Part shown: positions 1 to 64,000 of the stretch, piece after piece | Layout of the letters: the number at the start of each line of letters is the position of its first letter | Numbering within the stretch: the stretch's first letter is position 1 | DNA from: Skermanella pratensis | GTDB lineage: Bacteria; Pseudomonadota; Alphaproteobacteria; Azospirillales; Azospirillaceae | NCBI RefSeq assembly: GCF_008843145.1 | Contig: NZ_CP030265.1 | Location: forward strand, 4,395,001 to 4,459,000 | Length of the DNA: 64,000 nucleotides | Direction of reading: 5' to 3' | Position numbers and translations under genes: made by a program | Notes under the pieces: model-generated | The model's database searches: none | The model's input: only the letters and a program-made list of their open reading frames with translations | What the model was told of the DNA's origin: nothing

Positions 1-1
1 G

Positions 2-892
2 GAACTGCAGCGTCGCAAGGCCGCTGCGGCGGCGGTGATCGACTCCAGCCTGTTCGAAGCGGGCGCCAGCGTCGGCGTGCCGATCCCGGTCATGGCGGCG
101 ATGATCCGGGCCTACTCCTACGACGTCGACTTCCAACGCGATATCCAGCCCGGCGACGAGTTCCAGGTGATGTATGAGCGTTACTTCACAGACAGCGGAG
201 CCGCCGCCCGCGACGGCGATATCCTTTACGCCGCCCTGACGCTCGACGGCAGGCGGATGGAGCTCTTCCGTTACAAGACGCGCGACGGTGTCGTCGACTA
301 CTTCAACCGCCAAGGTGAAAGCATCCGCAAGGCGCTGCTGCGCACACCGATCGACGGTGCCCGCGTCTCCTCCAAGTTCGGCATGCGCAAGCATCCAGTC
401 CTGGGCTTCAGCAAGATGCACGCGGGCATGGACTTCGCGGCTCCGAGCGGAACCCCGATCTACGCGGCCGGCGACGGCGTCGTGGAGGAGATCGGCGGCA
501 AGGGTTCCTACGGCAACTACATCCGCATCAAGCATAACCAACAGATGGCGACCGCCTACGCGCATCTTTCGAAGTTCGGACCGGACATGCGCCGGGGAGG
601 ACGGGTGAAGCAGGGCGACATCATCGGTTATGTCGGCTCCACCGGCCGCTCAACCGGCCCCCACCTCCACTACGAGGTCCTGCGCGGCGGCAGGCAGGTA
701 AACCCCATGAGCGTCGATCTGCCGACCGGCATCGCGTTGCAGGGCACCGAGCTTGCCGCCTTCAAGCGACATGTGGAAGAGTCGGATCAGCAGTTCGCGG
801 CGAACCTGCAGAGCGCCGCGCAGGTCGCCCAGACGGCCGGGATGATCGGCGACGACCATCCGCAGTCCTGCCGAGGTGAGCGCAGCTGCTGA
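2..892 (+). CDS. M23 family metallopeptidase (5' end outside window)
   Basis: C-terminal part of a LytM/M23 zinc endopeptidase, the family that cuts peptidoglycan cross-bridges in the periplasm or, when degenerate, activates amidases. The reading frame is open to the first base, so the true start lies upstream. The M23 domain fills roughly visible residues 115-235. The zinc-site motifs are intact: HxxxD (in KMHAGMD), the YAHL histidine and the closing HLHYE, so an active enzyme is expected. The preceding region (about residues 20-100) looks like the substrate-mimicking domain found before M23 in this family. About 40 residues follow the last strand and are Ala/Gln-rich. The gene is convergent with clpB. 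The N-terminal signal or membrane anchor cannot be seen. Confidence 0.9.
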   Translation, partial: ELQRRKAAAAAVIDSSLFEAGASVGVPIPVMAAMIRAYSYDVDFQRDIQPGDEFQVMYERYFTDSGAAARDGDILYAALTLDGRRMELFRYKTRDGVVDYFNRQGESIRKALLRTPIDGARVSSKFGMRKHPVLGFSKMHAGMDFAAPSGTPIYAAGDGVVEEIGGKGSYGNYIRIKHNQQMATAYAHLSKFGPDMRRGGRVKQGDIIGYVGSTGRSTGPHLHYEVLRGGRQVNPMSVDLPTGIALQGTELAAFKRHVEESDQQFAANLQSAAQVAQTAGMIGDDHPQSCRGERSC

Positions 893-1026
893 CGGGATTG
901 CGATGTCCCCGAAGCCATGACCTGCTTCGGCCAGAACTTCCGTCATCGCACCGGGCCTGAAAGGCCTCGGCCTGTCATGTGGGCGAACGCGGCATCGTTG
1001 GTGATCCCGCTCCTCCGATCATGAAA

Positions 1027-1058
1027 AAGCCTCCTCCCGTGGGAACGGGAGGAGGCTT
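1027..1058 (-). terminator. Rho-independent terminator of clpB
   Basis: Perfect 14-bp stem with a 4-base loop (arms 1027-1040 and 1045-1058). On the minus strand it is followed by a short T-run. It sits 14 bases after the clpB stop codon and lies between two convergent genes, so it may also stop transcription from the M23 side. Confidence 0.85.
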
Positions 1059-1071
1059 GCCGGAAGGCAGG

Positions 1072-3735
<2,664 letters not shown>

Positions 3736-3822
3736 GAATACGCTCCTTGTCTACCGGTCGCCCGCGAGGCAGCACGACCGAATTCCGACCCACTGATGTG
3801 CGATCCAGGAGGATGCTGAACC

Positions 3823-3853
3823 CTATATGGCGAGGGGTTATTCGGCGCACAAG
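3823..3853 (-). promoter_or_regulatory. Putative RpoH (sigma-32) promoter of clpB
   Basis: On the minus strand CTTGTG (3853-3848) and CCATATAGG (3831-3823) are about 17 bases apart. This resembles the alphaproteobacterial heat-shock promoter pattern (CTTG...C-C-ATNT). The start of transcription would fall about 80 bases before the clpB ATG. This is motif reading only. Confidence 0.45.
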
Positions 3854-3945
3854 CAGGCGGGAGTGGGCATTTCGCGATCCGATGCCTATGTTGCCGGAAC
3901 GTCACCCAACATTGCATCACCCCGTTTACCCAGGAGATCAGCCGC

Positions 3946-4425
3946 GTGAAGAAGCTGTTGGCCAAGTCGGGTCTGCTCCGCACCGCCCATCTGGCGCGCG
4001 TGGGCTGGCTGACCATGGCGAGGCCGCTGACCATGGGTGTACGCGCCATCATCAGGGACGCGGACGGCGCGGTCCTGATGATCCGCCACAGCTATGTCGA
4101 TGGCTGGCACCTTCCCGGCGGAGGCGTCGACCGGAACGAGACCGTCCAGCAGGCGATGGCCCGGGAGGTGCGGGAGGAGGTCGGCGTCGAGGTGGTCGGC
4201 ACAGCGCCTATGCTGGGCCTCTATGCCCGGTTCCGCCACCGATCCAGCGACCATGTCAGCGTCTTCGTGGTCGACGAGTGGCGGGGAAACCCGGAAGTCG
4301 ACGGGCTGGAGATCGTGGAATGCCGCTTCTTCGCATTGGATGCCCTGCCCGACGACACGACGCCGGCGACGCGCCGGCGGCTCGCGGAACTGACCGGAAA
4401 CGCCGCGCCGTCCGATCTCTGGTGA
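3946..4425 (+). CDS. Nudix hydrolase
   Basis: Nudix-fold pyrophosphohydrolase of 159 residues. The 23-residue Nudix box is complete at about residues 59-81 (GG-x5-E-x7-REVREEVG), which supplies the Mg2+-binding glutamates. Substrate cannot be told from the sequence; the family acts on nucleoside diphosphates linked to another group. The first 25 residues are a basic, partly hydrophobic stretch before the beta-sheet core. The GTG start is preceded by CAGGAG with good spacing. It has no close partner downstream: a hairpin and a 258-base gap follow. Confidence 0.85.
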   Translation: MKKLLAKSGLLRTAHLARVGWLTMARPLTMGVRAIIRDADGAVLMIRHSYVDGWHLPGGGVDRNETVQQAMAREVREEVGVEVVGTAPMLGLYARFRHRSSDHVSVFVVDEWRGNPEVDGLEIVECRFFALDALPDDTTPATRRRLAELTGNAAPSDLW

Positions 4426-4429
4426 CCGG

Positions 4430-4566
4430 ACGAAAAATGCCCCCGCCAAGATATGGCGGGGGCGGCCGGATCAGTCTGCGAGGTTTCGGATCACGGAACA
4501 GGAGAGAGAGTGTATGACCGGCTGGAACTGGTTATAGCGGATTCCGAGCTTCCTGCAAATGCAAAT
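4430..4566 (-). ncRNA. Candidate small RNA under a Fur-box-like site
   Basis: Inferred from arrangement. A Fur-box-like element (4561-4579) lies about 100 bases before a minus-strand intrinsic terminator (4439-4463), and no convincing protein gene lies between them. The expected transcript is about 110-135 nt and contains a CU-rich run (complement of 4502-4512) able to pair with GGAGAG-type ribosome sites, as many trans-acting small RNAs do. A GATAAT -10-like hexamer overlaps the Fur box, but I see no good -35. A 61-codon minus-strand frame runs across it but has no ribosome site and no recognisable features. Confidence 0.35.
4439..4463 (-). terminator. Intrinsic terminator oriented to the minus strand
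   Basis: Perfect 10-bp GC-rich stem with a 5-base loop. Read on the minus strand it is followed at once by ATTTTTC, a proper U-tract; on the plus strand no U-tract follows. It could loosely end the Nudix transcript, but its orientation asks for a minus-strand transcript, and no minus-strand protein gene precedes it. Confidence 0.7.
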
Positions 4567-4579
4567 CGTTCTCATTATC
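4561..4579. promoter_or_regulatory. Fur-box-like operator
   Basis: The 19 bases match the classical Fur consensus (GATAATGATAATCATTATC) at 13 positions and also fit the 7-1-7 form TG-n2-AAT-n2-TT-n2-CA. The nearest candidates for regulation are the small RNA candidate on the minus strand and the MOSC gene on the plus strand. Confidence 0.55.
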
Positions 4580-4611
4580 ACGATGCTTTGACGATTTCCG
4601 CATCCGGCCCC

Positions 4612-4633
4612 GCCTGCCTCCGATGAGGCAGGC
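4612..4633. other. Perfect 9-bp hairpin with tetraloop
   Basis: GCCTGCCTC and GAGGCAGGC flank a CGAT loop. There is no T-run on either side. It lies just before the MOSC promoter and could be a weak terminator for anything transcribed rightward from the Fur-box region. Confidence 0.4.
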
Positions 4634-4647
4634 ATCCCATCGCGGGA

Positions 4648-4676
4648 TTGACGCACCCCTGCCCCATCTGCATAAC
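4648..4676 (+). promoter_or_regulatory. Sigma-70-like promoter of the MOSC gene
   Basis: TTGACG (4648-4653) and CATAAC (4671-4676) are 17 bases apart. The predicted transcription start falls on or next to the ATG at 4684, so the mRNA would be leaderless. No ribosome site is visible before that ATG. Confidence 0.55.
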
Positions 4677-4683
4677 ATCAGGC

Positions 4684-5445
4684 ATGAATACCGCAGTTGC
4701 GAAGATGTACCGTTATCCGGTCAAGGGACTGAGCGCCCAGGGTCTCGATGAGGTCACCCTCACGCCCGGGGAAGGGCTTCCGGACGACCGCCGGTTCGCC
4801 ATCAGCCATGGCGCGTCGAGCTTCGACCCGACGGCGCCGGAATGGCGCCCCAAAAAGGACTTCCTGATGCTGGCCAAGAACGAGCGGCTGGCGGCGCTGG
4901 AGACCGATTACGACTCCGCGACGGGCATCCTGACGGTCCGGCGAAACGGCAGGCAGGTGGCCCGCGGACAGATCACCAGCACCATGGGACGGCTGTTGAT
5001 CAACCAGTTCTTCGCGGCCTACATGAAGGGGGACGCGCCAGGAACGCCAAGCCTGGTCGAAGCGCCCGGCGTGATGTTCAGCGATACGCCGGAAAAGTAC
5101 GTCTCGATCCTGAACTTGGCCAGCGTCCAAGACATCGAACGGGTCGTCCACGCGCCCGTCGATCCCATCCGGTTCCGGGCGAACCTGCTGCTAGACGGGC
5201 TGGAACCCTGGGCGGAGGCCAAATGGGTTGGCCGTTCCATCGCGATCGGCGGCGTGGTGCTGGAGGTGACCGAGCAGATCGGCCGCTGCGCCGCGACCGA
5301 GGTCAATCCCGCCACGGCGACCCGGGACATCAACATTCCGCTTCAGCTCCAGCGGGGATACTCGCATCGCAATTGCGGGGTCTATGCGCGGGTCGTTAAA
5401 GGAGGACGGATCGCGTCCGGCGATCCGGTCCGCCTGATCGACTGA
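4684..5445 (+). CDS. MOSC domain-containing protein (YcbX-like)
   Basis: Protein of 253 residues with an N-terminal MOSC beta-barrel (starting at MYRYPVKGL) and a C-terminal MOSC domain. The family includes molybdenum-cofactor-dependent enzymes such as YcbX and mARC, which reduce N-hydroxylated compounds. The conserved cysteine is present in IGRCAATEV, near residue 205. The ATG at 4684 was chosen over an upstream TTG because the family match starts there and because a sigma-70-like promoter ends just before it. Substrate and redox partner are unknown: there is no 2Fe-2S domain at the C-terminus and no partner gene beside it. Confidence 0.88.
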   Translation: MNTAVAKMYRYPVKGLSAQGLDEVTLTPGEGLPDDRRFAISHGASSFDPTAPEWRPKKDFLMLAKNERLAALETDYDSATGILTVRRNGRQVARGQITSTMGRLLINQFFAAYMKGDAPGTPSLVEAPGVMFSDTPEKYVSILNLASVQDIERVVHAPVDPIRFRANLLLDGLEPWAEAKWVGRSIAIGGVVLEVTEQIGRCAATEVNPATATRDINIPLQLQRGYSHRNCGVYARVVKGGRIASGDPVRLID

Positions 5446-5482
5446 GACCGCGCGGGTCCCGGTTCATGGAAGCAATCCGGCG

Positions 5483-5905
5483 TTACGCGTTCATTTGAGC
5501 GCGTTCGTCTTCCGCATCGGCGTCTTCATCGTCGTCCTGATCATCGCCGAACTGGTCCTGGCCGTTGCCATTGGCATCGCCATGCCCGTTCGGTGCGCCA
5601 TTGCCGTTACGGCCCTCGCGGCCGCGCTGGTTCTCGCCACTCTGTTCGTTGATCAGGCCGATGATACGGAAATAATGCTCGGCATGCTGAAAATAACTCT
5701 CCGCCGCGATACGGTCGCCGGCAGTTTGGGCATCCCGCGCTAGCGCCAGATACTTTTCATATACCTGGAAGGCATTGCCACGGATGCGGACATCGGGACC
5801 GTTGCTGTCGAAAGTCTGATGGCGCAAAGGAACATTGTTCTGGCGACGGCCACCATTGTTGCTGCCCCGGCCGCGAGAACGCCTGGTGTTTGGTCCTTGT
5901 CTCAT
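5483..5905 (-). CDS. DUF4167 domain-containing protein
   Basis: A 140-residue protein of a family typical of alphaproteobacteria and of unknown function. The N-terminus is Arg/Asn/Gly-rich and looks RNA-binding. The conserved core (about residues 40-85, VYEKYLALARDAQ...YFQHAEHYFRI) looks like a short helical hairpin. The C-terminal third is Asn/Gly then Asp/Glu-rich and probably disordered. It lies just downstream of prmC, a neighbourhood I recognise from other alphaproteobacteria. A 218-base gap and a weak hairpin separate it from prmC, so it may have its own promoter. Confidence 0.85.
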   Translation of the reverse strand: MRQGPNTRRSRGRGSNNGGRRQNNVPLRHQTFDSNGPDVRIRGNAFQVYEKYLALARDAQTAGDRIAAESYFQHAEHYFRIIGLINEQSGENQRGREGRNGNGAPNGHGDANGNGQDQFGDDQDDDEDADAEDERAQMNA

Positions 5906-6073
5906 TCGGCTATTACGAGCCCCACTTTGAGATTTGCGCGCCCCGACCCAGCTTGGCGGCGATCACACGGGCTACCAAGCACCCGCGGAGCAATGCTGCG
6001 CGGTGGAATATCGGGGGTTCTTATCACGCAGGCCGCGCCGAACATGCTGCGGTCCTTCGTAGTAAAAGACCCT

Positions 6074-6088
6074 AGCCGGGAAACGGCT
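6074..6088 (-). terminator. Weak intrinsic terminator after prmC
   Basis: Short 5-bp stem AGCCG/CGGCT with a 5-base loop, followed on the minus strand by AGGGTCTTTTAC. It lies 36 bases after the prmC stop. The stem is short, so confidence is low. Confidence 0.35.
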
Positions 6089-6123
6089 GCGATCCAACCC
6101 CTTTCTTGTGTGCAAGCGCGGAA

Positions 6124-7004
6124 TCACGCGTCCAAATGGCCAAAAACCACGCGCTCCACGCCTCCGAGGTCATTGCGGAAGCCGATCCGCCCGAATCCGG
6201 CCGCCTCAAGCAGTGCCGAAACGTCGGCCGACTGGCCGAATCCGACTTCGAAGATGACTCGGCCGCCGGGCTTCAGCACCCCGGGGAGTTGCGCTGCGAT
6301 GATGCGGTAGGCGTCGAGCCCATCGGGGCCGCCGGCCAGCGCCGCCGGCGGGTCGAACCGGGTGACCTCCGGCGCCAGCGCTTCGATATCGCCATCGGGA
6401 ATGTAGGGCGGGTTGGATATCACGAGGTCGAAACGATCCTCGATCCCCGATGCCCAGTTCCCCGCAGCGAATCGCGCGCGCTGGCCCAGCCCGAGCCGCC
6501 GGGCATTGGCCGCGGCCGTCTCCACCGCCTCTCCCGAACGGTCGATGCCGAGCCCCGTGGCCTTGGGCAGCTCGCTGAGGACGGCCAGCAGCAGGCAACC
6601 GGTGCCGGTGCCGAGGTCCAGCACCGACAGGGGAGCCTGCCGGTCCGCGACGCCGGCCAGGGCCGCCTCGACCAACGTCTCGGAATCGGGCCTCGGATCG
6701 AGGGTAGCGGGGGAGAGTGTAAAATCCAGGCTCCAGAACTCGCGCCGGCCAAGGATGCGGGAGACCGGCTCGCGCGCCACCCGCCGGGCGACGAAGCCGA
6801 GGACGCGCCCGACCTGGGGCTGGTTCAGTCGCGCGGTGGCGTGGATCAGCATGTGCTCGCGCGTCATGCCCAGCGCGGCGCCCGTCAGCAGGCGGGCGTC
6901 CAGGTCCGGCGTGTCGATGCCGGCCTCGCGGAGCAGGCCCTCGGCGTGGCGCATCACCTCGCGGAGCATCGGCGTCCCGGACAGCCCCGGCGCGGCCGGA
7001 CCGG

Positions 7005-7008
<4 letters not shown>
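6124..7008 (-). CDS. prmC: Peptide chain release factor N5-glutamine methyltransferase
   Basis: SAM-dependent methyltransferase that methylates the glutamine of the GGQ motif in release factors RF1 and RF2. The 294 residues contain the helical N-terminal recognition domain, the SAM-binding motif ([14 protein letters not shown], about 115-128) and the hallmark NPPY motif (in [10 protein letters not shown]). The ATG overlaps the prfA stop as ATGA, so the enzyme is translationally coupled to its substrate RF1. It is the last gene of the rodZ-ispG-hemA-prfA-prmC run. Confidence 0.96.
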
Positions 7009-8062
<1,054 letters not shown>

Positions 8063-8066
<4 letters not shown>

Positions 8067-9403
8067 CGTACCTCACCCTCACTGGACCCCGGAACGGGGT
8101 CCGCAGTCGAAAATTCCGTCATGGCCGGGCCGTTCCCCCCCCTGTCCAGGCGGAACAGCCGGCGCAGCAGCCGTTCGGCTTCCACCTGCTCCATGTCGTG
8201 CGACGCCGCCATGGCCCGCAGCACTTGCGACGGGTCGTGTAGCAGCCGGTTGACCAGCAGGCGGGTCGCCTCGGCCGGATCGGCACCGGCATGATCCGCC
8301 AGCAAACGGCTCCTTACGGCCTCGAAATGACCGCGCAAGGCCGCCACCGCCGGAACCGCCGCCCGTTCCGCCCGGCCCCGGGCGAAAGCGGCGACCGCCT
8401 GGTCGACGATCGCCCAGGCTGCCGCAGCCGCGGCCTCGCGGGTGGCGCGGCCTTCCAGGGCTACCCGCTCCAGGTCGGCCAGGTCATAGACGAAAACGCC
8501 TTCCAGACCGCCGACGGCCGGATCGACGTCCCCGGGGATCGCCGTGTCGATCACGAAGACCGGGCGGCGGCGGCGCTTCTTCAGCACCGCCTCCATCCGG
8601 TCGGCAGATAGGATATAGCGCCCGAGCCCGGCCGCCGTCACCACGATATCGGCGGAAACCAGTGCCGTGTCGAGATCGTCGATCGGCACATGGTGACAGC
8701 CGAGCCGCCGGGCCGCCGCTTCAGCACGGCGATCGACCCGGGCCGCGACGGTCAGCCGGGGCAATCCCGCCTCTCGGAGCGCATCCACCATCAGCTCGCC
8801 CATGTCCCCCAGCCCGATCAGCAGGGCGGCAGATCGGTCCAGGTCGCCGTGGATGTCGCGCGCGGTCTGGACCGCGGCGGCGGCGATCGACACGGGACGT
8901 TCCGCGATGGCGGTCTCGGTGCGGACACGCTTGGCCGCCGCATAAGCCGCCTGGAGCACCGCTTCCAGCTCCGGTCCGGTGGCATGGGCTGTGATCGAGG
9001 CCCGGTGGGCCGCCTTGACCTGCCCCAGCACATGCGGCTCTCCGACGACCTGGCTGTCCAGCGAGCAGGCGACGGCGAACAGGTGGCGGACGGCGTCGCC
9101 GCCGGTCAGGGTATAAAGCTCCGGCGCAAGAGCCTGGGCGGTCATGCCCGCGCGTTCGGCCAGCGCCGACGCCGCGACGGAAGCGGCTCCGGCCGGATCG
9201 CAAGACGCGGCCAGCACCTCTACCCGGTCGCAGGTGGACAGCCACAGCATCTCGGTCAGGCCGGCCGCCCGGAGGCGGGCCAGCACGCCGGGAACTTCGG
9301 TCTCCTCGGTGCAGATCAGGTCGCGCACTGCCCCGGAGCTGGAGCGGTGGTTGGCGCCGACCAGCACCAATTCGGATGACGCGTGGCCCCCGGATGCGGG
9401 CAT
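8063..9403 (-). CDS. hemA: Glutamyl-tRNA reductase
   Basis: NADPH-dependent enzyme that converts glutamyl-tRNA to glutamate-1-semialdehyde, the first step of C5-pathway haem synthesis. The catalytic cysteine is Cys58 in LSTCDRVE. Also visible are the GluTR signature [18 protein letters not shown] (near residue 115), the NADPH-binding stretch with GLGDMGELM, and a C-terminal dimerisation helix region. The residue after the catalytic Cys is Asp where the family usually has Asn. The order hemA-prfA-prmC is the same as in E. coli. Many alphaproteobacteria instead make ALA with ALA synthase, so a GluTR here is notable. At 446 residues it is slightly long. Confidence 0.92.
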
Positions 9404-9445
9404 GGCGGGAGCGTCAGGGGAGATCTGGGCGGCGCCGGCCCGCCG

Positions 9446-10590
9446 TCACTCGGCCGCCTCCGCCGCGGCGGCTTCGGCCCGGGCGGCCTCGGCCTTCTCG
9501 GCCTCGATCTGCGCCGCCTTCTTCTCAACCAAGCCGACCAGATGACCGACGATGTCCTCGTCCTTCAGGCGGTGGTCAGGCTGGCCGGCGATATAGACCT
9601 GGTGCGTGTTGCTGCCGCCGCCGGTGAATCCGATGTCGGTCTCGCGCGCCTCGCCGGGCCCGTTGACCACGCAGCCGATCACCGAAACGGTCATCGGCGT
9701 GGTGATATGGGCCAGGCGCTGCTCCAGCACCTCGACGGTCCTGATCACGTTGAATTGCTGGCGGGCGCAGCTGGGGCAGGAAATCACGGTGACGCCGCGC
9801 CGCCGCAGGTTCAGCGACTTCAGCATCTCGTAGGCGACCTGCACCTCCTCGACCGGGTCCGCCGACAGGGAAACGCGGATGGTGTCGCCGATGCCGGACC
9901 ACAGCAGCATGCCCAGGCCGATCGACGACTTGACCGTGCCCGCCCGCAGTCCGCCGGCCTCGGTGATGCCGATATGCAGGGGATAGTCGCAGGCTTCGGC
10001 CAGCCCCTGGTAGGCCGCCACCGCCAGGAACACGTCGGACGCCTTGACGCTGATCTTGAAGTCGAGAAAGTCGTGGTCCTCCAGGATGCGGGCGTGGTCC
10101 AGGGCGCTTTCGACCATCGCCTCCGGGCAGGGCTCGCCATACTTCTCCAGCAGGTCCTTCTCCAGCGAACCGGCGTTGACGCCGATGCGAATCGAGCAGC
10201 CATGGTCCTTGGCCGCCTTGACCACGTCGCGCACGCGGTCGGCCGAGCCGATGTTGCCGGGATTGATGCGCAGGCAGGCGGCACCGTTCTCCGCCGCCTC
10301 GATCGCGCGCTTGTAGTGGAAATGGATGTCCGCGACGACCGGGATCGTGATCTCCCGCGTGATCTGCTTCAGGGCCAGGGCCGATTCCCGGTCGGGACAC
10401 GAGACGCGGACGATGTCGGCGCCGGCCTGCTCGATCCGCTGGATCTGCTCGACCGTGCCCTTGACGTCGGTGGTCAGCGTGTTGGTCATCGTCTGCACCG
10501 AGATCGGCGCATCCCGCCCACGGGAACCTTGCCGACATGGATCAGGCGGCTCTTGCGGCGCTCGATGTGGCGGTAGGGTCGGACGGTCAT
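9446..10590 (-). CDS. ispG: 4-hydroxy-3-methylbut-2-enyl diphosphate synthase IspG, frameshifted near the start
   Basis: Penultimate enzyme of the MEP isoprenoid pathway, a 4Fe-4S protein that converts MEcPP to HMBPP. The TIM barrel ([32 protein letters not shown]) and the iron-sulfur part ([18 protein letters not shown]) are all present. The continuous frame begins only at a GTG (10498). Upstream, another frame from ATG 10590 gives the expected N-terminus [14 protein letters not shown]...VGKVPVGG, and the family continuation [12 protein letters not shown] resumes one base out of phase. One base is missing in the C-run at about 10513-10515. Because ispG is usually essential, a sequencing error in a homopolymer is the likeliest cause. 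The C-terminus ends in an unusual Ala/Glu-rich tail. Confidence 0.93.
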
Positions 10591-10733
10591 GGACTGGCTT
10601 TCGACAATGTGTATGGGCGGCGTATAGGGGCGGTTCCCGGCGCTGACGCCTGAGTGGGCGCAGGAGCGCTTGACGCTAAAGTGCGGACGCCCAAGCCCCC
10701 GGTCAAGTGCACGTGCGGGGCAAGCCCCTCCGG

Positions 10734-12005
10734 TCAGCGCGCTCCGGCGGCGAACCGTTGGGGATCGAGCTGGACGTCGCGCATCACCTGCCCCTGGCCG
10801 CCCAGGGCGCTGCCCTGGCCGCCATCGATCGAGACCATCAGGCCGCCGGCGTTGCCGGTGACCATCCGCAGGCCCGGCTGGTCGGGCACGCGATAGACGT
10901 CGCCGGGGCGGAGGACGCGGGTCATCAGCAGGTCGCCGGTCCCGTCCCGCACCTGGATCCAGCTGTCCTGGGTCGCCCGGATCTGGATCCGGGACTGTCC
11001 GTTGATCGCGCCATAGATCCTGGTATCCCCCTGCCCCGCTTCCGGAGCGGCCGGAGGCGCCGGCGGCATCGGCAGGGCGGCCACTTGGCCGGGCGCCATC
11101 GGGGGAGCGGGGATGGCGGGCGGAGGAGCGGCGGGCGGAGCGCCCTGCTGCGACGCCTGGGCGGTGCGCGGATCGTTGTTCGGCGCCGTGATCGGCGTCG
11201 ACTCGACGATCGGGCTCTCCTCCTCGTCGGCCTCGTCGGCCTCGGCGGCGGTGGTCGCGGTGGAGGAGGGCGCCGACGACGGGGCGGGAGCCGGCATCGC
11301 CGCCGCGGGCAGCCGGGCTTGTGGCGTCGCGGCGGAGGGCGGCGGCTGGATCGCCGGGGCAGCGGGAGGCGGAACGGCGACGGCCGCAGGCGGCGCCTCG
11401 GCCATCCGGGTCTCGGGTGCGGCCGGACCGGGCTCCGACGGCGTGACCGGAACGACCAGCCCGGGAGGGGGTGCGGCCGGCGCGATATTCAGCGCGGTGG
11501 CGATGCGGTCCGGCAGTTCGGGGACCAGGTCGACCAGGTCGCGTCCGGTGGAATTGACATAGTACCAGCCGCCATAGGCGGCGCCCGCCAGCAGCACTGC
11601 GACCAGCAGAAGTGCTCCGCCGGGGATACGGCCTTCCGGGACCGGCTTGGGCAGGTAGAGCTCCGGCTTGGCGCTCAGCGCGCCCGAGGACTCCTCCTTG
11701 AAGCGGCGCAGCACCATCTGGGGATCGAGCCCGAGATGCTCCGCATAGGTCCGCAGGAAACCGGACACATAGGTGGCGCCGGGCAGGTCGCTGAACCGCC
11801 CCTCCTCGATCGCCTCCAGATACGCGAACCGGATGCGCAGCGCCACCGCGACTTCCTGAAGGTCGTAGCCGAGCGCCAGCCGGCGGCTGCGCAGCACGTC
11901 GCCCACTCCGGGTTCGTTGGAACCCGGATTCATGCGGGGTGCGGGCCCCTGCCCGCTCCGGCCTTCCTCGACGATGTGGAGTTTCCTAGGTCTGGTGTCG
12001 CCCAT
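10734..12005 (-). CDS. rodZ: RodZ-like helix-turn-helix membrane protein with DUF4115 domain
   Basis: Bitopic protein of 423 residues. A RodZ-type helix-turn-helix domain (about 33-100, DVLRSRRLALGYDLQEVA) faces the cytosol. One membrane segment follows (about 128-150), then a long Pro/Ala-rich periplasmic linker, and a C-terminal DUF4115 beta-domain (about 335-410). In other bacteria RodZ anchors MreB and sets rod shape. Its place directly upstream of ispG is a common arrangement. The first 30 residues are probably unstructured. A good sigma-70-like promoter lies about 80 bases upstream, so this gene probably heads the run down to prmC. Confidence 0.88.
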   Translation of the reverse strand: MGDTRPRKLHIVEEGRSGQGPAPRMNPGSNEPGVGDVLRSRRLALGYDLQEVAVALRIRFAYLEAIEEGRFSDLPGATYVSGFLRTYAEHLGLDPQMVLRRFKEESSGALSAKPELYLPKPVPEGRIPGGALLLVAVLLAGAAYGGWYYVNSTGRDLVDLVPELPDRIATALNIAPAAPPPGLVVPVTPSEPGPAAPETRMAEAPPAAVAVPPPAAPAIQPPPSAATPQARLPAAAMPAPAPSSAPSSTATTAAEADEADEEESPIVESTPITAPNNDPRTAQASQQGAPPAAPPPAIPAPPMAPGQVAALPMPPAPPAAPEAGQGDTRIYGAINGQSRIQIRATQDSWIQVRDGTGDLLMTRVLRPGDVYRVPDQPGLRMVTGNAGGLMVSIDGGQGSALGGQGQVMRDVQLDPQRFAAGAR

Positions 12006-12087
12006 ACCGTCAGCCGTCTTCCCGCACTGAGTCTATGAACAGGCGGCAGGCGAAGTCACGCAAACCGCCACGCTACTGTCGCCGAAG

Positions 12088-12116
12088 TTGTAACAAACTT
12101 TCCGAGCGGAATGCAA
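12088..12116 (-). promoter_or_regulatory. Sigma-70-like promoter for rodZ-ispG-hemA-prfA-prmC
   Basis: On the minus strand TTGCAT (12116-12111) and TTACAA (12093-12088) are exactly 17 bases apart. It lies 5 bases beyond the ptsP stop codon and would give a leader of about 75 bases before the rodZ ATG. Confidence 0.55.
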
Positions 12117-12120
12117 TGAA

Positions 12121-14373
12121 TTAGATCATGATCCCATGATCTATCGCAAATGAACGCAGCTTTTCCCGCAGGCTGTGATCGCGCACCGGATAGAGGGTTT
12201 CTATATACTCGCGTATTTGCGACACGTTCAGGCTGCGCAGCATGGTCTTGACCGGACCGACCGCCGGCGGCGACATGGACAGGCTGCGGAAGCCGACGCC
12301 GAGCAGGGCCATGGCGTCGAGCGGCCGGCCGGCCATTTCGCCGCACACGCTGATCGGAACGCCGGCGCCTTCGCACAGGCCGACGAGATGGCGGAACATG
12401 GTCAGCATCGGCGGCGACAGCGGGTCGTACCGGGTGTTGATCCGCGGATTGCCGCGGTCGGCCGCGAACATGTACTGCATCAGGTCGTTCGACCCGACGG
12501 AGATGAAGTCCAGCTGCGGCAGCAGCGCCGGCAGGTGCCAGATCAGGGCGGGCACCTCCAGCATCGCCCCGACCATAACGCGGGCCGGCGGAACGCCGCC
12601 GCGCTTGACCAGCCGGTCCATCTCCAGGTCCAGCACGGCGCGGGCGTCCTCGAACTCGGCGCATTCGCTGATCATCGGGAACATGACCCGCACGTCCCGC
12701 CCGCCCGAGGCGCGCAGCAACGCCCGAAGCTGCTGGCGCAGCATGGCGGGACGGTCCAGCCCGATGCGGATGGCGCGCCAGCCCAGCGCCGGGTTCTCCT
12801 GCTCCTGGTCGACGAAGTAGGGCAGGCTCTTGTCGCCGCCGACGTCGAGCGTGCGGAACACGATCGGCCGGTCGCCGGTCAGTTCCAGCACCCGCCCGTA
12901 CAGCTCGGTCTGGGCTTCCACTCCGGGATATTCCGACCGGATCATGAAGGGGATCTCGGTCCGGTAGAGCCCGACCCCGTCGGCTCCGGTATCGTCGAGA
13001 TGCTGCAGGTCGATCAGCAGCCCGCAGTTCAGGTTGATCGAGACCTCGACGCCGTCCAGCGACACAGCCGGCTGGTGGATCGTCTCGGCATAGAGACGCT
13101 TGCGCTGGGCGCGCACCGTCATGCTGTTGTGGAAGGCGTCCTGGATGTCCTCGGCCGGACGGACCAGCACCTGGGCGTTATCTCCGTCGACGATCAGCTG
13201 GTCGAGCGGTTCGATCCGGGTCAGCACGTCGGTGCATTGGCCGACCACCGGGATGTCGAGCGCCCGGGCGACGATCGCCACGTGACTCGACGCCGACCCT
13301 TCCTCCAGCACCAGGGCCCTGAGCCGGCGCCGGTCGTAGTCGAGAAGTTCGGCCGGTCCCATGGAGCGGGCGACCAGGATGACATCGTCCGGCAGGTTGG
13401 CCGAGGCCAGCGATTCCTTGCCCGCCAGGTGCTGGAGCAGCCGGTTGGTCAGGTCGTCCAGGTCGAGCAGCCGCTCCCGGAAGTAGGGATCGTGCATCTG
13501 GCTCATGCGCGCGCGGGTGTCGTTCTGCACGCGCTGGACCGCCGCCTCCGCGGTCAGGCCGTTCCGGATCGCCTCGCGGATGCGCGACAGCCATCCGCGG
13601 TCCTCGGCGAACATCCGGTAGGTCTCCAGGATGTCGTGGTGCTCACCGCCTTCGACGCTGGAGACGCGCAGCAAGTCGTCCAGTGCGGTGTGCATCCCCT
13701 CCAGCGCCTTGCGGAACCGCTCGGTCTCCACGTCCGGATCCTCGGCGACCATCTGGCGGATGGTCAGCTGCGGCCGGTGCAGCACCGCCAGCCCCATGGC
13801 GAGCCCGCGGTTGAGGCTGACGCCGTCGAGTCGGGTCGGCAGCAGTGCCGCGTCGGCGACCGCGGAGATCTCCTGCTGGCTGACCAGTTCGCCGCCGGCG
13901 GTCAGCTCGGCCACCACCATGGCGATGGTCTGGAGGGTCTCGACCTCCTCCTCGAAATAGACGCGCTTGTCCTTGTGCTGGATCACCAGCACGCCGCGCA
14001 CCCGTCCGCCGCGCAGGATCGGCACGCCCATCAGCGACAGGAACGCCTCCTCTCCCGTCTCCGGGCGATAGGCGAAGTTGGGGTGGGACGGCGCGTTGGC
14101 CAGCGCCACCGGCCGGGCATGGGCCGCGATGTCGCCGACCAGCCCCTCCCCGACCCGCAGCCGGGTCTTGTGGACGGCCGACTGGTTCAGGCCGACGGTG
14201 GCGAACAGCTCCAGGATGTCGCCGGCGCGCATGACGTAGCAGGAGCAGACGTCCGCCCCCATCTCCGCCCCGATCAGCGTGACGATCTTGTCCAGCCTGT
14301 GCTGCGCCGAGCCGGAGCCGGCCATCACGTCGCGCAGCCGCGCCAGCAGGCGCCGAGACGTTATACCGGGCAT
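12121..14373 (-). CDS. ptsP: Phosphoenolpyruvate-protein phosphotransferase PtsP (EI-Ntr)
   Basis: First enzyme of the nitrogen-related PTS. It takes phosphate from PEP and passes it to NPr and then EIIA-Ntr, linking nitrogen, potassium and, in many species, PHA metabolism. A GAF domain fills about residues 1-170. The swivelling phosphohistidine domain follows, with the active site GSASSHVAIVARA near residue 350, and then a PEP-binding TIM barrel with conserved GTD/DFISVGSNDL. I chose ATG 14373 because AGGGAGC precedes it and because the resulting 750 residues match the known family length. A longer frame to ATG 14514 adds 47 low-complexity residues and abuts the nitronate monooxygenase stop (TAG-ATG), so a coupled longer form remains possible. 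Confidence 0.95.
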   Translation of the reverse strand: MPGITSRRLLARLRDVMAGSGSAQHRLDKIVTLIGAEMGADVCSCYVMRAGDILELFATVGLNQSAVHKTRLRVGEGLVGDIAAHARPVALANAPSHPNFAYRPETGEEAFLSLMGVPILRGGRVRGVLVIQHKDKRVYFEEEVETLQTIAMVVAELTAGGELVSQQEISAVADAALLPTRLDGVSLNRGLAMGLAVLHRPQLTIRQMVAEDPDVETERFRKALEGMHTALDDLLRVSSVEGGEHHDILETYRMFAEDRGWLSRIREAIRNGLTAEAAVQRVQNDTRARMSQMHDPYFRERLLDLDDLTNRLLQHLAGKESLASANLPDDVILVARSMGPAELLDYDRRRLRALVLEEGSASSHVAIVARALDIPVVGQCTDVLTRIEPLDQLIVDGDNAQVLVRPAEDIQDAFHNSMTVRAQRKRLYAETIHQPAVSLDGVEVSINLNCGLLIDLQHLDDTGADGVGLYRTEIPFMIRSEYPGVEAQTELYGRVLELTGDRPIVFRTLDVGGDKSLPYFVDQEQENPALGWRAIRIGLDRPAMLRQQLRALLRASGGRDVRVMFPMISECAEFEDARAVLDLEMDRLVKRGGVPPARVMVGAMLEVPALIWHLPALLPQLDFISVGSNDLMQYMFAADRGNPRINTRYDPLSPPMLTMFRHLVGLCEGAGVPISVCGEMAGRPLDAMALLGVGFRSLSMSPPAVGPVKTMLRSLNVSQIREYIETLYPVRDHSLREKLRSFAIDHGIMI

Positions 14374-14514
14374 GGTCGCTCCCTGTTCCGTCCCGTAAGT
14401 TCCGTAGTCCTGTGTCCTGGCGTCCCGGGTTCCACCGCCCATGGCACCGCCCATGGAATGGTCCGGACCCGGTGCGTCCCGCGCCGGGGTACCCTGCCCC
14501 GGAGCCTCAGTCAT

Positions 14515-15621
14515 CTATTCCGCCGCCCCGGGAATGATCGCGTCGCGCCTCTCCGGTTTCCCGAAGGCACCGGAGCGCGCCTCCAGCGCGCGGACGGCTT
14601 GCTCGATCAATTCCTGCAGGATCCCGGCGGCCGGTTGCTCGCGGGTGACCATGCCGACGCTCTGGCCCGCCATCAGGGAGCCGTTCTCCACGTCGCCCTC
14701 GATCACGGCGCGCCTCAGGGCGCCGGCCCAGAAATGCTCGATCTCGAGCTGGGCTTCCTTCTGGCTCACTTCGCCCCGGTTGAACCGCCCGATCACCTCC
14801 GCCTGGAAGGTCTGGAAACGGCGGGTCCCCTCATTGGTCAGGGCGCGGACGGGAGTCACCGGAAAGCGGGGGTCGATCTGCACGGACGGCACGGCGTCGC
14901 GAGCCGCGGCATTGATGAAGGCCTGCTTGTAGCGCGGATGGGCGATCGATTCCGTGGCGCAGACGAACCGCGTGCCGAGCTGGACCCCGGCCGCCCCCAT
15001 CTCCAGGTAGGACAGGATGGCCTCGCCCCGGCCGATGCCGCCGGCAACGAAAACCGGCACGTCGCTGACCACCGGCAGGACCTCCTGCGCCAGCACCGAG
15101 GTGGATACCGGCCCGATATGGCCGCCCGCCTCCATCCCCTCGATCATGATCGCGTCGGTGCCGCTCTTGACCAGCTTGCGGGCGATCGAGGCGGCGGGAG
15201 CGAAGCACACCACTTTGGCGCCCCGCTCCTTGATCCGCCGGATCGAGGCCGAGGACGGCAGCCCGCCGGCCAGCACCACATGCCCGACCCGATGGTCGGC
15301 GCAGACGTCGATCAGCTCTTCCAGGCGCGGGTGCAGGGTGATCAGGTTGACGCCGAACGGCCGGTCGGTCAGCTCCCTGGTGCCCAGGATCTCGGCGTCG
15401 AGCTGATCCGGCACCATGGAGCCCGACGCGATCACGCCGAAGGCGCCGCCGTTGGAGATGGCGGCCACCAAGCGCCGTTCGGAGACCCACGTCATGGCTC
15501 CCCCCATCACCGCGAGGTCGGTACCCAGGAACGCCCGCCCCCGGCTCCACAAGCGGTCGAGTCGGGCGCGGGCAGCGCGCGTCGTGTCTTCGGCCGGCAT
15601 CGGGGCGGGAGCTTGGGTCAT
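14515..15621 (-). CDS. Nitronate monooxygenase family protein
   Basis: FMN-dependent TIM-barrel protein of the 2-nitropropane dioxygenase/FabK family, 368 residues. Visible landmarks are MGGAMTWVSERRLVAAISNGG at the N-terminus, the flavin/phosphate-binding stretches GMEAGGHIG and VFVAGGIGRGE, and GVQLGTRFV. The substrate may be alkyl nitronates; the family also contains enoyl reductases, so the exact reaction is open. The stop codon is directly followed by the longer possible ptsP start. The first 25 residues are a poorly conserved extension. Confidence 0.85.
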   Translation of the reverse strand: MTQAPAPMPAEDTTRAARARLDRLWSRGRAFLGTDLAVMGGAMTWVSERRLVAAISNGGAFGVIASGSMVPDQLDAEILGTRELTDRPFGVNLITLHPRLEELIDVCADHRVGHVVLAGGLPSSASIRRIKERGAKVVCFAPAASIARKLVKSGTDAIMIEGMEAGGHIGPVSTSVLAQEVLPVVSDVPVFVAGGIGRGEAILSYLEMGAAGVQLGTRFVCATESIAHPRYKQAFINAAARDAVPSVQIDPRFPVTPVRALTNEGTRRFQTFQAEVIGRFNRGEVSQKEAQLEIEHFWAGALRRAVIEGDVENGSLMAGQSVGMVTREQPAAGILQELIEQAVRALEARSGAFGKPERRDAIIPGAAE

Positions 15622-15717
15622 GGCAGGGCCTTCATCGGGCTCACCCTCTCACGGTCGGCGGCACAGGTTGGCAGCTCGGGTCGGCGGGACCAGGTCGGGG
15701 CCAAGGCCGGGCGCGGA

Positions 15718-16953
15718 TCAGGCGGCGTCCAGCCCATAGGCGGTGTGGAGAGCGCGGAGCGCCAACTCGGTGTACTCCTCCGCGATCAGCACGCTGACCT
15801 TGATCTCCGACGTCGAGATGACCTGGATGTTGATCCCCTTCTCCGCCAGCGACTTGAACATCCGCTGGGCGACGCCGGCATGGCTGCGCATGCCGACGCC
15901 GATCACCGACACCTTGACGACGTTGCTGTCGGCCAGCAGGCGGCGGTACTGAAGCTCGCCCTTGGCGGCTTCCAGCACGTTGCGCGCCCGCTCCAGGTCG
16001 GCCTTCGACACCGTGAAGGTGATGTCGGTGCTGGCACCGTCCTCCGACACGTTCTGCACGATCATGTCGACGTTGACCGACGAGTCGGCCAGCGGGCCGA
16101 ACAGGCCGGCGGCGACGCCGGGCCGGTCGGCCACGCCGATCAGGGTGATCTTCGCTTCGTCACGGCTGTAGGCGATGCCGCTGACCAGTTCCTGTTCCAC
16201 GATTTCGTCCTCGTCCACAACCAGAGTACCGGGCAGCTCGCTGCCGGCTGCCTTTTCGAAGCTGGAAAGCACCTGCACCCGCACGCCGTGCTTCATGGCC
16301 ATCTCGACCGAGCGGGTCTGGAGCACCTTGGCGCCCAGGGACGCCATCTCCAGCATTTCCTCGTAGGTGATCTTGGACAGCTTGCGCGCCTTGGACACGA
16401 TGCGGGGATCGGTCGTGTAGACGCCGTCCACGTCGGTGTAGATGTCGCAGCGGTCGGCCTTCAGGGCGGCGGCCAGCGCCACCGCCGAGGTGTCGGAGCC
16501 GCCGCGGCCAAGCGTCGCGATCCGGCCGTTCGGCGACATGCCCTGGAAGCCCGCGACCACGGCGACCTCGCCGGAGGACAGCCGGCGCTCCAGCTCTTCC
16601 GTCTCGATCGAGCAGATGCGCGCCTTGGCATGCACGTCGTCGGTCCGGATCGGGATCTGCCAGCCCTGCCAAGAGCGCGCGGCGATGCCCAGTTCCTGGA
16701 GCGCCAGGGCGGTCAGCCCGCTGGTCACCTGCTCGCCCGAGGCGACGACGGCGTCGTATTCCCGCGCGTCGTGCAGCGGGCTGATGCCGGCGCAGTATTC
16801 CACCAGCTTGTTGGTGACGCCCGACATGGCCGAAACGACGACCGCGACCTGATGGCCGGCGTCGACTTCCGCCTTAACCTTGCGCGCCACATTCTTGATG
16901 CGGTCGATGTCGCCGACCGATGTGCCGCCGAATTTCAAAACGATCCGCGCCAT
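15718..16953 (-). CDS. lysC: Aspartate kinase
   Basis: Phosphorylates aspartate, the first step to lysine, methionine, threonine and diaminopimelate. The 411 residues are typical of the single-function enzyme. They contain an amino acid kinase domain starting MARIVLKFGGTSVG, with GFQGMSPNGRIATLGRGGSD for substrate and nucleotide binding, and two C-terminal ACT domains (about 265-405) for feedback control by lysine or threonine. The ATG at 16953 is chosen over an upstream extension because the family starts at this residue. lysC is divergent from ubiG and upstream of the nitronate monooxygenase and ptsP. Confidence 0.96.
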   Translation of the reverse strand: MARIVLKFGGTSVGDIDRIKNVARKVKAEVDAGHQVAVVVSAMSGVTNKLVEYCAGISPLHDAREYDAVVASGEQVTSGLTALALQELGIAARSWQGWQIPIRTDDVHAKARICSIETEELERRLSSGEVAVVAGFQGMSPNGRIATLGRGGSDTSAVALAAALKADRCDIYTDVDGVYTTDPRIVSKARKLSKITYEEMLEMASLGAKVLQTRSVEMAMKHGVRVQVLSSFEKAAGSELPGTLVVDEDEIVEQELVSGIAYSRDEAKITLIGVADRPGVAAGLFGPLADSSVNVDMIVQNVSEDGASTDITFTVSKADLERARNVLEAAKGELQYRRLLADSNVVKVSVIGVGMRSHAGVAQRMFKSLAEKGINIQVISTSEIKVSVLIAEEYTELALRALHTAYGLDAA

Positions 16954-17103
16954 TGCCTTGAAGCCCCACCACCTGACCAGTCTGCCCGCTGCCCGGCGGC
17001 CCTGCCCCAGTTCAAAACGGATCTGATGATCACGCATCCGGACCGATCAGCCCGGATCGATCAGGGACCGGCTTGATCGGGCACCGGCGAACAGGCGGTT
17101 CCA

Positions 17104-17132
17104 TTGCCGCAGCAAGGCGGGGTATCCATACT
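17104..17132 (+). promoter_or_regulatory. Putative sigma-70 promoter of ubiG
   Basis: TTGCCG (17104-17109), 17 bases, then CATACT (17127-17132). It would give a 5' leader of about 75 bases. It lies in the 259-base divergent gap between lysC and ubiG. Confidence 0.4.
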
Positions 17133-17212
17133 ATCTCGGGGGAAGCGAAGCAAGCTTGCCCCGACTGACTTCCAGTCGCATCCGGCAGCAACCGGCACCC
17201 AGGAACATACCC

Positions 17213-18013
17213 ATGTCTGCCACAAGCACCGCCTCAGCAACTTCCCGCGTTTCAGCAGCCGCCCGGTCAGGCACGGTCGATGCCGGGGAGATCGCCCGTT
17301 TCAGCGCCATCGCGGCGCAGTGGTGGGACCCGCGCGGCAAGTTCAAGCCGCTGCACAAGTACAATCCCGTCCGAATCGGCTATATCCGCGACGCGGTGTG
17401 CGCCCGGTTCGGCCGCGACCCCACCGCCCCGCAGCCCCTCGCTGGACTGCGTTTCGTCGACATCGGCTGCGGCGGCGGCCTGCTGGCCGAACCGCTGGCC
17501 CGGCTGGGAGCCGAAGTCGTCGGCATCGACGCGGCCGAGCGGAACGTGAACGTCGCGGCGCAGCACGCGGCGGAGTCCGGCGTGACCGTCGATTACCGCC
17601 ACACCACGGCGGAGGATCTGGCCCTGTCCGGCGAACGGTTCGACGTGGTGCTGGCGCTGGAGGTGGTCGAACACGTGGCCGACGTGCCTCTGTTCCTGCG
17701 CTCTCTCTGCACCCTGATGAAACCGGGCGGTGATCCGGGGAGCATGCTGTTCCTTGCGACCATCAATCGCACGCCGAAGTCTTTCGCGCTGGCGATCGTC
17801 GGAGCCGAATACGTGCTCCGCTGGCTGCCCCGCGGCACCCACGACTGGCGCAAGTTCCTGAAGCCCTCGGAACTGGCGGCCGGGTTGCGTCCCCACGGGG
17901 TGACGGTGCGCGACATCACCGGCGTGGTCTATAATCCGCTGCGCGACGAGTTCTCGCTCAGCCGGCGCGACCTGGACACCAACTACATGCTGTGGGCAGG
18001 CGCCGCGGTCTGA
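17213..18013 (+). CDS. ubiG: Bifunctional 2-polyprenyl-6-hydroxyphenol methylase / 3-demethylubiquinol 3-O-methyltransferase
   Basis: SAM-dependent O-methyltransferase acting twice in ubiquinone synthesis. UbiG hallmarks are visible: [29 protein letters not shown] near the N-terminus and the SAM motif DIGCGGG at residues 83-89. Also present are [16 protein letters not shown] and the [14 protein letters not shown] stretch, which in UbiG contributes to membrane lipid contact. The ATG at 17213, preceded by AGGAAC, is preferred over an upstream TTG. The first 20 residues are Ser/Ala/Thr-rich. A hairpin terminator follows the stop. Confidence 0.96.
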
Positions 18014-18048
18014 AGCCCTGAACCCGATAAAGCAGCCCCGATAAAGCA

Positions 18049-18073
18049 AAGGCCTCGGAAAATCCGAGGCCTT
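18049..18073. terminator. Hairpin terminator downstream of ubiG
   Basis: Perfect 10-bp stem (18049-18058 with 18064-18073) around AAAAT. The more T-rich flank (TTTGCTTTATC) lies on the minus strand, so it may serve the small minus-strand frame or the kinase gene to its right as well as ubiG. Confidence 0.6.
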
Positions 18074-18074
18074 G

Positions 18075-18279
18075 CTACATGCCGGTGCTTCGCCAGGAAC
18101 CATCCAAGGGCAACCCTCCGCTTAAGTTTACGGCTCTGCAGCGACTGCATGCCCTTCAATTCCTCGAGATGTTCGAGGAGCTTGGCATTCGCCGGGCGTT
18201 CGCCGGCAGGATTCGCGTGATTCTAAAACAGCGTCGTAATTCGCTGCCCACTTGCCACCATCTCTTCACGAGTCGGCAT
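18075..18279 (-). pseudogene. Small interrupted reading frame downstream of the histidine kinase
   Basis: An ATG with an unusually strong ribosome site (GAGAGAGGTGGG) starts 18 codons (MPTREEMVASGQRITTLF) that end at TAG (18225-18223). The same frame continues with protein-like sequence (NHANPAGERPANAKLLEHLEEL, then basic QSRKLKRR). A shift of one base would end it at a TAG directly before the 18049-18073 hairpin. I read this as either a short real peptide or a decayed gene of about 65 codons. The rest of the 18014-18373 gap shows nothing else I can name. Confidence 0.25.
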
Positions 18280-18373
18280 CCCACCTCTCTCGAAGTTGGA
18301 TACGGCGCAACGATAATCAGATCCTAGGCGCCGCCGCAAGACTTTCTGTCGTGTCGTTCGCGCCCAACCCATC

Positions 18374-19438
18374 TCAATTGTCCGGCATCTTCAGGATGAA
18401 GCGGGTGCCGTCCTGCCGGGCGATGTCGAGCCGGGCGCCGACCTGCTCGGCCATCGCCTTGACCACCTGCAATCCCAGGCCATCGCCTCGGGACCAGTCG
18501 AATTCCTGGGGTAGACCGCGGCCGTCGTCGGCGACCATGAGTTCCAGACCGTTCCCCTCGGCGCGGCGGAAGCATACCCGGACCCTGCCGGGGCCATCGC
18601 CGAAGGCGTGGCGGAAGGCGTTGGTGACCAGTTCGGCGGTAACCAGGGCCAGCGGGATCGCGAGGTCGGTCGAAACTTCGACGGCATCGGCATCGACCGT
18701 CAGCTTCCGCCGGCGGCCGTCCACGCCCAGCGTCTCGCCGAGGAAGGCGCAGATCTCCCCCAGGTACTCACGGAAGGCGACGGTTCCACCGGCGTTCCGG
18801 GCATAAAGCATGCTGTGGACCTGGGCGATCGCCTGGATACGCATCACGGCGGTCTGCAGGGCCTGCCGGGTGGCGGCATCGGCGACCTTCCGCGCCTGGA
18901 TCCGAAGCAGGCCCATGACCATCTGCAGGCTGTTCTTGACCCGGTGGTCCACTTCGCGGATCAGCAGATCCTTGCGGTCAAGCAAGGCATCGCGCTCGGC
19001 GACGGCAAGGTTCAGGTTGGCGGTTCGGTCCGCCACTTGGCTTTCCAGCGTCTGGTTGGCCTCCCGCAGGGCGGCATTGGCGGTTTCAAGTTCCTCCGTG
19101 GTGACCTGAAGCTCCTCCAGCGAAACCTGCAGTTCCTCATGCAGGATCGATATGTCGCCTTCCAGCCCCGTCCGGACGCTGGGAGCGTTCCGCCCGGCCG
19201 ATACCCGGGCCTCCATGAAACGGGCGTGGCTCTGGGCCAGAAGATGGCGCAAATGTGCGTTCTCGGCGGTCAGTACCGTCCGTTCCGCCTGCAGTTCCGA
19301 ATTCTCGCGGGCAAGCACATCTATGCGCCTTGCCGAATCTTCGAGCGCGGTTTGGAGTTGCTCGTTTTCCTGATCGGCGGTCGCTTGGCGAAGGCGGAGT
19401 TCCATAAGCTCTTCAGACTGTTGCTGAAGTGTCTTCAT
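18374..19438 (-). CDS. HWE/HisKA_2-type sensor histidine kinase, cytosolic, coiled-coil N-terminus
   Basis: Kinase of 354 residues with no membrane segment. Residues 1-155 are almost entirely predicted coiled coil, including EELQVSLEELQVTTEELETAN, which resembles the coiled coil of the CheR protein encoded 2.3 kb away. The phospho-accepting histidine is His165 in REVDHRVKNSLQ, the HisKA_2/HWE pattern. The ATPase domain follows with ELVTNAFRHAF (N box), DDGRGLP and GDGLGLQVV. There is no sensor domain of its own, so it probably takes input through a partner such as the CheR-PAS protein. A sigma-70-like promoter ends about 30 bases before the ATG. Confidence 0.88.
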   Translation of the reverse strand: MKTLQQQSEELMELRLRQATADQENEQLQTALEDSARRIDVLARENSELQAERTVLTAENAHLRHLLAQSHARFMEARVSAGRNAPSVRTGLEGDISILHEELQVSLEELQVTTEELETANAALREANQTLESQVADRTANLNLAVAERDALLDRKDLLIREVDHRVKNSLQMVMGLLRIQARKVADAATRQALQTAVMRIQAIAQVHSMLYARNAGGTVAFREYLGEICAFLGETLGVDGRRRKLTVDADAVEVSTDLAIPLALVTAELVTNAFRHAFGDGPGRVRVCFRRAEGNGLELMVADDGRGLPQEFDWSRGDGLGLQVVKAMAEQVGARLDIARQDGTRFILKMPDN

Positions 19439-19467
19439 GATTTAACCCCAAGTACGGTCTGGCTTAA

Positions 19468-19496
19468 TATCTAATGACTGTACTCAGCCATCGCAA
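19468..19496 (-). promoter_or_regulatory. Sigma-70-like promoter of the HWE kinase
   Basis: TTGCGA (19496-19491) and TAGATA (19473-19468) on the minus strand, spaced 17 bases. The expected leader is about 25 bases. Confidence 0.5.
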
Positions 19497-19591
19497 TCGG
19501 ATTGAGTCGCAATTACAGCGGCAATGCGATTTCCGAACGCAAATTAGAAAGTTTTACATTAATTCTTGCATGTTTCGCCTGTTTCTTTTGA

Positions 19592-20593
19592 TCAAGCATC
19601 TTCCGCACTCGGCTGGCTGATCCAATCATGTTCGAGAAAGCGCTTCAGCACATTCGCCTTTTCTTCGGCTTCCGCCCGCGCATCATCCCAACGTTGGGAG
19701 GAAAGGGTGTGCCCATTGCCCAGTGCCATTTCGGCCATGCGCCGGCACAACCCGGCACGCTCGTTCAAGGTGCGCAATGCGATCTCAAACGACTCCTCAA
19801 GCTTCTCGACTTGGCTGGCATCCATGTCGGCGATCGCGAAACGATGACCGATATGACAGGTATAATAGGGCAACTGCCCGACCATGGTTTCCTTCAGCGA
19901 ACCGCCGCAACTGGGACATGTCAATGCAACCGGCTGGTTCATTTCATATTTGCCTGTCACCTCATTATCCTTTTCTGGCTCCCGAAGTCTTTCGGAACGA
20001 TCCTTGGCGCCTTTCAATGTTCCGGCCGGGCAACCGCTCGACAGCCGGGCGACAAGATCGGGAATCGCCGCGACCGGAAGGCAATGGTCGGCGCCGACAT
20101 AGCGCAGCGCGTTCCTTGGCATGCCGGGATACTCGGCCTCGTCCGGGTCTTGCACAACGGTAGCGCCGCCGCACCGCCTGATCGCGCTGAAACCGGCGGT
20201 GCCATCGCCCAAGGTTCCGGACAGGATAATTCCGATGACCCTCGATCCATACGCCTCCGCCGCCGTTCGGAACAGCGGATCGGCCGCCGGGCGGGTTCGG
20301 TTCTCCCGTGGGCCGCGCGTCAGCCGCATGCAGCCCGGTTCGAGCAACAGATGGTGGTCGGGCGGCGCCACATGGATATGCCCGTTGCGGATCTCCCCGC
20401 CATCGACCGCCTTGGCGACCGGCAGCGGGCCGGATGAATTCAGGATCGTCGACGCGGCGCTGCGCCGCGCACCGATATGCAGGACGACGAAAACGGCCGC
20501 GGCGAGATCGTGCGGCAGTCCCCCGATTAAGGTCTGGAGCGCTCCGAGGCCGCCGGCGGAGGCTCCCACGACGATGATGTCACGACGCTTCAT
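19592..20593 (-). CDS. CheB-type protein-glutamate methylesterase without receiver domain, with C-terminal zinc ribbon
   Basis: Methylesterase domain of 333 residues total. The catalytic triad can be placed as Ser12 (GASAGG), His39 (VVLHIG) and Asp130 (GTLGDGTAG), with spacing like canonical CheB. The receiver domain that normally inhibits CheB is absent. Instead there is a C-terminal extension with CPSCGG and YTCHIGHRF, a zinc-ribbon-like pattern, followed by a helical tail. The start ATG at 20593 matches the family; an upstream in-frame extension was dropped. It is divergent from a second gene of the same architecture. No chemoreceptor or flagellar gene is nearby, so a non-chemotaxis role is likely. 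Confidence 0.85.
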   Translation of the reverse strand: MKRRDIIVVGASAGGLGALQTLIGGLPHDLAAAVFVVLHIGARRSAASTILNSSGPLPVAKAVDGGEIRNGHIHVAPPDHHLLLEPGCMRLTRGPRENRTRPAADPLFRTAAEAYGSRVIGIILSGTLGDGTAGFSAIRRCGGATVVQDPDEAEYPGMPRNALRYVGADHCLPVAAIPDLVARLSSGCPAGTLKGAKDRSERLREPEKDNEVTGKYEMNQPVALTCPSCGGSLKETMVGQLPYYTCHIGHRFAIADMDASQVEKLEESFEIALRTLNERAGLCRRMAEMALGNGHTLSSQRWDDARAEAEEKANVLKRFLEHDWISQPSAEDA

Positions 20594-20742
20594 GGTACGA
20601 GACAACAGCCGACGCCGCCATTCATGGCGACGCGGCGCGAAGAATATGGGATTATGCAAGTGGCCTGACAGCCCCAGCCCGCAGGAAACGGCTTGTTCAG
20701 CCCGCGGCGTGCCGCGAAGCACCCGCACCAAGGCGATATCAT

Positions 20743-21774
20743 ATGCGAAAGACCCATTGTCGGGACATCGTCGTGATCGCCGCATCGGCCGGCGGCGTGA
20801 GCGCCCTGCAGACCCTGTGCGCCGGCCTGCCGGACGATCTCGGGGCCGCCATCTTCATCGTCCAGCATGTCAGTCCCAGCGCCAGGAGCATGCTGCCGGC
20901 GATCCTGGGTCGCACCTCATCCCTGCCGGTGCTTCATCCGGCGGATGGCGAGGCGATCCGCCCCGGCCACATCTATGTCGCCCCGCCCGACCGGCATCTC
21001 CTGGTCAAGCGCGGCCACATGCTCGTCCGGAAGGGGCCGAAGGAGAACCGGACGCGACCGGCGGCCGATCCGCTGTTCCGCTCGGCGGCGGTGGCTTATG
21101 GTTCGCGTGTCGTGGGATTGGTGCTGACCGGCACGCTGGACGACGGCACGGCCGGGCTGCTCGCGGTCAAGCGTTGCGGAGGCATCGCCGCCGTCCAGGA
21201 CCCGGACGATGCCGCTTGGCCGGACATGCCGCGCCACGCCATGCAGAAGGTCGCGGTCGATTACCGCCTTCCCCTGGACCGGCTTGCGGATCTCGTCACC
21301 CGGCTGACCCTGGAACCCGCGGGACCGCAGCCGCCCATACCGGCGGACATCGAATTGGAAGCTCACATCGCCGAGCAGGAAATGATCTCCATGACCGAGG
21401 AAACCAGTAACAATTCCATGTCGGGCCGTCCCGCCCTGATCACCTGTCCCGACTGCGGCGGGGCGATGATGGAGGTCAGGGACGGCCCCCTGCTGCGGTT
21501 CCGCTGCCATATCGGCCACGCGTACAGTCCGGCGACCCTGGCCGAGGCCCAGGGCGAGGCCTTCGAACAGGCCCTCGGGATGGCGCTCCGCACCCATCAC
21601 GAACGCGTCAGACTGTTCGAGCGCATGGCGGAGAACGCCATGGCGCATGGCCACCACAATGCGGCCGCGAAGTGGACGGCCGCCGCCGGGGAAGCCCAAA
21701 GCCATGCCGACCTGCTGCGGGCCGTCCTGTCCAACCAGTCGCCCGCCGCCGCAATCGCGCCCGAAGCGGACTAG
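20743..21774 (+). CDS. Second CheB-type methylesterase without receiver domain, with zinc ribbon
   Basis: Paralogue of the divergent gene on the left, 343 residues, same domain order. The triad is Ser15 (AASAGG), His42 (VQHVSP) and Asp134 (GTLDDGTAG). The C-terminal part carries CPDCGG and RCHIGHAYS plus a helical tail. The two proteins share long identical stretches (for example KENRTRPAADPLFRSAA against RENRTRPAADPLFRTAA), so they arose by duplication and inversion or tandem duplication. The stop is 1 base from the end of the convergent cheR-PAS gene. The 149-base divergent gap between the two cheB genes should hold both promoters; I saw no clear boxes. Confidence 0.85.
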   Translation: MRKTHCRDIVVIAASAGGVSALQTLCAGLPDDLGAAIFIVQHVSPSARSMLPAILGRTSSLPVLHPADGEAIRPGHIYVAPPDRHLLVKRGHMLVRKGPKENRTRPAADPLFRSAAVAYGSRVVGLVLTGTLDDGTAGLLAVKRCGGIAAVQDPDDAAWPDMPRHAMQKVAVDYRLPLDRLADLVTRLTLEPAGPQPPIPADIELEAHIAEQEMISMTEETSNNSMSGRPALITCPDCGGAMMEVRDGPLLRFRCHIGHAYSPATLAEAQGEAFEQALGMALRTHHERVRLFERMAENAMAHGHHNAAAKWTAAAGEAQSHADLLRAVLSNQSPAAAIAPEAD

Positions 21775-21775
21775 G

Positions 21776-24004
21776 TCACGCCATTCCGCCCTGCTCCCGG
21801 CCACCGTCGGCCAGTTCGAGCTGCTGGCGCTCCGTCGTGTCATGGACCATGGCTATCAGGACGGGCGGCTCCTCCCGGTGAAGGTACTGCATGCAGATCT
21901 CGACCGGATAGGGACCGCGGTCCCGCGCCTCGAGAATGGTCTCGAACACGATCTCCTCCCGTTCCTTCGAGATCAGCGGCGCCAGCAGCTCGCGCAGCTT
22001 CCGGGCGGATACCTCGGGCATCAGCTCCGGCAGGGCCATCTGCTTGAGCTGGTCCAGCGGATAGCCCAGTTTCTGCCCGGCACCCTTGTTGACCAGTTGG
22101 AAGTGGAGGGTATCGGGTGACAGGATATAGACCTCGTTCAGCGACTCGCCGACGAGACGGCCGAGATAGGCGTTGAAGTCCTGCACCCGGCTCAGTTCGG
22201 TGATGTCGTCGATCAGCAGGACGATTCCACGAAGATCCTTGGAATTGTACATCAATGGCAGCACGCGGACCCGGCACTCCAGCGTGCGGCCGCGCCGGTC
22301 GATGGCCTTGAACTCGATCGGCTCCGCCGACGATTCCTGGCTCATGACCCGCTGCATCTCGGCGTTCACCTTGAACAGCGGCACCCCGATGTCCAGGCTG
22401 CTCAGGCGTTGGCCGATGACCTCCTCGCTCCGCAGGCCCCAGGTATTCTCGTTCCAGCGGTTCCACGACTTCACCCTCAGGTCCTGGTCGAGAACGATGA
22501 TCCCGTTGTCCATGCTGCGCAGGATCGCATCGGCATAGAGACGATACTCGGAGGTCTCCTCGGACTGGCGGCGCATCTCCTCGTTGGTGGTCTCCAGCTC
22601 CTCGTTGGTCGAGCGCAGCTCCTCGTTGGTGGTCTCCAACTCCTCGTTGGTCGACTGAAGCTCCTCGTTGGTGGTCTCCAGCTCCTCGTTGGCCGACTGA
22701 AGCTCCTCGACGGTGGTCTCCAGCGTTTCCTGGGTCACCTGCAGCTCACGCTGGAGTATATGGGACCGCGTGGTGTCGTTGAACCCGAGCAGGGTGGCCA
22801 TGAGCTGGCCATCGTCACCATGGATCGGCTGGATGTCGATCGTCAGCCAGATCGGGTCGGCCGGCGGGCGATGATAATTCTGATTGTCCAGGCGCAGGGG
22901 TCGGTTCGTGGTCTGCACCTCGTCGATGCGGCTGCGCAGTTCGGTCGGACGGTAGGACACGGCCAAGTCCTGGAAAGGCTTGCCGATATCGCCGGGCCCG
23001 ATCTCCAGCAGGCGCCGGGCCATGGTGTTGGCGAGCATGACATGGCCCTGCGGGCTGATCGCCACATAGGCCGTGGCGCTGCCCTCCACGATCGCCTCCA
23101 GCAATCGATTCTGGTTGACCCTGCGGACCGGGTTGTTCTCCGTCGCGATGCTCAGGCTGCCGCCCAGGCTGCGCTGCCACTCCTGGCCGACCTTCTTGAA
23201 AATCCGGCTCTTCAGGTTGACCGATTCGAACATCTTGGATCGGGCGAGCTGGGTTTCGGCCTTGCCGAGAAACAGGAACCCGCCGGTATTCAGCGCGTAA
23301 TGCAGCCGGGGCAGGACCGCAGCCTGGGCCCTGGTATCCAGATAGATCAGCAGGTTGCGGCAGATCAGCAGGTCGATACGGGAAATCGGGGCGTCCTGCA
23401 CGATGTTGTGGCGTCCGAAAATCACGCATTTCCGCAGTTCGCGATGGAAAACATAGCGGTTGGAGGTCCGCTCGAAATACTTCTCCAGCAGGTGCTGCGG
23501 CACGCCCTCGATGTCGCGTGGGTCATAAGTGGCGAGCCGTGCAATCCTCAGTGCATCCTCATCGAGATCATTGGCATAGATCTTTACGGACCGGCAGAAA
23601 TTCTCGACGCCCAGGGCCTCGGCGAACAGCATGGCGGCGGAATAGGGCTCCGGCCCGGAGGCGCAGCCCACGCTCCAGATCCGGATCGGACCCTTGTCCT
23701 TCTTGTGCTCGATGATCTGCGGGATCACCTCCTCGCGCAGCACCTTCCAGGCGTCCGCGTCGCGAAAGAAGGACGTCACGTTGATCAGCACCGTGTTGAG
23801 GAGGTTCGTGACCTCCTTGGGATCGCTGTCGATCAGCGCACGGTAGGTCACGAAATCCGGGCATTCGACCTCCTCCATCCGCTGCCGGATGCGACGCTGA
23901 AGGCTGGTCCGCTTGTACCCGCGGAAATCGACCTGTCGCATCTCCTGCAGGTGACGGATGAGGTCTTCCAGTTCAGGATTCGCGGGCTTTTCATCAACCA
24001 TCAT
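21776..24004 (-). CDS. CheR methyltransferase fused to PAS domains and coiled coil
   Basis: Large cytosolic protein of 742 residues. The CheR N- and C-terminal domains (about 10-270) include FFRDADAW, the SAM site VGCASGPEPYS and DLLICRNLLIYL. A first PAS-like region follows (about 330-435). A regular heptad coiled coil (about 440-510, NEELETT/NEELQST repeats) and two further PAS domains (about 515-735) complete it. In many bacteria this arrangement is fused to CheB and an HWE kinase in one chain; here the parts are separate neighbouring genes. ATG 24004 is chosen because a longer frame would run into the region just upstream of glpK and lacks family match. Confidence 0.88.
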   Translation of the reverse strand: MMVDEKPANPELEDLIRHLQEMRQVDFRGYKRTSLQRRIRQRMEEVECPDFVTYRALIDSDPKEVTNLLNTVLINVTSFFRDADAWKVLREEVIPQIIEHKKDKGPIRIWSVGCASGPEPYSAAMLFAEALGVENFCRSVKIYANDLDEDALRIARLATYDPRDIEGVPQHLLEKYFERTSNRYVFHRELRKCVIFGRHNIVQDAPISRIDLLICRNLLIYLDTRAQAAVLPRLHYALNTGGFLFLGKAETQLARSKMFESVNLKSRIFKKVGQEWQRSLGGSLSIATENNPVRRVNQNRLLEAIVEGSATAYVAISPQGHVMLANTMARRLLEIGPGDIGKPFQDLAVSYRPTELRSRIDEVQTTNRPLRLDNQNYHRPPADPIWLTIDIQPIHGDDGQLMATLLGFNDTTRSHILQRELQVTQETLETTVEELQSANEELETTNEELQSTNEELETTNEELRSTNEELETTNEEMRRQSEETSEYRLYADAILRSMDNGIIVLDQDLRVKSWNRWNENTWGLRSEEVIGQRLSSLDIGVPLFKVNAEMQRVMSQESSAEPIEFKAIDRRGRTLECRVRVLPLMYNSKDLRGIVLLIDDITELSRVQDFNAYLGRLVGESLNEVYILSPDTLHFQLVNKGAGQKLGYPLDQLKQMALPELMPEVSARKLRELLAPLISKEREEIVFETILEARDRGPYPVEICMQYLHREEPPVLIAMVHDTTERQQLELADGGREQGGMA
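22577..22723 (-). repeat. Tandem 21/42-bp repeats encoding the coiled coil
   Basis: About seven 21-base units alternate in pairs (42-base period), all encoding NEELxxT-type heptads inside the CheR-PAS gene. Because the period is a multiple of three, copy-number changes would alter coiled-coil length without breaking the frame. Confidence 0.8.
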
Positions 24005-24187
24005 GGCCTCGGAGGTGGCAGGGGCGCGGATACTAGCGCAAGGGTTTCCAATGGCCAAATCGACTCGGGTCCGCGGGACGAACTCGCATTTGCGCGCCAT
24101 TGACACCTCGGAGCGGGCTAATCCACAGTCGATGTCAGCGAAGCTGGGCGCCCGACTGCCAACAACAACAACAATTCAAGGGAGAGA

Positions 24188-25690
24188 ATGATGGCGCAAA
24201 AGGCGGTGCATGTGCTTGCCATCGATCAGGGAACGACTTCGACCAGGGCGATCGTGTTCGACAGCGCAGGATCGCCGGTCGCCACGGCGCAGCGCGAGCT
24301 TCGCCAGTTCTATCCCCACGACGGCTGGGTCGAGCACGACCTGGAGGATATCTGGCGCGACACCACGGTGGTCTGCCGCACAGCGCTGGAGGAGGCGGGC
24401 CTGACCGCGGCCGGCATCTCGGCGATCGGCATCACCAACCAGCGGGAGACGACCGCCCTGTGGGACCGGGCGACCGGGGAGGGCCTGCACAACGCGATCG
24501 TCTGGCAGGACCGCCGCACGGCGGAGACCTGCCGCCGGCTCCACGCCGAGGGCGCCGAGGCGCTGGTGGCGGAGCGCACCGGCCTGCTGATCGACCCCTA
24601 TTTCTCCGCGACCAAGCTGGGCTGGCTGCTCGACCACGTGCCCGGCGCCCGCGCGCGGGCCGAGCGCGGCGAGCTGTGCTTCGGCACAATCGACAGTTTC
24701 CTGCTGTTCCGCCTGACCGGCGGCGCCGTCCACGCGACCGACGCCAGCAACGCCTCGCGCACCCTGCTGTTCGACATCCGCACCCAGGACTGGGACGACG
24801 AGTTGCTGCGCCTGTTCGGCGTGCCTCGGTCGCTGCTGCCGCGCGTGCTCGACAACAGCGCCGATTTCGGCACGGCGGAGGCCGACTTCATCGGCGGTCC
24901 CGTGCCGATCACCGGGATGGCCGGCGACCAGCAGGCGGCCACGGTCGGCCAGGCCTGCTTCGAGCCGGGCATGATCAAGAGCACCTACGGCACCGGCTGC
25001 TTCGCGCTGCTCAACGTGGGCGACAAGCCTGTGCGCTCGACCAACCGGCTGCTGACCACCACCGCCTACCGGCTGGAGGGCAAGCCCATCTACGCGGTGG
25101 AGGGCTCGATCTTCGTCGCCGGCGCCGCGGTGCAGTGGCTGCGCGACGGGATCAGGGTGATCGCCGACGCCGCGGCTTCCGAACGGCACGCCAGCGATCT
25201 GCCCGACACCCAGGGCGTCTACATGGTGCCGGCCTTCACCGGTCTGGGAGCTCCCTACTGGGATCCCGACGCCCGCGGCGCCCTGATCGGGCTGACGCGG
25301 GACACCGGGATCAGCCACATCGTGCGGGCGGCGCTGGAGGCGGTCTGCTACCAGACCCGCGACCTGATGGAATGCATGGCGGCCGACGGCGGCACCCGGC
25401 CCAGCGCGCTGCGCGTGGACGGCGGGATGGTGCGGAACGACTGGCTGATGCAGTTCCTGGCCGACATCCTGGAACTGCCGGTCGAGCGGCCGATCGTGAC
25501 CGAGACGACGGCGCTTGGAGCCGCCTACCTCGCGGGCCTGCGTACGGGAGTGTACGCCTCCCTCGACAGTGTCGCCGCCGCCTGGCAGCGGGAAAGGCTG
25601 TTCGAGCCCGCCATGTCGTCCGCCGACCGCGCGCGCCTGTACGACGGATGGCGCCGCGCGGTGCGGCGCGTGCGCAGCGACTTGGCATAA
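24188..25690 (+). CDS. glpK: Glycerol kinase
   Basis: Phosphorylates glycerol to sn-glycerol-3-phosphate using ATP. The 500 residues show the FGGY-family landmarks: [13 protein letters not shown] at the start, [33 protein letters not shown], and the C-terminal [13 protein letters not shown]. The start is ATG 24188 (a second ATG is adjacent) after GGGAGAG. It is divergent from the cheR-PAS gene and directly upstream of a complete G3P ABC transporter, so this locus handles both import and phosphorylation of glycerol compounds. Confidence 0.97.
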
Positions 25691-25815
25691 CCCTAAAAAG
25701 AAGATTAGAATGTGCATCAACCGGCGGATGGTCATCGAAGCTTAATCGAACCGTCACTCCGGAGACATGGCGGCGGCCTAAGCATTGGCCACCGTACAAT
25801 AGGGAGACGAGACAA

Positions 25816-27141
25816 ATGCAGCGCATCCACGCGACGATCGCCGTTTCGGCGTTCGCCCTTTTTGCCATGGCAGCCGCCACCACGGCCCCCGCGCAGGCCC
25901 AGACCGAGATCCAGTGGTGGCACGCAATGTCGGGCGCCAACAACGAGACGGTCGAGAACCTCGCGAAGGAATTCAACGCCACGCAGAGCGAGTACAAGGT
26001 CGTCCCCGTCTACAAGGGGACCTATCCGGAGACCCTGAACGCCGGCATCGCGGCCTTCCGCGCCCGGCAGCCGCCCCACATCATCCAGGTGTTCGACGTC
26101 GGCACGGGCGTCATGATGGGTGCCCGCAGCGCGATCAAGCCGGTCGCCGAGGTGATGAAGGAAGGCGGCGAGAGCTTCGACAAGTCCAAATACCTGGCGG
26201 GCATCGTCTCGTACTACAGCGCCGCCGACGGCACCATGCTGTCCTTCCCGTTCAACAGCTCGTCGCCGATCCTGTACTACAACAAGGCGAGCTTCCGGAA
26301 GGCCGGCCTCGATCCCGAGGCGCCGCCCGAGACCTGGCCGGAAGTGTTCGAGGCGGCCAAGAAGATCAAGGCGTCGGGCCAGTCCTGCGGCATGACCACG
26401 ACCTGGCCGACCTGGATCCACCTGGAGAACTTCAGCGCCTGGAACAACCTTCCCTACGCCACCGACCAGAACGGCCTGACCAGCCTGACGCCGGAGCTGA
26501 AGATCAACGGTCCGCTCAACATCCGGCATTTCCAGACCCTGGCCGACCTGCAGAAGGACGGCACATTCCAGTACGGCGGGCGCACATCGGAGGCCAAGGC
26601 CAAGTTCCTGAACGGCGAATGCGCCATGCTGCCGGAATCGTCGGGCGGCATCGGCGATATGGTCAAGGCCGGCCTGGATTTCGGCACCGGCAACCTGCCC
26701 TATTATACGGAAGCGGCGGGAGCCCCGCAGAACACCGTCCCCGGCGGCGCGTCCCTGTGGGTCTTCGCCGGCAAGCCGGCCGCCGACTACAAGGGCGTCG
26801 CCCAGTTCTTCACCTACCTGTCGAAGACGGAAGTCCAGTCCAGGCTGCATCAGGTGTCGGGCTACCTGCCGGCCACCATGGCCGCCTATGAGGCGACCAA
26901 GAAGGAGGGGTTCTACGAGAAGAATCCCGGCCGGGAGATCCCGATCCAGCAGATGATGGGCAAGGAGCCGACCGAGAACTCGAAGGGCATCCGCCTCGTG
27001 AACATGCCGCAGGTCCGCGACATCCAGAACGAGGAGATCGAGGCCCTCCTGAACGGCAGGCAGGACGCCAAGACCGCACTGGACAATGCCGTCCGGCGCT
27101 CGAACGAGGCGATCAAGGAAGCGGCCAAGGCCTACCAGTAA
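25816..27141 (+). CDS. ugpB: sn-glycerol-3-phosphate ABC transporter, periplasmic binding protein
   Basis: Solute-binding protein of 441 residues with a Sec signal peptide (MQRIHATIAVSAFALFAMAA, then an AQA cleavage site near residue 29). UgpB-specific stretches are clear: WWHAMSGANNETVE, FPFNSSSPILYYNK, GECAMLPESSGG, APQNTVPGGASLWVF and VSGYLPATMAAYE. The ATG at 25816 follows AGGGAGACG. A TACAAT -10-like box (25795-25800) precedes it without a good -35, so expression may come from glpK or from a regulated promoter. The gene is followed by a large palindrome before ugpA. Confidence 0.96.
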   Translation: MQRIHATIAVSAFALFAMAAATTAPAQAQTEIQWWHAMSGANNETVENLAKEFNATQSEYKVVPVYKGTYPETLNAGIAAFRARQPPHIIQVFDVGTGVMMGARSAIKPVAEVMKEGGESFDKSKYLAGIVSYYSAADGTMLSFPFNSSSPILYYNKASFRKAGLDPEAPPETWPEVFEAAKKIKASGQSCGMTTTWPTWIHLENFSAWNNLPYATDQNGLTSLTPELKINGPLNIRHFQTLADLQKDGTFQYGGRTSEAKAKFLNGECAMLPESSGGIGDMVKAGLDFGTGNLPYYTEAAGAPQNTVPGGASLWVFAGKPAADYKGVAQFFTYLSKTEVQSRLHQVSGYLPATMAAYEATKKEGFYEKNPGREIPIQQMMGKEPTENSKGIRLVNMPQVRDIQNEEIEALLNGRQDAKTALDNAVRRSNEAIKEAAKAYQ

Positions 27142-27162
27142 ACCCGGCGGCCATTCCCGCAC

Positions 27163-27258
27163 CGTAGGTCGGCCTTCGCCGAAGGCGAACGCCGACGCCA
27201 TGCCCCGACATTCCGGCATGGCGTCGGCGTCGTCCCTCCGGGCCGAGGCCGACCTACG
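27163..27258. repeat. REP-like composite palindrome between ugpB and ugpA
   Basis: An outer inverted pair of 13 bp (27163-27175 and 27246-27258, CGTAGGTCGGCCT type) encloses a perfect 16-bp inner stem (27189-27204 and 27215-27230). In RNA it would fold into a long hairpin. Elements starting with GTAGGTCGG are familiar scattered repeats in proteobacteria. Its place after the binding-protein gene recalls the REP after malE, where it protects the upstream mRNA and gives more binding protein than permease. Confidence 0.8.
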
Positions 27259-27291
27259 GCGCGGCTCCGCTCGCCCTTTTCACGGATCTTC

Positions 27292-28176
27292 ATGTCAAGA
27301 CGCGTCGTCTTTCCCAACCGGCTGCTGCCGTACCTGCTGCTGGCACCCCAGATCGCCATCACGCTGGTGTTCTTCTTCTGGCCGGCCTTCCAGGCGGTCC
27401 GCCAATCGCTCTACCGGGACGACCCTTTCGGCTTCAGCAGCCGCTTCGTGGGGCTGGCCAATTTCGAGCTGGTGCTGTCCGATCCCAACTACATCAACTC
27501 GCTGAAAGTGACGGTCGTCTTCAGCCTGTCGGTCGCCGTCGTGGCGCTGGTGGCGGCGCTGCTGCTGGCGGTCATGGCCGACCGGGTGGTCAAGGGCAAG
27601 GGCATCTACCAGACCCTGCTGATCTGGCCCTACGCCGTCGCCCCCGCCATCGCCGGCATGCTGTGGCTGTTCCTGTTCAGCCCGGCCATGGGGACCCTGG
27701 CGGTGATGCTCCAGCGCGCCGGGGTCGACTGGAACCCTCTGCTGAACGGAAACCAGGCCATGGCGATGGTGGTGGGCGCCGCCGCCTGGAAGCAGATCAG
27801 CTACAATTTCCTGTTCTTCCTGGCCGGGCTCCAGGCGATCCCGAAATCCCTGATCGAGGCCGCCGCGATAGACGGCGCCGGCCCGGCCCGGCGATTCTGG
27901 ACCATCGTGTTCCCGCTGCTGTCGCCGACCTCCTTCTTCCTGCTGGTGGTCAACACCGTCTACGCCTTCTTCGACACCTTCGGCATCATCCACGCGGTGA
28001 CCGGCGGCGGACCGGCGCGGGCGACCGAGACCCTGGTCTACAAGGTCTACAACGACGGCTTCGTGAACCTGAACCTCGGGGCCTCCTCCGCCCAGTCGGT
28101 GATCCTGATGGTGATCGTCATCGCGCTGACCGTCGTCCAGTTCAAGTATGTCGAGCGCAGGGTGCATTACGCATGA
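27292..28176 (+). CDS. ugpA: sn-glycerol-3-phosphate ABC transporter permease UgpA
   Basis: Inner-membrane permease of 294 residues with six predicted membrane segments. The first is near [21 protein letters not shown]. The EAA loop ([22 protein letters not shown], about 188-209), which docks the ATPase, is intact. It pairs with UgpE encoded 12 bases downstream. The ATG at 27292 lies after the palindrome with a modest GGATC ribosome site. Confidence 0.94.
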
Positions 28177-28188
28177 TCGAGCCCTACA

Positions 28189-29034
28189 ATGATTGAAAGG
28201 CGTCCTCTGGGCGTTCTGCTCGCCCATTTCATCCTGATCATCGGCATCCTGATCGTCGCCTTCCCGATCTACTACACCTTCGTCGCCTCGACCCTGACCA
28301 CGCCGGAGATCATGGCCCCGCCCATGCCGCTGGTTCCGGGCCCTCACTTCCTGGAGAACTACGGCGGCGCCTTCGGCGGCATCGGGACCATCGGCGGCGT
28401 CGGCGTCGGCCGGCTGCTGCTGAACACGCTGGTCGTGGCGCTCGCCATCGCGGTGGGCAAGATCATCATCTCGATCCTGTCGGCCTACGCGATCGTGTTC
28501 TTCAGCTTTCCCGGCCGGATGCTGTTCTTCTGGATGATCTTCATCACGCTGATGCTGCCGGTCGAGGTGCGGATCCTGCCCACATACCAGGTGATCGTGG
28601 ACCTGGGCCTGATCGACACCTACACCGGCCTGACGCTGCCGCTGATGGCGTCGGCCACGGCGACCTTCCTGTTCCGGCAGTTCTTCATGACCATACCGGA
28701 CGAGTTGATCGAAGCCGCGCGCATCGACGGCGCCGGGCCGATGCGGTTCTTCAAGGATATCCTGCTGCCGCTTTCCTACACCAACATCGCGGCGCTGTTC
28801 GTCATCCTGTTCATCTATGGCTGGACCCAGTACCTGTGGCCGCTGCTCATCACCAACGACAACAACATGAACACGATCATCATCGGATTGCGGAAGATGA
28901 TCTCGTTCGTCGACGCGGACACGCAGTGGAACCTGATCATGGCGATCACGATCCTCGCCATGCTTCCGCCGATCGCCGTCGTGGTCTTCATGCAGCGCTG
29001 GTTCGTCAAGGGCCTGGTCGATTCGGAGAAGTGA
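28189..29034 (+). CDS. ugpE: sn-glycerol-3-phosphate ABC transporter permease UgpE
   Basis: Second permease, 281 residues, six predicted membrane segments, with the ABC docking loop [21 protein letters not shown] at about residues 181-201. The UgpE pattern [20 protein letters not shown] is present. It ends 6 bases before ugpC, so the last genes of the transporter are tightly coupled. Confidence 0.94.
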
Positions 29035-29040
29035 AGCAAA

Positions 29041-30120
29041 ATGTCTGAAGTCGGTATCCGCGGCGTGCGGAAGACCTATGCGGGCGGTTTCGAGGCGATC
29101 AAGGGGATCGACTGCGCGGTCGGCGACGGCGAGTTCCTGGTCATGCTCGGGCCGTCGGGCTGCGGCAAGTCCACCCTGCTGCGCATGGTCGCCGGGCTGG
29201 AGACGATCAGCGCGGGCGAGGTCTCGATCGGCGGCCGGGTCGTCAACGACCTGGAACCCAAGGACCGGGACATCGCCATGGTGTTCCAGAACTATGCGCT
29301 CTACCCGCACATGACCGTCTACGACAACATGGCCTACGGGCTGAAGATCCGCGGCATGTCCAAGTCGGGGATCGAGGAGCGGGTTCACAAGGCGGCCGAC
29401 ATCCTGGAGCTTCGCCCCTTCCTGGACCGGCGCCCGCGCCAGCTCTCCGGCGGGCAGCGCCAGCGCGTCGCCATGGGCCGCGCAATCGTGCGCGAGCCCA
29501 AGGTGTTCCTGTTCGATGAGCCGCTGTCCAACCTGGATGCCAAGCTGCGCACCCAGATGCGGGTGGAGATCAATCGGCTGCAGGACCGGCTTGGGATCAC
29601 CAGCCTGTACGTCACCCACGACCAGGTGGAGGCGATGACCCTGGCAGACCGCATGATGGTGATGAACGGCGGCATCGCCGAGCAGATCGGCACGCCGATG
29701 GAGGTCTATCACCGGCCGGCCAGCACCTTCGTCGCGGGGTTCATCGGGTCGCCCGCGATGAACTTCCTGCCGGCCAAGCTGACGCCGGCCGGGGTCGAGC
29801 TGAACGGCGGCCATGCCGTGCCGCTGTCGGAGGAAATGGGGATGTCCGGCGCCGCGGGCCGGGAGGTCACCCTGGGCATCCGGCCGGAACACCTGACGCT
29901 GGAGAGCGGCCGGGGCATCGGCGACATCGCCGTGCGGGTGGAACTGGTCGAGGCGCTGGGGGCCGATACCGTGGTCCATGCCCGCCTGACGTCCAGCGGC
30001 GATCCGCTGCTGGCCCGCCTGCCCGGCAGTGCCCGTGTGGCGACCGGCGACACGCTGCACTTCGCCATCACGCCTGGGGAGGTCCACCTGTTCGACCGCC
30101 AGGGCGGCCGCAGGCTGTAA
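29041..30120 (+). CDS. ugpC: sn-glycerol-3-phosphate ABC transporter ATPase UgpC
   Basis: ATPase of the importer, 359 residues, MalK/UgpC group. Walker A is GPSGCGKST (37-45), the Q-loop is in [14 protein letters not shown], the signature is [14 protein letters not shown], Walker B is [14 protein letters not shown] and the H-loop is VTHDQVEAM. The C-terminal TOBE regulatory domain (about 240-355) is present. The operon has no ugpQ phosphodiesterase in the window. A strong terminator follows. Confidence 0.96.
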
Positions 30121-30132
30121 GGCATTGCTGCC

Positions 30133-30159
30133 GGAGGGGCGGCGAGCCGTCGCCCCTCC
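30133..30159 (+). terminator. Rho-independent terminator after ugpC
   Basis: Nine-bp GC-rich stem (GGAGGGGCG with CGCCCCTCC) followed by TTCTTCC on the plus strand. It ends 6 bases before the stop of the convergent PHA depolymerase gene. Confidence 0.7.
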
Positions 30160-30165
30160 TTCTTC

Positions 30166-31431
30166 CTACTCCGCCGCGACCTGCTGCTGCGCCGGCGGCG
30201 CGAAGCGGCCGGAGGTGTCGTGGGTCAGCATGAAGTCGCGGACCTTCGGCACGATCTGCTCGCGCCAGCGGCGGCCGTTGAAGATGCCGTAGTGGCCGAC
30301 GCCCTTCTGCAGGTAGTCGCCGCGCTTCTCGGCCGGCAGGCTCGAGACGATCTGGTGCGCGGCACGGGTCTGGCCGGGAGCCGAGATGTCGTCCAGTTCG
30401 CCTTCGACCGTCATCATCGCGGTGTGCCGGATCGCAGAGGGATCGACCCGCTGGCCCTGCCACTGCATGGTGCCCTTGGGCAGCGAGTGCTTCTGGAACA
30501 CGTTCTCGACGGTCTGGAGGTAGAACTCCGCCGGGAGATCCATCACCGACAGGTACTCGTCATAGAACTTGCGGTGCTGCTCGGCGCTGTCGCCGTCGCC
30601 CTGGATCAGGTGCTGGTACAGCTTGACGTGCTCGCCCACATGGCGGTCCAGGTTCATGGACATGAAGCCGGTGAGCTGGATGAAGCCGGGATAGACCTGG
30701 CGCAGGCCGCCGGGATAATAGGCCGGGACGGTCTGGATGACGTTGCGCTCGAACCAGCTCAGCGGCTTGTTCTCGGCCAGTTCGGTCACGACCGTCGGCG
30801 CCGCCGTGGTGTCGATCGGGCCGCCCATCAGGATCATGCTGGCGGGCTGGTTCGGATCGTCGTTCTGGGCCATCAGGGAGACCGCGCACAGCACCGGCAC
30901 GGTCGGCTGGCAGACCGCCATCACATGGGTGTGCGGACCCAGGTGCCCCATGAACTCGATCAGGTAGCTGATATAGTCGTCCAGGTCGAACTTGCCGCGC
31001 GACAGCGGGATCTTGCGCGCGTCGAGCCAGTCCGTGATGTAGACGTCGTGCTCCGGCAGCAACGCCTGGACCGTGCCGCGCAGCAGCGTGGCGTGATGGC
31101 CGGACATCGGCGCCACGACCAGCACGGGGGGATGCACCTTGTCGGTGTCTCGCACGAAATGGATCAGGTCGCAGAACGGCTTGCGGAGCACGGGAACTTC
31201 CCGGACCGCCACCTCGACGCCGTCGACCTTGGTGGTCGGGAGGCCGAATTCCGGCTTGCCGAACCGCCGCGTCGTCCGTTCGATCAGCTCGGCACCGGCG
31301 GCGATGGTGCGCCCCATCCGAGTGTAAGAGGCCGGCATGAACGGATTCTGGAACGCGGTCTGGGTGGCCTCTGCCATGAGGCGTACAGGATACCAGGCCG
31401 CGTGGTGGAGATCATAGAGCTGGTAGAGCAA
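30166..31431 (-). CDS. phaZ: Intracellular polyhydroxyalkanoate depolymerase
   Basis: Mobilises stored PHA granules in the cytosol. The 421 residues belong to the PhaZ type with a cysteine nucleophile: Cys174 in AVCQPTVP takes the place of the lipase-box serine, as known for Ralstonia PhaZ1. A conserved GVGHYGIFNGRRWRE near the C-terminus holds the catalytic histidine. I chose a TTG start at 31431 because GAGGGG precedes it and the protein then begins MLYQLYDLHHAAWYP, the usual family N-terminus; an earlier in-frame GTG lies at 31449. The promoter region upstream holds a TATAAT and a palindrome. Confidence 0.92.
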   Translation of the reverse strand: MLYQLYDLHHAAWYPVRLMAEATQTAFQNPFMPASYTRMGRTIAAGAELIERTTRRFGKPEFGLPTTKVDGVEVAVREVPVLRKPFCDLIHFVRDTDKVHPPVLVVAPMSGHHATLLRGTVQALLPEHDVYITDWLDARKIPLSRGKFDLDDYISYLIEFMGHLGPHTHVMAVCQPTVPVLCAVSLMAQNDDPNQPASMILMGGPIDTTAAPTVVTELAENKPLSWFERNVIQTVPAYYPGGLRQVYPGFIQLTGFMSMNLDRHVGEHVKLYQHLIQGDGDSAEQHRKFYDEYLSVMDLPAEFYLQTVENVFQKHSLPKGTMQWQGQRVDPSAIRHTAMMTVEGELDDISAPGQTRAAHQIVSSLPAEKRGDYLQKGVGHYGIFNGRRWREQIVPKVRDFMLTHDTSGRFAPPAQQQVAAE

Positions 31432-31575
31432 GATTCCCCTCACATACACCGTTTGAGTGACGCCGCGGCGTTCGCTTTATGTTGCGCTGCGGTCCTGCGA
31501 CTTGTTGCCGCTTACCCTTGCGAACAGCTTGATGTAGCAATTGTTTCATAGTCGTAAATAGTAGACTATCGAACC

Positions 31576-31604
31576 ATTATAGCCGCAGCGCACATAAATG
31601 TGCC
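31576..31604 (-). promoter_or_regulatory. Putative phaZ promoter with overlapping palindromic operator
   Basis: On the minus strand a perfect TATAAT (31581-31576) lies 17 bases from a poor -35 (GGCACA). A perfect palindrome GCACAT-TT-ATGTGC (31590-31603) overlaps the -35 and looks like a regulator site. The rest of the 31432-31789 gap is ordinary leader plus the terminator at 31653-31681. Confidence 0.45.
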
Positions 31605-31652
31605 ACAGGGCAGGAAAGTTGCGCGTTGCCGGAATATGACGCAACAAAAAAG

Positions 31653-31681
31653 TGCGGCATTTGATCGGTCTTAATGCCGCA
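31653..31681 (-). terminator. Rho-independent terminator of the TauE/SafE-like gene
   Basis: Eight-bp stem TGCGGCAT/ATGCCGCA with a 13-base loop, followed on the minus strand by CTTTTTTGTTG. It lies about 110 bases after the stop at 31790. Confidence 0.7.
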
Positions 31682-31789
31682 TGGTTATGCCAGTGCCAAC
31701 AACCGTAGCACCAACGGATATGCCGCGGATGCGAAGCGGTTCACACTCCATCGCCGTATGCTTTGAATCGGATCAGGTGCCGAAAGGCG

Positions 31790-32569
31790 TCAGGCGACCA
31801 TGAGCCAAGCCATATAGCCGAGCACGCCGGCGTTGGCAGCCATGATCAGCGGAGCCACCCGGGCGACCACGCCGCGAAAGTTCCGCCCGGCCGCATGCCC
31901 GGCCAGCCCGACTGCCAGGAGGCTCGGCACCGTGCCGGCGGCGAAGGCCGCCATGCCGAAGGCGCCGGCCGCGGAGCTGCCGCTGGCCGCCGCAGCCGCG
32001 ACGGCGCCATAGAGCAGCCCGCACGGGATGAAGCCCAGCGCCAGCCCGAGGCCGTAGCCGCGCCAGCCGGTCGGCCGTCCGAACAGCGGCTTGGCCAGTC
32101 CGCTGACATGGTCGGCCCACCAGCGCCGCACCCCGCCGCCGGAGCCCCGGCCGGATGCCGGCATCCGACCGAGCAGCCCGTCCAGCGCCTGGCCCAGGAA
32201 GAACAACGCCGCGAAGACCAGCAGCGCTCCGGTGACCCAGCGCAGGCCCGGCACGGCGCCGATGCCGCCGGCCAGCAGCGCCGCCGCCGCGCCGATCCCC
32301 GCATATGTCGTTGCACGCCCGAAATGATACGGCAGGACCGCGGCGCCGGTCAGCCGGTGGAACTCGGTCATGCGGCTGGCGGGAACCCCTTCGAGCCGCG
32401 CCGCGACCTGGGCCAGCACGAACGGGCCGCACATCCCGGCGCAGTGGGACCAGCCGCCGACCAGGCCGGCCATGAACAGGCTGGCGAACAGCCCGCCGTC
32501 GCGGCCGAAATCGACCCCGCATTGCTGCAGGCCCGCGTCGATCATGGTCAATACGGTGTGCTGGTCCAT
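31790..32569 (-). CDS. Sulfite exporter TauE/SafE-like membrane protein (metal-binding SHCAGMCG type)
   Basis: Polytopic membrane protein of 259 residues with about six hydrophobic segments. The hallmark GGWSHCAGMCGPFVLAQ in the first membrane region carries two cysteines and a histidine. It marks the subgroup often annotated as heavy-metal transport or cytochrome oxidase assembly rather than sulfite export. The true substrate is unknown. Start ATG 32569 was preferred over a GTG 12 codons upstream. It is the last gene of a minus-strand stretch with rhomboid and ends at a good terminator. Confidence 0.8.
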   Translation of the reverse strand: MDQHTVLTMIDAGLQQCGVDFGRDGGLFASLFMAGLVGGWSHCAGMCGPFVLAQVAARLEGVPASRMTEFHRLTGAAVLPYHFGRATTYAGIGAAAALLAGGIGAVPGLRWVTGALLVFAALFFLGQALDGLLGRMPASGRGSGGGVRRWWADHVSGLAKPLFGRPTGWRGYGLGLALGFIPCGLLYGAVAAAAASGSSAAGAFGMAAFAAGTVPSLLAVGLAGHAAGRNFRGVVARVAPLIMAANAGVLGYMAWLMVA

Positions 32570-32643
32570 CGTCCTGGCTCGTTCCGCCGCGGGATATCCG
32601 GCCACACATCAGCGCGGCGATGCCCCGGGGGCAATGACGTACG

Positions 32644-33294
32644 TCAACGCCAGGCTCCGAATCGCCCGCGAAAACGCCGGAAAGGCAGGATCAGGATCAT
32701 TCCGGTGACGAAACCGCCCAGATGCGACCACCAGGCGACCAGGGCCTCCAGGTCTCCGGCCATGGCTTCCACGCCCTGGATGCCGAGCCAGCCGCCGAGC
32801 GCCACATAGACCGGCACGGGGAGGCGGATCCGCCTTCGCGGCAGGACCAGGGTCAGCCATCCCCGGGGATGAAGCATGACGGCGGCGGCCAGCAGGCCCG
32901 AGATCGCGCCGCTCGCCCCGACGACCGGATCGAGCGAGCCGGGATCGTGCAGGATCTCGGCGCCCGCCCCGCCCAGCCCGCACAGCAGGTAGAACAGGCC
33001 ATAGCGCACATGGCCCAGGGCGAACTCGATGCTGTCGCCGAACAGCCACAGGAACAGCATGTTGCCGGCCAGGTGCCAAATGTCGGCGTGCAGGAACATG
33101 GACGACAGCAGGCTGAAGGCGCCGCCCAGCGACGGTACGTCCGGCGGCAGCAGGCGGGCGCCGGTGACCACGGCCGGTATCATCGAGAAGCCCAGCACGA
33201 AGTTCCACGCCGCGGGCGCGGCCAGAACCCCCTGGACCATGAAGGAGAGGATGCACAGGACGACGATCGAGACCGTCGCGTAGGGCGGCCTCAC
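32644..33294 (-). CDS. Rhomboid family intramembrane serine protease
   Basis: Membrane protease of 216 residues cutting within transmembrane helices. The catalytic dyad is Ser128 in VGASGAISG and His191 in WWSHLGGFVTG. The HLAGNMLFLWLFGDSIE stretch (74-90) is the typical oxyanion-side histidine/asparagine region. The GTG at 33294 overlaps the stop of the small upstream gene (GTGA), so the two are translationally coupled. The substrate is unknown. Confidence 0.88.
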   Translation of the reverse strand: MRPPYATVSIVVLCILSFMVQGVLAAPAAWNFVLGFSMIPAVVTGARLLPPDVPSLGGAFSLLSSMFLHADIWHLAGNMLFLWLFGDSIEFALGHVRYGLFYLLCGLGGAGAEILHDPGSLDPVVGASGAISGLLAAAVMLHPRGWLTLVLPRRRIRLPVPVYVALGGWLGIQGVEAMAGDLEALVAWWSHLGGFVTGMILILPFRRFRGRFGAWR

Positions 33295-33545
33295 GCGGGC
33301 CCGCTCCCCTCGCCGAGGTCCAGCACTTCCCGCCCCAGGTCGGTCAGCCGCCATCCCGCCCCGTCGCTCTCGATCAGCTTCGCCCTGCCGGTCTCCCGCA
33401 CGGTCGCACGGACCCGGTGAAGAGGCACCCCGGCCGCGGCCGCTACCTCCTCCGGCGCCGTGAACGCTGCGCCGAGACCCGCCATGGCCCCCAGCACGCG
33501 GCGCGCGACCTCCGTCAGGGTGCCGTCGGGGTTGATGCAGGCCAT
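33291..33545 (-). CDS. Small winged-helix-like protein coupled to rhomboid
   Basis: Protein of 84 residues with a predicted helix-turn-helix/winged-helix pattern (TAPEEVAAAAGVPLHRVRATVRET, then GWRLTDLGREVL). It resembles the DNA-binding part of small transcription factors, but I cannot assign a family. It starts at ATG 33545, overlaps the rhomboid start by 4 bases and follows the peroxiredoxin gene by 14 bases. A regulator of the rhomboid or peroxiredoxin genes is possible, not shown. Confidence 0.65.
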   Translation of the reverse strand: MACINPDGTLTEVARRVLGAMAGLGAAFTAPEEVAAAAGVPLHRVRATVRETGRAKLIESDGAGWRLTDLGREVLDLGEGSGPA

Positions 33546-33559
33546 GAGCCGACGCCCGC

Positions 33560-34243
33560 TCAGCCCTTCGAGCCGGGACCGGGCACGGTGGTCTTGCAGA
33601 ACCACCAGTCCGTGCACTCGTAGCCCAGGCCCTTGCGCGCCTCGGCGTCCTCGACGGTGCGCGGCGGCGGGACGATCACGGACTCGCCGGGCCGCCAGTT
33701 GGCCGGGGTGGCGACCCTGTGCCGGTCGGTGGTCTGGAGCGCATCGATCAGCCGCAGGATCTCGTCCGTGTTGCGGCCGGTGGTCAGCGGATAATAGATC
33801 ATGGCGCGCAGCACGCCCTTGTCGTCGATGACGAACAGGCAGCGGCTGGTCTCGGTGGAGCTTTCCTCCGGGTTGATCATCCCATAGAGCGACGCGACCT
33901 CGCGATTGCCGTCGGCGATCACCGGGAACGGGATCTCGACGCCGAACTTGTCGCGGATCGCCTGGACCCAGGCGAGATGGCTGTAGATGCTGTCGATGGA
34001 CAGGCCCAGCAGCTCGGTGTTGCGCTCCTTCAGCGCCGGGGCCATGCGGGCGAATTCGATGAACTCGGTGGTGCAGACCGGCGTGAAATCGGCCGGATGG
34101 GAGAACAGGACGACCCAGGTCCCGCGGTAGTCCTCCAGCGCAAGCCGCCCATGGGTGGTCTCGGCCTCGAAGGCGGGCGCCAGGGCGTTCAGGCGCGGCA
34201 GGGCGGTCTGGATGTGATAGTCGCCGGTGGTGCTGTGTTCCAC
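33560..34243 (-). CDS. Peroxiredoxin, Prx6 family, archaeal-type 2-Cys
   Basis: Thiol peroxidase of 227 residues. The peroxidatic cysteine is Cys57 in DFTPVCTTEF. Two cysteines near the C-terminus, Cys210 and Cys216 (YECTDWWFC), have the same five-residue spacing as the resolving pair of the archaeal Aeropyrum-type enzyme, so it probably cycles through a C-terminal disulfide rather than being 1-Cys. The GTG start at 34243 follows GGAGGAACC. It reduces hydrogen peroxide or alkyl hydroperoxides in the cytosol. It is grouped with other stress-type genes. Confidence 0.92.
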   Translation of the reverse strand: MEHSTTGDYHIQTALPRLNALAPAFEAETTHGRLALEDYRGTWVVLFSHPADFTPVCTTEFIEFARMAPALKERNTELLGLSIDSIYSHLAWVQAIRDKFGVEIPFPVIADGNREVASLYGMINPEESSTETSRCLFVIDDKGVLRAMIYYPLTTGRNTDEILRLIDALQTTDRHRVATPANWRPGESVIVPPPRTVEDAEARKGLGYECTDWWFCKTTVPGPGSKG

Positions 34244-34345
34244 TTGGTTCCTCCGCGGACTCGGGCTGGGCAGGTGTCGTGTCGGCACCCGCTTTTACCC
34301 GAGCGCGCGGAGGAAAGGTATGCGGTTATCGGTGGTGGCGCCGGA

Positions 34346-34978
34346 TCACGCGCCCGTGCCGGTCGAGGCCGGCGCCGGATCGGCCTTGGCGACCCTATGG
34401 ACCTCGACCGGGCGGCTGGCGTGCTTGCGCAGGATGCCGGTCACCTTGGCCTCGTCGGCGGAGCCCGCGCTTCCCGGTCCGTCCAGCTTGACCCACATCA
34501 GGATGCCGCCCTTGTCCAGGTGCTCCTGGAGCCAGTCGTTGCGCTTGTCGCCGATCCACTGCGACATGACGGACCCCAGCGCGCCGCCGCCGACGCCGGC
34601 CGCCGCGGCGCCCAGTCCCGCCACCAGGGCGGTGCCGCCGGTCGCGACGATGGCCCCGGCGGCGGCCAGCGCGCCGACATAGGCGGGGGCGGCCATGGCG
34701 GCGCCCACCCCGTTGCCGACCTCCTCGGGGGCGACATAGGACTGGCGCGGCGCGTTCGGGTCGTCCTTCGCCTCATCGACGGTCCGGTACGTATGGCCGA
34801 GCTTTTCAATCACCGTCGCGTCGCTGGACATCAGGCTGATGGCCGCGCCGTCGACCCCGGAAAGGGTCAGCTCGTCGACCGCCGCCTGCAGCGCCTCGGT
34901 GCTGCCGAAAACGGCGATGGCTTCTTGTATCGAGGGCAGGTCCGTGCCGCCGGATGCGGTTGCTTTGGCGTATGTCAT
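34346..34978 (-). CDS. Stress-type protein with glycine-zipper segment
   Basis: Protein of 210 residues of uncertain function. The N-terminal part (about 15-65, AVFGSTEALQAAVDELTLSGVDGAAISLM) resembles the general-stress-protein 17M fold. It is followed by a Gly/Ala-rich helical hairpin with glycine-zipper spacing (about 85-135) that may insert in a membrane, then a short beta region (GGILMWVKLDG) and a Pro/Ala tail. A candidate EcfG promoter lies directly upstream (35030-35006). It has a clear AGGATTTTG ribosome site. Confidence 0.7.
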   Translation of the reverse strand: MTYAKATASGGTDLPSIQEAIAVFGSTEALQAAVDELTLSGVDGAAISLMSSDATVIEKLGHTYRTVDEAKDDPNAPRQSYVAPEEVGNGVGAAMAAPAYVGALAAAGAIVATGGTALVAGLGAAAAGVGGGALGSVMSQWIGDKRNDWLQEHLDKGGILMWVKLDGPGSAGSADEAKVTGILRKHASRPVEVHRVAKADPAPASTGTGA

Positions 34979-35005
34979 TCAAAATCCTCCGTTTCGGTCC
35001 CATAG

Positions 35006-35030
35006 GACATCTGCGGAGGCAATTGGTTCC
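35006..35030 (-). promoter_or_regulatory. Putative EcfG (general stress response) promoter
   Basis: GGAACC on the minus strand (35030-35025) followed after 16 bases by GTCC. It differs by one base from the alphaproteobacterial GGAAC-N16/17-CGTT pattern and has the same spacing as the tspO site at 45281-45305. Confidence 0.35.
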
Positions 35031-35061
35031 CGAAGACCGGCTTGCAAGCCGGCGCCCCGCA

Positions 35062-35253
35062 TCATCCGGCCGGGACGGGGGCGGCCGGGACGGGGGCGGC
35101 CGGGACGGGGGCGGCCGGCATGTCCCAACCCGTACGCGGGAGCACGGGCGACGGCTTTGGGGCCGGCCAGAAAAGGTACAGCGCCGCCACGATGACCGCG
35201 ACCTTGACGACCAGCGCCAGCGCCACCTTGAGGATGAAGGGGTTGTTCGACAT
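35062..35253 (-). CDS. Small membrane protein with C-terminal AAPVP repeats
   Basis: Protein of 63 residues (MSNNPFILKVALALVVKVAV...). One hydrophobic segment (about 6-28) is followed by WPAPKPSP and a repetitive tail AAPVP x3. Function unknown. ATG 35253 is chosen; a TTG at 35301 would overlap the mgtC-like stop and add 16 Arg-rich residues. The tail is encoded by a 15-bp tandem repeat. It follows the mgtC-like gene in the same direction. Confidence 0.5.
   Translation of the reverse strand: MSNNPFILKVALALVVKVAVIVAALYLFWPAPKPSPVLPRTGWDMPAAPVPAAPVPAAPVPAG
35068..35117. repeat. 15-bp tandem repeat, three full copies
   Basis: GGCCGGGACGGGGGC occurs at 35068, 35083 and 35098, then a partial copy. 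It lies inside the small membrane protein gene and keeps the frame. Confidence 0.85.
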
Positions 35254-35297
35254 GCCGCCATCCTGACGGCGCGGCCGGCGCTCCGCGTTGATCTCCG

Positions 35298-35783
35298 TCA
35301 ATCGCCCTTATCGGGCCGGTTCCGGTGGAACACCCATTTCTCCACGAAATGCAACCCGGTCAGGATCACCGCGGCGAAGAGCGTGACCATCAAAGCCAGG
35401 GCGTGGAGCCCGGCTCCCGCGCCGACGCCGATGGCGCTGCACAGCCAGATGTTGACCGCGGTGGTGAGGCCGTGAACGTCCCGCCGGGCCTGGATGATGA
35501 CGCCGGCGCTGATGAAGCCGATCGCCTGGGCCAACCCCTGGACGATCCTCAGCGGGTCCATGTCGGAGTGGCCCGCGGCCTTCAGCATCTCGAATATCTC
35601 CAGGGTGACAAGCGTAGTCCCGGCCGAGCTGAGCGCCACCAGCATGTGCGTCCGCAACCCGGCCGACTTGCCGCGGATCTCGCGGTCGATGCCCAGCACC
35701 ATGCCGCAGAAGGACGCCATCACGAGCCGGAACGCCATTTCCGACAGCGGCGTGATGGTCCGGAAATCCTCCGCGAAGTCCAT
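35298..35783 (-). CDS. MgtC/SapB family membrane protein
   Basis: MgtC-type inner-membrane protein of 161 residues with four to five hydrophobic segments. The conserved GMVLGIDREIRGKSAGLRTHMLVALSSA and GFISAGVIIQ motifs are present. The family modulates Mg2+ homeostasis, membrane potential or ATP synthase activity; the long C-terminal domain of Salmonella MgtC is absent. It is followed by the small repeat-tailed membrane protein, possibly in one transcript. Confidence 0.88.
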   Translation of the reverse strand: MDFAEDFRTITPLSEMAFRLVMASFCGMVLGIDREIRGKSAGLRTHMLVALSSAGTTLVTLEIFEMLKAAGHSDMDPLRIVQGLAQAIGFISAGVIIQARRDVHGLTTAVNIWLCSAIGVGAGAGLHALALMVTLFAAVILTGLHFVEKWVFHRNRPDKGD

Positions 35784-35866
35784 CTCTCACCCCTCGCGCT
35801 TGCCGTGGATTTGACTCAATCGCGCGGCCATCTACACTCCCTGGCGACGGTTCGGTGAAAGCGCTG

Positions 35867-37498
35867 ATGGCCCCTGATTCCAGAGCATCTGTCTCGAAAA
35901 CATTTATTTCAACCTTCGGGTTCCTACTCGCCTGGGCCTATCTCAGCCTGGTGCTGAACATGCCCAACTGGACCGGTGACCTGTTCGGCCCCAACCATGT
36001 GAGCCCGTCCCTCGAAGTCGCCGCGATCTTCGGCCTGCTGGCGCTGGCGTCAGCCGCCGGGGGCCGGGCCAGCCGGGGCTTGTGCGTGGGGCTCGCGCTG
36101 GCGGCTCTTGTCCTGGCGGCGCTCCGCCTCGCCGACATCTCCAGCCACATGCTGATCGGCCGGCCTGTCAACCTGTCGCTCGACCTGATGCTGCTGCCGG
36201 CGATCCTGGAGGTGCTGGCCGGGTCCGCGACCATGCCGGAACTGGCCGCCGCCGGCGTGGCGGTGCCGGCCATCCTGGCCGGGCTGTTCTTCCTGAACCT
36301 GCTGGCGATCCGGACCGCCGCGAGATTCCTGGAACGGCGGCCGAACCGGCGGCTGTTCGCCGGGGCCCTGGCCGCGCTGGCGCTTCCGACGCTGTTCGGC
36401 TTGGCCCCCTATGCCCCGCTCGACCAGGGGGCCACTGCGCTGCTGCGGTGGCAGGTCGCACAGGCCGCCCAGGCGTCGGTGTTGCGGGCGGCGCATCTCG
36501 ACGGGTTCAGGAACGACCCGTTCGCCGGCCTTTCCGACGATGCCGTGCTGGCGCACCTGGGACGGCGGGACGTCTATGTCATGTTCTTCGAATCCTATGG
36601 CGAGACGGTGCTGGCCGATCCGCGCTACCGTTCCGTGATCGAACCGACCTTGGCGGACTTCGACCGCGCCCTTGCCGGGCAGGGTTTCGGCGTGCGGTCC
36701 GGGCTGATCGAATCGCCGATCCGGGGCGGGCAGTCCTGGCTCGCCCACGGCACCTTCCTCAGCGGCGCGCGGCTCGGCGACCAGGGGCTCTACAACCTTA
36801 TGCTGGAGAGCGGCCGCCAGTCGCTGGCCCATTACTTCAGGCGCGCCGGCTACGAGACCATGGCCGTCATGCCGGCCCTGTCGCGGGCCTGGCCGGAGGG
36901 CGCGTTCTGGGGCTTCGACCGGATCTGGAGCACCGACGACATGGGCTATGCCGGGCCGCCCTTCGGCTGGGCCGCGATCCCCGACCAGTACACGCTCGAC
37001 TTCATCCACCGGCAGAAGCTGCGCCAGCGCGACCGGCCCCTGTTCATCGAATATGCCCTGATCAGCAGCCACGGCCCGTGGGAGCCCCTGCCCCCGCTTC
37101 TGGACGACTGGGACGGCATCGGCGACGGCTCGGTCTTCAACGGCATGGCGGCGCCGCCCCCGACGGACCAGCCGGCCTGGAGCGGCATGACCCGCAACTA
37201 TGCCGACTCGGTCGATTACACCCTGAAAGTGCTGCGCGACTATATAACCCGATATGTTTCCGACGATGCGCTGATCATCGTCCTGGGCGACCATCAGCCG
37301 GCACCGCTGATCACCGGCGACGGCGCGTCGCGCTCGGTCCCGGTCCATGTCATCAGCCGGGACCCGGAACTGCTCGCCCCTTTCGAGGAATGGGGCTTCA
37401 CCCCCGGCATGATTCCGGCACCGGAACGGCCGCCCCTGCCGATGGAGCGGTTCCGCGACCGCTTCCTGGCGGCTTTCAGCGCGCGGGAGACCGGCTGA
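35867..37498 (+). CDS. Membrane-anchored sulfatase / LTA-synthase-like enzyme
   Basis: Protein of 543 residues with five predicted membrane segments in the first 190 residues and an extracytoplasmic alkaline-phosphatase-superfamily domain (about 220-530). Metal-site motifs are visible: VMFFESYGE, SWLAHGTFLSG, SSHGPWEP and VLGDHQPAP. Enzymes of this shape transfer phosphoglycerol or phosphoethanolamine to glycans or lipid A, or cleave sulfate; I cannot decide which. ATG 35867 was chosen because GGTGA lies 8 bases upstream; a GTG at 35855 is an alternative. Confidence 0.8.
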   Translation: MAPDSRASVSKTFISTFGFLLAWAYLSLVLNMPNWTGDLFGPNHVSPSLEVAAIFGLLALASAAGGRASRGLCVGLALAALVLAALRLADISSHMLIGRPVNLSLDLMLLPAILEVLAGSATMPELAAAGVAVPAILAGLFFLNLLAIRTAARFLERRPNRRLFAGALAALALPTLFGLAPYAPLDQGATALLRWQVAQAAQASVLRAAHLDGFRNDPFAGLSDDAVLAHLGRRDVYVMFFESYGETVLADPRYRSVIEPTLADFDRALAGQGFGVRSGLIESPIRGGQSWLAHGTFLSGARLGDQGLYNLMLESGRQSLAHYFRRAGYETMAVMPALSRAWPEGAFWGFDRIWSTDDMGYAGPPFGWAAIPDQYTLDFIHRQKLRQRDRPLFIEYALISSHGPWEPLPPLLDDWDGIGDGSVFNGMAAPPPTDQPAWSGMTRNYADSVDYTLKVLRDYITRYVSDDALIIVLGDHQPAPLITGDGASRSVPVHVISRDPELLAPFEEWGFTPGMIPAPERPPLPMERFRDRFLAAFSARETG

Positions 37499-37553
37499 CC
37501 GGTCGAACCGCCCGCTTGCCCGCAGGAGCGGCACTGGGGTACACCATGAACCC

Positions 37554-38735
37554 ATGTCCAGCCCTCCCGTCTATTCCCCCTTCGAGCCGGCCGATCTGGA
37601 CCGGATGACGATGCTGTTCCGGCATGCCTTCGCCTCCACGGCGGACGGCGTCCGGTTCTACATGTCTATCATCGGCGACCAGAACTTCCGGGTGATGCGG
37701 CGGTCGGGCGGCGCCGTGGGCACCCTGGCGCTGCTCGACATGGCCCAGTATTTCGGCGGGCGCGCCGTCCCCTGCCGGGGCATCGCGGCGGTCGCGGTGG
37801 AGCCGGGCGAGCGCGGGCGCGGCACCGGCGGCCGGATGATGGCGGCCATGCTGGAGGAGGCCCGCGCCGACGGCATGCCGATCTCGACCCTCTATCCCGC
37901 GACCCTGCCGCTGTATTCCAAGGCCGGCTACGGCATGGCCGGCGATCGCTTCACCTATCGCATCCCGTTCGGCATCCTGCGCGGCCTCCGCCCCGACCCG
38001 GCGCCGCAACTGGCCTTCCCGGCGGACCGCGCGGTCCTGGCCGGGCTTCAGCGGGAGCGGGCGCAACGGACGAACGGATTGCTGGAACGCTGCGAACTGA
38101 TGTGGCAGCGGGTGCGCGGCACCGCCGAGAAGCCGCTCGACACCTTCCAGATCCCGGGCGACGACGGCCCCGAGGGATACCTGACGCTGGGCCCCCGGGC
38201 CCCCGACCGGACGCTCCATGTGGAGGACTGGGTCGCCCTCACTCCCCGCGCCGGGCGGACGATCCTGGGCTTCCTCGCGGGCTGGCACTCGCAGGCCAAT
38301 ACCGTCACCTGGGGCGGCGGCCCGGAGGATCTGCTGCTCCACCTGCTGCCCGATGTCGGCGGCGCCGTCGCCGGGTGGGAACAGTGGATGGTGCGCATCA
38401 CCGACGTGGCCGGCGCCCTGGCCGCCCGGGGCTGGCCCGTTGGGGTCCAAGCCGAACTGACCCTCGACGTGGCCGATCCCCTGCTGCCCGGCAATGCCGG
38501 CCGCTACCGGCTGGAAGTCGCCGACGGGGAGGCCTCGGTCGAGCGGACCGGCGAGGCCGGCACCGGGGCTGCCGACATCGAACTCGGCGTCGACGCCCTG
38601 GCGACGCTCTATACCGGCCATCTCAGCCCCGGCATCCTGGCCGGCCTCGGCCGCCTCCGCGCCTCGCCCGAGGCGCTCGCCACCGCCACGACCCTGTTCG
38701 CAGGCCCCCGGCCGTGGCTGGCGGATATGTTCTGA
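37554..38735 (+). CDS. GNAT N-acetyltransferase, Eis-like, with SCP2-type C-terminal domain
   Basis: Protein of 393 residues. The first GNAT domain contains the acetyl-CoA loop VAVEPGERGRGTGGRMM (about 81-97) and LYPATLPLYSKAGYGMAGDRFTY. A second degenerate GNAT-like domain and a C-terminal sterol-carrier-like domain (about 295-390) follow, the three-part arrangement of Eis-type acetyltransferases. Family members acetylate amines, including aminoglycosides, but the native substrate here is unknown. It lies 55 bases after the sulfatase-like gene and may be co-transcribed with it. Confidence 0.82.
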   Translation: MSSPPVYSPFEPADLDRMTMLFRHAFASTADGVRFYMSIIGDQNFRVMRRSGGAVGTLALLDMAQYFGGRAVPCRGIAAVAVEPGERGRGTGGRMMAAMLEEARADGMPISTLYPATLPLYSKAGYGMAGDRFTYRIPFGILRGLRPDPAPQLAFPADRAVLAGLQRERAQRTNGLLERCELMWQRVRGTAEKPLDTFQIPGDDGPEGYLTLGPRAPDRTLHVEDWVALTPRAGRTILGFLAGWHSQANTVTWGGGPEDLLLHLLPDVGGAVAGWEQWMVRITDVAGALAARGWPVGVQAELTLDVADPLLPGNAGRYRLEVADGEASVERTGEAGTGAADIELGVDALATLYTGHLSPGILAGLGRLRASPEALATATTLFAGPRPWLADMF

Positions 38736-38884
38736 AGAGCCGCCCGAAAGCCGGAGCGTTGGCCACAGGGGCGGCGCTGTAGAACTCGCGCAGGCGAGCG
38801 TCGTCCGTCGGGATCCGCCAGAAACAGGCCTGCGCCGCCTTTTCCCAGTACCGGCGGTGCCGCTCCAGGCGATGCCCGGATCGG

Positions 38885-41104
38885 CTACCTGATCGCCCCA
38901 TAGGCCGCCGGCATCGGACGCTCGGGACCGAACCCGCCGGTGGCGGACCGGGAAGACCGCTCCGGACAGCCGTCACCTGCCCCTTCCTGCATCGCGGCCA
39001 GGATCTTCCGGTTCAGCTCGGCGCCGGAATAGGGCTTGGCGATCATGGCGTAGCCCCGGTCGGTGCCGTCCTCGCTGGCGACCGCATGGCCGGCGAACCC
39101 GGAGGTAAGCAGGATCGCCAGGCCGGGGCGCAGGCGTTGCGCCAAGCGGGCCAATTCCGCCCCGTTCATGCCGGGTGGCATGACGATGTCGCTGAACAGC
39201 AGATCCAGAGGCTGGTCTCCCCGCAGGATCACCAGGGCCTCGTTGGCGTTGGCGGCACCCTTGACCCGGTGCCCCTGATCCTCCAGGGTGGACATGGTGG
39301 CCACGCGGATCAGGGCATCGTCCTCGACCAGCAATATGTCCAGCGGTTCGACGGCGCCGGACCGGGTGGGCTGCCTGGACGGCCGGCGCAGGATCCGGTC
39401 GCGCGGAAAGCGGACGGTCGCGGTGGTTCCCCTGCCCACCACGCTGCTGAGCTGGATGACGCCGCCGTGCAGCTCGACCAGCCGGCGGGTCAGCGGCAGG
39501 CCCAGCCCGGTCCCCTCGACATCCCGGGCTCCCGCGTCGTCGGCGCGCCAGAAAGACTCGAACATGCGGATCAGGTTGTCCTCGGCGACGCCGATGCCGG
39601 TGTCCACGACCGACAGGACCAATCCTCCGAAAGCGTCCAGGTCGGCCACGACGTCGACCTGCCCGCCGCTCGGCGTGTATTTGACCGCGTTGGAGATCAG
39701 GTTGAGCAGGATCTGGCGCAGCCGCTTCTCGTCCGCCCGGATGAAGCGCACCTCGGCCGCCACTTTGGACGAGAGGGTCAGGCCGGCCCGCTTGGCCCGC
39801 GGCTCCAGCATCCGGGTGCAGAAATCGACGGCCTTGAGCAGGTCGACATCCTCCTCCTGAAGGGTCAGCTTGCCGGCCTCGGCCTTGGCGTGGTCGAGGA
39901 TCTCGTTGATCAGTTCCAGCAGGTGCTGGCCGCTGTCGCAGATATCGTTCGCCCATTCCCGGTAGCTCGGATCGCCGAGCGGTCCCGACACCTCGTTCCG
40001 GGTCATGTCGGCGAAACCGATGATGGCGTTGAGCGGGCTTCGCAATTCGTGGCTCAAACCGGCAAGGAACTCGCTCTTGGCCTGGCTGGCGGCTTCGGCG
40101 GCGTCCTTGGCCCGTTGCAGCTCCGCGGCCGTGCGCTTGCGCTCCGAAATGTCCCGCATGATTCCGGTGAAGTGACGCTGCCCGTCGCCGCTCTCCCATT
40201 CGGCGATCGAGAGGTCGAGCGGAAAGACGCCGCCGTCCCGGCGCCGCCCCTGCACCTCGCGCCCGATGCCTATGATTCGCCGCTCCCCCGTTTTCCTGTG
40301 GCGGGCGAGATGGGCGTCATGGGCCGACCGGTCCGGCTCGGGGATCAGGATGCAGACGTTCTGCCCGATCACGTCAGCCGCGGCATAGCCGAACATGCGC
40401 TCCGCGGCGGGGTTGAACGCGACGAGCCTGCCCTCGTGGTCGATGATGGTGATCGCGTCGACGGCGGTATCGAAGATGGCCCGGTGCCGGGCCTCGCTCG
40501 TCCGGAGGGCGTGGATGCTGTCGATCCGCTCCCGCTCGCGGGAGAGCATGGTGCCGAACAGCAGGATCCCGACGACCGTCATGATCGCCAGCGGCAACCC
40601 GGCGGTCGAGACCGTGTGGATCGCGTCGGCCCAGGACGGCAGCAGGAAGGCGCTCAGAACCTGGGATGACGCCATGGTCCCGAGGATCAGGAAGTGCCCC
40701 GTCCTGAGCCGGCCGAGGGATCTTCGGAACATCAGGACGAAGGCGATGCCGGCCAGGGAACACAGCATGATGCCGGCCGTCCCGGCGACCGCCCCGACTC
40801 CCCCGTTCCAGAAACAGCGGTATGCCCCGGCTATGGTCCCGGCCAGGACCGCGGCGGGGATTCCGCCGAAGGGAGCGGCGAGGCCGAGCATGATGCTCCG
40901 CGCATCGATGAACACTCCGGGAATGATCTGAATCGGCGCCATCATCGAAAGCACGGCGCCGCCGCCGAATAGAAGACCACAGGTCAGGGTCCGCAATCGT
41001 GGCCGCTTATCGACCCGCCTCAAGGCATTGGTATAGGCGGTGAGTATCAGGCCGAGCAGGCCGGCGCTCTCGGCGAGTGAAAAAAGGACATCTAAAAAGG
41101 ACAT
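38885..41104 (-). CDS. Hybrid sensor histidine kinase with 5TMR-type membrane sensor, PAS and receiver
   Basis: Protein of 739 residues. The N-terminal 190 residues have five to six membrane segments resembling the 5TMR-LYT sensor of LytS ([23 protein letters not shown]). A PAS domain follows (about 205-325). The HisKA domain has its phosphohistidine in [14 protein letters not shown], and the HATPase has [16 protein letters not shown] and [11 protein letters not shown]-terminal receiver (about 590-715) has its phospho-Asp in [13 protein letters not shown]. The receiver probably modulates or relays phosphate. No partner regulator is adjacent. Input may be a small hydrophobic or cell-wall-related signal, as proposed for LytS. 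Confidence 0.9.
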
Positions 41105-41255
41105 GGAACTACTCGCGGAAAAATCTTCAGCGAGTGTGCTGCCCAGGTCTTGAAGATTTGATAACGCCGGGCAAGCCGGGCTGCGGATCCTGTTCCAGGC
41201 AAGTAAATAAAATCACCGCAATGCGAACATATATTGTTATGAATTTCTAACGATT

Positions 41256-42371
41256 TTACGAGGGATCGAAAGATCCTTCAGTCACATGCCGCTCGAGCGT
41301 GGCTTCGATCTGCTTCGCCGTCTCGCGTGCAGTCCGCATGACGCCGATCAGCGTCGCCGAGGCGGTCCCGGTCCACTCGCCATAGCCGACCAGCCAAAGA
41401 CGCGATTCGGCCGTGGACCGCGTGCCGTCGACCCGGACCCTGCCATCCTCCTCGACGACGCCGAGTCCCCTCAGCGGATCCAGTGCCGGCGCGAATCCCG
41501 TGCACCAGATCACGGCATCCGCCTGCGTCCCGGTTCCATCGTCCCATACCACGCCGGTTTCGGTGAACCGCACGAAGGGCCGCACCGACGTCAGGACGCC
41601 GCGGCTCCGCGCCTCGCGCACCGGCGGCACCATGACGATGTCGCCCAGGCCGCCTCTGGGGGTCTCCGCCGTCCTTCCTTCCTGCCCGGCACGCCAGCGC
41701 TCGGTGGCGCGATCGAACAGGACCCGCCCGTCCACATCGTCGGGCAGGAACGACGGCGGCTCGATCGTCACCCAGAGGGTCCGTGCCACCTTCGAGACTT
41801 CCGCCAGGATCTGCGCGCCCGAATTGCCGCCGCCCACGATCAGAACGGTCTGGCCGGCGAAATCGTCCGGGCTGCGGTACTCCGCCGAATGCACCTGCCG
41901 GCCCTTGAATTCCCGCCGTCCGGGATAGTCCGGAACGAACGGCCGGCGCCAGGTTCCGGTGGCGCTCACCACCGCCCGCGCCCGCCAGTCGCCGCGGTCG
42001 GTACGGACCAGAAGCCTCTCGCCGGCCTGGACCACGGTCTCGACCGTCACGGGACGGACGATGGGAAAGCCGTAGCGGGCCTCGTAGCGCGTCAGGTATT
42101 CGATCACGTGGCCGCGGCGCGGATACTCCTCCTCCGCCGGGGGCATCGGCCATCCGGGCAGCGAACTCCACTGCGCCGGAGAGAACAGACGCAGCGACTC
42201 CCAGCCATGCCGCCAAGCGCCGCCCGCCCCGTCCTCGCCGTCGAGGATGACGAAGGACAATCCCGTCCGGCGCAGGAAATACCCGACGGCCAGGCCGGAC
42301 TGCCCGCCGCCGATCACCACGACGTCGCATTCCCGGCCCTGCGGTTCGGCCCCGATCGGCTCGCCATCCAT
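41256..42371 (-). CDS. Flavin-dependent NAD(P)H monooxygenase, ArsO-like
   Basis: Flavoprotein of 371 residues with two Rossmann motifs: FAD site [16 protein letters not shown] (about 17-32) and NADPH site [13 protein letters not shown] (about 170-182). The C-terminal [25 protein letters not shown] is typical of the ArsO group, found next to arsenic genes in other bacteria and related to YUCCA/FMO enzymes. No arsenic gene lies nearby, so the substrate is open. The ATG follows GGAGGGAGTCGAGGG. A putative promoter lies 165 bases upstream. Confidence 0.82.
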
Positions 42372-42535
42372 CCCTCGACTCCCTCCACGGAACTTCCGGC
42401 CCCGCGGCGGGGCCTCACGGGCGGTTTACCCCGGTGGTTTCCGTACCTTATGGCAGCGCATGCGAATCGATCAACCCACCGGGCTTCCATCGGATCGCAA
42501 GACCGCTTCACATGGATGTATACCGCGCCTCCGCA

Positions 42536-42565
42536 GTAATACAGCGTATAAACAAACCTTTTCAA
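42536..42565 (-). promoter_or_regulatory. Putative sigma-70 promoter of the ArsO-like gene
   Basis: On the minus strand TTGAAA (42565-42560) and TATTAC (42541-42536) are 18 bases apart in an AT-rich patch. The leader would be about 155 bases. Confidence 0.35.
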
Positions 42566-42590
42566 TACACAAATAATGAAGTTTTCTCTT

Positions 42591-42605
42591 TTGGTGCTGC
42601 ACCAA
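42591..42605. promoter_or_regulatory. Perfect 15-bp palindrome in the divergent gap
   Basis: TTGGTGC-T-GCACCAA, a perfect 7-1-7 palindrome in the AT-rich gap between the ArsO-like and ferritin-like genes, close to the putative -35 of the former. A second imperfect palindrome lies at about 42631-42644 (GTGAACCGG-GTCAC type). Both look like transcription-factor sites. I see no other structure in 42372-42735. Confidence 0.4.
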
Positions 42606-42735
42606 TACGCTGGCATTTCATGAAAAACATGTGAACCGGGTCACTGTGAAGCAGGTCTCATCTTTATAGCCTCGGCCAACACATCGGATCGCCGGGATGC
42701 TTCCTGACCCGGCCATTTCTCGATAGGAGCCGACC

Positions 42736-44097
42736 ATGCTCGATCACGGCAAGCACGCGCGCCCGAAGGCAGGCGCGGTCCAATCCATCGACGGCCTGTC
42801 CAACACCACCAGACGCACGTTCCTGCGAACGGTCGCGGTCCAGGCAGTGGCCCTGCCGGCCGCTTCCGTCCTGGCCGGCCGCAGCGGCCCGCTCGCCGCG
42901 GCCACCTTGAGTCCCGGCACCGCCTTGTCCGTGCCACGCCCCGGGGACGCCGGTATCCGCCCGATCATCCGGGAATTCGCCGATCCGTGGCTGGAACTCG
43001 TCCGGCTCCTGCGCGAAGCCGCCGAAGTCGAGCATGCCCTGATGGTCCAGTACCTGTACGCCGCCTTCTCGCTCAAGCCGGCCTATGCCGCCATCGCCGG
43101 ATACGGCGCCCCCAATGCCGACGACCTGCTCGGCGTCGCCGTGCAGGAGATGCAGCACCTGGGCGCGGTCAACCGGTTCCTGGTCGCGATCGGGTCCTGC
43201 CCCCACCTGGAGCGGCAGGATTTCCCCTATGAACCGGCCATTTATCCCTTCGCCTTCCATCTGGAGCCGCTCAGCCGGCACAGCCTGGCGAAGTATGTCT
43301 ATACCGAGGCGCCCCCCGATGCCCTCGACAGGACCAAGGCCAGCCCGGAGGATGCCCGGTTCATCGACGAGGTGTTCGCGGCGCTCGGCGGCAAGAGGCG
43401 TCCCAACCATATCGGCAGCCTGTACGAGCAGATCATCGCTTTGGTCGGAGAACTGAAGCAGTCCGCCTCCGCCCCGAAGCATGTCGATTTCGACCGCTGG
43501 ACCGCCGACTTCGAAGCGATCAAGGACGAGGGGGAGATCGACCACTACCTTTTCTTCCGCAAGCTCTTCACGGGCCGGCACGAGGGACTGGCGGCGGTCG
43601 CGGGCGGGACCGCGAACGTCTGGGACCTGCCCGGCAACGATCCGCGCTACCCGGCCTTCGACGTCGCGGTCGATCCGACGGCGTTCATCGGGCATCCCGG
43701 TCAGATCATGGACGAGACGGCGCTGCGCATCGCCTGGCTGGGCAATCTCGAGTACTGGACGGTCCTGTGCCTGCTGGACAACCATTATCGCGACGGCGGC
43801 GACTGGGCGGTCGAGCGGGCCCGGGCGCACATGGTGGACGCCATGCTGCCGATCGCCCGGAACCTGGGTTCCAGGGGAGCCGCCCTGCCCTTCGACGCGC
43901 TGAGCATGGGCTATGCGCCCGGCACCGACGGCGCCATGTCGCGGCTCGCGATCCTGCGGCTGGTCCGGGAGGCGCAGGCCGTCGCGCGCTCCCTCGGGCC
44001 GGAGTTGCCGGGCGATTTCCCGCGGGACGTCCACGCGGACACCATCGCCGCGATCGAGGGCGACGTCGTCCTCGCCGGCTTCGGCACGCGGCGTTGA
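42736..44097 (+). CDS. Tat-exported ferritin-like domain protein (VioB-type ferritin-like fold)
   Basis: Protein of 453 residues with a twin-arginine signal (NTTRRTFLRT, Arg26-Arg27) and an Ala-rich hydrophobic stretch. The mature part has ferritin-like metal motifs: AAEVEHALMVQYLYAAFS (Glu97/Glu99/His100) and QEMQHLGAVN (Glu138, His141), similar to the iminophenylpyruvate-dimer-synthase-type ferritin-like domain of VioB and RebD. It probably binds a di-iron centre in the periplasm. The substrate is unknown. The ATG follows ATAGGAG. A patatin gene follows after 53 bases. Confidence 0.8.
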   Translation: MLDHGKHARPKAGAVQSIDGLSNTTRRTFLRTVAVQAVALPAASVLAGRSGPLAAATLSPGTALSVPRPGDAGIRPIIREFADPWLELVRLLREAAEVEHALMVQYLYAAFSLKPAYAAIAGYGAPNADDLLGVAVQEMQHLGAVNRFLVAIGSCPHLERQDFPYEPAIYPFAFHLEPLSRHSLAKYVYTEAPPDALDRTKASPEDARFIDEVFAALGGKRRPNHIGSLYEQIIALVGELKQSASAPKHVDFDRWTADFEAIKDEGEIDHYLFFRKLFTGRHEGLAAVAGGTANVWDLPGNDPRYPAFDVAVDPTAFIGHPGQIMDETALRIAWLGNLEYWTVLCLLDNHYRDGGDWAVERARAHMVDAMLPIARNLGSRGAALPFDALSMGYAPGTDGAMSRLAILRLVREAQAVARSLGPELPGDFPRDVHADTIAAIEGDVVLAGFGTRR

Positions 44098-44150
44098 CTT
44101 GCCTTTTGGCGGCGCAGCATAGGATTATCCCGGCGCAAGGGGAGATCCGC

Positions 44151-45272
44151 ATGAAGATCGAGGGACACGGCACCAAGACCATCAACCTGGCGCTTCAGGG
44201 CGGAGGCAGCCACGGCGCCTTCACCTGGGGCGTGCTGGACCGCCTGCTGGACGAACAGCGCCTGGTCATCGAAGGGGTCAGCGGGACCAGTGCCGGCGCC
44301 ATGAACGCGGCGGCCCTGGCCCAGGGCTGGACGCGGGGCGGTCGGGCGGGGGCCAGGGCGACCCTCGACCGGTTCTGGCGCAGGACCTCCGAGCTGTCGC
44401 ACTTCAACCCGATCCGGCGCAGCCTCGTGGACCGTCTGCTCGGCCGGTGGAACCTGGACCATGCGCCGTCCACCAGGGTCCTGACATGGTTCCAGCACCT
44501 GCTGTCGCCCTACCAGAGCAATCCGCTGGGCCTCAATCCGCTTCGCACGGTGCTGAGCGAGCTGATCGACGAGGCGGACATCCAGGGGTGTTCCGGCATC
44601 AAGCTGTTCATCGCGGCGACCAACGTGGAGACCGGCCGGGCGCGCGTCTTCTGGCGGCACGAGGTCACGCTGGACGTGCTGCTCGCCTCGGCCTGCCTGC
44701 CCTTCACGTTCCAGGCGATCGAGATCGACGGCGCGCCCTATTGGGACGGCGGCTACATGGGCAACCCGGTGATCTGGCCGCTGATCTATCACTGCGACAG
44801 CCGCGACGTCGCGGTCGTCCAGATCAATCCGCTGGTGCGCAAGGGCACCCCTCGCACAAGCATCGAGATCATGAACCGGGTCAACGAGATCAGCTTCAAC
44901 GCGTCGCTCATGGCGGAGATGCGAGCCATCGCCTTCGTCCAGCGGTTGATCGAGGAAGACGTGGAAGGTGGATCGAGCAGCCGGCTGAAGCGGATGAACA
45001 TCCACATGATCGGCGACGAGGAACGCATGCGCGCGCTTGGCGCCACCAGCAAGATGAACGCCGAGCTGGACTTCCTGCTCCATCTCAAGTCGCTCGGCCA
45101 AAACGCGGCCGACGCCTGGCTGACCGAGAACTGGGGACATATCGGCCAGCGGTCGAGCATCGACCTGCGCGGCATCTTCCTGGCGGCGCGGCCCTCCGGA
45201 AGCCCGTCGCCATCCGCCGGGCCCGGCGGTCCCGATCCGGCGCTGCCCCGGAAGGTTTCCGGGCAGGCATAG
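44151..45272 (+). CDS. Patatin-like phospholipase family protein
   Basis: Lipid acyl hydrolase of 373 residues with the patatin Ser-Asp dyad: Ser47 in GTSAG and Asp199 in WDGGYMG. The oxyanion loop ALQGGGSHGAF lies at residues 14-24. No signal peptide, so it acts in the cytosol or on the inner membrane. The ATG follows AAGGGGAGA. The last 30 residues are Pro/Ser/Gly-rich. Patatins cut phospholipids or PHA-granule lipids, among others; the substrate is not deducible. Confidence 0.9.
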   Translation: MKIEGHGTKTINLALQGGGSHGAFTWGVLDRLLDEQRLVIEGVSGTSAGAMNAAALAQGWTRGGRAGARATLDRFWRRTSELSHFNPIRRSLVDRLLGRWNLDHAPSTRVLTWFQHLLSPYQSNPLGLNPLRTVLSELIDEADIQGCSGIKLFIAATNVETGRARVFWRHEVTLDVLLASACLPFTFQAIEIDGAPYWDGGYMGNPVIWPLIYHCDSRDVAVVQINPLVRKGTPRTSIEIMNRVNEISFNASLMAEMRAIAFVQRLIEEDVEGGSSSRLKRMNIHMIGDEERMRALGATSKMNAELDFLLHLKSLGQNAADAWLTENWGHIGQRSSIDLRGIFLAARPSGSPSPSAGPGGPDPALPRKVSGQA

Positions 45273-45280
45273 CACCGGCC

Positions 45281-45305
45281 GGAACCAAAACCGGAGGGGT
45301 CTGTT
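45281..45305 (+). promoter_or_regulatory. Putative EcfG promoter of tspO
   Basis: GGAACC (45281-45286) with TGTT (45302-45305), giving GGAAC-N16-TGTT, one base from the alphaproteobacterial general-stress sigma factor pattern. It lies 35 bases before the tspO ATG. Confidence 0.4.
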
Positions 45306-45339
45306 GCCCTCGCCGGACCAAGACTTCAGGAGTCTCATC

Positions 45340-45915
45340 ATGGGCACGCGACGGACCTTCTCACCCGGAACGGCGGCCCTCGCCGTGGGCGGCGCGCTGG
45401 CGCTGAGCGGGCTTTTCAGCCGGCGCTACAGCCCCGATCCCACCCATCCAGGCATTCGGGACTGGTACGACAGCCTGGAGAAGCCCGCATACAAGCCGCC
45501 CGACCCGGTGTTCGGGGCGGCCTGGCCTGTGCTGAGCACCCTGTTGGGCGTCGGCGCGTACAGGCTCATGCGGTCGGCGCCCAGCCCCGAGCGCGATGCC
45601 GCTCTGGCGCTGTGCGCGCTCGACATCGCCATCATGAGCGGATGGGCCAAGATCTTCTTCGGCGAGCGCAGCCTGACGGGAGCCGCCGTCGGCAGCGCCG
45701 TGCTGGTCGCCGGAGCCGCCGGCTATGTGGAGCGGGCATCCAGGGTGGACGGGGTCGCCGCCGCCCTGGGCGTGCCTTTTGCAGCCTGGAGCGTTTTCGG
45801 CGGCGTCATGACCGAGGATCTGCGCGAGCGGAACAGGGATCTGGACGGCCGCGACCCGGGCCGGCGTCTACCGCGGCGGCAGACGCCGGCCCGGTCGGCG
45901 CGGACTCAGCGATGA
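45340..45915 (+). CDS. tspO: TspO/MBR family protein
   Basis: Five-helix membrane protein of 191 residues. The TspO core WYDSLEKPAYKPPDPVFGAAWPVL is clear (about 38-61). The family binds porphyrins and cholesterol-like ligands and is linked to stress and tetrapyrrole control. The final 25 residues are very Arg-rich and probably cytosolic. ATG 45340 follows CAGGAG; an upstream TTG was rejected. The 3' end overlaps an antisense microprotein gene by 10 bases. Confidence 0.85.
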   Translation: MGTRRTFSPGTAALAVGGALALSGLFSRRYSPDPTHPGIRDWYDSLEKPAYKPPDPVFGAAWPVLSTLLGVGAYRLMRSAPSPERDAALALCALDIAIMSGWAKIFFGERSLTGAAVGSAVLVAGAAGYVERASRVDGVAAALGVPFAAWSVFGGVMTEDLRERNRDLDGRDPGRRLPRRQTPARSARTQR

Positions 45916-46004
45916 GCCGCTTCGGACTTCTCCGATCTCATCATATCCAGAAACGCGACCACGGTGGGAACACCAATAAGGACGAGCGCGAACAGCAATC
46001 CCAT
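45906..46004 (-). CDS. Single-pass membrane microprotein, 32 residues
   Basis: Small frame with ATG at 46004 and TGA at 45906. The N-terminal 19 residues (MGLLFALVLIGVPTVVAFL) form one membrane helix; a short charged tail follows (DMMRSEKSEAAHR). A GAAGAGG ribosome site lies 7 bases upstream. It fits the pattern of bacterial one-helix microproteins. It overlaps the tspO 3' end on the opposite strand and follows the cyclase gene by 151 bases in the same direction. No function can be given. Confidence 0.45.
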   Translation of the reverse strand: MGLLFALVLIGVPTVVAFLDMMRSEKSEAAHR

Positions 46005-46155
46005 GATGACACCTCTTCAATCAGCCGGACAAGACCGGTAATCCGCATAGCATAACCGCACCTGGGCCGTCCGGTCTCGCCCGAGGTGAGGTCATACCCC
46101 GTTTGCCGCGGCCCCTGATCGAATTCGATCCCGTGCGGGTTGGCATCGGGCGCCG

Positions 46156-49100
46156 TCATGTCCAGGACAGAACCGCACGGGCGTTCTTCAGGTCGCGGGT
46201 ATCCAGCCCTTCCCCGAACCACGAATAGATCGGCTCCAGAAGCTCCCGCGCCTCCCGGCGCCGCCCCCTGCGCTGCCACAGGCGGGCGAGGCTGGTGGCG
46301 GCCCGGAGTTCGCGCATCCGGGCGTTCTGCCCGCGCGCAATGTCCAGTCCCCGGCGCAGGGCCGCTTCGGCCGCCGCTCCCTGGTCGACCGCGATCAGCA
46401 GTTCGCCCCGGCGCCACTGCAGTTCCGCCTGCGACCCGAGTTCCCACCGCTCCGCCCGCTCGATCGCCTCGTCGATGAGCACCAGCCCTTCTGACGCCCG
46501 CCCCGCCTTGCTCAAGGCTTCGGCGAACAGGGCGAGATGGAAGGGAATGCCGAGTTCGCCGCGGGTCGCCCGGTATGCGGCCATGCCCTCCTGCATGATC
46601 GGCATGCCTTCGGCGGTCCGCCCCAGATGAACCAGCGCCCATCCCCGGAGGATCCTCCCCGCGGCCAGCGCCGAGGCGAAGCCGCAGTCGGACGCCAGCC
46701 CGATCAGCTCCCCGGTCAGGTCGGCCACCTGTTCCGGAGCGCCCGCATAGGCGGAGAAGTCGCTGGCCTGTTCGAGCGCGAAAGCCAGGGTGGCCGGGTG
46801 CGACAGGAGCCTGGCCCGGGTGAGGGCCTCCTTCTGCCGTTCGACGGCCTTGTCGGGATAGCCCCGGCTGAACAGGTTCCAGGACAGGAAGCCGAGGCAT
46901 TTGATGCGGTGGTTGTACGGCTGCACCAGGGGCAGGTTCCGGCTCTGCGGCAGGTCGTGGAGCGCTATCGCCTGTTCCAGATGACCGCCCGCGGCCTCGA
47001 GCTGCCCAAGATAGAAGGAGATGACGCCGACGGCGGTGTGCCCCGTCAGCCGGGCCGACGTTTCCCGCTGCTGCTCGGCCTCGGCCAGCAGTTCCTTGGC
47101 GATGGCGAGCGCATGCCTCAACTCGGCGCGGCCGAGATGAAACTCCGTCTGGCCGTAGAGCGCCGTGAGGAGCTGGGTCCTTTCACCGATCTGCTCGCAC
47201 AGCTGGCGGGCCCGGACATAGGCGCCGCCCACCTCCGGCGCGGCCAGCCCCTTCGTGGCGGCGAGGGCCGCCCCCAGCGTGATCTGAAGCGGGATCTCGA
47301 GCCGATCCCGCCCGATCCCCTCGGGCAGCCTGGCGAGAAGGCGCAGCCCTTCGTTCACCTGCTCGACGGCCTCGAGGCTGCCGGACTGGGCCAACGCCCT
47401 TTGTCCGGCGATAAGCCGGTGTTGGGCGGCTTCCAGGAACTGGCCGGCCTCCTCGTAATGACGGGCGACCAGTTCGGGCCTGTTCCGGACGGTATCCGGA
47501 AAGCGCCCGACGAGGGTTCGGACGATGCGGCCGTGCAGCTGCCGCCGCTTGCCGCGCAACAGCGCCTGGTAGGCGGTCTCCTGGATCAGCGCGTGCTTGA
47601 AGCTGTATGTCGCCTTGGGCGGAGTCCCGTGGGACAGCAGGAGCCCTCCTCCGGTGAGCTGGTCCAGGGCATCGCTCAGGGCGCGGTCGTCCAGGTCGGA
47701 CACCGCGGCCAGCAGGTCGTGGGAGAACTCCCGTCCGATCACGGCACCGATCTGCGCCACCTCCTTGCCCGGCGCCAGCCGGTCGAGGCGGGCCATCAGC
47801 AGATCGTGCAGGGTGGCGGGAATCGTCGTGGCCGGCAGGTCGGACGGCCCGCCCCAGCCATTTTCGGGGACGCTGGATTCCAGCACCGCCCTCGTCAGTT
47901 CCTCGATGAAGAGGGGAACGCCGTCGGCCCGGCCGATGATCCGGCCGATCACGCGATCGGGGAGCGCCCCGCGCTGCGCGACGCTGGTCACCAGCATCGC
48001 GGACTGCTCCGGCGTGAACCGCTTCAGCACGATGCTGGTGCAGTGGGACCGGTCGTCCGCCGTCCAGGGCGGGTTGAAGTCCAGCCGGAACGTGACGATC
48101 AACATCAGCCGCAGCGATCGGGCGCGATTCATGATCAGCGTCAGCAACTCCAGAGTGCTCGGGTCTGCGGCGTGCGCATCCTCGACCTGCAGCAACATGG
48201 GCCGGCGGGAAGCCAGTCCGCCGAAGTGGGCCGCCAGGGCGTCGAGCATCAGTTCCCTGCGTTGGCCGGAGTCCTGGATGACCGGCCGGCCGCGGTCGTC
48301 GAACGGGATCGACAGCAGGGATGCGATCGGCTGTAGCACCTCGTCGACGAGGCAGCCCGACCGGGCGAGCATGGCCCTCAGCTTGTCGATCCTGCGCTCC
48401 GGCCGGTCGTCCGCCGCGAGCCCCGCCTCCCGCTCAAGAGCCTCGATCACGGGAAAGAACGCGGTGTGCCGGAACTGCGGGCTGCAGGAGAAGTCGAGCC
48501 GGCCGTCGGGCGGGATGCCGAGATGGCGCGAGAGTTCATGGAGCATGCGCGACTTGCCGATGCCGGGCTCTCCGCCGAGCAGCACCACCTGACCGTCGCC
48601 CGCCGCCGACCGGTGCCAGCGGTCCGCCAGCAGCGCGAACTCCTCCTCGCGGCCGATCATCGGAGTCGATCCCGTGTCGTGCAGGGCGGCGAAGCGGCTT
48701 GCCACGTTCCTTTCGCCGTCCACCCGCCAGACCCGGACGGGCTTGGCGAAGCCCCTCAACTCCTGGTCGCCCATGTCGGTGCAGTCGAACAGCCCGCCGA
48801 TCAGCCGGCGCGTCGTCTCCGCGATCACCACCGAATTCGGCTCGGCGAGCGTCTGCAGGCGGGCCGCCAGGTTGAGCGGACCGCCGATGACCATCCGCTC
48901 CTCCAGAACGGACCGGTCGGCCAGGTCGTCCACGACGACCAGGCCCGTCGCGATCCCGACGCGGACGCGCAGGCCGGGTCTCGACGGCAGCACAAGTCCG
49001 GCGACGGCCCGGACCAGGGCCAGTCCGGTCCGGACCGCCCGCTCCGCATCGTTCTCCTGAACGGCCGGATAGCCGAAATAAATCAGGATGCCGTCACCAA

Positions 49101-49371
49101 GATGCCGGGCGATCCAGCCGTCGAACCGCTCGACGACACCGGTGCTGACGTCACGATAAGCCCGGATGACGTTGCACATGTCCTCCGGATCCAACTGCTC
49201 CGACAGGGCGGTCGAGCCGACAATGTCGCAGAACAGAGCCGTCATCTGCCGGCGCTGCCCTTGCGGCCGCAACGCTTCCCCATCCCGGCTCCGGGCTCTC
49301 AGAGCCGTCCCGCAATGGCGACAATAGAAATCCCCGCATTGGTCTTGATGGCCGCAGGCAGGGCATTTCAT
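46156..49371 (-). CDS. Class III adenylate/guanylate cyclase with AAA ATPase and TPR region
   Basis: Cytosolic regulator of 1071 residues. The N-terminus has a zinc ribbon (Cys3, Cys6, Cys17, Cys20). The cyclase domain (about 38-215) keeps both metal-binding aspartates (Asp49 in CDIVGST, Asp93 in GDGILIYFG) and the transition-state pair Asn167/Arg171 in NLAARL, so it should be active. A STAND-like AAA ATPase follows with Walker A GGEPGIGKS (267-275) and Walker B LLQVEDAHAADPS. The C-terminal half (about 590-1065) is helical TPR-like. ATG 49371 was chosen because the zinc ribbon begins there. The target of the signal is unknown. Confidence 0.88.
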   Translation of the reverse strand: MKCPACGHQDQCGDFYCRHCGTALRARSRDGEALRPQGQRRQMTALFCDIVGSTALSEQLDPEDMCNVIRAYRDVSTGVVERFDGWIARHLGDGILIYFGYPAVQENDAERAVRTGLALVRAVAGLVLPSRPGLRVRVGIATGLVVVDDLADRSVLEERMVIGGPLNLAARLQTLAEPNSVVIAETTRRLIGGLFDCTDMGDQELRGFAKPVRVWRVDGERNVASRFAALHDTGSTPMIGREEEFALLADRWHRSAAGDGQVVLLGGEPGIGKSRMLHELSRHLGIPPDGRLDFSCSPQFRHTAFFPVIEALEREAGLAADDRPERRIDKLRAMLARSGCLVDEVLQPIASLLSIPFDDRGRPVIQDSGQRRELMLDALAAHFGGLASRRPMLLQVEDAHAADPSTLELLTLIMNRARSLRLMLIVTFRLDFNPPWTADDRSHCTSIVLKRFTPEQSAMLVTSVAQRGALPDRVIGRIIGRADGVPLFIEELTRAVLESSVPENGWGGPSDLPATTIPATLHDLLMARLDRLAPGKEVAQIGAVIGREFSHDLLAAVSDLDDRALSDALDQLTGGGLLLSHGTPPKATYSFKHALIQETAYQALLRGKRRQLHGRIVRTLVGRFPDTVRNRPELVARHYEEAGQFLEAAQHRLIAGQRALAQSGSLEAVEQVNEGLRLLARLPEGIGRDRLEIPLQITLGAALAATKGLAAPEVGGAYVRARQLCEQIGERTQLLTALYGQTEFHLGRAELRHALAIAKELLAEAEQQRETSARLTGHTAVGVISFYLGQLEAAGGHLEQAIALHDLPQSRNLPLVQPYNHRIKCLGFLSWNLFSRGYPDKAVERQKEALTRARLLSHPATLAFALEQASDFSAYAGAPEQVADLTGELIGLASDCGFASALAAGRILRGWALVHLGRTAEGMPIMQEGMAAYRATRGELGIPFHLALFAEALSKAGRASEGLVLIDEAIERAERWELGSQAELQWRRGELLIAVDQGAAAEAALRRGLDIARGQNARMRELRAATSLARLWQRRGRRREARELLEPIYSWFGEGLDTRDLKNARAVLSWT

Positions 49372-49784
49372 CACGAAATCTCTCTTGCTGCACCGAGTAC
49401 TCAATGGAAGCGTCGCGCCGTGGTCGCCATCAGGGTACCGCACGGCCGAACCGGCATCCTATTCCGCTTTCGGCGTGTCACCAATGAGCAGGTAGCGGTC
49501 CCGTAAATCAGCCGGATCGCCGGTCTCCTTGAATATAGGCCTCTCCACTTTGGTACATATAACCGAATTCATGGCTACTTATAACAGATATCGGAGTAGT
49601 AATTTTAACTATAAGCTCATTCTGACCAATAAAAATCCGATCAGGACTGCAGATCAGCTCAAGCGAAGCAGCAGCCGACGAGCAGACGTGCCGGCGTCGG
49701 GTGCCGCTTCGTTCTAGCCGGCCCACGAATTTTCGTATGAACGCTTGACTTGAAACTCTAACGTCTTTCCATCCCGGAGGGATC
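49372..49784. other. Intergenic region with AT-rich core
   Basis: About 410 bases upstream of both the cyclase gene (minus) and the five-gene operon (plus). The central part (about 49530-49640) is strikingly AT-rich for this genome and should hold promoters. I see no pair of -35/-10 boxes good enough to name. A CCGACG/CGTCGG stem lies near 49675-49702. The 98-codon minus frame that runs across it shows no gene features. Confidence 0.5.
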
Positions 49785-50807
49785 ATGACGTTTGCCACCA
49801 TTGTCGAACCGACCGACGACGATCATGTCCTTGACCTGTGCGCGAAACATCTGGCGCGGCTCAACAACGACCTCCGGCACTCCTACAACGGTCACTTGGC
49901 CGGAGATCCGCGCGGACGCTTCAGCGAAGGCTGGCGTTTTCCAGCCATCGAGTCCGACCGGGAGCCCGGATTCAACCAGGTCACCCTGGTCTGGCGCCGG
50001 GAAATGGACGAGGCCCGGCCCGACTCCGTCGGATTGATCGGAACGTTCAGGGCTCTTTACGACCGGATCCCCCTGCGTGAGATCCCGGACTCCCTGTACT
50101 GGTATGTAACGATCAGGGTTCCTAAGCGAACTTGTCACAGATACCTGTTCCAGGTCGGCGGCGCCTACCACCAGGATCGCGTCAACCCGCAGACCGAGAA
50201 GGACGGCGACGGGCGGACCTGGTCGCGCTTCTTCACGGAGGAAACAACCAGGCCGATCGTCCTGCAGGCCCACGAGCGCCGGATCCTGAGCCGGTTCGTG
50301 CAGCATATCCTGCCGTTCCGGACCCCGGCCGCGGAAGAGTTCCTTCGCTCCCCCGGCAACCCGCTGCCCAGGGATGTCTATGAACTGGACCAAGCCGTGG
50401 GCGTCGTCAACTTCATCGACAAGGTGCTGGCCCGGGAAGAACGGCATAACCGGATCGACTACGCGATCTGCCTGCGCGAAATCGAGAAGATCCTGCGCCT
50501 GCGGGAGCCCTATTCGGAGCCGGACAATGTAACCAAGGAAGCTTTCACCAGGCTCTACGGGGAAATGTGGGGCCAGGTGCCGGGCTGGGACCTGTCGGTC
50601 TACGACAATCCCTCGCATTTCTTGCGCATGGTTCGGCGGCATACCTTCCTCGGCGCCTTCTCCCATCCGAAGTACGGCGGCAATGCGATGGCCGTGGGCT
50701 GGCGTTTCCTGGAGGAGCGCTTCCGCGATCCCGGGGGCAACGGCGTCTTCGACTGGCGCAAGGCGATCGAAAAGCCGCTCGGGACCAACAACGAGTATGT
50801 GGGCTAG
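49785..50807 (+). CDS. E-set domain fused to gluconate 2-dehydrogenase subunit 3-like domain
   Basis: Protein of 340 residues, first gene of a five-gene operon. Residues about 50-150 look like an immunoglobulin-like E-set of the kind at the N-terminus of enterochelin esterases and glucan enzymes (QVTLVWRR, SVGLIGTF, SLYWYVTIRVPKRTCHRYLFQV, DRVNP). Residues about 160-335 match the gluconate 2-dehydrogenase subunit 3 family, with HPKYGGNAMAVGW at 294-306. Ordinary subunit 3 proteins carry a Tat signal that exports the dehydrogenase; this one has none. It probably partners the GMC oxidoreductase encoded 12 bases downstream. The ATG follows CGGAGGG. The fusion is unusual. Confidence 0.7.
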   Translation: MTFATIVEPTDDDHVLDLCAKHLARLNNDLRHSYNGHLAGDPRGRFSEGWRFPAIESDREPGFNQVTLVWRREMDEARPDSVGLIGTFRALYDRIPLREIPDSLYWYVTIRVPKRTCHRYLFQVGGAYHQDRVNPQTEKDGDGRTWSRFFTEETTRPIVLQAHERRILSRFVQHILPFRTPAAEEFLRSPGNPLPRDVYELDQAVGVVNFIDKVLAREERHNRIDYAICLREIEKILRLREPYSEPDNVTKEAFTRLYGEMWGQVPGWDLSVYDNPSHFLRMVRRHTFLGAFSHPKYGGNAMAVGWRFLEERFRDPGGNGVFDWRKAIEKPLGTNNEYVG

Positions 50808-50819
50808 GAGGGCCGGGTC

Positions 50820-52688
50820 GTGGCTGAGGAATACGATATCGTCATCATCGGCAGCGGCGCCGGCGGGGCGCCGATCGCGTCGGAACTGGCGGGTTTGGAG
50901 AACCGGGCATTGCGCATCCTGGTCCTCGAGAAAGGCCCGAAACTCAGGACGCAGGAGGACAACCCGGCCGGCGGCTTCAGCGACTTCAAGCGGGACGAAC
51001 TGCTGAACGCGGGGCCGGAGAAGCGGATCAACTGGGACGGCGCCGGCAACACGAACCGGCCTTTCTATTCCAGCCACATCGAGCCCGACCTGAACGACGA
51101 GCCGCACCTGTGGTCCGGGCATGACGAGCAGGATCCCCGCGTCACGGTCGAGGGTTACACCGCCCAGGTCGTCGGCGGCGGAACCCAGCTCTACGGCGCC
51201 GTTTCCCTTCGTTTCCCGGAACGGGACTTCATGCTGGCATCGGCCGACCGCCCCGCCGGGCTGCCTAACGATCCCTACGCCGATCCCGACGTCGATATCC
51301 GGGACTGGCCCATCGGCTACGACGACCTGCTGCCCTATTACGAGAAGGCGGAGACGCTGGTCGGCATCAACGGCACCGTCGACGATGTGCAGACCGGGGC
51401 GCCGGCCCAGGAGAAGAAGTTCCCGAAGAACTGCTACCAGACGCCGCTCTCCCCGAACCCGATCAGCCAGTTCGCCCTGGACGGGATGAAGAGCATAGGC
51501 GCCCAGGTCTATCGCACGCCCCTTGCCGTCATCACCGAAGCCCATGCCCCCAGCGGGCGGCCGACGCCGGGATGGGTCAAGACGGGCTACGTCAACCGCT
51601 ACGGCGATCCGCTGGGCTACAAGTCGAACACCTGGGTTTCGCTGCTTCGCCCCGCGATGCGGACTCATCCCGGCCGGATCGACCTGCGGGCCAACTGCAC
51701 CGTCACTCACCTGGAGGCGAGCGGCAAGCGCATCACCAAGGTGCATTACCGCGACGCCAGCGGGTTCCCGAAAAGCGTCGGGGGAAAAATCGTGGTGGTC
51801 GCCTGTTCGGCGATCGAATCCGTTCGGCTGCTGATGCTGTCGGCGGAAGAGGACCCCACCGGGCTGGGCAAGCTCCTGCGCCACGACGAGGACGGCACCC
51901 CCCTCGGCCGATACTTCCTGACCCACTGCTTCGGCGGCGCGGAGGTCAGCATCCCGGACGGCAGGCGCTTCGACAAGACGCAGTCGCTGGACAGCGACTA
52001 CGCAACGGATTGGACGAGCCGGCTCGACTTCCTGCGCAGCAACAACATGTGGGCCGGCGCCGCCATCTACAACAACACGTCGGACCAGTCCCTGCCCGTC
52101 ACCCTGGCGCGGACGGACGGTGCCAACGACCTCGATACCTGGTGGGAGGGCTTCGACAACGACCCCGACAAGACCGGCGAGGGCATGCTCGGCTGGATGG
52201 ATGCCGATTTCGGCACGCGGCTGAGCGTCAGCTTCATGGCCAACCAGGTTCCCTGGCGGAAGAACCGCATCCGGCTGAGCGACTTGCGCGACAAGTGGAA
52301 CCGCAAGAGCGCCTGGGTCGTCAAGGACTGGCATCCCCACGACGGCCACGTGATGAACACCCTGGCCCGCGTGTGCGAGGACATCCTGCTGGCGGGAATT
52401 CCCGGAACGAAGCGGGAGGGCACGGGCATCCCGTGGAACAGGGGCGTCATCGGGGAAGGCAGCGTCTATGGCCAGGGCGTCCGCATCGCGAACCACATCC
52501 TGGGCGGCGCGCGCTTCGGCACCGACCGCGCCACGTCGGTGCTGGATCCCGACTGCCGCGTCTGGGACATCGACAATCTCTACGTCACCGACGGCTGTTT
52601 CATGCCGACGTCGGGCGGCGCCAACCCGACGCTGACGATCCAGGCGAATTCGTTCCGCGTCGCGGACATTCTCAAGCAGGCGGTTTAA
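50820..52688 (+). CDS. GMC family FAD-dependent oxidoreductase
   Basis: Flavoprotein of 622 residues of the glucose-methanol-choline family, closest in pattern to the catalytic subunit of gluconate/sugar dehydrogenases. The FAD Rossmann motif is IIGSGAGGAPIASELA (9-24). The QVVGGGTQLYGAVSLRFPERDF stretch and the C-terminal catalytic region HILGGARFG...DNLYVTDGCFMPTSGGANPTLTIQAN are intact. No signal peptide or Tat motif. The GTG start follows AGGAGGG. It probably oxidises an alcohol group of a sugar, with the upstream subunit-3-like protein as partner. No cytochrome subunit is encoded, so its electron acceptor is unknown. Confidence 0.88.
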   Translation: MAEEYDIVIIGSGAGGAPIASELAGLENRALRILVLEKGPKLRTQEDNPAGGFSDFKRDELLNAGPEKRINWDGAGNTNRPFYSSHIEPDLNDEPHLWSGHDEQDPRVTVEGYTAQVVGGGTQLYGAVSLRFPERDFMLASADRPAGLPNDPYADPDVDIRDWPIGYDDLLPYYEKAETLVGINGTVDDVQTGAPAQEKKFPKNCYQTPLSPNPISQFALDGMKSIGAQVYRTPLAVITEAHAPSGRPTPGWVKTGYVNRYGDPLGYKSNTWVSLLRPAMRTHPGRIDLRANCTVTHLEASGKRITKVHYRDASGFPKSVGGKIVVVACSAIESVRLLMLSAEEDPTGLGKLLRHDEDGTPLGRYFLTHCFGGAEVSIPDGRRFDKTQSLDSDYATDWTSRLDFLRSNNMWAGAAIYNNTSDQSLPVTLARTDGANDLDTWWEGFDNDPDKTGEGMLGWMDADFGTRLSVSFMANQVPWRKNRIRLSDLRDKWNRKSAWVVKDWHPHDGHVMNTLARVCEDILLAGIPGTKREGTGIPWNRGVIGEGSVYGQGVRIANHILGGARFGTDRATSVLDPDCRVWDIDNLYVTDGCFMPTSGGANPTLTIQANSFRVADILKQAV

Positions 52689-52711
52689 CCAGGACGGAAC
52701 GAGGAACGGCC

Positions 52712-53890
52712 ATGGATTTCCGGTTCCAGGACATCTTCAACAGCGTGGACGCGAGCGTCTTCCAGGTCGTGTTCTTTCCCGACCGCATCTACCACGACCA
52801 ATACTTGAACGCGACCCGGTCCGAACGGTACCGGTACAATGTGCAGGAGGTCCGGACCAAGGCGGAGATCACCGTCCTGAAGGGCGAGGTCTACAAGGAC
52901 TCGATGCTTTACACCAACTTCCTGCGGGTCGAGTACCGGTCGGCGCGGCTGGTCGAGGCGATGCGGGTGAAGGGGCGGTTGGGCGGTGCGGCGGTGCGGG
53001 CGCGCATCCGCCTGTGGCTCGACCACGAGCAGCGCGACCTGACCCAGGCGCAGTTCCTGAACGAGAACGATCCGGTCATCCGGCTCTATTACTGTCCATG
53101 GGTCGACGCCTATCAGGTCGAACTGTGGAATACCCTCGAACCCGGCGAGGGCGACCATCACGACATCGAGGTGCTGACCCAGATGGGCCGCAACGGGGCG
53201 ATCACGAAAGTGCCCAAGCTGTCGGCGAAGACGGCGGACGTGAAGCTGATCCGCGAGGTCGACCTGGAGTTCCTGGAGGACGACGTCACCGAGACCTCCG
53301 GCTACTTCCTGCCGGACACCGAGGTGGCCAGGGACGACTTCTACTTCCGCAATCTCCAGGTCCCCAACACGGACGAGCCCAGCAGCGACAGGAACACCAT
53401 CCTGAAGGGGACCTACACGCTGAACTTCCGCCGGGGCTTCTTCATACCGGATATCAAGAAAGTGGCGCCGGTCCGCTATCGCAACGCCATGATGTCCTCC
53501 GACAACCCGTTCGCCCGGCCCGACAACATCCTGGAGATGAGGTGGCTGCTTCAGGACGAGTTCTCCTCCTCCATGGTCTTCTTCCACGAGGTGGCGGTGC
53601 CGCCCGGGGTGGTGGAAGGCACGCACCAGCATATCGGCAGCGAGGAGCTTTACTTCGTGTACGAAGGCGAAGGCATCGCCTACATGGGCGCTGCCGACCA
53701 TCCCGACCTGCCGGACGATCACCCGATCGAACAGCGGCACGTGTTCGGGCTGGATCCCAAGCCGGTACGGCCGCTCGACGTCAAGGCGGGCTCCGTGATC
53801 TTCACCAAGAGCGGCGGCGTACACGGCATCAAGAACACCCATGCGACCCAGACCTTGCGGTTCGTCGCATTTCTGTATCAGAGCGCCTGA
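52712..53890 (+). CDS. Two-domain cupin protein A
   Basis: Protein of 392 residues of unknown function. The C-terminal cupin has complete metal motifs: HQH-x3-E (His305, His307, Glu311) and motif 2 with His371 (AGSVIFTKSGGVHGIKN). The N-terminal domain contains a beta-rich stretch (about 97-141: RIRLWLD...IRLYYCPWVDAYQVELW) that recurs in the next gene's product, so the two are paralogues. No signal peptide. It could be a metal-dependent sugar isomerase, dioxygenase or epimerase; I do not recognise the family. Spacing to the GMC gene is 23 bases. Confidence 0.75.
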   Translation: MDFRFQDIFNSVDASVFQVVFFPDRIYHDQYLNATRSERYRYNVQEVRTKAEITVLKGEVYKDSMLYTNFLRVEYRSARLVEAMRVKGRLGGAAVRARIRLWLDHEQRDLTQAQFLNENDPVIRLYYCPWVDAYQVELWNTLEPGEGDHHDIEVLTQMGRNGAITKVPKLSAKTADVKLIREVDLEFLEDDVTETSGYFLPDTEVARDDFYFRNLQVPNTDEPSSDRNTILKGTYTLNFRRGFFIPDIKKVAPVRYRNAMMSSDNPFARPDNILEMRWLLQDEFSSSMVFFHEVAVPPGVVEGTHQHIGSEELYFVYEGEGIAYMGAADHPDLPDDHPIEQRHVFGLDPKPVRPLDVKAGSVIFTKSGGVHGIKNTHATQTLRFVAFLYQSA

Positions 53891-53924
53891 ATCAGAGCAC
53901 CCGACCCGGCACAGGATGACGTCC

Positions 53925-55295
53925 ATGCAGATTATCGAAGCCGAGATCCGGAACAACATCGCGGTGTCCCCGGGACGGGGTCCCGACTACCAGGACCAGA
54001 ACCCGATCCTGAGGATGATGGACACCTGGGCGAAGGCGGAGCTGGCGGCCGACCGCGAGCATTACGATGCCGGCAGCCTGGACTTCCTGTTCCCATTCAG
54101 GGATCTGGCGCTTTACGGCCCGAGGCCGCCGAACTCGGGCTTGCTCGACCCGCGGCAGCAGGACGAGAAACAGGACTTCCAGAAACAGAACGTCGCGGAT
54201 TTCAACCTGGAGGATTGCTGGCTCGCCCGGGGTTACGCCAGCGCCGATCCCTGGGATGGCAGCTTCCTCAAGCTCTCCTACTCCGCAAGCCCCTTCACGC
54301 GGCTGGCCGCGAAGGCGGCCGAGGCGGGCTCCCCGCTGAAATCCAACATCCGCGCCTGGATCAGGGTCAGCGGCAATGCCACGCCCTTTCCCGTCATGCT
54401 GCCCTACAACCCGCGCACCGACCGGTACGAGGTCGAGATCTGGGCCTATCCGGGTCGCGACCTGCAAGACCGGCTGGGCGACAAGGGCCGCGCCGCGTTT
54501 GATCTCGGGGCGATCGTCGCCGATGCCACCATCGTCCGCGGCGAGCGATCGGCCTTCCACGGACCGGCGATCAGCGGGGAGCGCGACCAGGCGAACCGGC
54601 CGATCGCGCAGACCAACGATCCGTCCCCGGTCGACATGATCCAGCGCGCGACGGACCACACCATGCATCCGGTGCTTCCGGTGACGGTGGAGGTCGCCTG
54701 GGCGAACGACTCCCTGCAGGTCTGGGACAACAACGGCGGCAACAATTATACTTACAAGTTCAACATGCTGTTTCGCGGATGGCGGAATTACCTGCAGGTC
54801 GGACAGAGCCGCCACCCGCATGGCGGCGTGGGCTTCCTCGAATACCGCAATCTGCTGTCGAACTATTTCTCCCTTGAGGACAGGCGCAGATCGGTGCTGG
54901 GCAACCGCTGGGAGCCGGAGCTGGGCCGCGAGCTGAACTCATGGAACTTCGGCGCCGACGCCTGGAACGGCCGGCAGGCAGCGGGACCCAAGCCCGCCGG
55001 CCCGGAGCTGGAGCGCTTCATGGCCGTCGACTACATGGACCTGCACCTGCTCAACGCCCGGTGCGGCATCGGCATCCACCGTCACCGCGATAACCAGGAA
55101 GTGTTCCTGCTGATGGAAGGCAGCGCGCTGATGCTGGTGGGCGACTGGTGCAAGTTTCCCGACCGGGAACGCGCTTTCGAGCTGCGCCAGATGGAGGCGG
55201 GCGACCTCGCCATCTGCAAGACCGGCCAGCTGCATGCCCTGTACAATCACACGGACGAGCAGATCAAGCTGTTCATGTTCGGGGGGTATGATTGA
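53925..55295 (+). CDS. Two-domain cupin protein B
   Basis: Protein of 456 residues, paralogous to cupin protein A. The C-terminal cupin has HRH-x4-E (His385, His387, Glu392) and motif 2 with His437 (EAGDLAICKTGQLHALYN), so metal binding is expected. The N-terminal domain shares the IRAWIR...YNPRTDRYEVEIW pattern (141-174) with its neighbour. No export signal. ATG 53925 is preferred; another in-frame ATG lies 9 bases upstream. The stop overlaps the start of the GH13 gene (ATG at 55288), indicating translational coupling. Confidence 0.75.
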   Translation: MQIIEAEIRNNIAVSPGRGPDYQDQNPILRMMDTWAKAELAADREHYDAGSLDFLFPFRDLALYGPRPPNSGLLDPRQQDEKQDFQKQNVADFNLEDCWLARGYASADPWDGSFLKLSYSASPFTRLAAKAAEAGSPLKSNIRAWIRVSGNATPFPVMLPYNPRTDRYEVEIWAYPGRDLQDRLGDKGRAAFDLGAIVADATIVRGERSAFHGPAISGERDQANRPIAQTNDPSPVDMIQRATDHTMHPVLPVTVEVAWANDSLQVWDNNGGNNYTYKFNMLFRGWRNYLQVGQSRHPHGGVGFLEYRNLLSNYFSLEDRRRSVLGNRWEPELGRELNSWNFGADAWNGRQAAGPKPAGPELERFMAVDYMDLHLLNARCGIGIHRHRDNQEVFLLMEGSALMLVGDWCKFPDRERAFELRQMEAGDLAICKTGQLHALYNHTDEQIKLFMFGGYD

Positions 55296-57234
55296 TCCGA
55301 TGCCCGCATCCCAGCAGCACATCACCCCGGCGACGCCCATGGGGGCGAACCTGGTCCAAGGCGGCGCCACGTTCCGCGTCTGGGCGCCGCGCGCGAGGAA
55401 GGTCCATGTCTGCGGCGATTTCAACGGCTGGGCCCGGGACGATTCCTCGCTCCTGGCGAAGCACGGCGACGGCCGCTGGACCGGGTTCGCGCCCGATGCG
55501 CGGGACGGCGACAAGTACAAGTTTTACGTCACCGGCGACGGCACCGAAGGCTTCAAGCGCGATCCCTATGCCCGCGAGCTGACGGTCGCCTGGCCCAACC
55601 CCGACTGCATCCTCCGCTCGGCCGGCAGCTTCCCCTGGCAGGACTGGAGCTGGCGCACGCCGGATTTCCGCGACCTGATCATCTACCAGCTCCATGTGGG
55701 GACCTGGTACGGCCCGGACCGCCCGAACCGGGTCGCGAAGTTCCTCGATGTCCTGGACCGGGTCGAATACTTGGCGGACCTGGGCATCAACGCGATCGAA
55801 CCGCTGCCCATCGTCGAATACAGCACGTCGCGCAGCATGGGATACAACGGCTCCGACCTGTTCTCGCCCGAGATGGACTATCAGGTCGGGGACGCCGAGC
55901 TTGACCGGTATCTCGGCCTGGCGAACCGGCTGCTGGCCGGGAAAGGAAAGGCGCCGCTGACCCGCGCGGTTCTCGCGGTCGGCATCAACCAACTCAAGGC
56001 ACTGGTGGATATCTGCCATCATTACGGCATCGCGGTCCTGCTCGACGTGGTCTACAACCACGCGTCCGGCGATGTCAGGTCCCAGCCGGAATCGATCTAT
56101 TTCTTCGACCGCGCCGGCGGCACGGACCCCAACGACAGCCTCTATTTCACGGAGCAGGACCATACCGGTCCGGTGTTCGCCTTCTGGAAAGGCGACGTGC
56201 GCCAGTTCCTGATCGACAACGCCCGGTTCTTCCTCGACGAGTACCATGTGGACGGCTTCCGCTACGACCAGGTGACCGTGATCGACCGGCAGAATGCCGG
56301 CTCCGGCTGGCTGTTCTGCCAGCACCTGAACGAGACGCTTACCCATCAGGATCCTTCCGCCATCAACATCGCGGAATACTGGGGACCGGAACCCGCGGTC
56401 GTCCGTCCGCAGGACCAGGGCGGCGCCGGCTTCCATGCCAACTGGCACGACGGGCTGCGCACCGCGATCCGCGGCGTCATCGAGCAGGCGGCCGGCGGAC
56501 AGGGCGCCTTCGTCGACTGGCAGCCGGTCGTGGACCATCTCCGCGCGCCCGGTTTCCGGGACGCCTGGCGCGCCGTCCAGTACGTCGAAAGCCACGACGA
56601 GGTCTACCGCGACCGCAACGCCCGGATCCCTTCGCTGGCCGTGGGCGGCGGCCGGCAGACCCGGACCTGGTACGCGACCAGCCGGTCGCGGGTGGCGACC
56701 GGCCTCGTCCTGACGGCGCCCGGCATTCCCATGCTCTTCATGGGGCAGGAATTCTACGAGGACAAACGCTGGGCCGACGATCCGCCGAACCACCGGGACG
56801 CGCTTCTCTTCTGGGACGGCCTGGGCAACGACAAGACCATGATCGACTTCCACCGGTTCACGCGCGAACTGGCATGGCTGCGGCGGAAGCACCCCGCACT
56901 GCGGGGCGAAGGGATCCGCACGGTTTCCATGGAGAACGGCTCCCGCGTGCTGGTCTTCCAGAGATGGGCCGAGGGCCTGGGCCGCGATGTGGTGGTGGTG
57001 GCGAGCCTGAACGAGGCGACCCAGTACGGCTACCGGATTCCGATGCCGGCGCCGGGGCAGTGGTTCGAGGTCTTCAACAGCGACCTCTACGAGAACTGGG
57101 TGAACCCTGCGGCGGCCGGCAACGGCGGATCGGTCCGGGCGGACGGACCGGGCCTGAACGGGCTTTCCTGGTCGGCCGCCGTCACGATCCCCGCTAATTC
57201 CATCCTGGTGTTCGCCCGCGATTTCGGGGACTGA
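55288..57234 (+). CDS. GH13 alpha-amylase family enzyme with CBM48, glucan branching-enzyme-like
   Basis: Protein of 648 residues. An N-terminal CBM48/E-set (about 20-105, FRVWAPRARKVHVCGDFNGW) precedes the GH13 barrel. All catalytic positions are present: region I DVVYNH (253-258), nucleophile Asp327 in DGFRYD, acid Glu363 in NIAEYW, and His436-Asp437 in ESHDE. A C-terminal beta-domain closes the chain. The pattern suggests a branching enzyme or trehalohydrolase-like activity on alpha-glucans rather than starch digestion outside the cell, since no signal peptide is present. It is the last gene of the operon. No glgA, glgC, treY or treS is in the window. Confidence 0.87.
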   Translation: MIDPMPASQQHITPATPMGANLVQGGATFRVWAPRARKVHVCGDFNGWARDDSSLLAKHGDGRWTGFAPDARDGDKYKFYVTGDGTEGFKRDPYARELTVAWPNPDCILRSAGSFPWQDWSWRTPDFRDLIIYQLHVGTWYGPDRPNRVAKFLDVLDRVEYLADLGINAIEPLPIVEYSTSRSMGYNGSDLFSPEMDYQVGDAELDRYLGLANRLLAGKGKAPLTRAVLAVGINQLKALVDICHHYGIAVLLDVVYNHASGDVRSQPESIYFFDRAGGTDPNDSLYFTEQDHTGPVFAFWKGDVRQFLIDNARFFLDEYHVDGFRYDQVTVIDRQNAGSGWLFCQHLNETLTHQDPSAINIAEYWGPEPAVVRPQDQGGAGFHANWHDGLRTAIRGVIEQAAGGQGAFVDWQPVVDHLRAPGFRDAWRAVQYVESHDEVYRDRNARIPSLAVGGGRQTRTWYATSRSRVATGLVLTAPGIPMLFMGQEFYEDKRWADDPPNHRDALLFWDGLGNDKTMIDFHRFTRELAWLRRKHPALRGEGIRTVSMENGSRVLVFQRWAEGLGRDVVVVASLNEATQYGYRIPMPAPGQWFEVFNSDLYENWVNPAAAGNGGSVRADGPGLNGLSWSAAVTIPANSILVFARDFGD

Positions 57235-57498
57235 AATCTCATCGTTCCGGACCGGGTTTCACGAACCGGCCGGCCGCCGGTATTGGATATCGGCAGTCCT
57301 TCGCGAGTCGACACTCGACGCTGGAAAGCTCCGCTCATGTCAGCGATAATCCTCCGGTCGAGTTGCTTGGCCGTGACAGCCTGATTGTTTCAGAACTCGA
57401 TCAAGGAACGGAGAACATTCCCCACATCCCGGGACACGATCATCACGGCCAGGTGTTCTGAAGAAGAGACCATCGACACTGTCCAGCGGAGGCGTGTG

Positions 57499-57942
57499 AT
57501 GCGTGGGTCTTTTGCCTTCTTCGTAGCACTGGTCTTCGGGCCGGCCACAAGCTTGGCACACTGGGAATTCACCAGGTGGGGGATGACGGTGGACGAGGTG
57601 CAGCGGGCATCCCGATACGACGCCATCCTCAACGGCCAGGGCTTCGGCTGCCTGCTGGAGATGCCCGGCCCCGTACAGTTTCAAGGCAGCCGGTTCGACA
57701 AGGTGCTGTTCTGCTTCGACGACGACACGCTGCTGAGAGGGGTAGAATTGGTCGCAGACGCGACCGCCTATGCCGGCATCGAAAAAACGCTCCAGCGGGC
57801 TTACGGCCCGCCTATGCTCCGCCGGAGCCTTGACATGCCGGAACGTTATTGGAGCCATCCCGAAAGCGGCGACATGATCCTGCTGTCCCAGGACGGCAAA
57901 GCGGTCGTCACCTACCGGGAGGCCCCGGAGGGCTCGAACTGA
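57499..57942 (+). CDS. Secreted protein of unknown function
   Basis: Protein of 147 residues with a Sec signal peptide (MRGSFAFFVALVFGPATSLA, cleavage before HWEF). The mature part begins WEFTRWGMTVDEV, a pattern seen in small periplasmic proteins that compare sequence-derived flux terms in gammaproteobacterial and alphaproteobacterial genomes, but no function is known to me. Two cysteines (in GFGCLLE and FCFDDD) may pair. ATG 57499 follows GCGGAGGCG. The 264 bases upstream hold an imperfect hairpin near 57251-57280 that could end the GH13 operon. Confidence 0.7.
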   Translation: MRGSFAFFVALVFGPATSLAHWEFTRWGMTVDEVQRASRYDAILNGQGFGCLLEMPGPVQFQGSRFDKVLFCFDDDTLLRGVELVADATAYAGIEKTLQRAYGPPMLRRSLDMPERYWSHPESGDMILLSQDGKAVVTYREAPEGSN

Positions 57943-57946
57943 CGGG

Positions 57947-58132
57947 TCAGCTGTCGCCCGGCTTGGCCGGCTTGAGGTTGGGGTCTGAATCCCCATCCGG
58001 GGCCCGGCTCCCCCCTTTCGCGGGCGCCGTCGTGGTATCCTGCTTGCCGGATTCCCCGCCGCCCTGCGGGATGGACGTGTCGCCCTTCAGGCGCTGCTGG
58101 TCCTTGGCTGCGGCTTCGGTTTCGCTGGTCAT
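57947..58132 (-). CDS. Small hydrophilic protein of unknown function
   Basis: Frame of 61 codons encoding a charged, Gly/Ser/Pro-rich and probably disordered protein (MTSETEAAAKDQQRLKGDTS...). The ATG follows GGAGAGACTATAA. Its stop lies 4 bases from the convergent secreted-protein gene. Proteins of this size and composition are common in Azospirillum-like genomes as hypothetical genes. Coding is plausible, not certain. Confidence 0.5.
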   Translation of the reverse strand: MTSETEAAAKDQQRLKGDTSIPQGGGESGKQDTTTAPAKGGSRAPDGDSDPNLKPAKPGDS

Positions 58133-58268
58133 TTATAGTCTCTCCATCGGCTTGAACGCTCAATGGTGAACAACAGGCCGGACCGCTGTTATGTCTCGAA
58201 GACCGGCCGCTTGACACGGCCATGCCTCGCGGCTGGAACATCAAGAAAAGACCGGAGGAAGCCTGCCG

Positions 58269-59699
58269 ATGCCGTCCGACGCCGCATTCAGCACTCTTCT
58301 AGATGCCCTGGTGGACGTCCTCGGCCCGACCGCGGTCTCGACCGACATGCCCGACCGGGAGCGGCACGCCAGCGACTGGAGCGGCCTGCAAGGGAGCAGG
58401 CCCCGTGCCGTCCTTCGCCCCCGAACGACCGAACAGGTCTCGGCGGCACTCAGGCTCTGCTCCGCCGCCGGACAGCCCGTGGTCGTCCAGGGCGGTTTGA
58501 CCGGACTGGCCGGGGGTGCTTCGGCCCGCGAAGGCGAAGTGGCGCTGTCGCTGGACCGGATGACCGGGGTCGAAGCGATCGACCAGGCAGCCATGGCCAT
58601 GACGGTGAAAGCCGGAACGACGCTCGCGGCGGTCCAAGCCGCCGCCGCCGACGCCGGCCTGTTCTATGCCGTCGATATCGGTGCCCGCGGCTCCTGCACG
58701 ATCGGCGGCACGATCGCGACGAATGCCGGCGGCATCCGGGTCGTACGCTATGGCATGACCCGCCTGCAGGTGCTGGGCCTCGAAGCCGTCCTGGCCGACG
58801 GGACGGTGCTCAGCGACATGAGCGGGATGCTGAAGAACAACACCGGCTTCGACCTGAAGCAGCTGTTCATCGGCGCCGAGGGGGCGCTCGGCGTCGTCAC
58901 GCGGGCGGTTCTCCGCCTGCAGCCGGCGCCCAGGGCCCGGGCGACGGCGTGGCTGGCCGTCGCCGACGATTCATCCCTGATCACGGCCCTGTCGACGGCG
59001 CGCCAGCGGCTCGGTTCGAGCCTCGCCGCCTTCGAGGCGATGTGGCCCGGCTACCTGTCGGCGATCACCGCACGCGGGCCGCACTACCGATCGCCCCTTG
59101 CCGAGAGTGCTACTCCCGCCGTCCTGATCGACGTCTTCGGCGACGACCCCGCCGTCACCGATGCCGACCTGCGCGAGCGCCTGGAGGGCTTCCTGGCCGA
59201 CGCCCTGGAGCAGGGCTGGCTGAACGACGCGGTGATCGCCGAGAGCATCGACCAGTCCCGCCGCCTTTGGGCGATCCGCGACGAGGCTCCGGCCGAATAC
59301 TCGACCCTCTTCCGGAGTTCCAAGGGCTACGACGTGTCGATCCCGATCAGCCGCATGATCGATGCGGTCCGGGTCCTGGAAACCGCCCTCTCGGGAGCGG
59401 TGCCCGAGGCCGCCGTCCTGATCTACGGGCATCTCGGCGACGCCAACATCCATGTCGTCGTCGGCTTCGACGCCCCGGTGGAGAAGGCTGTCTACGAGCG
59501 CGTCGACGGCCTTCTCTACGGCATGGTGCGCGATTTCTCCGGTTCGGTGTCGGCCGAACACGGGATCGGCGTCCTGAAGCGCCAATGGCTCGGCTTCACC
59601 CGGTCGGAGGCGGAGATCGCGACCATGCTGCGGCTGAAGTCGGCGCTCGACCCGTCCGGCATCCTCAACCCGGGACGGGTGGTCGCTTCCTCCCGATAG
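58269..59699 (+). CDS. FAD-binding oxidoreductase, D-2-hydroxyacid dehydrogenase / glycolate oxidase GlcD type
   Basis: Flavoprotein of 476 residues of the PCMH/FAD_binding_4 family. The FAD site includes VVVQGGLTGLAGGA (about 73-86) and GGTIATNAGGIRVVRYG. The C-terminal domain has YGHLGDANIHVVV and AEHGIGVLKRQW, the metal-ligand histidines of D-lactate and D-2-hydroxyglutarate dehydrogenases, and ends LDPSGILNPGRV. It oxidises a D-2-hydroxyacid to the 2-oxoacid, with ubiquinone, cytochrome or ETF as probable acceptor. The ATG follows GGAGGAAG. The convergent MFS gene ends 3 bases away. Confidence 0.9.
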   Translation: MPSDAAFSTLLDALVDVLGPTAVSTDMPDRERHASDWSGLQGSRPRAVLRPRTTEQVSAALRLCSAAGQPVVVQGGLTGLAGGASAREGEVALSLDRMTGVEAIDQAAMAMTVKAGTTLAAVQAAAADAGLFYAVDIGARGSCTIGGTIATNAGGIRVVRYGMTRLQVLGLEAVLADGTVLSDMSGMLKNNTGFDLKQLFIGAEGALGVVTRAVLRLQPAPRARATAWLAVADDSSLITALSTARQRLGSSLAAFEAMWPGYLSAITARGPHYRSPLAESATPAVLIDVFGDDPAVTDADLRERLEGFLADALEQGWLNDAVIAESIDQSRRLWAIRDEAPAEYSTLFRSSKGYDVSIPISRMIDAVRVLETALSGAVPEAAVLIYGHLGDANIHVVVGFDAPVEKAVYERVDGLLYGMVRDFSGSVSAEHGIGVLKRQWLGFTRSEAEIATMLRLKSALDPSGILNPGRVVASSR

Positions 59700-59702
59700 G
59701 CC

Positions 59703-61325
59703 TCATGACGCCCCGCCCGCCGCGGGCGCGAGGAAATGCGAGACGCGCGGCGGCTCGGCACCGTGGTGGAACGCGCGCGCCCGCTCCTGGAGGGCCTGGT
59801 CGGTCCGGCTGACCCGCTCGTGCTGGCGCAGGTGCTCGAGCCAGGACTGGAGGATGAAGTACTCCAGGAACCGCCCCTGCGCGGCGGCGTCCTCGAACAC
59901 TCCCCAGGACAGGGCGCCGGACCGCCGCCTCGCCCGCCCCAGGTCCGCCATGGCCGCCGCGAAGGCGGCTCCGTCGGCCGGATCGATCCGGTACTCCACG
60001 GTGACCATGACCGGCCCGCGGTCCGGCTCGGGGTCATGGTCGACCATCGGCGCCGGCCAGTGCATCGAAGGTGCCAGGTCGAGCCCCGCGCCTCCGGCCA
60101 GCGAGTAGCGCAGCGCCGCCGCCGAGCCGAGCACAAGGCCCACCGCCGCGAGCGCCAGGGCCGTCGGCGTGCCGGCCAGGGTCGCGACCTGCCCCCAGAC
60201 GGCGCTGCCCCCGGCCATCGAGCCGAAGAAGACCACGAGGAAGACCGACAGCGCTCGGGCCTTCACCCAGCCGGCGGTCGCCTGCTGCGCCCCGACATTC
60301 AGTGTCGACAGCATCGCTATCCAGGAAAACCCCGCGACCAGCATGGCGACGGCCACCAGTTCGAAGGTCCTGACAAAGGCCAGCGCCAGCGTCGCCGCCG
60401 CGAATGCCCAGGTGGCGAGCACCGTCAGCCGGTCCGCCGAGAGACGGGCGCGAAAGCGGGGCAGCAGCAGCGCGCCCGTAACGGCGCCGACGCCGATGCA
60501 GGCGAGCAGGATGCCGTAGCCTCCGGGCCCCTCCCCCAGTTCGTTGCGGGTGACGATGGGCAGGAGCGCCCAGGCGGCGCTGCCGAAGGCGAAGAAGGCG
60601 ACGGCGCGGACCAGGACGGCGCGCAGGGCCGGCGCTTCGCGGACATAGCGCAGGCCCGCGCGCACCGCCGGGACGAAATGCTCGGGCGGCAAGCGGTTCG
60701 GCGTCGCCTCGCGCTTCCAGGCCAGGAGCACGATCAGCACCCCGAGGAAGGAGAGCGCGTTCAGAAGGAAGACGACCGCGGGGCCGGCGAAGGACAGGAT
60801 CGCGCCGGCGAGCGCCGGACCGATCGCCCGGCTGACATTGATGCCCATGCTGTTCAGCGCCACCGCCGAGGACATTTCCTCCTTCGGGACCAGTTCGGGC
60901 ACGATCGCCTGGAACGCCGGCGCGTTCATGGCGGCACCGGTGCCGAGCGCGAAGGTCGCGACGAGCAGGATGGCGGGAGTGACCAGCCCGAGCAGCGCCA
61001 GCGTGCCAAGGGTCATCGCGGCGGCAAGGCCCCAGAGCTGGGCGGCGATCAGGAACCGGCGACGATCAACGATGTCGGCGAGGACTCCCGACGGTAGCGC
61101 GAACAGGAACATCGGCAGCGTGGTCGCGGCCTGGACCAGCGCCACCATGAAGGGGCTGGGCGACAGCGAAGTCATGAACCAGCCCGCGCCGACATCGTGC
61201 ATCCAGGTGCCGATGTTGGACGCGACGGTCGCGATCCAGAGCGCCCGGAAGGTCCCGTGCTTGAACGGGCTCCAGGCGCCGCCGGCGGAGGCTGGAGCCG
61301 GGGTCCGTTCGACGGCGGCCGTCAT
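59703..61325 (-). CDS. MFS exporter with C-terminal antibiotic-biosynthesis-monooxygenase-like domain
   Basis: Protein of 540 residues. The first 420 residues form a 12-helix MFS_3 (EntS-like) transporter with the loop motif GVLADIVDRRRFL after helix 2. A hydrophilic C-terminal domain (about 435-530, VTVEYRIDPADGAAFAAAM...) resembles the dimeric ABM/Dabb fold and would lie in the cytosol. ATG 61325 follows ACGGAGGATATC. The substrate is unknown; the neighbouring YcaC-type hydrolase may share its physiology. A strong hairpin lies in the 166-base gap upstream. Confidence 0.87.
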   Translation of the reverse strand: MTAAVERTPAPASAGGAWSPFKHGTFRALWIATVASNIGTWMHDVGAGWFMTSLSPSPFMVALVQAATTLPMFLFALPSGVLADIVDRRRFLIAAQLWGLAAAMTLGTLALLGLVTPAILLVATFALGTGAAMNAPAFQAIVPELVPKEEMSSAVALNSMGINVSRAIGPALAGAILSFAGPAVVFLLNALSFLGVLIVLLAWKREATPNRLPPEHFVPAVRAGLRYVREAPALRAVLVRAVAFFAFGSAAWALLPIVTRNELGEGPGGYGILLACIGVGAVTGALLLPRFRARLSADRLTVLATWAFAAATLALAFVRTFELVAVAMLVAGFSWIAMLSTLNVGAQQATAGWVKARALSVFLVVFFGSMAGGSAVWGQVATLAGTPTALALAAVGLVLGSAAALRYSLAGGAGLDLAPSMHWPAPMVDHDPEPDRGPVMVTVEYRIDPADGAAFAAAMADLGRARRRSGALSWGVFEDAAAQGRFLEYFILQSWLEHLRQHERVSRTDQALQERARAFHHGAEPPRVSHFLAPAAGGAS

Positions 61326-61444
61326 GGGATATCCTCCGTCGGAAAGCGAAGCGGATGCAGTCCAGGGCACTCCGGAGCCGGCTTTTGCCGGAGACAAAGC
61401 AGCGGGGTCGAACTGCTCCGGACTCCTGCCGGTCCTGTCCAGCC

Positions 61445-61476
61445 CGGGCTGCGCGCACGGCGGCGCGCGCAGCCCG
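61445..61476. terminator. Strong 12-bp hairpin between hydrolase and MFS genes
   Basis: Perfect 12-bp stem CGGGCTGCGCGC/GCGCGCAGCCCG around an 8-base loop, 15 bases after the hydrolase stop. No T-run follows on either strand, so it may stabilise the 3' end or act as a Rho-assisted terminator. Confidence 0.5.
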
Positions 61477-61491
61477 ATCCTGCGGGGCCGG

Positions 61492-62178
61492 TCACCCGGC
61501 GGCGATCGGCGCCAGGGTCTCGTTCGGCTCCCTGGTGCGCTGCGGCGCCTTGTGGACCATGGTATAGGCATAGTCGACGCCCATGCCGTAGGCGCCGGAA
61601 TGCTCCCGGACCAGGGCCATGACCGCGTCGTAAGTATCCCGGCGCGCCCAGTCGCGCTGCCATTCGAGCAGCACCTGCTGCCAGGTCACGGGCACGACGC
61701 CGACCTGGATCATGCGCTGCATGGAATAGTCGTGCGCCTCCTTCGAGGTGCCGCCGGACGCGTCGGCCACCATGTAGATCTCGTACCCGCCTTCCAGCAT
61801 GGCCGAGAGGGCGAACGAATTGTTGCACACCTCGGTCCAGAGGCCGGAGACGACGACCTTCCTCTGGCCGTTCGCGGCCAAGGCGTCGCGGACCTTCTGG
61901 TCGTCCCAGGAATTCATGGAGGTCCGCTCCAGCAGCTTCTTGCCGGGGAAGACGTCCAGCAGTTCGGGATAGGTGAAGCCCGAGAAGCTTTCGGTCTCCA
62001 CGGTGGTGATCGTGGTCGGAATGTTGAAGATCTTCGCGGCCTTGGCCAGGGCCACGGTGTTGCTCTTCAGGACCTGTCGGTCGATCGACTGCACCCCGAA
62101 CGCCATCTGCGGCTGGTGGTCGATGAAGATCAGCTGGCAATTGTGGGGCGTGAGCAGGTGAAGCTTCGTGTCGGTCAT
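61492..62178 (-). CDS. Isochorismatase-like hydrolase, YcaC family
   Basis: Cysteine hydrolase of 228 residues. The catalytic residues are Asp20 in FIDHQPQ, a lysine in PGKKLLERT and Cys118 in GLWTEVCNN, the last at the same position as in E. coli YcaC. The SWDDQKV stretch is typical of the family. The substrate of YcaC proteins is not established. ATG 62178 follows GGGAGAC. A lone receiver gene lies 52 bases upstream in the same direction. Confidence 0.9.
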   Translation of the reverse strand: MTDTKLHLLTPHNCQLIFIDHQPQMAFGVQSIDRQVLKSNTVALAKAAKIFNIPTTITTVETESFSGFTYPELLDVFPGKKLLERTSMNSWDDQKVRDALAANGQRKVVVSGLWTEVCNNSFALSAMLEGGYEIYMVADASGGTSKEAHDYSMQRMIQVGVVPVTWQQVLLEWQRDWARRDTYDAVMALVREHSGAYGMGVDYAYTMVHKAPQRTREPNETLAPIAAG

Positions 62179-62230
62179 CTCTATGTCTCCCATGCAGGAT
62201 CTGTTTTCTGAAGATCGCCCGCGGTCCGGA

Positions 62231-62617
62231 TCAGCCCGGCTCCCCTGCGCCCCGGGCATAGCCCGAGCGGATGCAGTCGAGCAGTTCGTCCGGTTCGAAC
62301 GGTTTGGCCAGATAGCTTCCGACCCCCGCCCTCAACGCGCGGGCGCGGGTCGCCTCCTCGGGAAAGGCGGTGACCAGGACGGTCGGCACCGGAGTGCCCG
62401 ACGCGACCAGTTGGCGGTACAGGTCCAGCCCGCCCATGCCGGGCATCCGCACATCCGCGATCAGGCAGGCGGTCCGCGCCGCTTCCCCGGAATTCAGGAA
62501 CTCGGCGGCGCTCCGGAACCCCGATGCCGTGAACCCCATCGCCCTGACGAGGCTGACCGCGGCCTCCCGAGCCGAGTCGTCGTCGTCGACGACCGCAATC
62601 AGCAGGTTTGCGGACAT
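62231..62617 (-). CDS. Single-domain response regulator
   Basis: Receiver-only protein of 128 residues with the acidic pair DDDD (11-14), phospho-acceptor Asp55 in IADVRMPG, Thr83 and Lys105 in YLAKPF. It has no output domain. It is encoded downstream of a FixJ-type regulator and a FixL-like kinase and probably takes phosphate from that kinase, acting as a sink or protein-binding switch. A 103-base gap separates it from fixJ. Confidence 0.88.
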   Translation of the reverse strand: MSANLLIAVVDDDDSAREAAVSLVRAMGFTASGFRSAAEFLNSGEAARTACLIADVRMPGMGGLDLYRQLVASGTPVPTVLVTAFPEEATRARALRAGVGSYLAKPFEPDELLDCIRSGYARGAGEPG

Positions 62618-62720
62618 TCCGTCCCTTTCCCGGTCCTTCCCCGACGAAGGCGTTCCCGCGTCGAGGCGAATCATGGGGACAATCGGCGGATTTGAGCAAT
62701 TATACTCTGGTATCGGCGGA

Positions 62721-63347
62721 CTAGGGCTTTGCGGTAACGGCGCCCAGCTTGTCCGCGAAGCGCACCAGGTCCGGCAGGGACCTCGCCTGCATCTTGCGCA
62801 TGACCTGGGCACGATGGACCTTCACCGTGACCTCGCTGAGCTGAAGCTCGCCGGCGATCTGCTTGTTCATCAGGCCGGCGGCGACCAGCGCCATGATTTC
62901 CTGCTCCCGCGGCGTCAGCGTCGCGAAGCGTTCCCGTAACTCCGCGAGCATGGCCAGCTCCTCCCGGCGCCCCCGGTCCAGCTCGATGCCCCTGTGGACC
63001 GCGTCGAGCAGATCCTGGTCCCGGAAGGGTTTGGTGAGGAACTCGAGCGCGCCCGCCTTCATCGCCGCCACCGACATCGGGATATCGCCGTGCCCGGTTA
63101 TGAAGACGATCGGAATGCTGATTCCCGATCCGGCCAGCTCGCGCTGCAACTCCAGCCCGCTGGAGCCCGGCAGCCTGACGTCGAGGATCAGGCAGCCGGG
63201 GACGTCGAGCCGCTCGCCGAGCATGAACGCCTGCGTCGTGTCGAACGCCTGCACCGAATGACCGACCGAACGCAGCAGGCTCCGGATCGACTCCCGGACG
63301 GAGGGATCGTCATCGACGACGAAGACGACGGACTGCGGCAGGCTCAT
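62721..63347 (-). CDS. FixJ-type response regulator with LuxR DNA-binding domain
   Basis: Regulator of 208 residues. The receiver (about 6-120) has DDD at 12-14, phospho-acceptor Asp56 in LILDVRLPG and Lys in LTKPFRD. The LuxR-type helix-turn-helix (about 143-203) includes LTPREQEIMALVAAGLMNKQIA and EVTVKVHRAQVMRKM. Close to FixJ/NodW in form. The ATG overlaps the kinase stop by 4 bases, so kinase and regulator are coupled. Its targets may include the genes to its left. Confidence 0.92.
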   Translation of the reverse strand: MSLPQSVVFVVDDDPSVRESIRSLLRSVGHSVQAFDTTQAFMLGERLDVPGCLILDVRLPGSSGLELQRELAGSGISIPIVFITGHGDIPMSVAAMKAGALEFLTKPFRDQDLLDAVHRGIELDRGRREELAMLAELRERFATLTPREQEIMALVAAGLMNKQIAGELQLSEVTVKVHRAQVMRKMQARSLPDLVRFADKLGAVTAKP

Positions 63348-64000
63348 CGGCCCGGTCCCCCGACCGGCCGGAGGTGATCGTCGCTGCTCGGGAGCGTGAA
63401 CCGGAAGACCGCGCCCTGCGGGACATTGTCGGTCGCCCAGAGCCTCCCGCCCCCAGCCTCGATGATCAATCTGCAGAACATCAGCCCCATGCCCATTCCG
63501 TCGGGTTTCGTCGTGAAGAACGGCTCGAAGATCCTGGCCCGGTGCTCCGGATCGATGCCGGGTCCGGAATCCTCCACGGATACCGCGATTTCCCCCGGGT
63601 CGTGCATCCGGGAGGTGATCCGCAGCACACGCGGCCGGCCTGTCACGGAGCACATGGCGTCGATCGCGTTCGCGACCAGGTTGGACAATACCTGCTGAAG
63701 CTGGATCGGGTTGCCGGTCACGGTCGGCAGTCCAGGTTCCAGGTCCGTTTCGACGGATATGCGGCCGAGCCGGGCATCGTCCTGCCCGCGCCGCAGAACA
63801 TCGTCGATCAGATGGTTGACGTCCAGCGGCACGCGATCGCGGGCATCCTTCTTGAACATCGTCCGGATGCTTTCGATCACGGTGCCGGCGCGATGGCCGT
63901 CGCTCACGATGCGATTCAGCGCCGCCCGGGCCTCCGCAATGTCCGGGTCCTTCTTTTCGAGCCAGCGGAGCCCGGCACCCGCATTCGTGACCATGCTCGC
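63344..64000 (-). CDS. Sensor histidine kinase, FixL-like (N-terminus outside window)
   Basis: C-terminal 219 residues of a kinase whose frame is open to the end of the window. The visible part contains the end of the HisKA dimerisation helices (MVTNAGAGLRWLEKKDPDIAEARAALNRIV), the N box QQVLSNLVANAIDAM, the G1 box VEDSGPGID and GMGMGLMFCRLIIEAGGG. The phosphohistidine and any sensor domain are not in the window. Partner of the overlapping FixJ-type regulator. Confidence 0.9.
   Translation of the reverse strand, partial: ASMVTNAGAGLRWLEKKDPDIAEARAALNRIVSDGHRAGTVIESIRTMFKKDARDRVPLDVNHLIDDVLRRGQDDARLGRISVETDLEPGLPTVTGNPIQLQQVLSNLVANAIDAMCSVTGRPRVLRITSRMHDPGEIAVSVEDSGPGIDPEHRARIFEPFFTTKPDGMGMGLMFCRLIIEAGGGRLWATDNVPQGAVFRFTLPSSDDHLRPVGGPGR

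Follow-up and report, generated by a model that had tools for sequence, protein, structure and literature searches.

Fungi convert glucose and alpha-glucan products to cortalcerone and microthecin by a route in which pyranose 2-oxidase, a GMC enzyme, is followed by the cupin-fold enzyme aldos-2-ulose dehydratase. Sugars are also oxidised by the direct-electron-transfer FAD dehydrogenases, among them fructose dehydrogenase and the gamma-alpha-beta FAD-glucose dehydrogenase of Burkholderia cepacia, which oxidises the anomeric carbon. In PMC6719666 the Burkholderia enzyme is described as accepting maltose, and the cysteines of its 3Fe-4S cluster are given as Cys212/218/222. Here we describe an operon from Skermanella pratensis, located in a window (the whole stretch of DNA analysed) of 64,000 nucleotides. 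Judging from sequence, we consider it rather likely that this operon encodes a self-contained, mobile cytosolic pathway for the oxidative conversion of stored alpha-glucan, either glycogen or maltodextrin.

Five genes, called A to E, follow each other on the same strand at positions 49785–57234 of the window. A (49785..50807, +) encodes a small subunit in which an N-terminal module resembling the CBM48/AMPK-type glycogen-recognition domain (around residues 80–140) precedes a Gluconate_2-dh3 domain (163–308). B (50820..52688, +) is a GMC flavoprotein (PF00732/PF05199). C (52712..53890, +) combines an N-terminal beta-rich domain with a C-terminal cupin domain (around 241–392), and D (53925..55295, +) is its paralogue. 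E (55300..57234, +) is an alpha-glucan-type enzyme with CBM48 and GH13 domains, related to GlgB and TreZ. When re-measured, the gaps between the first four genes were 12, 23 and 34 bases, the values originally reported. The 8-base overlap described between D and E proved to be a start-codon artefact, as it depends on an ATG at 55288. This ATG is missing from both relatives of the same genus, where T-T-D-P-M-P is read, and the E protein of Microvirga is annotated from the equivalent of position 55300. We therefore set the start of E at 55300, leaving a gap of 4 bases after D.

To locate related loci we scanned one genome per species with two peptide patterns of B, taken from an alignment of the B core. 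This resulted in 94 pattern matches and 65 loci, all found via B; the set is not exhaustive and is silent on C or D elsewhere. The order A-B-C-D is kept in 60 of the 65 loci, and three of the remaining five are cut by contig ends. The count of 60 includes one locus with a partial C of 201 amino acids (L064), one with C in two ORFs (L055) and one with B in two ORFs (L075). Two pairs of loci are not independent: L012 and L044 agree in length and in the coordinates of their genes, and L005 and L017 represent one and the same plasmid. In one locus (L073) A and B are present and C and D absent. The records of the loci are named to ten phyla. This recurrence of gene order is far above chance and shows strong clustering. 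The original prediction spoke of a set of five genes. All five do occur in order at four further loci (a Microvirga plasmid and three genomes, two of them of the same genus), but the constant core consists of four genes. The conserved unit is thus the quartet A-B-C-D, while the GH13 gene, as fifth member, can be exchanged and is sometimes missing.

For alignments we left out truncated, frame-merged and near-duplicate ORF calls, which gave 50 of the 64 A proteins found, 38 of 66 for B, 44 of 63 for C and 49 of 62 for D. The four proteins have correlated pairwise distances, with Spearman coefficients of 0.62–0.74 (highest of 200 shuffles 0.19–0.28). Among 82 genomes of the family and order, strong matches to A and to C fall in the same four genomes; A has three additional weak partial matches there (E 2e-4 to 4e-4). 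C was found in one of 289 genomes of the class, the source itself, and among 299 genomes of the phylum in the source plus one weak match over 51 positions. A single-protein scan with C across genome contigs gave no match. The best reading of A-B-C-D(-E) is a mobile cytosolic module. Much of the inheritance of the quartet may nevertheless be vertical, because the phyla remain grouped on the B tree, with 17 changes of label against a shuffled mean of 38.1.

We then compared the individual proteins with known families. Among solved structures, the one nearest to B is the Burkholderia FAD-glucose dehydrogenase. It is a distant relative, aligned in three separate stretches with 147.7 bits over 622 profile positions. 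The predicted catalytic pair His559/Asn602 is invariant in all 38 B proteins aligned. No counterpart of the 3Fe-4S triad was found in residues 240–275 of B: 29 of the 38 proteins have no Cys in this region, nine have a single one and none has two or more. Four dispersed cysteines are conserved, at positions 293 (36/38), 329 (38/38), 519 (37/38) and 579 (38/38), and may serve another cysteine-based redox role. Covalent FAD attachment as at His105 of the Burkholderia enzyme is not common to most B proteins, since the aligned column holds Leu or Ile in 36/38 and His in 2/38. The absence of a cytochrome subunit, noted for the operon, extends to the other loci as regards multihaem cytochromes: only one of the 60 (L062) has a chosen ORF with at least two CxxCH motifs within 5 kb, some flanks being cut by contig ends. 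In agreement with the reported lack of a visible export signal on the A/B pair, a simple scan of the first 45 amino acids for one RR-type (Tat) pattern gave two hits among 50 A proteins, neither of them convincing or at a credible position.

In the window, A matches PF13618 (Gluconate_2-dh3) at 1.5e-8, above the curated cut-off, and 49 of the 50 A proteins scanned contain this domain at E up to 0.1. A glucan-type E-set had been proposed to be fused to this subunit. This was supported at the family level: AMPK1_CBM, the Pfam domain for AMPK glycogen recognition, gives a match in 42 of the 50 A proteins (E up to 0.1; best value 4.7e-9). The A protein of the window itself gave no AMPK1_CBM match at E 0.1. 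The A family profile matches the glycogen-binding domain of AMPK beta-2 at E 0.0066. In the AMPK domain a conserved Trp pair presumably stacks on the glucan. The aligned columns of A are occupied by Leu91 (47/50) and by a variable residue at position 128, which is Trp in 7/50; aromatic residues are present at positions 92 and 106 in many A proteins. As the Trp positions are mostly not Trp, glucan binding by A stays a prediction.

C and D are paralogues according to hhalign (probability 97.9, E 4.4e-13, 281 aligned columns). Cupin_2 was matched in all 44 C proteins, and in the window the C-terminal Cupin_2 of both C and D lies just below the Pfam cut-off. The putative metal ligands of C (His305, His307, Glu311/312, His371) are present in 44/44 proteins and those of D (His385, His387, Glu392, His437) in 49/49, so that each appears to carry an intact 3-His-1-Glu metal site. 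Predicted models had pLDDT values of 89.6 for C and 92.1 for D. The modelled cupin domain of C superimposes on TM1287 (1o4t) with Z 16.9 and rmsd 1.0 over 112 residues. Foldseek/VIA matches of the whole-protein models were generic cupins and uninformative on the reaction. For the N-terminal beta-rich parts no credible sequence match was obtained among solved structures; structure searches used whole proteins. Neither aldos-2-ulose dehydratase nor another named cupin enzyme was among the listed sequence or fold matches of C and D, which excludes nothing.

E contains CBM48 and a GH13 barrel (PF00128). The catalytic-type residues Asp323, Glu359 and Asp433 (numbered from 55300) are present in all 15 relatives of its own kind with at least 500 amino acids, two fragments being excluded. 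This agrees with the GH13 part of the original prediction. As a branching enzyme, E was rejected at the curated NCBIfam cut-off for GlgB, reaching 223.6 bits against 741. It is likewise below the cut-off for TreZ, the malto-oligosyltrehalose trehalohydrolase (179.8 bits, cut-off 538.8). A GH13 gene lies beside 38 of the 60 quartets and is the only widely recurring neighbour. The partners fall into three kinds, present at 17, 12 and 10 of 39 loci, in line with the proposed link to alpha-glucan. Three of these 39 assignments concern fragments (L029, L055, L075), and one protein (L015) lies between kinds, with 29.3% to the third kind and 27.7% to that of the window. One kind is a GlgX-like debranching enzyme, whose member at L060 exceeds the GlgX cut-off of 640.9 bits with a score of 837. 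In a mixed alignment the catalytic Asp column is Asn in 12/12 proteins of the GlgX-like kind; read directly, they contain [ATS][HS]D[GSN] in 7/12 and GFRFD in 12/12, and we claim no triad for them. Because E falls below the GlgB cut-off and a GlgX-like enzyme takes its place elsewhere, opening of the glucan is likelier than branching as the role of the GH13 partner. In 22 of the 60 quartet loci no GH13 gene was detected in the sequence examined, which for 11 of these spanned about 21 kb. The source genome contains 15 PF00128 stretches including E, and E is therefore unlikely to be its only GH13 enzyme for glycogen.

No other conserved partner was detected: clusters of other neighbours (formed by blastp with E up to 1e-15 and half of the shorter length) occur in at most 6 of the 65 loci. 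In a Pfam tally of 97 neighbour proteins, taken from 171 candidates, no family is present in more than three, another Cupin_2 reaching three, and the neighbours examined share no recurring exporter or regulator family. A defence function was considered and rejected. With E values up to 0.01, A–D have no PADLOC match and the E protein matches a GlgB-named model only. Among the 97 neighbours, matches at E up to 1e-10 were obtained for five PADLOC models, each with a single protein, and no pattern points to a defence island. A description of this system was not found in full-text searches of open-licence PMC papers, which agrees with the earlier remark that no described system with this set was known to its author.

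Taken together, the quartet probably marks an undescribed intracellular oxidation of stored glycogen. The branched glucan would be opened by E, replaced in other lineages by a GlgX-like enzyme, to give linear alpha-1,4 chains or ends. The CBM48/AMPK-like module of A is predicted to dock an A/B heterodimer on the glucan, where B would oxidise a glucosyl hydroxyl with FAD and its His/Asn pair; the families and residues are observed, the substrate and the position oxidised are our proposal. Since neither a 3Fe-4S site, a cytochrome nor an export signal was found, the electrons would be taken up by O2, a soluble acceptor or a quinone and not by a periplasmic haem chain. C and D could act jointly or successively on the product, a keto sugar or a lactone, the likeliest activities being those of an isomerase or a beta-eliminating dehydratase/lyase; the evidence does not separate dioxygenase, isomerase and dehydratase. 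In its boldest form, which we put forward only tentatively, this proposal describes an oxidative glycogen pathway carried by one portable quartet in the ten named phyla. A glycogen-docked flavoprotein would oxidise glucosyl units in the cytosol and sister metal cupins would eliminate or rearrange them, resulting either in breakage of glycogen without hydrolysis or phosphorolysis or in a diffusible keto-sugar or pyranone. The latter would possibly parallel, in bacteria, the fungal formation of cortalcerone and microthecin, a parallel that the sequence itself does not establish.

Several other explanations have to be weighed. A/B might oxidise a glucosyl unit to its 3-keto (or 2-keto) form, after which C/D would split the glycosidic linkage by beta-elimination. 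Glycogen would then be depolymerised without hydrolysis, as in the known degradation of 3-keto-glycosides. For C-glycosides, the sequence of a GMC glycoside 3-oxidase and a bond-cleaving step has been published (PMC10646112), and the near-constant company of two metal proteins and an oxidase would fit. However, chain cutting by the cupins would make the GH13 enzyme partly redundant. We regard this as a rather unlikely alternative.

Somewhat less probable is a route to aldonic acids, with A/B as a cytosolic maltodextrin or glucose 1-dehydrogenase and the cupins handling the lactone or aldonate as lactonase or isomerase, so that maltobionate-type acids would be formed from glycogen. The same kind of His/Asn pair in B and in FAD-glucose dehydrogenase speaks for this, as does the maltose reported as a substrate of the best solved relative (PMC6719666). 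Against it stand the low similarity of B to that enzyme given above and the consideration that opening a lactone has no obvious need for two sister metal cupins.

Alternatively, the operon might make a small diffusible pyranone or keto-sugar from glycogen, like cortalcerone and microthecin, instead of serving carbon or energy metabolism. The patchy distribution, the plasmid copy and the mixed phyla on the tree would suit such a cluster, and its oxidase and cupin resemble the pair of pyranose 2-oxidase and aldos-2-ulose dehydratase. Yet as a pyranose 2-oxidase (AA3_4) B scores 45 bits against a curated NCBIfam cut-off of 544.9, aldos-2-ulose dehydratase is not among the profile matches of C/D in solved structures, and an exporter or regulator family does not recur in the neighbours covered; we consider this explanation improbable. 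Least probable, and given little credence here, is an unrelated GMC substrate with the GH13 gene merely occupying a common insertion niche: GH13 genes are indeed common in the source genome and missing beside 22 quartets, but three kinds adjoin the same quartet with at least nine changes of kind across the B tree, 31 of 39 lie downstream on the same strand, no other neighbour is comparably frequent, and A has a glycogen-recognition-type domain.

If the proposed oxidation of stored glycogen is correct, bacteria from Streptomyces and Nostoc to Nitrosomonas, Azospirillum and planctomycetes would share a mobile means of oxidising their main carbon store. Oxidation combined with elimination or isomerisation would then join hydrolysis and phosphorolysis as a further logic of glycogen use. 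The pathway would also provide a cytosolic relative of the FAD dehydrogenases used in biosensors, one that operates with neither iron-sulfur nor haem, and would lead towards a function for two conserved families of cupins.

In comparison to described systems, the cupin domain of C matches TM1287-type single-domain cupins (1o4t), to which C and D add a long N-terminal beta-rich part. E shares CBM48, GH13 and catalytic residues with GlgX, GlgB and TreZ, yet remains below the GlgB and TreZ cut-offs. With the fungal route to cortalcerone and microthecin the operon shares the logic of a GMC oxidase followed by a cupin-fold enzyme. In contrast to that route it is bacterial, has two separate cupin proteins and a small subunit with a glycogen-type domain, and its B protein is far below the pyranose oxidase cut-off. 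The direct-electron-transfer FAD dehydrogenases resemble the quartet in combining a GMC subunit and its His/Asn pair with a Gluconate_2-dh3-type small subunit. The quartet differs from them by having no 3Fe-4S triad, convincing Tat signal or cytochrome subunit, and it adds a glycogen-recognition-type domain on the small subunit, two cupins and often a GH13 enzyme.

The five genes of the operon, A to E, lie on the same strand. A (49785–50807, 340 aa) is the small subunit and matches Pfam Gluconate_2-dh3; it is followed by the GMC flavoprotein B (50820–52688, 622 aa; GMC_oxred N and C), by C (52712–53890, 392 aa) and D (53925–55295, 456 aa), each with a Cupin_2 match near the C terminus that is slightly below the curated cut-off, and by the GH13 protein E (55300–57234, 644 aa; CBM48, alpha-amylase and C-terminal domains). 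The gaps A/B, B/C, C/D and D/E are 12, 23, 34 and 4 bases. The first three are those of the original prediction; the 8-base D/E overlap it claimed had to be dropped because the ATG at 55288 is no start codon in two same-genus relatives. Divergent from the operon and 341 bases apart, a large regulator-like protein is encoded on the minus strand (46156–49443; guanylate cyclase, AAA_16 and TPR). A ferritin-like protein (PF12902; 42736–44097) has a Tat-like N terminus by eye and weakly resembles the model for VioB iminophenyl-pyruvate dimer synthase; ORFs 3’ of its gene resemble, by eye, a patatin-type phospholipase and a TspO-type protein. Between the operon end and the block matching the window from 57470 onward, two same-genus genomes carry extra sequence: about 2.8 kb in L010 (14893–17908), containing a transposase/nuclease-like ORF (15632–16771, by eye), and about 4.6 kb in L011 (14792–19595). 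These inserts suggest that the boundary is variable.

Of 82 genomes from the order, 4 contain C (the window's own genome, two congeners and one member of a different genus), and the loci retrieved from the other three contain all five genes in order. A, too, matches strongly in these four, and three further genomes give weak partial hits (E 2e-4 to 4e-4). When plasmids were searched with C (tblastn), the single record matched was a Microvirga plasmid, in which the annotated genes of the locus are exactly A-B-C-D-E in the same order, with 41–63% identity to the window proteins. Using an alignment of B’s core as query, a scan of genomes in which each species is represented once yielded 65 loci in records named to ten phyla, and genes were called there by searching every ORF of 60 aa or more with profiles. 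The quartet A-B-C-D is present in this order on one strand at 60 of the 65 loci; as two B peptides seeded the scan, this count describes the company of that B branch and not that of free-standing cupins. Three exceptions (L018, L019, L054) are truncated by contig ends. In L013 (1628–4050, acidobacterial bin) the B frame is short (504 aa; it stops 106 bases from the contig end) and lacks an adjoining A; a TOTE-conflict primase and an AbiEii-type toxin gene lie nearby. The most divergent locus, L073 (8674–13770, Pseudobacteriovorax bin), contains A and B alone, then a polysaccharide deacetylase and an alpha/beta hydrolase; it may represent an earlier, two-gene state.

A tree built from 66 B proteins intermingles the phyla in part: on starred branches, Pseudomonadota require a minimum of 6 changes and Verrucomicrobiota 3, and the row nearest to the window’s B is an acidobacterial bin. 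Phylum labels, partly taken from bins that can contain foreign contigs, are still clustered (17 changes in all versus a shuffled mean of 38.1). Labels that are clustered yet interleaved suggest transfer between phyla in some lineages and shared descent in others. Distances of A, B, C and D are correlated in all six pairs (Spearman 0.62–0.74; largest of 200 label shuffles 0.19–0.28), and the exact nearest neighbour agrees in just 26–33 of 58–62 rows; judged from these distances, the quartet has mostly moved as a unit.

GH13 is the sole widely recurring neighbour cluster, the next-commonest being found in 6 loci. A GH13 gene lies within the retrieved stretch of 38 of the 60 quartet loci. Including L019, 17 of 39 loci carry the window’s kind, 12 a GlgX-like debranching kind and 10 a third kind, mostly in cyanobacteria; the gene is located downstream on the same strand in 31, upstream in 7 and divergently in 1. 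Relative to the GlgX cut-off of 640.9 bits, the GH13 of L060 scores above (837 bits) and those of L024 (638.7 bits) and L077 (596 bits) narrowly below; the third kind, judged by its representatives, is GlgB/TreZ-like with scores under the cut-off for those families. The GH13 kind changes at least nine times on the B tree. Since different alpha-glucan enzymes have been swapped beside the same quartet, the pattern points to a substrate class shared by the quartet and its GH13 neighbours. At 11 quartet loci no GH13 was found despite about 21 kb of sequence covered each, so that the substrate would there have to come from GH13 enzymes encoded elsewhere. Independently of this, among 50 A proteins, 49 match Gluconate_2-dh3 and 42, the window’s own A not among them, match the glycogen recognition domain AMPK1_CBM at E up to 0.1 (best 4.7e-9); the A family profile matches AMPK beta-2 structures (E 0.007). 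Tryptophans are not conserved in the A columns that we take to be the AMPK Trp positions, which counts against simple glycogen binding.

Further observations concern single loci. In Nostoc indistinguendum (L055, 7229–12758) two ORFs together make up C, and of the upstream GH13 there is only a fragment; in the closely related Nostoc desertorum (L056) both genes are whole. This is decay or an assembly error in one lineage. A Saccharothrix bin (L032, 16106–18169) has, some 2 kb downstream of its quartet, another GMC-like ORF that scores 81 bits against the B profile, and in three Saccharothrix loci (L034, L040, L049) a very long convergent ORF (~1,750 aa) directly follows D. The 97 neighbour proteins include 3 Cupin_2 and 3 metallo-beta-lactamase-fold proteins.

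C and D are paralogues (hhalign probability 97.9 over 281 aligned columns). His-His-Glu-His ligands are invariant in both (C 44/44, D 49/49), and the confident structure models (pLDDT 89.6 and 92.1) place a predicted metal site within the C-terminal cupin. In model comparison the cupin of C is TM1287-like (Z 16.9, rmsd 1.0, 112 aligned), and matches of D are generic (best Z 12.1, many ties). These matches do not select a reaction. For the N-terminal beta-rich parts no credible sequence match was found among solved structures.

The closest solved relative of B is the Burkholderia cepacia FAD-glucose dehydrogenase. The catalytic pair His559 and Asn602 of B is invariant (38/38). The 3Fe-4S-binding Cys triad is absent: in the corresponding span 29 of 38 proteins have no Cys and 9 have one; four other, dispersed Cys are conserved. 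An RR-type N-terminal pattern was found in just 2 of 50 A proteins, and an ORF with at least two CxxCH motifs within 5 kb at just 1 of 60 loci.

Alongside the observed gene content, order, conservation, domain families, catalytic residues and absence of relay features, we infer a substrate, an oxidation position, an electron acceptor, a cupin chemistry and a product: GH13 would open the glucan, A/B docked on it would oxidise a glucosyl unit, and C and D would transform the oxidised sugar. The component families of A–E are already known. In open-licence PMC papers we found no description of the gene combination, the fused glycogen-type domain on A or the loss of the electron relay in A/B. The A/B branch has retained its catalytic core together with the small subunit, but the features linking its relatives to the periplasmic haem chain are all missing from it; it would thus be an oxidase acting in the cytosol, or else a dehydrogenase whose acceptor is soluble or a quinone.
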